NCBI GenBank assembly: GCA_903929315.1
Contig: CAIYUC010000170.1
Location: 1-33,816, forward strand
Length of the DNA: 33,816 bases
Direction of reading: 5' to 3'
DNA from: an uncultured Bacteroidales bacterium
GTDB lineage: Bacteria > Bacteroidota > Bacteroidia > Bacteroidales > FEN-979
In this document: piece by piece, positions 1-33,816 of the stretch
Numbering within the stretch: the first letter of the stretch is position 1
Layout: each line of letters begins with the position of its first letter
Made by a program: the position numbers and the translations under genes
Notes under the pieces: model-generated
Told to the model about the DNA's origin: nothing
What the model saw: the letters and a program-made list of their open reading frames with translations, nothing else
Database searches by the model: none

Positions 1-598
1 ACTCATCAAATTTAAGATTCTTTCTTTTGCAAAATGCTAATAGATCCATTCTAAACTGAGAACTTGTTGACAAATTATCAACATATGGACGAAGATCAAA
101 GAAATTATCCTGGATAAAATCCAGGGCGACGTTGAATTGATTTGTACCGAAGAATCCCTTATCCGCTGATAAGGGAGATGGATGTGGAGACTTCAGTACC
201 AGATGCCGCCTGTCGGTGATCAGGTGCCCCCAACCCTGTGCCATTTTTTCACCTTTTGCAGCTTCTGTAACTATTGATTTAATTTCACAAGGAAGCTCTG
301 TTTTGAGAATAAACGCAGATACCCATGCTTTATACATTCTGATTTTCCATTCATGTAAACTTTCCATTGTAATAATTATGATTGGCTCTCCTTAAAATTT
401 TCTTTTAACTTTTTGACATTTTCAAAAGGATCAGCTTTTCTCAACCATAAATCGAGAAAAATAATATCAAATTCAAGTTTCTGCATTTGTGTAATTGCAT
501 CATCAAGTTTATACCGAGTCGGAACAAGTTTGCGAAATCTGGTAATCTGTTCCTCTCGGCATTACTGCATCTAAAAGAAAAATGCTTCGCATTTTCAT
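1..598 (-). pseudogene. Frameshifted response-regulator-like gene with a uracil-DNA-glycosylase-like segment (runs off left edge)
   Basis: Read leftwards, three frames give one continuous receiver-like sequence. It begins MKMRSIFLLDAVMPRG (from 598), shifts frame near 545, and continues RFRKLVPTRYKLDDA, then FDIIFLDLWL (the usual receiver phospho-site strand) and ENVKKLKENFKE. It stops at 376-378. The third frame resumes as PIIIITMESLHEWK and then VSAFILKTELP, matching a receiver's beta4 to alpha5 with its conserved lysine. The last frame is open from 367 to the left edge. After the receiver-like part it carries HLVLKSPHPSPLSADKGFFG, which closely matches the HPSPLSA-x-x-GFFG signature of family 1 uracil-DNA glycosylases, then about 45 residues I do not recognise. 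An in-frame TAA (562-564) and two frameshifts make it non-functional unless the assembly is wrong. The receiver match is by eye; the glycosylase signature is clearer. Confidence 0.5.
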
Positions 599-735
599 AA
601 AGATGCAGTATAATTCTATAGAAGGTTGTTTGGTACAGTGAGAAATGAAATTCCGTTTGTTATGTCAGCTTAGTATATGTAAGTTTATACCGTAAAATCA
701 GGCATCATTAGCAAGGAATGAAGGGTTGAAGGAAT

Positions 736-818
736 GTAGTAATGCAGTAATGAAGTAATGATATAATGAATCCTGGAGATTGAAGACTATAGCCTGAGGC
801 CTGAAGCCTGCAGCCTAC
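736..818. repeat. Low-complexity tandem words at the 3' end of the helicase gene
   Basis: Two word families adjoin: TAATGNAG-like units (about 736-769) and GCCTGA(G/A) units (about 791-818). The helicase stop codon (TAG, reverse strand, 815-817) lies inside the second array. The rest of the gap, about 599-735, shows no coding sequence or RNA that I can recognise. Confidence 0.6.
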
Positions 819-3166
819 AGGAGTTTTAGCCTCGCAAATCTCAGGAGGAGTTGTTTTTGTCCGATCCCGGGAAAGAACACAGTTGCTTTTTTATTCGGGC
901 CATTCCCTTCCAGGCTGATCACTTTGCCTTTGCCAAACCGATCGTGCTCGACCTCCATCCCGGGCTGAATATCCTCTGTTTCCGAAGGTGCATTATTCCC
1001 ATTACCGGGTATGGACGAAAGTTTTTTAAAGTTCTTAAGGTTTACGGGCTTGGAGACGCCGGGATTGAATCCTGTCAGGGTATTGGAAAAATTATCCGGA
1101 GACTGGAATCCCTTATCATGGATGGATATTCTTCTTGGAAAATCAATAAATTTTTCCGGTACTTCATTGATGAAACGGCTGGGCTCGCAAATTGTCAGAT
1201 CACCCCAGCGGTAACGGTTCTCGGCATAACTGATCGTCAGCTTTTTCTGGGCACGGGTGATGGCAACATAAAACAAACGGCGTTCTTCTTCAAGATCCGC
1301 CCTTGACCCGACAGATTGTATGGAAGGAAAAAGATTCTCTTCGAGACCGACAACGAAAACATATGGGAATTCAAGCCCTTTAGCGGCATGAATGGTCATC
1401 AGCGTAACCCTGTCCTGGGTTTCACCATCGTCATAATCCAGATCTGTCAACAGGGCCACATCCTGCATGAACATGCCGAGCGTCTTTTGTTGTTCTGCTG
1501 CGTCTTCCTGCTTCCGGTTTTCGTTTTCATTGTTTTCTTCAATCAATGCAAGTTCATTAGATAGTTCGGCTGTCAATGGTTTTTCGGTAAACTCTTTGAT
1601 GGCATTTAATAATTCTTCGATATTCTCGAACCGGCTGACACCTTCCGGGGTTTTATCTTCATGCAATTCTTTGATAAGACCCGTGGATGTGGTAATATGC
1701 TTTGCCAGATCGAAGGCGTTTTTTGTTTTAAGCTGAGCTGTAAAGCTTTTGATCATGGTAATAAAAACCGTCAGCTTACCATAGGTGCTATCAGACAACT
1801 GCACAGGAAATTGTGAAGGATTATCAATGACCTCGAAAATACTTTTTTTATACTGATCTGCCGCCACGATCAGTTTTTCGACTGTTGTTTTTCCAAGGCC
1901 CCTGGCGGGAAAATTGATGATGCGCAGCAAAGCTTCATCATCTTTCTGATTGATCACCAGCCGGTAATAAGCCAGCACATCTTTAATTTCCTTTCGCTGA
2001 TAAAAGGACAAACCTCCATAGATTCGGCAGGGAATATTGAGTCTTCTCAGACCCTCTTCATGTGAACGGGACTGTGCATTCGTCCGGTAAAGAATGGCAA
2101 AGGAGGAATTCGGAAGTTGGTTATTCATTTTATGCTCAAAGATCGATTGTGCAATAAGATTCCCTTCTTCCGTATCCGTAGTAGCCCGGATGAGCGCAAT
2201 CTTTGCACCATCTTCGTTTTCTGTCCAGATCTCTTTGAATATCTGCTGCTTATTATTAACAATGACACTGTTCGCTACCGAAACAATCGTTTTAGTAGAC
2301 CTATAGTTTTGCTCAAGTTTAAAGATCTTCAGATCCGGATAATCATTTTTAAAATTTAATATATTCTGAATATTGGCGCCCCTGAAGGCATAGATACTTT
2401 GAGCGTCATCACCGACAACGCAAATATTCTCATTATTTGCTGCAAGCTTTTTTACAATAAGAGCCTGCGCGTAATTGGTATCCTGGTACTCATCAACAAG
2501 GATATACCGGAATTTCTGCTGATACTTATAAAGGACATCCGGATAGTCCCGCAGAAGAACATTCATGTTGAACAGAAGGTCGTCAAAGTCCATCGCCGAA
2601 GCACGGACAAGCTTTGACTGGTATTGCAGGTAGATCTGGCCTGTCAGGGGTTTTCCGGAAGAAGAATCATATTCCTGTATTTCCAGGTTCTCATTGTATT
2701 CGACAGCAGAAATCAGGCTTGTTTTTGCCGCAGAGATGCGGTACAGGAGATATGACGGGATATAAACCTTATCATCAAGATTGTTCTCTTTCAGCACAGC
2801 CTTGATCACTCTTTTGGAATCATCCGTGTCGTAAATGGTATAGTTAGGAGGGTAACCCAAACGGTGTCCTTCGATTCTGAGAACTTTGGCAAAAACGGAA
2901 TGAAATGTTCCCATCCAGACATTATGGGCTTCTGTTCCTCCCACGAGATGGATGATCCGGTCTTTCATTTCCCGTGCAGCTTTGTTTGTAAAAGTCAGGG
3001 CAAGGACATTGAAAGCATCGATGCCAAGTTCCAGCAGATATGCCACACGATACGTGAGAACGCGGGTCTTGCCTGATCCTGCACCTGCAATAACCATCAC
3101 CGGACCTTCAGTTTGAATGACAGGCTTCCGTTGTTCTTCATTCAGTTCTTTCAGGATATCTTTCAC
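815..3166 (-). CDS. pcrA: ATP-dependent DNA helicase, UvrD/PcrA type
   Basis: Superfamily 1A 3'-5' helicase for nucleotide-excision repair, mismatch repair and removal of proteins from DNA. All motifs are present: Walker A AGAGSGKT (residues 27-34), LTFTNKAAREM (Ia), DEYQDTN (II), GDDAQSIYAFRGA (III), LEQNYRST (IV), TIHAAKGLEF (V) and RRLFYVAITRAQKKL (VI). The C-terminus, IQPGMEVEHDRFGKGKVI onward, is the Tudor-like tail of PcrA proteins. The length of 783 residues is normal for the family. The start is GTG; no Shine-Dalgarno is visible, as is usual in Bacteroidota. It lies about 107 bp downstream of the phosphorylase on the same strand, with a hairpin between them. Its TAG stop falls inside a short-word repeat. 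UvrD and PcrA names are used interchangeably in this phylum. Confidence 0.95.
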   Translation of the reverse strand: MKDILKELNEEQRKPVIQTEGPVMVIAGAGSGKTRVLTYRVAYLLELGIDAFNVLALTFTNKAAREMKDRIIHLVGGTEAHNVWMGTFHSVFAKVLRIEGHRLGYPPNYTIYDTDDSKRVIKAVLKENNLDDKVYIPSYLLYRISAAKTSLISAVEYNENLEIQEYDSSSGKPLTGQIYLQYQSKLVRASAMDFDDLLFNMNVLLRDYPDVLYKYQQKFRYILVDEYQDTNYAQALIVKKLAANNENICVVGDDAQSIYAFRGANIQNILNFKNDYPDLKIFKLEQNYRSTKTIVSVANSVIVNNKQQIFKEIWTENEDGAKIALIRATTDTEEGNLIAQSIFEHKMNNQLPNSSFAILYRTNAQSRSHEEGLRRLNIPCRIYGGLSFYQRKEIKDVLAYYRLVINQKDDEALLRIINFPARGLGKTTVEKLIVAADQYKKSIFEVIDNPSQFPVQLSDSTYGKLTVFITMIKSFTAQLKTKNAFDLAKHITTSTGLIKELHEDKTPEGVSRFENIEELLNAIKEFTEKPLTAELSNELALIEENNENENRKQEDAAEQQKTLGMFMQDVALLTDLDYDDGETQDRVTLMTIHAAKGLEFPYVFVVGLEENLFPSIQSVGSRADLEEERRLFYVAITRAQKKLTISYAENRYRWGDLTICEPSRFINEVPEKFIDFPRRISIHDKGFQSPDNFSNTLTGFNPGVSKPVNLKNFKKLSSIPGNGNNAPSETEDIQPGMEVEHDRFGKGKVISLEGNGPNKKATVFFPGIGQKQLLLRFARLKLL

Positions 3167-3234
3167 GCAATGAAATTAAACTTTCCAAAATTACGATTTA
3201 AGCCAATGGGAAAAAGGATTGTGAACAACTAATT

Positions 3235-3256
3235 CCCCTCTCCTGAAGGAGAGGGG
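3235..3256. repeat. REP-like hairpin between phosphorylase and helicase genes
   Basis: A perfect inverted repeat, CCCCTCTCC (3235-3243) and GGAGAGGGG (3248-3256) around TGAA, is followed by GCAGGGGGTGAGGT. It lies in the 107-bp gap between two co-directional genes. There is no T-tract, so it looks more like a dispersed palindromic repeat than a standard terminator, though it could weaken read-through into the helicase gene. Confidence 0.55.
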
Positions 3257-3273
3257 GCAGGGGGTGAGGTGAA

Positions 3274-4026
3274 TTATTCCCGGATTTTTGGCAGGACTTT
3301 AATGAGGAGGTTGGTGACATGTATTACGTTTTCTTCAAACACTTTCAGCACTTCTTCCCATGTCACCGGTTTTTCGTCGTGTCGCCAGGAATCATAATCG
3401 GTGGATAAAGCGATCGGCGCATAAGGAATTCCAGCTTCATTTGCGAGTGCAGCTTCCGGGGCGATGCTCATATTGATTACATCTGCGCCCAGTATCCTGA
3501 ACATATTCGATTCCGCCCTGGTGGAAAAACGGGGTCCTTCTATAGTAACTACAGTCCCTTTTGAATGGAATGAGAGACCCAGCTCACTTGCTGTATCGAT
3601 GAGGAGTTTTCGAAGATATTGAGAAAACGGGTCAGGCATTGCAACATGTCCCAATTGTCCGGGTTCAAAAACTTCATAAAACGTATTTTTCCGGTGAACC
3701 GTAAAATCGATAAACTGATCGGGAATCACAATATCCCCGCGCCTTATTTCTTCCCTGAGGCTGCCGCATGCCGTTGTTGCAAGGATATATTGACATCCAA
3801 ATTGTTTCAGGGCATGGATATTGGCTCTGTTGTTTACCAGGGTAGGAGGGATCGCATGATCCCTTCCATGCCGGGATAAAATATAAACTTCACATTGCCC
3901 GGTTTCCCCTTTATAAAAAGTTGAACTTGGATTTCCATATGGAGTCTGTTTGTTAACCTCTTCATGGTTTTTGAATATGCTGAGTTTTTCAAGACCTGAT
4001 CCGCCTATAAGTCCGATTTTTATCAC
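3274..4026 (-). CDS. mtnP: S-methyl-5'-thioadenosine phosphorylase (purine nucleoside phosphorylase family 2)
   Basis: Cleaves methylthioadenosine with phosphate to adenine and methylthioribose-1-phosphate in polyamine/methionine salvage. The 250-residue protein starts IKIGLIGGSGL, the phosphate-loop region of MTAP. It continues with SRHGRDHAIPP, NNRANIHALK, ATTACGSL, EGPRFSTRAE(S)NMFR, INMSIAPEAALANEAG and STDYDSW, all typical of the MTAP/MTIP branch of trimeric phosphorylases. The start is GTG (4024-4026). It is divergent from the haem lyase gene across an 83-bp promoter region. Substrate choice (methylthioadenosine, methylthioinosine or another purine nucleoside) cannot be settled by eye, but the S-TDYD-W block favours methylthioadenosine. 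Confidence 0.88.
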   Translation of the reverse strand: MIKIGLIGGSGLEKLSIFKNHEEVNKQTPYGNPSSTFYKGETGQCEVYILSRHGRDHAIPPTLVNNRANIHALKQFGCQYILATTACGSLREEIRRGDIVIPDQFIDFTVHRKNTFYEVFEPGQLGHVAMPDPFSQYLRKLLIDTASELGLSFHSKGTVVTIEGPRFSTRAESNMFRILGADVINMSIAPEAALANEAGIPYAPIALSTDYDSWRHDEKPVTWEEVLKVFEENVIHVTNLLIKVLPKIRE

Positions 4027-4041
4027 GTTGCAGTTTTTGTG

Positions 4042-4049
4042 CGAATATA
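4042..4049 (-). promoter_or_regulatory. Possible -7 promoter box for the phosphorylase gene
   Basis: On the reverse strand this reads TATATTCG, one mismatch from the Bacteroidota -7 consensus TAnnTTTG, 15 bp before the GTG start. No clear -33 element was found. Confidence 0.35.
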
Positions 4050-4080
4050 AACAGAATTTTAATTTTAAAGACGAAAAGAG

Positions 4081-4088
4081 TAATTTTG
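4081..4088 (+). promoter_or_regulatory. -7 promoter box for the haem lyase gene
   Basis: TAATTTTG is a perfect match to TAnnTTTG. Transcription would begin near 4093-4096, which argues for translation from the ATG at 4110 rather than the TTG at 4086 that overlaps the box. Confidence 0.6.
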
Positions 4089-4109
4089 CACAAATATATA
4101 ATGTTATAT

Positions 4110-6170
4110 ATGACGATCCAGTACATTGGTGAACATATCCTCCCCGGCCTGATAGGTAAAGGTTTCATCTGGACAGGTTTCATCACGGCCATCCTCTCAA
4201 CTGTTTTCTATTATCTGAATGCGGTAAAGAAAAAAGTACCCGGAATTCCCATCCAAAAAACTGCAAAAGGATTATTCATTTTGCACGCATTTTCCCTGGT
4301 TTCTGTGGCTGCAGTTTTTTATTACCTGATCTTCCGCCATTATTTCGAATACAGCTATGTATGGGAATACTCTTCCACATCTTTACCTGTCAGGTATATC
4401 ATCTCCTGTTTCTGGGCCGGACAGGAAGGAAGTTTCCTTGTATGGGCTATTTGCCAGGCAATACTGGGGGTGATCCTTGTTTTTATCGCGAAAGATTGGG
4501 AAAATCACGTCATGACCGTAGTTTCCCTGTCACAGGTGTTCGTTACTTCGATGATGCTTGGGATCCATGTCGGGTCTTTCAAGATCGGGGGAAGCCCTTT
4601 CATTTTATTGCGTGATACGATGAGCAGTATCCAGGGAACCATTTTCGGACAGCCTGACTATTTAAAATCTCTTACCGACGGCAATGGATTAAATCCGCTC
4701 CTTGAGAATATCTGGATGACCATTCATCCTCCCATCCTCTTTCTCGGGTATGCCTTGGCCCTGGTGCCTTTCGCATACGCTATCGCGGCTCTTTTCAGGA
4801 AAGAATATTTTTCCTGGATCCGTATTGCTTTACCCTGGACCCTTTTATCGGTCATGGTATTGGGTGCGGGCATTCTGCTGGGTGGCGCCTGGGCTTATGT
4901 GTCCCTGACATTTGGTGGTTTCTGGTCATGGGACCCGGTGGAGAATTCTTCTCTTGTGCCCTGGATGACACTCATAGCAAGCTTCCATTTTCTTATCATT
5001 GCGCGAAAACAGCAATATGCATTGCTGACTGCTTTCATATTCATCTGCCTTTCCTATGTCCTGGTGTTATATGCGAGTTTCCTGACCCGGAGCGGCGTTC
5101 TGGCAGACACCTCCGCACATTCTTTCGGGGATAACGGGATGACCGCACAATTACTGGTTTTCCTGATCGCTTTCTTCATACTGATGATAGTGATGATCAT
5201 TTATCATGCAGGAAAATTTCACGAGAAGAAAAAAGAGAACTTGCTTTCAAGGGAATTCTGGATGTTCATGGGCTCGATCATTATTGTCTTATCTGCCTTC
5301 CAGGTCGTTTTTACTACATCGATCCCTGTTTTCAACGCTCTTTTCCATACTGATATCGCGCCTCCATCCGACAGAACCGGCTTTTACAATCAATGGCAAA
5401 CACCCTATGCTTTACTCGTCGCAGGATTTATCGCATTTACCCAGTTCCTGAACTATAACAGTAACAATCCCGGTGAATTCTATAAAAAGATGGTGATCCC
5501 ATTTATTTTCTCTGTGACAGCAGTGATTCCCTTCGTAACCTCGGGGTTGGTGTCGCGGTTCAATTTTGTCCTGTTTCTGTTTTTCATCTTGTTTTCGCTG
5601 ATCTCGTCCATTGTTAACCTGCTCTTTCAAACTGCCAGGCCCAGGAATATCGGAGCCATTCTGACACATACCGGATTCGGAATTTTTCTGATGGGAACCC
5701 TTCTTACATTTTCAAATTCACAGATCATTTCTTCCAACACTTCGCGGTTTGACTTGGGAGACCTGAAAACAAATGAGGAAAACCTGCTGATGACAAGGAA
5801 TGATACGTTATATATGAACGGTTTTTTTGTGGTTTATACGAACAAGACGATAAAAGGAAACCTTTCCGAATACCGGGTAGATTTCCTTCAACGGGAAAAA
5901 GGAAAATTCAAAAAGGAATTTACTTTATATCCTTCAGTAAACCACAATGAGCGAATGGGCGATGTTTACAATCCCGATACGCGGCATTTCCTTACGAGGG
6001 ATTATTATACCTATATTTCGTTTGTCAGCGCTTTTCCTGATTATATCGTAATAAAAGCGATCATGAATCCCTATATCAATATTCTCTGGGCAGGAGCCAT
6101 TATCATGACCATCGGGCTTATTTATGCTTTCGGAAAGCGACTGAAACGGGAAATGGTTAGAAATACTTAA
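4110..6170 (+). CDS. ccsA: Cytochrome c haem lyase, CcsA/CcmF family
   Basis: Polytopic inner-membrane protein that delivers haem to apocytochrome c outside the membrane. The diagnostic tryptophan-rich motif is WSWDPVENSSLVPW (from W272), and the conserved segment HPPILFLGYA (from H206) supplies an external haem-ligating histidine. About 14 hydrophobic helices are seen, then a soluble segment (about residues 545-640) and a final helix (PYINILWAGAIIM). I chose the ATG at 4110 because the -7 box covers 4081-4088; in-frame ATG 4101 and TTG 4086 lie upstream. At 686 residues it is shorter than many Bacteroidota homologues, whose C-terminal soluble domain is longer. Here the sequence passes straight from YISFVSAFPD to YIVIKAIMNP, so part of that domain may be deleted. 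It overlaps the next gene tail-to-tail by 14 bp. No other cytochrome c maturation gene is nearby. Confidence 0.85.
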   Translation: MTIQYIGEHILPGLIGKGFIWTGFITAILSTVFYYLNAVKKKVPGIPIQKTAKGLFILHAFSLVSVAAVFYYLIFRHYFEYSYVWEYSSTSLPVRYIISCFWAGQEGSFLVWAICQAILGVILVFIAKDWENHVMTVVSLSQVFVTSMMLGIHVGSFKIGGSPFILLRDTMSSIQGTIFGQPDYLKSLTDGNGLNPLLENIWMTIHPPILFLGYALALVPFAYAIAALFRKEYFSWIRIALPWTLLSVMVLGAGILLGGAWAYVSLTFGGFWSWDPVENSSLVPWMTLIASFHFLIIARKQQYALLTAFIFICLSYVLVLYASFLTRSGVLADTSAHSFGDNGMTAQLLVFLIAFFILMIVMIIYHAGKFHEKKKENLLSREFWMFMGSIIIVLSAFQVVFTTSIPVFNALFHTDIAPPSDRTGFYNQWQTPYALLVAGFIAFTQFLNYNSNNPGEFYKKMVIPFIFSVTAVIPFVTSGLVSRFNFVLFLFFILFSLISSIVNLLFQTARPRNIGAILTHTGFGIFLMGTLLTFSNSQIISSNTSRFDLGDLKTNEENLLMTRNDTLYMNGFFVVYTNKTIKGNLSEYRVDFLQREKGKFKKEFTLYPSVNHNERMGDVYNPDTRHFLTRDYYTYISFVSAFPDYIVIKAIMNPYINILWAGAIIMTIGLIYAFGKRLKREMVRNT

Positions 6171-6789
6171 CGTCTTTTACTCTCCCGAATCTATCATAGT
6201 AGGTCCACTTTCCATCCTTCTTTCCCACCCGGAAATATCCGTCAAACTCTTTCCAGCCGTCCCTGTTGTATTTAACCACCGGGCCTGTATAAGGAATACC
6301 ATCCAGGTACTTGGTCGGACCGCCATGCAGCCTCTCATAGACAACGGGTTCCGGTTTCCTGATTTTCTCCTGTTTCGCTGCTTCAGCGGCTTTAATGGCA
6401 GCGGAATCTATTTTAACCGGTTCTGTGACCGTACCATCGCTGTTTAGCCGCTTCCCAACTTTATATGCTTCAACGACGTCCTGCTGGCCATTATCTTTCC
6501 ATGTAGTCCATGTTCCATCTTTCAATCCTTCAAGGAATTTCCCTTCACTTTTCTTTTGTCCTGTCGGATAATAATACACCCACAATCCGGTGCGTAGCCC
6601 TTTTTCAATTTTTCCTTCAAATTCTACTTTTCCGTTAGTGTAGGATACGACATCCCCGCTGAAGGGTGTTGTCTTGTTTACAAGGTAGAACAGGCCATTC
6701 CGGTCTTGTAACTGTCCGAATTGGATCTTTTCGGATGAACAGGCAATAAGGCATACGATGATGCCTGCACAAAATAACATTTTTTTCAT
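6157..6789 (-). CDS. MORN-repeat-variant lipoprotein
   Basis: The product has a lipoprotein signal peptide, MKKMLFCAGIIVCLIAC, with lipobox LIAC (lipidated Cys17), so it should sit on an outer or periplasmic membrane face. The mature part has MORN-variant units (GKVEFEGKIEKGLRTGLWVYYY, GKFLEGLKDGTWTTW, YFRVGKKDGKWTYYDRFG) of the kind found in YwqK-type proteins. A lysine/alanine-rich linker (about residues 130-160) separates the N-terminal cluster from the last unit. I chose the ATG at 6789 because it directly begins the signal peptide and has a perfect -7 box 22 bp upstream; the frame is open further upstream to 6858. The 3' end overlaps the convergent haem lyase gene by 14 bp. Its precise role is unknown. 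Confidence 0.7.
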   Translation of the reverse strand: MKKMLFCAGIIVCLIACSSEKIQFGQLQDRNGLFYLVNKTTPFSGDVVSYTNGKVEFEGKIEKGLRTGLWVYYYPTGQKKSEGKFLEGLKDGTWTTWKDNGQQDVVEAYKVGKRLNSDGTVTEPVKIDSAAIKAAEAAKQEKIRKPEPVVYERLHGGPTKYLDGIPYTGPVVKYNRDGWKEFDGYFRVGKKDGKWTYYDRFGRVKDVKYF

Positions 6790-6810
6790 GTTGCTTGGTT
6801 TTTGGAAGAT

Positions 6811-6818
6811 CAAAGCTA
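6811..6818 (-). promoter_or_regulatory. -7 promoter box for the MORN lipoprotein gene
   Basis: On the reverse strand this reads TAGCTTTG, a perfect TAnnTTTG match, 21 bp before the chosen ATG. It supports the shorter start. Confidence 0.5.
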
Positions 6819-6932
6819 AAAAAAAGTAACAAAGTGAAATATACCAGGATTCCTGCATTTTGAATTCTGAATTCTGCTTTCTGAATTATCTTAAAGGTAC
6901 TCTTAAGCGGATATCCGAATAAAAGAATAAGG

Positions 6933-8117
6933 TTATTTGGAGAATTCTTCTGCGCTGTCATACTGGTAGTTTATGACAATCCTACATGTTCTGTTTATAT
7001 ATCCCCATTTCGGTCCTTTTCTGACAGCGGCAAAACCATGGTTAAAATCTTTAATAGTGCTAAACTGTGGATTGATCAGGTACCTTCCCTTAATATCGAT
7101 AACGCCCCATTGTGTCCCTTTCTTTACCGTTGCTTTTCCATAAGAGAAATCCATGGCCTCATCAAATTGAGGGTTGATTGAGTAAGTTCCGGATGTTTCG
7201 ATGTATCCCCAGCTCTTTCCTTTTCTGATTTTTGCTAGACCTTCGGAAAAATTACCTGCTTCATCGAATTGCGGATTAATGAGCCACGAGCCTTTTTTAT
7301 CAATATAGCCCCATTGTCTCATCTTCTTTGCCCTTGCTAATCCATTGAAGAAGTTACCGACTTCGTCAAATTGAGGATTTATGACGAAGGCCCCCGTTTT
7401 ATTAATAAACCCCCATTGGGTACCTTTCCGTACGCGAGCCAATCCATCATCGAATTCCTCGACATCAGCAAATTGCGGTGTAATGGCCCATTTCCCTGTT
7501 TTATCAATAAATCCCCATGATTTTCCATAACGAGCATAGGCAAGACCATCTGAAAACCCGCCTAAGTGCGAGAACTGTGGGTTAATTACGTACTGTCCCT
7601 TTGTATCAATAACACCCCAGGATACTCCTTTTTTCACTCTTGCGAGGCCGTCAGAGAAATCTTCCGCCTCATCGAACTGGGGATTGATAATAAAAGTTCC
7701 GGTTTTGTCAATGTATCCCCATTTCCTGAATTTTACAACCCTGGCCAGTTTTTCGCTAAAATCTTCCGCTTTGTCGAATTGGGGATTAATGGTATACTTT
7801 CCTTTAGTATCAATATAGCCCCATTGACCCATTTTCTTTACCCTGGCATATCCATCGGAAAATGATTCCGCCTCATCGAACTGAAGATTAATTATATATG
7901 AGCCTGATGTATCCACATACCCCCAGCTTTTAGATATCCGAACCAAAGCAAGCCAGTTGCAGCATCTGACGTATTCGGAAGGTGCAACCGGGGTAATAAC
8001 AGATGCGGGGGGTTTCGGTTTCTTCTTCTGATGTTTATTTGTATCCGTAACCATTGCCATTTGGCAATACCCCGAATAGGCAAATAAAATGCATACGATA
8101 AAAGCAATTTTTCTCAT
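6933..8117 (-). CDS. Secreted WG-repeat protein, ten units
   Basis: A signal peptide (MRKIAFIVCILFAYSGYCQ) is followed by a basic linker and ten tandem WG (KWG) repeats with a period of about 34 residues. Each unit reads roughly WGYID-KG-YVINPQFDEAEDFS-GLARVKKG. The tenth ends degenerate (WGYINRTCRIVINYQYD). WG repeats form beta-rich solenoids thought to bind partners; no enzymatic motif is present. I chose the ATG at 8117, which starts the hydrophobic leader; an ATG at 8129 would add four residues. A full -33/-7 promoter precedes it. The near-identical units also form a roughly 102-bp tandem DNA repeat, so copy number could vary by slippage or be collapsed in assembly. The 142-bp gap to the MORN gene contains short TTCTGAATT words. 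Confidence 0.8.
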   Translation of the reverse strand: MRKIAFIVCILFAYSGYCQMAMVTDTNKHQKKKPKPPASVITPVAPSEYVRCCNWLALVRISKSWGYVDTSGSYIINLQFDEAESFSDGYARVKKMGQWGYIDTKGKYTINPQFDKAEDFSEKLARVVKFRKWGYIDKTGTFIINPQFDEAEDFSDGLARVKKGVSWGVIDTKGQYVINPQFSHLGGFSDGLAYARYGKSWGFIDKTGKWAITPQFADVEEFDDGLARVRKGTQWGFINKTGAFVINPQFDEVGNFFNGLARAKKMRQWGYIDKKGSWLINPQFDEAGNFSEGLAKIRKGKSWGYIETSGTYSINPQFDEAMDFSYGKATVKKGTQWGVIDIKGRYLINPQFSTIKDFNHGFAAVRKGPKWGYINRTCRIVINYQYDSAEEFSK

Positions 8118-8164
8118 ACTATCTATCATTATTAAAGATGTGTTTACTGATTACAAAAGAAATA

Positions 8165-8194
8165 CAAAACTAATACATATACAAGTAAATACAA
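8165..8194 (-). promoter_or_regulatory. Complete Bacteroidota promoter (TTG-19-TAGTTTTG) of the WG-repeat gene
   Basis: On the reverse strand TTG (8194-8192) is followed after exactly 19 bp by TAGTTTTG (8172-8165), matching the -33 and -7 elements recognised by the primary sigma factor of Bacteroidota. The leader to the ATG would be about 40 nt. Confidence 0.65.
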
Positions 8195-8238
8195 CAATTC
8201 CTTCAAGAAAAGGCTGAATTTTATCTTTCTGTGCCGGA

Positions 8239-8367
8239 ATGATAAAGACTTTTACCGGGATTGACTTTTTAGCCACCTCCGAAGGGGATGAATTCGTCAG
8301 GTTAATTTCAAATGACAAACTACAGAACGATAACGTTCCTATTGGTAACCCAATTTCTGCCTGTTAA
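8239..8367 (+). CDS. Possible 42-residue orphan ORF
   Basis: A small ORF beginning MIKTFTGIDFLATSEGDEF and ending NPISAC lies in the roughly 300-bp gap between the WG-repeat and metalloprotease genes, divergent from the former. A near -7 box (TATCTTTC, 8222-8229, one mismatch) precedes it. I recognise no family. It may be a gene remnant or chance. Confidence 0.2.
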   Translation: MIKTFTGIDFLATSEGDEFVRLISNDKLQNDNVPIGNPISAC

Positions 8368-8416
8368 TAGTAAAACTCCAAAGATGTTTCAGTCATTCTC
8401 GCGATTGATGCAATTC

Positions 8417-9223
8417 TTAAGATTTGGGATACATTTTCGCTATAAATGCTTTATCTTTTGCCGAAACCTGATAATTATTAGGAGTGCCTATATGATTCAA
8501 AAACAATGCTGCCGGAAACTGGTAAAGCATAATAGAATGCCTGTCGAAAATAGTTGCACTGATGCCTTTCAGAGAATATTTCTCAAGAATATTATAGTCA
8601 ATCTCAGCTTTAGTCCAGTTGTTTGGGGGGCCTGAAAACTGAGCATAAACTGCTGCTTTATTCCATTGAAGATGCTCGTTGGGTTGCTGATGTTCATGTA
8701 TGCAGCCCAGCGCATGACCGAATTCATGCACAACCACCCGTTCATATTCTTTATCATCTGTATTGTCTTCGAGCCATCCGAAGTTCATGGTAGGTTGATT
8801 TTTCGGACAAAGAGCAATATTGAGAGCATCTTTACCAACCGCAGACCAGGAACCAGGATCTGCTTTAAATGAAATCCGTACCTGTTCATCTTTTGTTGTT
8901 ACAAAAGCAATATGAATGTTTGCATATTGTTCCCAGATTTTAGCATTATGAATCACTTTGGATTGCTGTATCGGTGATCCGTCAAGAAACCGGCACTTCA
9001 GTACAGAACCAACAGGCCATGTCTTTGAAGTGATTAACGCCAGGTGTGGAGCGGGTATCACGCCATTTGGATCTATATCGTGGAATGCTTCCCGAAGCGT
9101 CTTTGCTCCGGTTAGCTTTAAGACCACATCTTCGCGCATTTTATGCAATGCTGCTTCCGCTGAATTTTTTTCAACCGGGATGATACGGTCATAGCAGATT
9201 TTCATGTTTGGATCTCTTTTCAT
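8417..9223 (-). CDS. Astacin-like zinc metalloprotease (metzincin), no signal peptide
   Basis: The 268-residue protein carries the metzincin zinc site HEFGHALGCIHEHQQP (H166, E167, H170, H176) and a Met-turn SIMLYQF (M232), whose tyrosine (Y234) is typical of astacins. An N-terminal region of about 60 residues (EAALHKMREDVVLKLTGAKT..AFHDIDPNG) precedes the catalytic domain. There is no signal peptide or membrane segment, unusual for an astacin, most of which are secreted. The start is taken as ATG 9223; ATG 9205 (MKICYDR) is an alternative. Directly upstream lies one copy of an element shared with two other island genes. It is the last island gene in the direction of transcription. The family call is strong; target and route of export are unknown. 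Confidence 0.8.
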   Translation of the reverse strand: MKRDPNMKICYDRIIPVEKNSAEAALHKMREDVVLKLTGAKTLREAFHDIDPNGVIPAPHLALITSKTWPVGSVLKCRFLDGSPIQQSKVIHNAKIWEQYANIHIAFVTTKDEQVRISFKADPGSWSAVGKDALNIALCPKNQPTMNFGWLEDNTDDKEYERVVVHEFGHALGCIHEHQQPNEHLQWNKAAVYAQFSGPPNNWTKAEIDYNILEKYSLKGISATIFDRHSIMLYQFPAALFLNHIGTPNNYQVSAKDKAFIAKMYPKS

Positions 9224-9248
9224 CTTTTAAAAATTTTAATTTATTCTT

Positions 9249-9285
9249 GCCTACTCTTTGTTTGGATTTTCGGCTTACTCCGTTT
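9249..9285 (-). promoter_or_regulatory. Shared leader/promoter element, copy A (upstream of the metalloprotease)
   Basis: Read in the gene direction: AAACGGAGTAAGCCGAAAA, then TCC, about 6 variable bases, then AAGAGTAGGC, ending 25 bp before the ATG. Copies B (19643-19678) and C (16878-16913) precede two other island genes. It contains the small inverted repeat CGG..CCG. It matches no riboswitch or sigma-factor site I know. Confidence 0.55.
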
Positions 9286-9423
9286 ATTTTTTGTCAACTA
9301 AAGTTTTAGGTTAATAATTTAACACATCCACCAATGCATGACACCAACGCCAGTCCTTCTCAAAACCTCCAGGAGTGAACAATGGAATTGTAAAAATACG
9401 AACAAATAACCGAATATCGATAA
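9249..9423 (-). repeat. Long repeat, copy A (about 175 bp)
   Basis: Homologous to 19643-19819 over its length, with substitutions and small gaps. Conserved blocks include GTGGATGTGTTAAATTATTA, ACAAAAAATAAACGGAG and CGGTTATTTGTT (gene direction). It contains the inverted repeat GTTAA-atta-TTAAC. It fills most of the 299-bp gap between the metalloprotease and lysozyme genes; the remainder, 9424-9522, holds short words (GGTGAAGAGTGAA, CTTGTCCGC). Confidence 0.7.
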
Positions 9424-9522
9424 CGGTGGAACGGTGAAGAGTGAAAAGAGGATATCCGGCATCTGTTTTCCGTACTATGTAATCGTTTTTATCTGCTTGT
9501 CCGCCCGTCCGCCCTGGTAAAG

Positions 9523-10158
9523 TTATCCGCTGTTTCTGGCCCAAAAATCTTTTAAATCCTGTTCCGTTCCGTTGAAATAGTCTCTGTCGCAAAGGCCAAT
9601 CCCGTTGACATCATAGGGAGGATCTCCTTTTGCGCCGTCGGTGTATTGCCACAAAGTCCAGCCTGGCCAGATTTTGGGTATCAACGGTTGTCCTGTAATA
9701 TATTGAGCCATCCACAGCTAGCAATTGGATAATTCAGTATGGTCAGGTTGGGTGATTCCTGCGTTTGACAAGGCCTCTTTAATGGCATGACCTGAATAGA
9801 GTCCAGGATATCTGCCGGTCACTTGGTTGATATAATGAACAAATTGTTCTGCTTCGACAAGACTCATATCATGTCCCTGAGGATTTCCTTCAAAATCAAG
9901 CACAAGGAGAGTATCTTTTCCGACTTTTGACAAAAAGAAATCGGCCTGAGCGACGGCGTCTCCGGCAACGCCAAAATGATATGCCCCGAATAACAAACCG
10001 GCAGCTACTACTTTCTCCCGGTTCTGGTTGAATGTCGGATCAAAGTACCCGAATGCCTGTGTTGCTTTATGAATGACCCCAAGAATACCTGCCTGGCTTG
10101 CATTCGTGAAGCTTTGGATGGTATTGTAATGGGAGATGTCGATTATTGTGTTTATCAT
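9523..10158 (-). pseudogene. GH25 lysozyme interrupted by a single in-frame amber codon
   Basis: A 211-residue glycoside hydrolase family 25 muramidase, which cuts the MurNAc-GlcNAc bond of peptidoglycan. Family marks: IIDISHYN (D7), VLDFEGN (D88, E90, the catalytic DxE) and LWQYTDG near the C-terminus. The frame is uninterrupted except for a TAG at codon 147 (9718-9720), between ELSNC and LWMAQYITGQP. Both halves align to one domain in the same frame, so this is a point nonsense mutation (from TGG or CAG), a suppressed stop, or a sequencing error. No signal peptide is visible. ATG 10158 is preceded by a strong Shine-Dalgarno. The first ~85 bp are duplicated in front of the DUF2235 gene. Confidence 0.8.
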
Positions 10159-10165
10159 TGTTAAT

Positions 10166-10172
10166 CCTCCTT
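10166..10172 (-). promoter_or_regulatory. Strong Shine-Dalgarno of the lysozyme gene
   Basis: AAGGAGG (reverse strand), 7 bp before the ATG at 10158. Strong Shine-Dalgarno sequences are rare in Bacteroidota, so this confirms the start and suggests high-level translation or foreign origin. Confidence 0.7.
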
Positions 10173-10273
10173 GTTTTAAATATTTGATTTTTTAATAGTT
10201 ATTACTCCTGACTTACAGCAAATCCTGGCACTGATTTTCAATACCACTAATGATAATCTCTTTGAGTATTATT

Positions 10274-11044
10274 CTATTTCAGCCACAATTCGATGGTGCC
10301 TTCTTTCGTTTTGTTGCTATATCCAAAAATAGGTTTGAGTAGGGTTTCGATATTCTGATCTTTAAGCATATTTTGGAGAATTTTCGCAAAGTTTTCATCG
10401 GATTCCCTGAAGTACCTGATTTCGTTTGTTGTCAGTTTCCTCGCACTTCCTACAAGTTCGACACCGGGCGCTTTGTAGCCGATGTCATTAATTTTTGTTA
10501 TTAATTTGTTGGCTGCATTCCTTTGCACCTCGCTGCCAAACTGGATATAAACAATAGGAATAACAGAACTATTCGGCAAAACAATTGGTTGGTTCAATAA
10601 CCGTTGCGTTTCCTGTACCTGGTTTTCAAGTTGTTCTTTCTCCTTCTTCTGGGAGTTACTTAACAAAGAAGAGTCTTTATCCCTGAGGATCTTTAATTTT
10701 GCAAGGGCCAGGGTGTCTTTCTGAAGTAATTCTTTGTATTCGAGGTCTACTGCATTGTAATACAATTCCTAACCTTTTCTTAATTTCTCGGAAGGTGTTA
10801 CCGTGGAAAAAAATTGTGCCAGCATACGTTTGTTGACAGGGTTATTGTTAAGGACTATCAGCTCTGTTGCATATTTATCATATTGTTGTATTTCATTAAG
10901 CCCTTCTTCACGGTCATTGAAGCCCCAATTGATTATTGTGGTCATAATAACCAAAGCCACACTACCAATGAGCCATTTGATGAGATCAACCTTGTATTTG
11001 TATTTTTCGAAGGATAAATTTGGGTTGTGAGAATCGTTTTCCAT
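10274..11044 (-). pseudogene. Single-pass membrane protein with coiled coil and C-terminal LytR_C/SPOR-like domain, interrupted by an amber codon
   Basis: One 256-codon frame is split by TAG (10769-10771) after residue 91. The upstream part has an N-terminal transmembrane helix (WLIGSVALVIMTTIINWGF, about residues 24-42). Beyond the stop the frame continues ELYYNAVDLEYKELLQKD, then a charged coiled-coil stretch (about 100-160), then PIVYIQFGSEVQRNAANKLITKI. That last segment has the alternating pattern of LytR_C- or SPOR-like domains, which often bind envelope components. A downstream TTG is available but lacks an RBS, so a break in one gene is likelier than two genes. It follows the DUF2235 gene by 41 bp on the same strand and could be its membrane partner or immunity protein. 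This is inference; the function is unknown. Confidence 0.6.
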
Positions 11045-11085
11045 AAGATTAAAGGTTAACTAAATGCTGATAAAATTTTGTATTA

Positions 11086-12123
11086 CTAAGGATGCCGATT
11101 AAAATAATCAACCAAATTTTGTGGCCGGTATTCTTTGTCATTTTTATACCTCTCCACTACTGATGGATGTATAAACTCATTCGTATTCCCTTTTTTTGGA
11201 TCTACCTGCCCTATCGGGCGAAACAGCTTATGTTGTAGCTTATAAAGTCCCTTGTATGATTCATGCATAATTGCCATGGGGTTGGGGTTCATCACAATAG
11301 TATCAAAATTCAGATTACAACTTTGTGCTTTTCCCAGCATCCATGTTAATGAAATATCCGACAATCCTGCTTCGGTTTCGGGATAGCCGCCACCCACATC
11401 AGAATGGACACCGGGAAACCACACCTGTTCCAAAACCTGGTCTTTTGAATTTAGTTGCTGATGCCACAATGTAGCTTCAAAATTTTTCCTTTTCTCATCA
11501 ATAGCGAGGGCATGAAATGCATTGCTGACTCTTGTCGATAAATCAGTATCGTGAAATTGGTTTTGTTTACTGAGAATTCCATTCAGAAAAAGAGGATTCC
11601 CCAATGCACCAACAGTGTCCCATACTCCTATAAATTTAATTCTTGTGGTTTCTTCAACTGCAAATGTCTTTCTGAATAGCGTAGCTTCAACTTCCCTTGG
11701 CTGATATTGAGGCAGCCGTGAACGGTATATACTATATGCCCTTGATACATGATCCAAATTTTCAATTTTTAAAATTCCTGAATTCCGGATCAAACCGGAT
11801 AGGCTACGTACAGTAAATGCACCACGGCTGAAACCAAATAAGAACAACTCATCTCCTGGTTCGTAATTATTAATGATAAAGCGGTATGCCTGGAGTATGT
11901 GGTCCGAAATGCCGGTTCCGGTTGCACCATCAAAAACCCGTTGGGTCAAATTGCCTTCACTGCCAATTCCTGTTTCATAATAAAGTAATTGCGTCATTCC
12001 GTCAATGGAGACAGGACTAAGCGCATTCGCCATTTTAACTACATTTGTCGGGCAGTGTTTCCCATTCTCTTCTTTATCCGGAGTGTTCCATGTGCCATCA
12101 CAAAAAATCGCAATTCTTTTCAT
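11086..12123 (-). CDS. DUF2235 alpha/beta-hydrolase, Tle1-like lipase
   Basis: The 345-residue protein opens with the family hallmark IAIFCDGTWN. It has the nucleophile elbow LFGFSRGAF (S99), FIGVWDTVGALG (D169) and FPGVHSDVGGGYPE (H240, D242), giving a Ser-Asp-His triad. DUF2235 includes type VI secretion phospholipase effectors (Tle1 family) that hydrolyse membrane phospholipids. There is no signal peptide. The ATG (12121-12123) overlaps by 4 bp (ATGA) the end of a 36-codon ORF derived from the lysozyme 5' end, so translation may be coupled to it. Stops are tandem (TAG TAA). A membrane-protein gene follows 41 bp downstream. No VgrG, Hcp or other secretion component is in the window. Confidence 0.85.
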   Translation of the reverse strand: MKRIAIFCDGTWNTPDKEENGKHCPTNVVKMANALSPVSIDGMTQLLYYETGIGSEGNLTQRVFDGATGTGISDHILQAYRFIINNYEPGDELFLFGFSRGAFTVRSLSGLIRNSGILKIENLDHVSRAYSIYRSRLPQYQPREVEATLFRKTFAVEETTRIKFIGVWDTVGALGNPLFLNGILSKQNQFHDTDLSTRVSNAFHALAIDEKRKNFEATLWHQQLNSKDQVLEQVWFPGVHSDVGGGYPETEAGLSDISLTWMLGKAQSCNLNFDTIVMNPNPMAIMHESYKGLYKLQHKLFRPIGQVDPKKGNTNEFIHPSVVERYKNDKEYRPQNLVDYFNRHP

Positions 12124-12230
12124 TTAACAAAACTTTTAAAGTTTTTATATTGAAGGATTCCCTGGATGAGTTGCATCCGTAAACCTTTGATGGTATTGTG
12201 ATGGGAGATGTCGATTATTGAATTAATCAT
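12120..12230 (-). pseudogene. Duplicated 5' end of the GH25 lysozyme gene, now a 36-codon ORF coupled to DUF2235
   Basis: Translates as MINSIIDISHHNTIKG, matching the lysozyme start MINTIIDISHYNTIQS. It then diverges and ends with a TGA that overlaps the DUF2235 start codon. Nucleotide similarity to 10074-10158 covers about 85 bp and extends upstream through the Shine-Dalgarno. Most likely a recombination scar in which the lysozyme translation signal was reused as leader for the lipase gene; a full lysozyme copy may once have stood here. Confidence 0.7.
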
Positions 12231-12236
12231 TGCCTT

Positions 12237-12243
12237 CCTCCTT
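12237..12243 (-). promoter_or_regulatory. Duplicated Shine-Dalgarno of the lysozyme-derived leader ORF
   Basis: AAGGAGG (reverse strand), 6 bp before the ATG at 12230. It is the same site as at 10166-10172 and retained intact. The rest of the gap to 12309 shows nothing identifiable. Confidence 0.6.
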
Positions 12244-12309
12244 GGTTTTATTGTTTGCTTACAAAATAACAAATACTTTTGGGATTTTCTTTCTTTCTAT
12301 GTTAAAGCA

Positions 12310-15237
12310 TTAATTCTTTGGTTTTGTATAAATATTGAAGAATGGAATATCAACAGCGAGAAATATATTAAATCTTGAAATATTCTTTGTTATTTCATTT
12401 TTATCAATCGTTACTTTTCTGAGTTGCGGAGCAAATTGATAACCAAAACCTAAGGATAATGGTGTATTAATAAGGCGGTTTAAAACCAAATACCCTCCGG
12501 GAGCAAGAATATTCTCTAATTTTATAGTTGGGACTGTATTTGCAGAATCATTTTGTAATCTGAAACTTGCTACAGCTCCTATATCAATAATAGAACCAAA
12601 AATACTTACTGCACCAATGCCCTTCCATTTTGTCCCAAAACTAAACGACAAACCAATAGGAGCAGCAACTCCCGCTGTGTTAATAAATTTATTACTTAAC
12701 ATTGCATTCTGTGCTTGATGAATCCATTCATGTCCTACAAAGCCTCCTAAATAAGAATTAATTGAAAAATTAAATGTTGAGTATGTTTTTATAATGGAAC
12801 TACCTGCAGGCAGGACTGTACTTTCAATAACTGCTTTAACCTCATCAGAATTTTTTGCAGATGCAACACCTGCCATAAAAGTGCCATACTTAAAAAACAA
12901 CTGCTTTGTACGATTAAAATTCTTTAATTGAGATCTTTTATTATCAATAACAAGTTGTATTTCATCAAACTTAGTTTTAAAATCTTTTTTGTCATAAGAT
13001 TTTGTTGTATCGTTTGTTTTTTTAAGAGCACCTATCCAATTAATATTGTCTTTAAGCTGCTTCGAAATTTCTTTATCTGTTAGTAAACTATTAAAATATG
13101 TATAATCTGGTACCGGGAAATCTTTTCCCGGTTTAATTTTTGATTTTAAGGACTTGGCTGACTTTTCTAATTCATCCAAATTTGCGATCTGGTTTTTGAA
13201 GTTCGTTGCAAAAAGAGTGTCTAAAATTGAAACAGTATTTGCAATTGCAGAACCGTAATTCGTCTGATTTACATTCAGATAAACATCACTTACCCTCCGT
13301 GCAATAAATAAATAAGTTCCAAAAAAGTTACCGGTCTTTAAATTGATATGAGGAAGATGTTGAAATTGATCGACCATTTCAACAACATCCAGAAATGTAT
13401 TAAAGTATCTGTAGTAGTCATTATAATTCAGATCTTTTCTATCTGTTGTCTGTATTTCTTTAAGGTATTCTGTCAGAAGACTGGTCCTCTCAACAAAAGA
13501 TTCTACAAATAACTTGTAAGTGTCAATTTCATCCAAATGGGGTGCTATTATTTTAAGAATTCCAGTAAGAGTGATATTATTACCAAAATCTATATTTTGA
13601 ATTTTTGCTGTCCCATAAATAAGTCCCAAATAAATTTTAAGAGCAATAGGATCATCAAACAAAAACTTAACTGAATCTATTGGTACCCAATAATAGTCTT
13701 TTGATTTAGATCTTAAAGAGGTTGACAATAATTGGATAGTTTTTAGTGAACCTGAAATATCTTTATTCCCGATGGCCTCAATGTCCGTCATTGGGAGATT
13801 GGCAAGAATCTCCCCGGGATGTTTTTTCTTAGTTAAATCATCAATTATTGAAAGGGAGGTTAACAAAATTGCTTTTAACTCTTTATGGTCATCAAAATAC
13901 TGTAGGTGATTTTCGCTCTTTAATACAACCTGAAGTTTAATAAATAGGTTCGAAAGATCATGTTTGAAAGCTTCCCTTAGCGCCGAAAGATAAATGTTGT
14001 ATTTGTATATTTCTGTATTAATTGTCAATAATAAGCTATATGTTTCCGGAAATAATGTTTGAAGATCTGCATACTCCTTCTTCCCCATTTCTTCTTTAAA
14101 CTTTTCGAAAAATGCCGTATTTAGTTCTTCTTTACCCCGTTCAACCATAAATTTGGCTAAACCATCAACTAAATTTGTGACATCTAACCCACCTAAGCTA
14201 GAAAGCAGGCTGGCTTTTCCTAAAATATCTTCACCCTGGACCCCATAAAAAACGATGTCATACAATCCAGGAAACATTTTATCTAAAAACGGGTTATTAT
14301 TAAGATCATTGGTATCATAAATATCATAATTTTTTAAGATTAACCTTATCGTATCAAATTTTGCTTTATTATTTCTATTCGCTGTCAGATAAATGGCGTC
14401 ATACAGGATAAAACCTGTTTTATAACTTGACTTTTCTTTGGGCTTACTCGTTTTTCCTTTAGAAAGTAAAAATGGGCCAATGGGGAGGTCATTGACTTTT
14501 ATCATAAAAGTATCAGACACTTCCTTCCGGATATTGGACAATCCATAAATTTTATGATTATTGAAAATAGTAATTTTATAATCGCCATCATTGCTGTAAG
14601 GGATATCCTCGCCATTTCTACCAAATTTTTTATTTTCGAAGACTGCATCGGTGAGATTTGACGAATAAACCCCGACATTAAAATCTCGCAATGACACATC
14701 AAACTTAATTTCAATAGTATCATAAGGTTTCGTATTATCAGAGTTATTAGGGTTATTAGCGTCTGTAAGCTTATAATTATCACCAACTTTTTTTACAATA
14801 AAACTGCCTTTTCCGGGAGAAAGCATAAAGGGGCCAAAATTTACGTCATTGACTTTTACCGTAAAATTATCAGGTACTTCCTTTCTGATCTCTGGACATT
14901 CCCTGATTTTATGGTTTTTGAAAATGGTAATTTTAGACCATCCATCTAGATCGGGTAAAATTTGACCATCATTTTGGCCAAATTTTTTATTTGCGAAGAC
15001 TGTATCCTTAAGATTTACCGAATAAACCCCGAAGTTAAAATTTCCCAATGACTGATCAAATTTTATTTCAATCGTATCATACGATGTTGTATTATCAGGG
15101 CTGGTGATAATAGATTTATTGGTGATATAATATTTATTATCAACCCTGTTGATAATAAAACTTCCCTTCTTCTGGGCATTCACCGATGAAGCCATCAGTA
15201 GAATAGAGACAACAATTGAAGTGGTGATTAATTTCAT
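12310..15237 (-). CDS. Large exported protein with two N-terminal repeats and a possible outer-membrane C-terminus
   Basis: 975 residues with a signal peptide (MKLITTSIVVSILLMASSVNAQ). Two tandem ~119-residue repeats follow (24-142 and 143-261), each from KGSFI to PF-LS-GK and containing YDTIEIKFD, FG and ITIF-NHKI. The middle (about 265-820) is long, lysine-rich and mostly helical. The C-terminal ~150 residues look like short amphipathic beta strands (IGLSFSFGTKW, IGAVASFRLQN, LSLGFGYQFAP) ending FNIFLAVDIPFFNIYTKPKN, as in Bacteroidota outer-membrane proteins. HEWIH (H836-H840) matches the zinc-peptidase pattern HExxH, but no third ligand is evident. The gene is clearly more AT-rich than the flanking housekeeping genes. 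It starts 2 bp after the serine protease stop, so the two are co-transcribed. Function unknown. Confidence 0.75.
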   Translation of the reverse strand: MKLITTSIVVSILLMASSVNAQKKGSFIINRVDNKYYITNKSIITSPDNTTSYDTIEIKFDQSLGNFNFGVYSVNLKDTVFANKKFGQNDGQILPDLDGWSKITIFKNHKIRECPEIRKEVPDNFTVKVNDVNFGPFMLSPGKGSFIVKKVGDNYKLTDANNPNNSDNTKPYDTIEIKFDVSLRDFNVGVYSSNLTDAVFENKKFGRNGEDIPYSNDGDYKITIFNNHKIYGLSNIRKEVSDTFMIKVNDLPIGPFLLSKGKTSKPKEKSSYKTGFILYDAIYLTANRNNKAKFDTIRLILKNYDIYDTNDLNNNPFLDKMFPGLYDIVFYGVQGEDILGKASLLSSLGGLDVTNLVDGLAKFMVERGKEELNTAFFEKFKEEMGKKEYADLQTLFPETYSLLLTINTEIYKYNIYLSALREAFKHDLSNLFIKLQVVLKSENHLQYFDDHKELKAILLTSLSIIDDLTKKKHPGEILANLPMTDIEAIGNKDISGSLKTIQLLSTSLRSKSKDYYWVPIDSVKFLFDDPIALKIYLGLIYGTAKIQNIDFGNNITLTGILKIIAPHLDEIDTYKLFVESFVERTSLLTEYLKEIQTTDRKDLNYNDYYRYFNTFLDVVEMVDQFQHLPHINLKTGNFFGTYLFIARRVSDVYLNVNQTNYGSAIANTVSILDTLFATNFKNQIANLDELEKSAKSLKSKIKPGKDFPVPDYTYFNSLLTDKEISKQLKDNINWIGALKKTNDTTKSYDKKDFKTKFDEIQLVIDNKRSQLKNFNRTKQLFFKYGTFMAGVASAKNSDEVKAVIESTVLPAGSSIIKTYSTFNFSINSYLGGFVGHEWIHQAQNAMLSNKFINTAGVAAPIGLSFSFGTKWKGIGAVSIFGSIIDIGAVASFRLQNDSANTVPTIKLENILAPGGYLVLNRLINTPLSLGFGYQFAPQLRKVTIDKNEITKNISRFNIFLAVDIPFFNIYTKPKN

Positions 15238-15239
15238 GA

Positions 15240-16157
15240 TTACAGAGTGATTAAATTTTGAGATTGTAAGGTTTTATCAATAGGAAGTACAAAAGTGAAC
15301 TTTTCATCACAGCCTAAAAGCATTCCAATTAATTGATCTGTACCTCTTTTAAAAACGCAGCTACCCGAATCACCGCCTTGGGAAACCGGATGGGAGTTCT
15401 GCCTGTCGTTTGTAGAACCGATGAAGATGATATTCTTTTTATAAACTTTTACTCCATCGTATATTACATCTGTCCCCTTGCCATAGTCAAGGATATAGGC
15501 ATCCCTGATTCTGTTGTTCTTTGAAATGATGGTTACATTCGGTTGTTGTGGTTTCACATCAATACCAGAAACCGTATAATACTGGTTAGAGAAATACTTG
15601 TAATTTTCAGAAAGTTCCTGACCATCATCAAGTTTAATGACAGCAAGATCCTGGTTGTATGATAAAAGCTTATAGAACCAGGTCCCTGCCTTGTTTCCAT
15701 CAAGTAATACATTTGTAGGAATGGGGGGATTCTGAATATCATTATAGCTTTCATCATAGACGCCATGGGTTATGATATGAGCAGAAGTAACTACCCCAAA
15801 AAACTTTGGATCTGTTGTTGAACGAACGGCACAACAAATTGAACCAGGATAAACCGGATCTATATCATTTGAAACCTCCGAATCGGGTTGTGAGAATTGG
15901 ATGGTTGCGGTACCTACCCTTATTACCATTTCTGTTGAAAGTGTTTTAATAGTACCATCTGGCATCCTGACGTCCAATTTTTCCGGAATATTCTTAGTAT
16001 TGTTGTCTTTTAAGTAAATGGCAATTACATGCGATTCCTTCTGATTAAGATCATGAACGGCATCACTCACGGTTTTAATATTAGGAAATTTCATCCTTAA
16101 CCTTTCTTCATGTTGTTCAACTGCTCTCCTTGCAATTTCTGCCTGACTGTAATTCAT
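15240..16157 (-). CDS. Trypsin-like serine protease without signal peptide
   Basis: Chymotrypsin-fold protease with triad H127 (VVTSAHIITHG), D170 (NQDLAVIKL) and S264 (QGGDSGSCVF). The residues around the serine (GGDSGS) are canonical. The N-terminal ~45 residues (SQAEIARRAVEQHEERLRMK, then TVSDAVHDLN) form a helical extension in which KTVSDAVHDL loosely resembles the metalloprotease N-terminus (KTLREAFHDI). No signal peptide is visible; an activation cleavage cannot be excluded. I chose ATG 16157; the frame extends upstream to a TTG at 16265 but that stretch looks non-coding. The 975-residue exported protein follows after 2 bp. The likely promoter (16521-16598) is about 365 bp upstream, giving a long leader. 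It may process its operon partner or act as an effector; both are inference. Confidence 0.82.
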   Translation of the reverse strand: MNYSQAEIARRAVEQHEERLRMKFPNIKTVSDAVHDLNQKESHVIAIYLKDNNTKNIPEKLDVRMPDGTIKTLSTEMVIRVGTATIQFSQPDSEVSNDIDPVYPGSICCAVRSTTDPKFFGVVTSAHIITHGVYDESYNDIQNPPIPTNVLLDGNKAGTWFYKLLSYNQDLAVIKLDDGQELSENYKYFSNQYYTVSGIDVKPQQPNVTIISKNNRIRDAYILDYGKGTDVIYDGVKVYKKNIIFIGSTNDRQNSHPVSQGGDSGSCVFKRGTDQLIGMLLGCDEKFTFVLPIDKTLQSQNLITL

Positions 16158-16520
16158 ATTTATTGAGTCGGTTTTCAATGTGTGTGTTTTTTTTACGCCC
16201 AATTTACGTTCGAAATAGGATTGAGTCGCCTTCCGCCAAAAACAAAGACAATTATTCCGACCCAATATTGATCTAATCCGATATCCCTCAGATTATGATG
16301 TTCTCATTCGATTTTCAATAATAAAATGCAGATTACATTAACAGTCATAAAACAATAATCCGCATCGTACTTAGTCATTCATTCTGATCTTGCAATAATG
16401 AAGGTAATGCAAAATCAACCCCTAACATGATCAGGAAAAAATTAACTGCAAGCTTTCCACCGGAGGATGGATCCGTGTCTTTTAAATACTACTAATGGAT
16501 GTTTAAATGTATTTGTTTTT
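16158..16520 (-). other. Long leader of the serine-protease operon with a decayed ORF
   Basis: Between the promoter cassette and the ATG there is no intact gene. A short frame, LKDTDPSSGGKLAVNFFLIM then LGVDFALPSLLQDQNE, ends at TGA near 16377. It has no good start except the internal ATG, which would give a 17-residue peptide. It looks like the end of a lost membrane-protein gene, or a leader peptide. An imperfect inverted repeat (TCCA-CCGGAGGA-TGGA) lies near 16456-16471. Confidence 0.3.
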
Positions 16521-16598
16521 TTCTTATTTAGACTTATTCACAAACGTATGCAATAACTGTATGTATTGTCAACCATTTTAACTTTTTTTAACAAAAAA
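16521..16598 (-). promoter_or_regulatory. Duplicated 78-bp promoter cassette, copy 1 (serine-protease operon)
   Basis: In the gene direction: an upstream box containing GTTAAAAAAAGTTAAA (two GTTAAA half-sites 10 bp apart), then TTG (-33) with a 21-bp spacer to TACGTTTG (-7, 16548-16541), then AAGTCTAAATAAGAA. It aligns without gaps to 20983-21060 upstream of the amidase gene. The first 22 bp are identical; the rest is about two-thirds identical, with the -7 box and initial transcribed region best conserved. Confidence 0.65.
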
Positions 16599-16599
16599 T

Positions 16600-16624
16600 A
16601 ATATCATATTCTGAATATGATATT
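16600..16624. repeat. Perfect 11-bp inverted repeat (candidate operator)
   Basis: AATATCATATT (16600-16610), CTG, AATATGATATT (16614-16624). It adjoins the upstream edge of the promoter cassette. It is all A/T apart from one G or C per arm, so it suits a dimeric regulator site more than a terminator, though the minus-strand continuation is T-rich. Confidence 0.45.
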
Positions 16625-16759
16625 GATTTGAAAAAAAAATAAGTCAAAGTGACAAAATTTCCAGGAATTTATCATTTTTTTTTCTTATTATTGCAACAAT
16701 CTAACAGCTAATTTGTTTGGAAATCATGTAACAGAATTTTTATTTATCTGATCATACAA

Positions 16760-16767
16760 TACATTTG
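16760..16767 (+). promoter_or_regulatory. Candidate -7 box for the 210-residue membrane protein
   Basis: TACATTTG is a perfect TAnnTTTG match. If used, the leader is about 160 nt and would include a 7-bp stem (ATACCGT 16817-16823, ACGGTAT 16840-16846) and shared element copy C. The remaining sequence from 16625 to 16932 shows no gene. Confidence 0.4.
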
Positions 16768-16877
16768 ACTTTGATACTGGGATTAAAAATGATTACAAGA
16801 TTCAAAGTCAGCTTGCATACCGTGATTATCGTTTAAATTACGGTATATCCATGCAGTAAAGAAAAATAACATTCTAA

Positions 16878-16913
16878 AAACGGAGGAAGCCGAAAATCCG
16901 ATGAAGAGTAGGC
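16878..16913 (+). promoter_or_regulatory. Shared leader/promoter element, copy C (upstream of the 210-residue membrane protein)
   Basis: AAACGGAGGAAGCCGAAAA, then TCC, then GATG, then AAGAGTAGGC, ending 19 bp before ATG 16933. It is nearly identical to copies A and B, which lie on the other strand before the metalloprotease and PLD genes. Unlike A and B it lacks the rest of the 175-bp repeat, which marks this core as the conserved unit. Confidence 0.6.
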
Positions 16914-16932
16914 GTTAATTAAAACCCTGAAT

Positions 16933-17565
16933 ATGAATGCACAAATTATTTTCTGGATTGTATTTGTATTACTCGCACTGCTGGTGCTTTTCATGGATAA
17001 AAAATACAACATGTTACGGGACAACAGTATACTGTACAAAAAGAAGCCATTCAGCTATGCACGGACACAGCTTACCTGGTGGACAGTGATCGTACTTTCT
17101 TCATTCATCACCATTCTTTTAAAACGACGCGATATACCCACATTTGACAGCTCAACACTTATTTTACTCGGCATCAGTTCCGCTACTACGATAGCAGCAC
17201 GATTAACGGATATGTCAGATAAGGATAACGTACCATCAAATCTTATCAGTCAAAATTCGACGGGTAAGAATTTTATAATTGATATTCTTTCCGACAATAG
17301 TGGCGTTAGCATTCACCGGCTTCAGACAGTCATTTTTAACATTGTAATCGGCGGTTGGTTTATTTATAAGGTAACGGTGAACCTTGTGATTACAGGCATG
17401 GATATTAATAAGATCATTCCTGTGCTTGAGCCGAACAATCTTATACTGATCGGTCTCAGCGCTGGAACGTATGCCGCATTGAAGACTACGGAAAATAAAA
17501 GTAATGGTAAAACCCCTCCTGCCACGAATGTAACGGATACCTCAACCAACATCCCCCCTGTATAA
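16933..17565 (+). CDS. Membrane protein with two related halves
   Basis: 210 residues with about five hydrophobic segments (5-20, 48-63, 75-90, 133-150, 165-185). Two halves look related: SYARTQLTWWTVIVLSSFI followed by LILLGISSATTIAARLTD, and SIHRLQTVIFNIVIGGWFI followed by LILIGLSAGTYAALKTTE. In each an R-x-Q motif precedes two helices, the second ending in a G-(I/L)-S-(S/A)-x-T block. The cytoplasmic linker contains FIIDILSDNSGVSIH. Similar proteins occur as uncharacterised neighbours of effector-type genes in several phyla (from memory, unverified). It is the only larger plus-strand gene in the island and carries shared element copy C just upstream. It could be an immunity protein, pore or anchor; no function is assigned. 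Confidence 0.65.
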   Translation: MNAQIIFWIVFVLLALLVLFMDKKYNMLRDNSILYKKKPFSYARTQLTWWTVIVLSSFITILLKRRDIPTFDSSTLILLGISSATTIAARLTDMSDKDNVPSNLISQNSTGKNFIIDILSDNSGVSIHRLQTVIFNIVIGGWFIYKVTVNLVITGMDINKIIPVLEPNNLILIGLSAGTYAALKTTENKSNGKTPPATNVTDTSTNIPPV

Positions 17566-17621
17566 TAAACAAAGTAAATTATGGATTTCAAAAAAAAATA
17601 CAGGATTACCCCGGCGTACCT

Positions 17622-17647
17622 CACTTCACCCTCTAAGCGGAGAAGTG
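17622..17647. terminator. Candidate bidirectional terminator between convergent genes
   Basis: Imperfect hairpin CACTTC-A-CC / GG-A-GAAGTG around CTCTAAGC. It lies between the ends of the membrane-protein gene (17565, plus) and the PLD gene (17768, minus). The gap also holds short GGGCATCGAGTATCTG / TTATCTGGCATC words (about 17730-17760). There is no clear T-tract, so confidence is modest. Confidence 0.4.
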
Positions 17648-17767
17648 GTTTATTGCTTTCGGTAAGTGTAAAGGCTATTGTTGCACATGATTAAGTTAAC
17701 CAGGTATCTACTGCGTTTAACTTCTCTTATCGGGCATCGAGTATCTGTTATCTGGCATCAGGAATTC

Positions 17768-19606
17768 TTATGCTAGTAATATGCGCTCTTTATAATGAGC
17801 ATCATTTTCAGCATAGTAATTCTTTGTCCAAAGGTCGTCCTGTTCCAGGGTCATTGGCTTAGCTCCTGAAACAGGAGTGGTTTTCCCGGGGTTAATTGAT
17901 GTCGTTTTGGATGCCTTTGTTTTTACCCCTTTACCTGGAATAGCAGGGTTATTGCTTGCTCCAAATTTATCCCTGAAATTGAAATGATCAACCAGAGCAA
18001 AGGCTTCTATAGCAAATACTGTTGAAATGTCCTGATCATAGATTGCTACTAAATTATCTCCATTAGCTGCCTCCCCTCCTTGTGCAAGGTTAGAAGAGCC
18101 ACAGTATGTAACCGGGTCTGATCCGTTAAAGTCGCATATTACAAATTTGTGATGAATTTGATGACCTAACCCGGCTACAGGTTCTTCCTGATCGAATGGG
18201 GGAGGTAATTTTGTTTGTCCTGGTTTACCGCTGACAAGCACGCCTGAGGGGTTACCCGGTTTATATAATGAAATACCATTGCCGGGGCTATCAGAAATGC
18301 CATAGCTGAAAATATTTTGGTTAGTATGAATTTCCTCAAGTGCCTGTAAAATCGGACCTGTACCCGGATCCAAAGCCATTACGGCAAATAAAACACTGCT
18401 TTTTTCGACACTTATACGGTCGGAAATAGTTTTAAGATTGCTGAGAGCAAATGCCGGTTTGTGAGGAGAAAAGGTAATTTCTGTTTTTGGTAAAATACCC
18501 GATCCAAAAGAAAATACCTTAGATGCAAATGAAGAATGACTGAATGCCATTTTAACATTATCATTCCATGATTCCTGAAAAACGGCCCCATAGGTTTGTG
18601 CTACCGTTTCATCGCTTAAAATAACTACATGATTTGAATTTACATACATTCCTGTGACTGAAAAATTTGTGGAACCAAAAAGAACCTTCTCCGGAGCATT
18701 ATTTTTATAAACAATAAATATTTTATCATGAGAAAATCTTCCGAATTTTCCTCGTTTGATTGTTGCATTTCCTTTTGCATTATTCATGAACAGGTTTTCA
18801 AATTGATCTTCTGACAGCGTACCGGTACTGTCATGATGTAATGATGCATTATCCAGTATTATGCGGATGCGACCTTCCCTGGCAAGCTGTATTAGAATAT
18901 TGATAACATCAGGCTCATTAAGATCATAAGCAAATACATCTAATTTAAGAGTATTGTCATTTGCCACTTCATTTAAAACTGAAAATATTTTTTCACGTGC
19001 AGTAAATCCTGACCATTTATATTCATCAAGAAAAGTAAAAGAATCACCGGCGTCGTTTTTACCGGCAATAGTACCAGTATCAAATTGCAGTACCTTACCG
19101 GCAGGCTTAAAAGGAGCTTTGTCACCAAAATGATGTGCAAATGCCTGTGATTGAACAAAACCCCGGGTAAATCCAACCTCAACGGCACCCTTCGTGAAGG
19201 GTGCTACCTGAATGGTTACAGAAACACTAAGTAATTGATCTAAGCCTTGCAGAATACCTTTGTCATTAAAATACCGTGGGCTGACGGTATATGTATATAA
19301 TCCATAAAAGACAGTATCACCCTGATGAAAACTGCCTGGTACGTGCACCCAAGAGAATTTTTGAAAGGGAGCATTAATACTTGAATATGATGGCTCACTT
19401 GTAACTTGAACATGGAGCGCGGGATTTGCAAACTGCAATTGATTAAAGAGATAATATTCCTTTTCGCCTTGCGGCTGACAAGAAATAGTAAATCCAGCCA
19501 GGTTACTTGTTTGTTTTTCTGGCATATCAAAGGCGAGCAACGTTTTAGCATCACCACGGTAGGCTTTTACAGAAAGTCCATTTTCAATAGATTTTTTTGT
19601 AAACAT
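17768..19606 (-). CDS. Phospholipase-D-superfamily protein with two HxK motifs
   Basis: 612 residues. After an N-terminal ~185-residue domain of beta-rich look (possibly fibronectin-like: FTISCQPQGEKEYYLFNQLQ, FYGLYTYTVSPRYF) come two PLD half-sites: FSHDKIFIVY with GSTNFS (H293, K295) and IHHKFVICDF with GSSNLA (H485, K487, D492). The second fits HxKx4D; the first lacks the aspartate at its usual position. PLD-superfamily enzymes cleave phosphodiesters in phospholipids or nucleic acids; the bipartite layout fits either. The C-terminal ~60 residues are lysine/threonine-rich. No signal peptide is visible. Shared element copy B and the 175-bp repeat lie directly upstream. Substrate unknown. Confidence 0.8.
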   Translation of the reverse strand: MFTKKSIENGLSVKAYRGDAKTLLAFDMPEKQTSNLAGFTISCQPQGEKEYYLFNQLQFANPALHVQVTSEPSYSSINAPFQKFSWVHVPGSFHQGDTVFYGLYTYTVSPRYFNDKGILQGLDQLLSVSVTIQVAPFTKGAVEVGFTRGFVQSQAFAHHFGDKAPFKPAGKVLQFDTGTIAGKNDAGDSFTFLDEYKWSGFTAREKIFSVLNEVANDNTLKLDVFAYDLNEPDVINILIQLAREGRIRIILDNASLHHDSTGTLSEDQFENLFMNNAKGNATIKRGKFGRFSHDKIFIVYKNNAPEKVLFGSTNFSVTGMYVNSNHVVILSDETVAQTYGAVFQESWNDNVKMAFSHSSFASKVFSFGSGILPKTEITFSPHKPAFALSNLKTISDRISVEKSSVLFAVMALDPGTGPILQALEEIHTNQNIFSYGISDSPGNGISLYKPGNPSGVLVSGKPGQTKLPPPFDQEEPVAGLGHQIHHKFVICDFNGSDPVTYCGSSNLAQGGEAANGDNLVAIYDQDISTVFAIEAFALVDHFNFRDKFGASNNPAIPGKGVKTKASKTTSINPGKTTPVSGAKPMTLEQDDLWTKNYYAENDAHYKERILLA

Positions 19607-19642
19607 AGAAGTACGTTTTTAAAAAGTTAGTTTTAAAAAATT

Positions 19643-19678
19643 GCATACTCTTTTGCGGGTTTTCGGCTTCCTCCGTTT
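19643..19678 (-). promoter_or_regulatory. Shared leader/promoter element, copy B (upstream of the PLD gene)
   Basis: Gene direction: AAACGGAGGAAGCCGAAAA, CCC, GCAA, AAGAGTATGC, ending 36 bp before ATG 19606. Differs from copies A and C at a few positions only. Confidence 0.55.
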
Positions 19679-19819
19679 ATTTTTTGTTAAATAAAGTTTA
19701 TCAGGTTAATAATTTAACACATCCACCAGAGCATGGTGTACAGAGTATGTCCATCTCAAAACCTCCCATACTAAGCGATTGACTGGCAAAATTTCAAACA
19801 AATAACCGAATATTGATAA
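19643..19819 (-). repeat. Long repeat, copy B (about 177 bp)
   Basis: Direct repeat of 9249-9423, in the same position relative to its downstream gene. It keeps the GTTAAATTATTAAC inverted repeat, the ACAAAAAATAAACGGAG block and the distal CGGTTATTTGTTTGAAA block. It fills most of the gap between the PLD gene and the 108-residue gene. Confidence 0.7.
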
Positions 19820-19850
19820 GAATGACTTATTGCTGCGAAAATAACGTTAG

Positions 19851-20177
19851 TTAGTTACTTTTCGGTTGTGGAGCTAAAAGTCCCGCTAAAGCTCCAATAG
19901 CGGCAGAACCAATTGCAGTAAGAATTGTCGGCACTCCTTTGTCGTCAGAAATTTTTCCAGACCCAATTAGAACAATAACTCCGATTATAATAGATATAAT
20001 TGTTATCCCAAGCGATAACACAATTATTCTATAAATCCAATTGTCCGTGTCCAATGGATTTTTTTGTTGGATTTGTTGGACTGCTTTTACCGGATCTTGT
20101 TTAAATTGATCTTGCAAGGCAGAGTTTGACACAAGTTCATTTTTGAATTCGTCAAAGGTTTTCATTTGTTTTTCCAT
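19851..20177 (-). CDS. Small two-helix membrane protein with a DP-motif N-terminal domain
   Basis: 108 residues. The N-terminal half (TFDEFKNELVSNSALQDQF, then KQDPVKAVQQI) is a short amphipathic helical domain with an L..F..DP..A pattern. It recalls Nif11-like leaders or small effector-associated helical domains, without a firm match. Two transmembrane helices follow (about residues 49-70 and 84-102, the second GTAIGSAA-type and glycine/alanine-rich), ending KSN. That size and topology is holin-like. ATG 20177 is preceded by a perfect -7 box; ATG 20165 is also possible. It sits between the amidase and PLD genes on the same strand. Permeabilising or adaptor roles are inference. Confidence 0.6.
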   Translation of the reverse strand: MEKQMKTFDEFKNELVSNSALQDQFKQDPVKAVQQIQQKNPLDTDNWIYRIIVLSLGITIISIIIGVIVLIGSGKISDDKGVPTILTAIGSAAIGALAGLLAPQPKSN

Positions 20178-20198
20178 TTTATGTTGGATTTAAGTTTG

Positions 20199-20342
20199 TC
20201 AAATATAAATGATATTTTTATTTCGTTTAAAAATTGTCACCAACCCCAGTCCGACTCCAATTCCCACAAAAACATTTGGATTGATAAGGAATCCATTTAC
20301 TGTAGAAAATGAATACCCTTTAATGTGATTCCTGTAAGCTTG
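20199..20342 (-). pseudogene. Remnant of an outer-membrane beta-barrel gene
   Basis: An open frame of 47 codons without a start, bounded by stops, reads KGYSFSTVNGFLINPNVFVG then IGVGLGLVTIFKRNK. This is the pattern of strands in Bacteroidota outer-membrane proteins (GY-F-TVNG-x5-VGIGVGL). Its terminal TGA overlaps the -7 box of the 108-residue gene. Probably the tail of a gene lost when the island was rearranged. Confidence 0.4.
20200..20207 (-). promoter_or_regulatory. -7 promoter box for the 108-residue membrane protein
   Basis: TATATTTG on the reverse strand is a perfect TAnnTTTG match, about 22 bp before ATG 20177. A good -33 was not found. Confidence 0.5.
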
Positions 20343-20441
20343 TCATATAGGTATTAATGAATTATAGAATTACCCGATTAATTTCTTTTCTAAGATTTTT
20401 CGTTGTCATTATCGACTCTTTGTGCAAAGATACTAAAAACA

Positions 20442-20510
20442 GTGAAGAGTGAATGGTGACTGGTGACTGGTGATCGGAAACAATTACGGATTACGAATTA
20501 CGATTATTTC
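20442..20510. repeat. Intergenic short words: GTGA-type and ATTACG-type
   Basis: GTGAAGAGTGAATGGTGACT-like units (20442-20475) and ATTACGGATTACGAATTACG (from 20482) lie just after the amidase gene's 3' end. The first resembles 9429-9444, the second 26270-26290 and a stretch inside valS (30214-30240). Confidence 0.6.
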
Positions 20511-20524
20511 AATGAATAACTAAT

Positions 20525-20950
20525 TTATACCTGCCTCCCAGAATAGATAATGCTATCCCTGCTGTCTTTGTTCCATGCCCAATTAAGTGTCTTGTTTTTT
20601 GCTCCTACACCTCCAAGCTGGCCCCAATAACCTGTCGGGTATTTTCCCTGGTTAAGGCCGCCACTAACGATCATTGCAACATGGCCATTACTCTGAGGGG
20701 GAATATGATCTCCGGATTTCATACCGGCAACAACGAACCAACCTTCATCCGCTTTCTGTTTAGCTTCAATGCCATCAGTTAATACTGTCCAATCTGCACC
20801 TTTTATTTGGTCGACTATGTTATCCGCCTGACCAACCAGTGTTACTGTAAATTCAGTGGCCACAGCTTTTACAAAACCGCTGCAATCACTTTTGTGAGCT
20901 TCAAAATTAGCTTCACACGAATCTATTATTTTTTGTGCTGTTTCTTCCAT
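20525..20950 (-). CDS. NlpC/P60-like peptidoglycan amidase without signal peptide
   Basis: 141 residues with a Cys-His hydrolase layout: DCSGFVKAV (C23) near the N-terminus and GHVAMIVSGG (H90), then YPTGYWGQLGG, typical of NlpC/P60 and of Tae-type effector amidases that cut stem peptides of peptidoglycan. It is about the size of a single catalytic domain with no leader or anchor, as expected for a delivered effector or a lysin rather than a housekeeping endopeptidase. Its promoter is the 78-bp cassette at 20983-21060. It is the first island gene on the minus strand and backs onto dnaE. The exact bond cleaved is unknown. Confidence 0.72.
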   Translation of the reverse strand: MEETAQKIIDSCEANFEAHKSDCSGFVKAVATEFTVTLVGQADNIVDQIKGADWTVLTDGIEAKQKADEGWFVVAGMKSGDHIPPQSNGHVAMIVSGGLNQGKYPTGYWGQLGGVGAKNKTLNWAWNKDSRDSIIYSGRQV

Positions 20951-20982
20951 ATCTGATTAAAGGAGTTTGGGTTTATATATTA

Positions 20983-21060
20983 TTCTTATTTAGTCTAAAT
21001 TGCAAACATAGGATAAAACTACATTATTTGTCTACAACTTTAACTTTTTTTAACAAAAAA
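20983..21060 (-). promoter_or_regulatory. Duplicated 78-bp promoter cassette, copy 2 (amidase gene)
   Basis: Gene direction: GTTAAAAAAAGTTAAA box, then TATGTTTG (-7, 21010-21003), then TTAGACTAAATAAGAA; ATG 20950 follows about 33 bp later. The -33 position reads TAG where copy 1 has TTG. Same spacing throughout as 16521-16598. Confidence 0.65.
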
Positions 21061-21356
21061 CGTATGATTGAAAATTTTTATTGAAACTTTTGAAATGTCG
21101 TTATCCAGGGTGGGCCATGGTCCGGGACAAACGAGTCACAAAGTCAGGACCGTGATGGTGGGGATAACTGTGATAACATTTACGGCTTCCCTGGAAATTC
21201 TAAAAAAGATATTACCAAAATTATCAACATCTGGTTTCCGTCCCTTATTTTCCGTAATTTTACATCTCTTACGCCTCCGGATCACAACCTGTGCCAACCG
21301 AGCCAAAAGAAGTCTTAACTATTTAGTGTTGATCATAATACCTGGAAAAGAGTCCT
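21061..21356 (+). other. dnaE upstream region
   Basis: No gene is supported. It holds a GAGTCACAAAGTCA word (about 21134), an imperfect palindrome around GGGCCATGGTCC (21111-21122) and TAATTTTA (21255-21262), one mismatch from the -7 consensus and about 95 bp before the dnaE ATG. Confidence 0.35.
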
Positions 21357-24300
21357 ATGGTTGATTTCGTGCATCTGCATGTCCATACACAATATTCCAT
21401 CCTCGACGGAGCCAACAGGATCCCCGAACTGATCGCTAAAGCCATCAGGGATGGGATGAGAGGCATCGCGATCACCGACCACGGAAATATGTTCGGCGTG
21501 AAAATATTCCATGAAGAAGCCAGTAAACAAAAGGATTTTAAGCCCATCATCGGCTGCGAAACTTACGTGGCACGAAGAGACCGCTTCAAAGTATCAGACA
21601 TGGTCGACCGCAAAGGCGACCATCTGATCCTGCTCGCCAAAGATTACCAGGGGTACAATAACCTCTCGAGGCTGATCTCACTCTCCTGGACGGAAGGCTT
21701 TTATTATAAGCCACGCATCGACAAGGAGCTGCTGAAACTTTACCACGAAGGACTGATCTGCTCCTCCGCCTGCCTGGCCGGTGAGATCCCGCGTTCCATC
21801 CTGAACGGGAACCTGGAAAAAACGGAACATATCATCAACGAATACAAGGAAATTTTCGGCGACGATTTTTACCTTGAACTGATGCGTCATCAACCCACCG
21901 ACCCGGGAAGGGATGCAAGCGTATTTCAACGACAGCAGGTCGTCAATGAGGCGCTGATAAAGCTTTCGAGAAAAACAGGCGTGAAGCTGCTTGCCACCAA
22001 CGACGCTCATTTTCTCGACGAGACTGACGCCGACGCTCACGACCGGCTGCTCTGCCTGAATACAGGGAAGGACATCGATGATCCCACCCGGCTGCGATAT
22101 ACCGGCCAGGAATGGGTGAAGACCCGGAATGAAATGGAGGAGCTTTTCAGGGATGTCCCTGAAGCGGTGAAGAATACCATGGAGGTATTTGAAAAGATCA
22201 CCCATTATGAGCTCGACCGGGAACCCATCATGCCGGATTTCCCGATACCGGAAGGTTTCTCCGATGGCATGGAATACTTGCGTCATCTCACCTATGAAGG
22301 CGCGAAGAAACGTTACAATGAGATCACCCCGGAACTCACGGAGAGGATCGAATATGAGTTGGCTACCGTCAAATTCATGGGCTATCCGGGGTATTTCCTG
22401 ATCGTGGCAGATATCATTCGTGCTGCCAGGGAAATGGGCGTATCGGTGGGTCCGGGAAGAGGTTCCTCGGCGGGTTCCGTCGTAGCTTATTGCATGCGTA
22501 TCACCGATATCGATCCGTTAAAATACGGACTGCTCTTTGAGCGGTTCCTGAATCCTGACAGAGTCTCCATGCCCGATATCGACGTCGACTTCGACGAGGA
22601 TGGAAGGGATAAGGTATTCAGATGGGTGGTGGATAAATTCGGGAAGAACAAGGTGGCACAGGTCATCACCTTTGGAACGATGGCTGCCAAGATGGCCATC
22701 CGCGACCTGGCACGTGTACAGAAACTGAAGCTGGACGAGTCGGACCGGCTTGCCAAAATGGTTCCCGACAGGGCCGGAATTACGCTGAAACAGGCGTTTA
22801 ATGAAGTCCCGGAACTGGAGGCGGAAAGGCATTCATCCAATCCCCTGATCGTGGAAACGCTGAAATTCGCACAAACGCTGGAAGGATCCGTCCGTCATAC
22901 AGGCCTGCACGCCTGCGGCATCGTCATCGGGAAAAACAGCCTGATCGATCATGTGCCTGTGATATGGAACAAGGATGCACAGATCCTGGTCACCCAGTTT
23001 GACGGGAAACACATTGAATCGGTCGGGATGTTGAAAATGGACCTCCTTGGATTAAAGACCTTGTCCATCATCAATGATACCCTGAAAAACATCAAACTCT
23101 CACGGGGCGAAGATGTCATAATCGAAAATATCCCTTTGGACGACGGCCCGACATGGCAACTCTTCAGCCAGGCAAAGACCACCGGGATCTTCCAGTTTGA
23201 GTCGGACGGGATGAAGAAATACCTGAAGGATCTCAAGCCCAACAGGATCGAGGATATTATCGCCATGAATGCCCTTTACCGGCCCGGCCCGATGGAATAT
23301 ATTCCCCAATACATCAACCGCAAATTCGGCAGGGAAAAAATTGAATACGATATCCCGGTCATGGAGGAGTATCTGAAGGAAACATACGGGATAGCTGTTT
23401 ACCAGGAACAGGTGATGCTTCTATCCCAGCTCCTGGGCGGGTTCACGAAGGGGGAGGCGGATTCTCTCCGGAAAGCGATGGGGAAGAAGGATGAGCCGTT
23501 GATGAACGAGCTGAAACCTAAGTTCTTCGAAAATTGCAAGAAAAGCGGTTACAGCGACGCGATCTCTATGAAGATCTGGGAAGACTGGAAATCCTTTGCC
23601 AAGTATGCGTTCAATAAATCCCATTCCGTCGCTTACGCCTATGTTGCTTACAGGATGGGCTATCTTAAAGCGAATTATCCACCTGAATTCATGGCTGCCG
23701 TCCTCAGCAGGAATATGAGCGATATCAAGGAAATAACCAACTTTATCGAGGAATGCAGACGCATGGATATTCCCGTCCTGGGCCCCGATGTGAATGAAAG
23801 CGATCTTCATTTTTTCGTCAATAAGAAAGGGGAGATCCGTTTCGGGATGGCCGGGATCAAGAATGTGGGAGAGAATGCCGCCCTGAGCATCATGGACGAA
23901 CGTAACAAAAACGGTCTTTATAAGAACATTTTCGATTTTACCCAGCGGATCGATAGCCGGGCAGTCAATAAGCGGAGCCTCGAATCCCTTGCTAAAGCGG
24001 GGGCTTTCGACGGGTTTGAAGGGATCCACCGGGCACAGTATTTTTATAAATCCAATGGCGAGGATTCGATATTCCTGGAAAAACTGCTGAAATATGCAAA
24101 CGATTTCCAGGCGCAGGCAAACTCTATCCAGCATTCGCTTTTTGGCGCGGAAGAAAAGGTATTGTTACCCGATCTCACCGTTCCGAAATGTGAACACTGG
24201 ACAAGGATCGAACAGCTTCGCCAGGAAAAGGAGATTACCGGGTTTTATATCACCGGTCATCCGCTGGATGATTATAAACGGGAGATCGAAAATTTTTGTT

Positions 24301-24851
24301 CTGTCCCGGTTTCGGAGCTGAAGACCGAAATGAAGGCATACAAGGGCAGGGAGGTCTCTTTTGCCGGTGTCGTGAGCTCGTCAGTTCAGAAGATCGGCAA
24401 AAACGGGAAGCAATACGGAACCTTTATAGTGGAAGATTATTTTGATTCTATCCAGTTTACGCTTTTCTCTGAGGATCTGCTCAAGTTTAAACATTTTCTC
24501 GACGAAGGGACCTATGTCTACATCAAAGCACGGGTTGAAGCCCGTTTTGATTCCCCTGAGCAGCTCAACCTTAGGATCAGCTCAATGACCTTGCTCGCGG
24601 ATGTATTTGAGAAATTTGCAAAGTTGGTTACGGTCATGATCCGGCTTGACGACCTAAACGGGGCGCTGGTCAAGAATTTGCGGGAGACGGCAAAAAAGTA
24701 TAAGGGTAAATGCAATCTGAAGATCCAGCTGATGGATGATGACGATGAGAAGATGTATGTCGATCTGGCTTCCAAAAAGATGAAGATCGATGCCAGGGAG
24801 TTTATTAAAGAGATTAACGGATTCCCCGAGATAAAATACAGAGTTGGGTAA
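21357..24851 (+). CDS. dnaE: DNA polymerase III alpha subunit
   Basis: Replicative polymerase, C family. An N-terminal PHP domain (HLHVHTQYSILDG, ITDHGNMFG, IIGCETYVARRD) is followed by the palm with GPGRGSSAGSVVAY and the catalytic PDIDVDFDEDGR (D407, D409). Then come the fingers (HTGLHACGIVIG, FQFESDGMKKYL, ALYRPGPMEYIP, YQEQVM, RKAMGKK), tandem helix-hairpin-helix region and OB fold (VSFAGVVSSSVQKIG, YGTFIVEDYFDSIQFTLFS). The length of 1164 residues is close to that of other bacterial DnaE proteins. The start is ATG 21357. GC content is visibly higher than in the adjoining island, marking its right border. A thioredoxin gene follows after 52 bp with its own -7 box. Confidence 0.97.
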   Translation: MVDFVHLHVHTQYSILDGANRIPELIAKAIRDGMRGIAITDHGNMFGVKIFHEEASKQKDFKPIIGCETYVARRDRFKVSDMVDRKGDHLILLAKDYQGYNNLSRLISLSWTEGFYYKPRIDKELLKLYHEGLICSSACLAGEIPRSILNGNLEKTEHIINEYKEIFGDDFYLELMRHQPTDPGRDASVFQRQQVVNEALIKLSRKTGVKLLATNDAHFLDETDADAHDRLLCLNTGKDIDDPTRLRYTGQEWVKTRNEMEELFRDVPEAVKNTMEVFEKITHYELDREPIMPDFPIPEGFSDGMEYLRHLTYEGAKKRYNEITPELTERIEYELATVKFMGYPGYFLIVADIIRAAREMGVSVGPGRGSSAGSVVAYCMRITDIDPLKYGLLFERFLNPDRVSMPDIDVDFDEDGRDKVFRWVVDKFGKNKVAQVITFGTMAAKMAIRDLARVQKLKLDESDRLAKMVPDRAGITLKQAFNEVPELEAERHSSNPLIVETLKFAQTLEGSVRHTGLHACGIVIGKNSLIDHVPVIWNKDAQILVTQFDGKHIESVGMLKMDLLGLKTLSIINDTLKNIKLSRGEDVIIENIPLDDGPTWQLFSQAKTTGIFQFESDGMKKYLKDLKPNRIEDIIAMNALYRPGPMEYIPQYINRKFGREKIEYDIPVMEEYLKETYGIAVYQEQVMLLSQLLGGFTKGEADSLRKAMGKKDEPLMNELKPKFFENCKKSGYSDAISMKIWEDWKSFAKYAFNKSHSVAYAYVAYRMGYLKANYPPEFMAAVLSRNMSDIKEITNFIEECRRMDIPVLGPDVNESDLHFFVNKKGEIRFGMAGIKNVGENAALSIMDERNKNGLYKNIFDFTQRIDSRAVNKRSLESLAKAGAFDGFEGIHRAQYFYKSNGEDSIFLEKLLKYANDFQAQANSIQHSLFGAEEKVLLPDLTVPKCEHWTRIEQLRQEKEITGFYITGHPLDDYKREIENFCSVPVSELKTEMKAYKGREVSFAGVVSSSVQKIGKNGKQYGTFIVEDYFDSIQFTLFSEDLLKFKHFLDEGTYVYIKARVEARFDSPEQLNLRISSMTLLADVFEKFAKLVTVMIRLDDLNGALVKNLRETAKKYKGKCNLKIQLMDDDDEKMYVDLASKKMKIDAREFIKEINGFPEIKYRVG

Positions 24852-24858
24852 TTTTTCG

Positions 24859-24866
24859 TAATTTTG
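24859..24866 (+). promoter_or_regulatory. -7 promoter box for thioredoxin
   Basis: TAATTTTG is a perfect TAnnTTTG match followed by CAC, as before the haem lyase gene (4081). It is 37 bp before ATG 24904. Confidence 0.6.
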
Positions 24867-24903
24867 CACTCCCGATCCGGTTAAACATTTAATACAGATA
24901 ATT

Positions 24904-25221
24904 ATGATGGAGATATTAACAGATGCAACTTTTGAAGAAAAAGTAATCAAATCGGATAAGCTGGCAGTGATTGATTTTTCGGCTGAATGGTGTGGCCCAT
25001 GCAGGATGGTCAGTCCGATCATCCATGAGCTGGCAGGAGAATACCAGGACCGGATCGTGGCCGGAGAAGTAAATGTCGATGAAAATCCAATAGTCACAGC
25101 ACAATATAAAGTAAGAAATATACCCACTGTGCTTTATATGAAAAATGGCGAAGTGGTCGATAAGCAGGTCGGCTCCGTTCCGAAGTCAGTGTACAAAGCG
25201 CTGGTGGAAAAGCATATCTAA
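24904..25221 (+). CDS. trxA: Thioredoxin
   Basis: Cytosolic dithiol-disulfide oxidoreductase of 105 residues with the active site AEWCGPCR and the cis-proline segment NIPTVLYMKNGE. Acidic and hydrophobic positions fit the classic fold (VIDFSAEWCGPC, VNVDENP). No signal peptide. It starts at ATG 24904 or the adjacent ATG 24907. It has its own promoter box after dnaE; the DUF58 gene follows after 51 bp and may be co-transcribed. Confidence 0.93.
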   Translation: MMEILTDATFEEKVIKSDKLAVIDFSAEWCGPCRMVSPIIHELAGEYQDRIVAGEVNVDENPIVTAQYKVRNIPTVLYMKNGEVVDKQVGSVPKSVYKALVEKHI

Positions 25222-25272
25222 TCAAAGGCCGGGATCAGTGCAATTCCATAAATAACCCTTAATTCAGAAAAA

Positions 25273-26208
25273 TTGGCTTACCAGATCGATCAAACCCGGC
25301 TTCAGCAATTCAGCTCGCTTGAATTGATCGCCAAACAGGTCGTAGAGGGCTTCATCACAGGTCTTCATAAGAGTCCTTTTCACGGGTTTTCCGTCGAGTT
25401 TGCCGAACATCGTCAGTATAATACGGGAGAATCCGTTAAGAATATCGACTGGAAGTTATATGGCCGAACCGACAGGCTTTATTCAAAACGTTACGAGGAA
25501 GAAACGAACCTTCGTTGCCAGATACTCATTGATAATTCCTCTTCGATGTACTATCCTGTTCTGGAGAACCCGTCTGTCGACCTACCTAACAAGATCACCT
25601 TTTCCATTTATGTGACAGCGTCGTTGATCTACCTGCTGAGAAGGCAAAGAGATGCCGCCGGCATCAGCATTTTTTCCGACAAGATCGAGCTTCATACTGA
25701 GGCGAAATCCAGCTCCGTCCATCATAAATATCTGTACAACGAGCTGGAAAAGCTTCTTCATCCCATTTCTCCCGATACAAGAAAGAGAACAGCGGCTGTC
25801 GACGCTCTTCACCAGATCGCCGAAAGGATACACAAACGATCACTGGTCATCATCCTCAGCGATATGTTCGAGAATATGGCGAACCGCGAGGATTTGTTTT
25901 CTGCCTTACAGCATCTGCGTCATAACCAACATGAGGTAGTCTTATTCCATGTGGTCGATAAAAGCAAGGAGTTGGATTTTGATTTTGATAACCGTCCCTA
26001 CCGCTTTATTGACCTCGAAAGCGGTGAAGAATTAAAGGCATTCCCTGCCAAAGTGAAGGAACAGTACATGGAGGCAATTGAAAAATACAGATCGGAGCTG
26101 AAGCTGCGTTGCGGGCAATACCGGATCGATTTTGTGGAAGCGGATATCAATTCGGGATTCGAACATGTTCTTTTGCCTTACCTTGTGAAGCGGGAAAAGC
26201 TTTTATAA
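25273..26208 (+). CDS. DUF58 family protein (MoxR-associated von Willebrand A-like)
   Basis: 311 residues with the DUF58 block EFAEHRQYNTGESVKNIDWK, then LYGRTDRLYSKRYEEETN, and a degenerate MIDAS-like LIDNSSSMYY (D-x-S-x-S), so a VWA-like metal-binding fold is likely. DUF58 proteins usually work with MoxR AAA+ ATPases and BatA/BatB-type membrane proteins, perhaps as chaperone adaptors; none of those is in the window. The start is TTG 25273: an in-frame TAA at 25249 and the absence of ATG leave no better choice. No Shine-Dalgarno. The DUF4159 protein at the far right of the window is another family commonly found in such loci. Confidence 0.85.
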   Translation: MAYQIDQTRLQQFSSLELIAKQVVEGFITGLHKSPFHGFSVEFAEHRQYNTGESVKNIDWKLYGRTDRLYSKRYEEETNLRCQILIDNSSSMYYPVLENPSVDLPNKITFSIYVTASLIYLLRRQRDAAGISIFSDKIELHTEAKSSSVHHKYLYNELEKLLHPISPDTRKRTAAVDALHQIAERIHKRSLVIILSDMFENMANREDLFSALQHLRHNQHEVVLFHVVDKSKELDFDFDNRPYRFIDLESGEELKAFPAKVKEQYMEAIEKYRSELKLRCGQYRIDFVEADINSGFEHVLLPYLVKREKLL

Positions 26209-26223
26209 TCACATTCAACTTAA

Positions 26224-26320
26224 TGATGCTCGATGCTCGATACTGGATGCTCGATCCGTTACATATAATCGGTAATTCGAATTCGTAATCCTTTCCGTCC
26301 GCTTGTCCGCTTGTCCGCAT
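26224..26320. repeat. Intergenic words after DUF58
   Basis: Three word families in a row: GATGCTC units (26224-26257), GTAATTCGAATTCGTAATCC (from 26270) and GTCCGCTT units (26296-26319). The last also occurs at 9494-9513 beside the lysozyme gene, the second resembles 20482-20510. Confidence 0.65.
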
Positions 26321-26369
26321 TTTTCCCTGAATATTACCGGGAATATGTCTGGAAAATGGAATTTTTACG

Positions 26370-26377
26370 TAAGTTTG
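26370..26377 (+). promoter_or_regulatory. -7 promoter box for the TonB-dependent receptor
   Basis: TAAGTTTG is a perfect TAnnTTTG match 31 bp before the GTG start at 26409. Confidence 0.5.
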
Positions 26378-26408
26378 AGATCGATATATTTATGGGAGTG
26401 GTTTTCCT

Positions 26409-28748
26409 GTGAAAGTTTATTTCTTATTTCTTTTACCATTCCTTTCAGGAATGATCTGCGCCCAGACGCCAACCCAGGTGATTCGCGGAAAGGTGGTTGA
26501 TGCAGAAACAAAAACAGGGTTGGAGGGAGCCAATGTTATTATCCTGAATACTGATCCTTTCCTGGGTATAACCACCAGCCAGGATGGTTCTTTTAAGATT
26601 CAGAAGGTACCTGTTGGCCGTCACTCGATAAAAGTCAGCTTTGTGGGATACAGAACAGCTATTATCCCGGAGCTTCTTGTTTCTTCGGGAAAAGAAACGG
26701 TTATCAGTGTCGAGCTTGAGGAGATGGTGGTCACAGCAAAGGAGGTCGAAGTAAAAGCGAGTGTGGACAAGGACAAACCCATTAATCCCATGGCATTGGT
26801 TGGCGCCCGCTCTTTTAATATGGAGGAGAGCCGTCGGTATGCAGGGTCGGTCGACGATCCCATGCGTGCTGTGTCGAATTTCGCCGGTGTCGTGTCCAAT
26901 GCCGGGGATAATTCCAACCAGATCATGATCAGGGGCAATTCGCCAAAAGGATTGCTTTGGCGGGTGGAAGGTATGGATATCCCGAACCCGAATCATTTCG
27001 CATTTGTGGGCACCTCTGGCGGGGGATTTACAATCTTCAGCAGCCAGGTGCTTTCGAATTCCGATTTTTATACGGCAGCATTCCCCGCACAATACAGTAA
27101 TGCCCTTTCCGGCATTTTTGATATGCGGTTCAGGAACGGGAATAACGAACGATACGAAAATGCAGTTCAGTTGGGGGTCCAGGGTCTCGACATTTCATCG
27201 GAGGGTCCACTAAATAAGAAACAAACTTCCTCCTATTTATTCGATTACCGTTACTCTATCCTTTATTTCCTCCGGTACATCGATCCCTGGGTGAAAAACA
27301 TGATCCCATCATTCCAGGACCTTTCGTTCAAAATCAACATCCCGACCCCGAAAGCCGGCACATTTTCCCTGGTCGGGATCGGAGGGATCTCGGGCATAAA
27401 ATCAACCCCTGAAAAGGATTCAGCATCATGGAGCGCCATCAGTGACCGCTCACAGTCTGTGCTCGACAACCGGATGGGAGCCATTGCTGTGATCCATCAG
27501 ATCTATTTATCAAGACAATCCTTTCTTCGTTCAACCCTGTCAGCAACATATAATGACATTACCAGTTATGAAAGCCTGATGACCACAGGTTATGAACTCC
27601 GTCCGGTAGACAGTACCTATCACAGGAATTTCCGGTTTACGGGATCGGTCACCTATAACCGGAAGTTCGGAACACGGTTTACCCTTCGAAGCGGGGTCAC
27701 ATACACGCAGATGTTTTATGACCTGGATATAAAATCAATCAATCCGTTAACAGGGATCTACAGCCAGGTGAACAAGGGAAGTGGCACTACCGGCCTTGTC
27801 CAGGCATATTGTGAGACAAAAACTCTCATCGCACCTGATCTTGAACTGACTGAAGGTCTGAATTCCACTTATTTCTTATTGAACCAGCATTTTTCTCTTG
27901 AACCCCGTTTAGCCCTTCGCTGGCAGATCAGCGAGAGACATGCACTGAGCGCCGGATATGGGATGCATTCGCAGTTGGAAGATATTGGCGTTTACCTGAC
28001 CGGAACGCCGGTGAATGAAGTGATCAGCAAACCGGTCAATAAATCTTTGGATTTCAGCCGTGCGCATCATTTTGTTTTGGGCTACGATTGGCTGATCCGC
28101 CAGGATATACGGCTAATGACTGAGATATATTACCAGTATTTGTATAATATTCCCGTAAAGCCGGGAAGTTATTATTCCATGCTTAACAGTACCGGCGAAT
28201 ATTTCAATGATACCCTGATAAACACAGGCACCGGCTGGAATGCCGGAATTGACTTTACCTTCGAAAAATTTCTTACCAAACAATATTATTATCTCATTAC
28301 AATCTCGCTATTTAAATCCAGTTACAAAGGAGGCGATGGGATCTGGCGCAATTCAAGGTTCAATTCGAATTATGTGATCAACCTACTGGGCGGAAAAGAA
28401 TGGACGATCCGGAAGAAGAATTTTTTAGGCCTGAACCTGAAAGCAAGCTATACAGGCGGGGAATATTATGTGCCGATCGATCTTGAGAAGTCTGTTGCCC
28501 AGCACAGCGAGGTTATGGATGAAACAAATGCCTATACCCTGAGATTACCTGATTTCTTTTATCTTGACCTCACTCTAACCTTCCGCACCAACCATAAGAA
28601 ATATTCAGGTGTCTGGGCAGTGCAGGTTAGAAACCTGCTGGACCAGCATCCCAATGTCGGATATGTTTACAATGATTTCAACCGAACGACAGAACCTGAG
28701 AAATCGTTGGGAATTGTTCCGCTGATAAGTTATAAAGTTGAGTTTTAG
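26409..28748 (+). CDS. TonB-dependent outer-membrane receptor with carboxypeptidase-regulatory-like domain
   Basis: A signal peptide (KVYFLFLLPFLSGMICAQ) precedes a CarboxypepD_reg-like domain (about residues 24-110: IRGKVVDAETKTGLEGANVI, then SFKIQKVPVGRHSIKVSFVG). A plug follows (about 140-245: MRAVSNFAGVVSNAGDNSNQ, then IMIRGNSP, WRVEGMDIPNPNHF) and then a 22-strand-type barrel to the terminal PLISYKVEF. At 779 residues it is shorter than SusC proteins and has no SusD partner, so a role in metal-chelate, cobalamin or peptide uptake is as likely as glycan uptake; substrate unknown. The start is GTG 26409, because no ATG precedes the signal peptide. It has its own -7 box. Confidence 0.87.
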   Translation: MKVYFLFLLPFLSGMICAQTPTQVIRGKVVDAETKTGLEGANVIILNTDPFLGITTSQDGSFKIQKVPVGRHSIKVSFVGYRTAIIPELLVSSGKETVISVELEEMVVTAKEVEVKASVDKDKPINPMALVGARSFNMEESRRYAGSVDDPMRAVSNFAGVVSNAGDNSNQIMIRGNSPKGLLWRVEGMDIPNPNHFAFVGTSGGGFTIFSSQVLSNSDFYTAAFPAQYSNALSGIFDMRFRNGNNERYENAVQLGVQGLDISSEGPLNKKQTSSYLFDYRYSILYFLRYIDPWVKNMIPSFQDLSFKINIPTPKAGTFSLVGIGGISGIKSTPEKDSASWSAISDRSQSVLDNRMGAIAVIHQIYLSRQSFLRSTLSATYNDITSYESLMTTGYELRPVDSTYHRNFRFTGSVTYNRKFGTRFTLRSGVTYTQMFYDLDIKSINPLTGIYSQVNKGSGTTGLVQAYCETKTLIAPDLELTEGLNSTYFLLNQHFSLEPRLALRWQISERHALSAGYGMHSQLEDIGVYLTGTPVNEVISKPVNKSLDFSRAHHFVLGYDWLIRQDIRLMTEIYYQYLYNIPVKPGSYYSMLNSTGEYFNDTLINTGTGWNAGIDFTFEKFLTKQYYYLITISLFKSSYKGGDGIWRNSRFNSNYVINLLGGKEWTIRKKNFLGLNLKASYTGGEYYVPIDLEKSVAQHSEVMDETNAYTLRLPDFFYLDLTLTFRTNHKKYSGVWAVQVRNLLDQHPNVGYVYNDFNRTTEPEKSLGIVPLISYKVEF

Positions 28749-28750
28749 AT

Positions 28751-28831
28751 TCGTGACATTCGTGACATTCGTTACAATCGTGACAATCGGGACGACCATA
28801 ACGACTGTAACGGCTGTAACGACTGTAACGA
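28751..28831. repeat. Tandem GTGACATTC / CGACTGTAA words upstream of valS
   Basis: About eight imperfect 9-10-bp units run from TCGTGACATT to GACTGTAACG. They start two bases after the receptor stop codon and end 40 bp before the valS -7 box. Confidence 0.7.
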
Positions 28832-28872
28832 GAATGCTTGAATTCTGAATATCCTTATAGTTACATTTTTCC

Positions 28873-28880
28873 TAACTTTG
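28873..28880 (+). promoter_or_regulatory. -7 promoter box for valS
   Basis: TAACTTTG is a perfect TAnnTTTG match followed by CCC, 22 bp before ATG 28903. Confidence 0.6.
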
Positions 28881-28902
28881 CCCTTCAAATAATCCAATTT
28901 AA

Positions 28903-31548
28903 ATGCTACTTGCCTCCAAATATGATCCGTCGATCGTTGAAGATAAATGGTATGCAACCTGGTTGAAAAACCGGCTGTTCCATTCCGAACCTGACGACCG
29001 TAAACCTTTTACGATTGTTATCCCTCCCCCGAATGTTACCGGGGTTCTGCACATGGGGCATATGCTGAACAATACGATCCAGGATGTACTTGTCAGGCGT
29101 GCCCGGATGATGGGTTTTAATGCCGAATGGCTCCCCGGCACGGATCATGCTTCCATCGCGACAGAAGCTAAAGTCGTTGCCAGCCTGAAAGAAGAAGGGA
29201 TCGAAAAGTCATCGATCTCAAGGGAAGCCTTCCTCGACCGTGCCTGGCAATGGAAAAAAAAGCACGGAGGGATCATCCTTGAACAGTTAAAACGTCTTGG
29301 CGCTTCCTGTGACTGGGAAAGAACCTGCTTCACCATGGATGAAGCAAGGTACGAATCAGTGATCGATGTTTTTATTGATCTGTATAATAAAGGATATATC
29401 TACCGTGGAGTTAGGATGGTAAACTGGGATCCGGTAGCGTTGACAGCCCTGTCGGATGAAGAGGTCATCTATAAGGAAGTTCAGTCGAAGCTGTATTACG
29501 TCCGTTACCAGGTAGAAGGAACGGCTGATGAATGGATCACAATTGCTACCACCCGTCCTGAGACCATCCTTGGCGATACTGCCATTTGTGTTCATCCTGA
29601 AGACGAACGGTATCAATATCTGAAGGGCAAAAAAATCCTTGTACCCCTGATCAACCGTTCAGTTCCTGTGATTTTTGATGAGTATGTAGATCGCACATTC
29701 GGCACCGGCGCCCTGAAAGTAACACCGGCACATGATATCAATGACTATAACCTGGGGTTAAAGCATAAGCTTGAAGTTGTGGATACATTCAACCCGGATG
29801 GAACGATGAGCGAAGCGGCTCAGCTGTTTACCGGGGAAGACCGGTTTGTTGTCAGGAAAAAAATAACGCAGGAGCTTCAAAAGTTTAGACATATCGTAAA
29901 GATAGAAGAATATGTCAATAAAGTGGGGTTCTCTCAACGAACGGATGCAGTTATTGAACCCAGAATTTCCACGCAATGGTTCATGCGGATGAAGGAAATG
30001 GCACAGCCTGCCTTGGAACTGGTCATGAACGATACGATCCGGTTCTATCCTGCCAAATATAAAAACATGTACCAGCATTGGATGTCATCGATCACGGATT
30101 GGTGCATCTCAAGACAATTATGGTGGGGACAACGGATACCGGCTTACTATCTTCCGGATGGACAAATTGTGGTTGCCAAATCGAAAGAGGAAGCGGTTAA
30201 GAAAGCAATTTGGGAATTACGGATGACGAATGACGAATTATCTGAAGAAAATATCAGACAGGATGAGGATGTGCTTGATACATGGTTTTCATCATGGTTA
30301 TGGCCAATCTCGGTTTTCGATGGCATTCGTCACCCCGGAAATCCGGATATTAATTATTATTATCCCACAAGTGTCCTGGTAACGGCGCCGGATATTATCT
30401 TTTTCTGGGTTGCCCGTATGATCATGGCAGGGTGGGAGTACCGGAAAGAGATCCCTTTTAAAAACATCTATTTTACAGGAATGGTGAGGGATAAAGAGGG
30501 CCGGAAGATGTCGAAATCCCTGGGAAACTCGCCTGACCCCATCAAGCTTATCGAACAATACGGGGCGGATGCAGTACGTGTCGGAATGCTTCTTTGTTCT
30601 CCGGCCGGCAACGATCTTTTATTTGATGAGTCGTTGATCGGACAGGGAAGGAATTTTTGCAACAAATTATGGAATGCTTTACGTCTTTTGAAGGGATGGG
30701 AAGTGGACGAAGCGATTGAACAACCGGAGACCAGCCGGGTTTCAATCGAATGGTTTAATTCAGTCCTGAACAAGACAATTACAGAGATCGAAGATGCTTA
30801 TGATAAATACCGTCTTTCAGAGATCCTGATGGCGATATACAAGCTTGTGTGGGATGACTTCTGTTCCTGGTTCCTCGAGATGATCAAACCTGCTTACCAG
30901 CAGCCTATCGATAAAATCACCTATGAAACGGCGGTTGATTATTTCGATAAGCTGGTACGGTTGCTGCATCCTTTTATGCCTTTCATCACGGAAGAGATCT
31001 GGCATGTTCTGAAAGACCGTAGCGAAAATGATTCTGTCATGACCGCCGAGATGCCCTGCATTTCAGATTTCCATCCTGAACTCATTGAAAAATTCGCTAT
31101 CGCGGAAGAGGTCATTATTGCGATCCGGAACATCCGCAAAGAAAAAAATATTCCCATTCGGGAAAGCATAAAATTCTTCATCCGGAAAAATTATAACGAA
31201 ACTTCTGACACTACTTTTGATCCTGTCGTTGCAAAACTTTGCAACATCGGCGAGCTGGGCTATGTTGAAGAAAAGCTTGCCGGTTCTGTCTCTTTCATTA
31301 TCCGGAATACCGAATTTTATATTCCGCTGGTGCACGACATCGACGCAGAGGCCGAGATCCGGAAGTTGGAGGAAGAATTAAGCTATGCAAGAGGATTTCT
31401 TGAATCGGTGGAGAAGAAGCTTACCAATGAAAAGTTTGTCAGTTCAGCGCCGGGCAAGATCGTCGAGGCCGAGCGCAGGAAAAAATCGAATGCAGAAGGG
31501 AAAATTGCTGTAATCGAAGAACAGCTCAAGGGGCTTAGATCAACCTGA
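28903..31548 (+). CDS. valS: Valyl-tRNA synthetase
   Basis: Class I synthetase that charges tRNA-Val, with a CP1 editing domain for mischarged threonine. Motifs: [15 protein letters not shown] (HIGH at 50-53), editing-domain [13 protein letters not shown] and [29 protein letters not shown], and the catalytic loop KMSKS (535-539). The C-terminal ~65 residues form the tRNA-binding coiled coil ([20 protein letters not shown]). Length is 881 residues, start ATG 28903. Oddity: residues 437-446 ([10 protein letters not shown]), in a variable stretch just before the conserved [10 protein letters not shown] block, are encoded by a GAATTACGGATGACGAATG-type word like those in the spacers. The frame is kept, so the enzyme should work. 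Confidence 0.96.
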
Positions 31549-31550
31549 TA

Positions 31551-31600
31551 AAAAAGTCACAAAGTCACATTTTCACTATTTCGCTATTTCACTATTTTCA
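31551..31600. repeat. AAAGTCAC / CTATTTCG words between valS and the mannosidase gene
   Basis: Units AAAAGTCACAAAGTCAC and TTTCACTATTTCGCTATTTC. The mannosidase TAG stop (31584-31586, reverse strand) lies within the second set. Confidence 0.6.
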
Positions 31601-32945
31601 ATGGATGCGCTTCCGTGTTGAAAACAAATTTATTCAGATCAAGGGTTTTTTCGGGAGCAAAAAGCAGGTATGCATATTTTAACGTTTCTGCAAAGAAGAA
31701 ACTCTCCATGTAATCATTAAGTTTCAGTGTCTTTACATTTTTCACCTCAGCATAACCGGCCTTTGACTTGCAATTTTTCAGGATGTCATCGATCATCTTC
31801 TTACCCATTATCAGGTAATTCTGGTTTTTGGTCATCCGATAGAGATAAAAGCAACTTTCGAGGTTTTCAGGACGCAGAGGATATGCCGGATCGATGATGG
31901 TATCCGCTTTGAAATCGAATTCTTCAGGTTCCATTGTGAAATGGGTCCACATATAAAAATTTCCTTTCTGGATCTCCTGTGCCGTCCTGATGTCCCCTGA
32001 AAGAGCCAATATACCGGCATAGAAAGCATCGAGCGCTCCGTAATAAGAATGTGTTTCTTTCCCGGAATTCATATCCACGCGGGTAAAAAAGGAACCGTTT
32101 GGCGTTTCTTTCAGCAAATATTTCTTTATCGCTTTATTGGAGATCCTCCATGCCTCATAGCAATCCGTATCTCCAAAAAGCTTCCAGGCTTTGAAAAGAT
32201 ATTCATAATAGGAATCGATCCTTGCCCCGATCTGGCTTTCACGATTTTTCCATTTCCCGGTATTGACGTCAATGGTTGTCCCCACGAAGTCATTGTCACT
32301 GCGTCTCCGGAAAACTTCAAAGGCGGCTTTTTTTGCCGTCAGATAATAAACAGAATCACCAGTGTATTGAGTCAGTTTACCGAATTCGAGCAGGTAAGTC
32401 CCTATTTCCGCAGGATTGCTCAGGGAATCTCTTGTTTTTCCCGTTCTGAGGTTGATGTACCGGTATGGCATACCTGTTTCGGAATGAAAAGCAGGAAGGA
32501 GACGCCTGCCAAGGTCTTTAGCCAGGTTCATAAAGACCGGATCCCTATCCAGTTCATAGGACGAGATCAAACCTCCTAAAAGTCGGATGTTAATCTCGAA
32601 CAGCTGAACTTCCTGGTTGACGTTGAAATTCAGCCTTGATAAGACCAAACTCTTGGCATCATTGGCTTCCGCCTTCAATCCCATAAGAATGAAAGTATCA
32701 AACGCATCGACCGGGGTCATCTGAAATGAAACATCGTACCAGTTCTGGCCTTGCTTGGTGATTGGTCGTAAGGCATCATAACCCCAGGCATAATGGGTGT
32801 AACCATCCCATGCAAAACGACAGGCTGCCTTGATTTTTTCAGCCTCGGCATTTTTTTGATTGGACGTAAAGGTTTGCGCTGAAACTGTAAATGCAGTGAT
32901 CATTATTGTTCCAAGGAGGAAAATGATTTTCGCTTTTCGGTTCAT
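31584..32945 (-). CDS. GH47 class I alpha-1,2-mannosidase, secreted
   Basis: A signal peptide (KAKIIFLLGTIMITAFTVSAQ) is followed by an (alpha/alpha)7-barrel mannosidase of family GH47: AWDGYTHYAWGYDALRPI, TPVDAFDTFILMG, FEINIRLLGGLISSYEL (E117), LEFGKLTQYTGD, GARIDSYYEYLFKAW (D244), LRPENLESCFYLYR (E360), MESFFFAETLKYAYLLF and FNTEAHPL (T444). The three acidic residues match the family's catalytic set and T444 the calcium-ligating threonine. GH47 enzymes mostly trim eukaryotic N-glycans in the ER and Golgi; bacterial members are few. At 453 residues it is a compact single-domain form. The last residues (KIVK) come from a spacer repeat that supplies the stop. A DUF4159 gene lies 42 bp upstream. 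It probably removes alpha-1,2-mannose from host or fungal glycans in the periplasm. Confidence 0.85.
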   Translation of the reverse strand: MNRKAKIIFLLGTIMITAFTVSAQTFTSNQKNAEAEKIKAACRFAWDGYTHYAWGYDALRPITKQGQNWYDVSFQMTPVDAFDTFILMGLKAEANDAKSLVLSRLNFNVNQEVQLFEINIRLLGGLISSYELDRDPVFMNLAKDLGRRLLPAFHSETGMPYRYINLRTGKTRDSLSNPAEIGTYLLEFGKLTQYTGDSVYYLTAKKAAFEVFRRRSDNDFVGTTIDVNTGKWKNRESQIGARIDSYYEYLFKAWKLFGDTDCYEAWRISNKAIKKYLLKETPNGSFFTRVDMNSGKETHSYYGALDAFYAGILALSGDIRTAQEIQKGNFYMWTHFTMEPEEFDFKADTIIDPAYPLRPENLESCFYLYRMTKNQNYLIMGKKMIDDILKNCKSKAGYAEVKNVKTLKLNDYMESFFFAETLKYAYLLFAPEKTLDLNKFVFNTEAHPLKIVK

Positions 32946-32987
32946 GTTTCGTAAATTAAACGCTGAGACACGAAGGTTAAAAATTGA

Positions 32988-33653
32988 TTAATTCTTTGTG
33001 AAAATATACTGTAGCAGGTTTGAACCCATTTGGAGGGCTTTTATCCGGGTAGGTTCAGAATCATGATGAACAGCCTGGTCTTCCCATCCGTCACCCAGGT
33101 CGCACTGATAGGTGTAGTACAGGATCAAGCGTCCTTCATAGATCAATCCGAAGCCCTGGGCAGGCAGACCGTCATGTTCATGGATTTTGGGTAATCCTTT
33201 GGGGAAGTCGAACTTCTGATGATAGATCGGATGGCTTATGGGAAGTTCCGTCAGGATAAGTTCGGGGAACAGCTTCTTCAGTTGAGGACGGATGAACTTA
33301 TCCATTCCGTAATTATCATCGATATGAAGAAACCCACCGCCCAAAAGGTAATCTCTTAAATTTTTCTGTTCCTGTGGTGAAAAGATTACATTCCCATGCC
33401 CGGTCATATGCATAAATGGATAGTTGAATATTTCCGGACTACCCACATCTACCGTTGCAACGTCTTCATTGATATTGGTACCGAGATTCTGGTTTTCAAA
33501 TTTTACCAGGTTCGGGAGGGAAGTTGGATTTGCATACCAGTCGCCTCCACCGTTGTATTTCAGCAAAGCAATTTGAAATGAAGGAGTATTAAAAGACGTC
33601 GTAATAAGAACAATCCCTGTGAGATAGATTAGAAATATTATTTTGGTTTTCAT
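32988..33653 (-). CDS. DUF4159 protein, exported
   Basis: 221 residues with an N-terminal signal or anchor (TKIIFLIYLTGIVLITTSF). The family core follows: QIALLKYNGGGDWYANPTSL, YPFMHMTGHGNVIFSPQE, LRDYLLGGGFLHIDDNYGMD and a C-terminal SEPTRIKALQMGSNLLQYIFT. The fold is a class I glutamine-amidotransferase-like Rossmann domain, but the usual catalytic cysteine is not evident, so it is probably a binding or scaffold protein. It begins at ATG 33653. The GH47 gene lies 42 bp downstream on the same strand and the pair may be co-transcribed. Function unknown. Confidence 0.82.
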   Translation of the reverse strand: MKTKIIFLIYLTGIVLITTSFNTPSFQIALLKYNGGGDWYANPTSLPNLVKFENQNLGTNINEDVATVDVGSPEIFNYPFMHMTGHGNVIFSPQEQKNLRDYLLGGGFLHIDDNYGMDKFIRPQLKKLFPELILTELPISHPIYHQKFDFPKGLPKIHEHDGLPAQGFGLIYEGRLILYYTYQCDLGDGWEDQAVHHDSEPTRIKALQMGSNLLQYIFTKN

Positions 33654-33669
33654 TGAAGTCTGATTTTAA

Positions 33670-33816
33670 GCCCCTCCCCCGGGGGGTTGTCTAATAAGTT
33701 GGAAAGTTAATGTTTCTCGCTGAGTTTCGCTGAGTTAAACGCAGAGTCACGCAAAGTTAAAACTCTTGTTTTCAATATTCTGCGAAAATCTGCGATTAAT
33801 CTGCGGAAATCTGCGA
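33670..33816. repeat. REP-like GC palindrome and TCTGCGA words at the right edge
   Basis: CCCCTCCCCCGGGGGGTTG (from 33671) is a GC-rich palindrome of the same type as 3235-3256. It is followed by TCGCTGAGTT pairs (33719-33738), CGCAGAGTCACGCAAAG, and TCTGCGAAAATCTGCGATT-type units (33777-33816) running off the edge. No gene is seen after 33653. Confidence 0.6.

Follow-up and report, generated by a model that had tools for sequence, protein, structure and literature searches.

Two adjoining genes of a Bacteroidales draft genome were probably interrupted by recent nonsense mutations at tryptophan codons

A GH25 lysozyme gene and the small membrane-protein gene next to it were probably each hit recently by a nonsense mutation at a tryptophan codon. 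Both lie in contig C170, which we analyzed over its whole length of 33,816 bases (the window; Table 1) and which is part of a 4.31-Mb draft genome of 244 contigs (98.51% complete, 3.23% estimated contamination). In this explanation, both genes belong to an accessory cassette, and TAG is an ordinary stop codon. Translation would end after residue 146 of the lysozyme and residue 91 of the membrane protein. The lysozyme would be missing roughly the final third of its catalytic domain, and the membrane protein would keep its membrane segment and a short tail. A sequence-only reading of the window had found both TAGs and numbered their codons correctly. Of the causes that it offered, inactivation or sequence error fits our results, but coordination of the two inactivations is without support. 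If one gene was already dead, its partner may have been freed, and the lesions could have come to lie side by side in that way.

Table 1. Features of the two interrupted genes, their surroundings, and the tRNA-like element
Feature	Position	Strand	Remarks
Astacin-like (metzincin) gene	8417..9223	-	Downstream of lysozyme; Pfam PF01400, 28.5 bits (cut-off 22.5)
DUF805b element (Rfam RF02914)	9248..9283	-	5' of the 9223 gene; 44.8 bits versus a gathering score of 35.6
ATG-started frame, 62 aa	9523..9711	-	ATG is the third codon past the lysozyme TAG
GH25 lysozyme frame, 211 codons including TAG	9526..10158	-	TAA follows at 9525-9523; Pfam PF01183
In-frame TAG, codon 147 of lysozyme frame	9718..9720	-	Read in sequence; Trp/TGG in 42/57 GH25 loci
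Membrane-protein frame	10274..11044	-	Upstream of lysozyme; closed by its own TAG (10276-10274)
In-frame TAG, codon 92 of membrane-protein frame	10769..10771	-	Read in sequence; Trp/TGG in 13/13 relatives
Tle1-like phospholipase catalytic-domain gene	11086..12123	-	Upstream of membrane-protein frame; Pfam PF09994, 292.4 bits; ends TAG TAA
DUF805b element (RF02914)	16880-16914	+	Upstream of island gene 16933
DUF805b element (RF02914)	19642-19676	-	Upstream of island gene 19606
tRNA-like sequence, ARAGORN CTA ("Pyl")	C140:1880-1953 (L069:1880-1953)		RF00005 match, 38 bits

The lysozyme frame has one internal stop only. It matched the Pfam profile Glyco_hydro_25 with 109.3 bits, above the curated cut-off of 27, and this places it in the GH25 family. 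The match covers profile positions 1 to 174 of 180 and spans the TAG, which was entered as X. The normally translated product, ending after 146 of the 211 residues, does not hold the complete domain. The segment that aligns to FWVAHW and WTFWQYS of 1jfx falls 3' of the stop. Reinitiation at the ATG shortly past the TAG might possibly yield a short product from the remainder. The membrane-protein frame also has a single internal stop, and it encodes one transmembrane-like stretch at about residues 19 to 42, as judged by eye.

To see what relatives have at the two sites, we searched for both proteins in 43 genomes of the family and, at the level of the order, in 393 genomes. Besides our genome, two in the family encode a relative of the lysozyme (G018 and G024, 73-75% identity), both without an internal stop. 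The membrane protein had 13 relatives in the family. Twelve match its N-terminal part (38-52% identity), and the other, in G018, matches residues 165-255 and is encoded directly upstream of the G018 GH25 gene. Extending the search to the order brought in G764 and, with a weak match, G772. At site 92, all 13 relatives of the N-terminal part that we read have Trp as TGG, a count that leaves out the weak G772 relative (27% identity), which is unreadable there. For site 147, 59 GH25 loci came from named genomes, and two of them do not cover the site. The other 57 have 42 Trp (all TGG), 5 Pro, 5 Arg, 2 Phe, 1 Leu, 1 Ser, 1 gap, and no stop; one of these 57 alignments has an in-frame stop, placed at its very end. 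More distant GH25 loci of the phylum had Pro at this site in 22 of 27 aligned and Trp in none (29 loci compared).

The sequence-only reading had noted that each TAG is one substitution away from TGG or CAG. TGG is what most of these relatives have, but none of them showed CAG at either position. Neither TAG is common to any relative that we read. The match to the membrane protein in G005 does contain one TAG, but this is at the protein's own C-terminal end, far past site 92. The earlier statement that similarity continues in frame past both stops was right as well: besides the profile match, relatives align across both. Separate starts for the downstream halves in relatives, which that reading had named as a possible refutation, were not what we found. 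Relatives cross both sites in one open frame, and therefore these are interrupted genes and not naturally split ones. In both, an in-frame stop stands where intact relatives have a sense codon, the mark of a nonsense pseudogene, and loss of function is predicted.

The lysozyme's GH25 subfamily is scattered across several phyla, including two Wolbachia metagenome-assembled genomes (MAGs) and, at 65% identity, a Verrucomicrobiaceae MAG. This suggests wide horizontal transfer or binning errors. Neither the lysozyme nor the membrane protein has a match in G028, a genome from the same genus. Scatter of the one and absence of both from G028 are what accessory genes would show. In G018 (L058:9685-10386), the C-terminal domain of the membrane protein is present again beside the GH25 gene, behind a different N-terminal part, so that the cassette looks modular. 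We also considered a phage origin. The lysozyme does match phage endolysin families, but the viral contigs scanned contained no relative of either protein, and we rejected this origin.

We asked how old the stops might be. The lysozyme is 75% identical to its G018 relative and 73% identical to that of G024. Before and after the TAG, these identities are 75.3% and 75.0% for G018 and 76.0% and 67.2% for G024. The control pair, G018 versus G024, gave 78.8% and 67.7% for the same two parts. The C-terminal part is no more changed than expected, which leaves either a young stop or a wrong base. No relaxed selection was seen 3' of the lysozyme TAG, but this is a weak test, and the argument for recency from these identities is weak too, with synonymous differences (0.64-0.85 per site) close to saturation. 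We infer that the changes are real, recent, and function-abolishing, and we propose that their recency explains why the two frames show no other damage. The same lack of further damage counts against mutation, since it leaves loss of function without support from decay.

A wrong base is the second possibility. In this case, one site or both would be TGG in the organism itself, and consensus or assembly errors or a minority allele would have entered the draft. The number of contigs and the estimated contamination of the draft are compatible with this. So are the two frames, which are otherwise perfect and each differ from relatives by a single G-to-A transition on the coding strand. However, two such sites within 1.1 kb, compared with one credible interrupted gene in 245 alignments from elsewhere in the genome (see below), are more local than evenly spread errors would be. 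We consider error unlikely, though worth taking seriously.

Another alternative is that TAG has been reassigned to an amino acid throughout the genome. The two in-frame TAGs at Trp sites and a tRNA-like element with a called CTA anticodon are what this would predict. However, release factor 1 (prfA) is intact (499.1 bits versus a cut-off of 423.25, no internal stops). We also examined 144 alignments that reach a conserved C-terminus. Eight genes stop later and three have no stop within 20 codons, and the other 133 end with a stop where expected: 69 with TAA, 39 with TGA, and 25 with TAG. Among long stop-to-stop frames (503,398 bases), TAG closes 64 of 382. Frames of at least 150 codons stayed open for 60 more codons slightly more often after TAG (12/64) than after TAA (25/204) or TGA (16/114), but the difference from the latter two combined (41/318) is of no weight (Fisher P 0.23). 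PylS had no match in this genome (of 14 controls searched in the same way, 13 gave a signal and one was over the cut-off).

We then set 1.04 Mb of our assembly against 1.11 Mb of G028, which gave 245 alignments and 86,972 residues. Of 1,044 query Trp residues, 868 were kept as Trp, and none was replaced by TAG outside the window. The sequence-only reading had called for a search for other in-frame TAGs, and at Trp sites these alignments contained none. Only two TAGs occurred in them, one opposite a gap and the other opposite Cys, in an alignment of 62 columns with a second stop in it. The two TAGs of the window showed up only when other relatives served as the query (a second run, six alignments). 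Therefore, with release factor 1 intact, TAG at conserved ends, and no Trp-to-TAG change elsewhere, recoding is not supported. TAG is not avoided as a terminator, release factor 1 is not lost, and conserved positions are not rich in TAG. To judge from the roughly one quarter of the genome covered, TAG terminates in this organism, and we give reassignment almost no credence.

The same alignments indicate how often genes are interrupted. With G028 as the query, 15 stops fell inside alignments. By eye, we kept one and set aside 14 (gaps, positions near alignment ends, or doubtful frames), including a Trp-to-TGA change at L088:1256, where the frame is presumed spurious. The one kept, on contig C28 (L210:12093), is a Trp-to-TGA change in a decayed gene. 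The similarity of that gene to its G028 counterpart of 1,029 residues is limited to three main pieces, and a further stop precedes the TGA by some 93 codons. In the reverse run, 253 alignments showed nine stops in G028. None replaces a Trp, and two are TAG, at Tyr and at Gln. One, on G028 contig C8 (L188:6583), is a single TAG opposite Tyr in a frame that is otherwise open. A GH25 gene in G180 (L142) likewise has a single in-frame TAG, where L144 has Tyr, and is otherwise open. That lesions of this type also arise away from the cassette speaks for nonsense mutation. Two interrupted neighbors stand out against the 245-alignment sample, but this sample favors conserved genes and is not a rate for accessory genes. 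The other 20 frames of the window were chosen as open frames, and their freedom from stops carries no information.

Nonsense mutation has close precedents. In-frame stops in pseudogenes arise mostly by single transitions of codons such as UGG, and they gave rise to false inferences of UAG- or UGA-to-Trp codes in eight yeast species (Shulgina and Eddy 2021, PMC8629427). Thus, the Trp-to-stop transition is already known as a mark of pseudogenes and as a mimic of a stop-to-Trp code. The yeast genes resemble ours in having UAG or UGA at a conserved Trp with the standard code elsewhere. However, those yeast genomes have no suppressor tRNA genes (PMC8629427), whereas here there are two neighboring genes of a bacterial draft and one odd CTA-called element. 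Other work counts against mutation. Belinky et al. (2021, PMC7918605) argue that in-frame stops are widespread in bacteria, with dN/dS often kept below 1. Their genes are like ours in that an open, conserved frame flanks the stop on either side, but the focus there is on stops in orthologues common to two or more species (PMC7918605), whereas no relative that we read has either of the TAGs here. The present case shows how two in-frame TAGs can mimic recoding, together with the checks that separate the two.

Also against mutation, both lesions are TAG, and the assembly contains a tRNA-like sequence with a called CTA anticodon. An RF00005 search found 41 tRNA places, at each of which ARAGORN calls a tRNA; 150 of 245 first-look candidates were scored, and a weak tRNA could be missed. 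Forty of the 41 have sense anticodons, including one tRNA-Trp with anticodon CCA. The other is the CTA-called element on C140, an 8,052-base contig, where it sits between a small unknown open reading frame and an IS1595-family transposase gene. The sequence-only reading had suggested looking for a CTA suppressor, and this is one candidate. Its acceptor, D, and T arms are fully paired. The anticodon arm, however, looks defective, being mismatched in both registers and without U33 in either. U33 is nearly universal in tRNAs.

Partial readthrough is a further alternative, in which near-cognate misreading or the C140 element would give some full-length product, and the genes would be turned down instead of lost. 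The frames are intact past both stops, the element scores as a tRNA with three well-paired arms, and site 147 tolerates five other residues in relatives, all of which agree with readthrough. Against it, in addition to the faulty anticodon arm, is the identity of the element. In a simple alignment with 34 of the 40 other tRNAs of this genome, tRNA-Leu(taa) and tRNA-Gln(ttg) tied as closest, not tRNA-Trp, and the 5' end and D arm resemble Gln tRNAs. Furthermore, the element was not found in the other 42 of the 43 family genomes, and it has no match in viral contigs (an exact 31-base pattern), plasmids, or phages. We regard readthrough as improbable.

A more elaborate version has the lysozyme and its membrane partner held off by their amber codons and switched on only by TAG readthrough. 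The suppressor tRNA would come, for example, from a TAG-recoded phage that invades the cell or from the mobile element on C140, and the cell would lyse before the phage was complete. Such suppression, if it occurs, would be one of few cases in which a mobile tRNA controls genes of its host. Hosts of crAss-like phages are related to the organism studied here. These phages reportedly recode TAG with a suppressor tRNA and likewise have in-frame TAGs (PMC7886860, PMC12386605). In our genome, by contrast, TAG closes ordinary genes, the viral contigs searched gave no relative of either protein, and the tRNA-like element looks defective and is on another contig. That no relative read has either TAG counts against a switch as well, and we think it extremely improbable.

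The two frames are flanked by Tle1-like phospholipase, astacin-like, and PLD-family genes and by several genes without a Pfam family, with housekeeping genes beyond. On the dnaE side, five genes (21357, 24904, 25273, 28903, and 31584) are collinear with G028. The astacin-like gene also gave a partial match to NCBIfam NF050131 (128.4 bits, below the cut-off of 650). We considered whether the island is a defense system and rejected this. PADLOC run on ten island proteins gave only two matches, DrmC (34.3 bits, 17768-19606) and a marginal methyltransferase (14.3 bits, 15240-16265).

Three DUF805b elements lie on this contig, two above and one below the gathering score, each some 19-36 bases 5' of a different island gene. 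The whole genome has seven matches at E 0.01, three of them on C170. Our literature search found nothing on this DUF805b/DUF805 motif. These elements may be marks of gene cassettes or of shared regulation.
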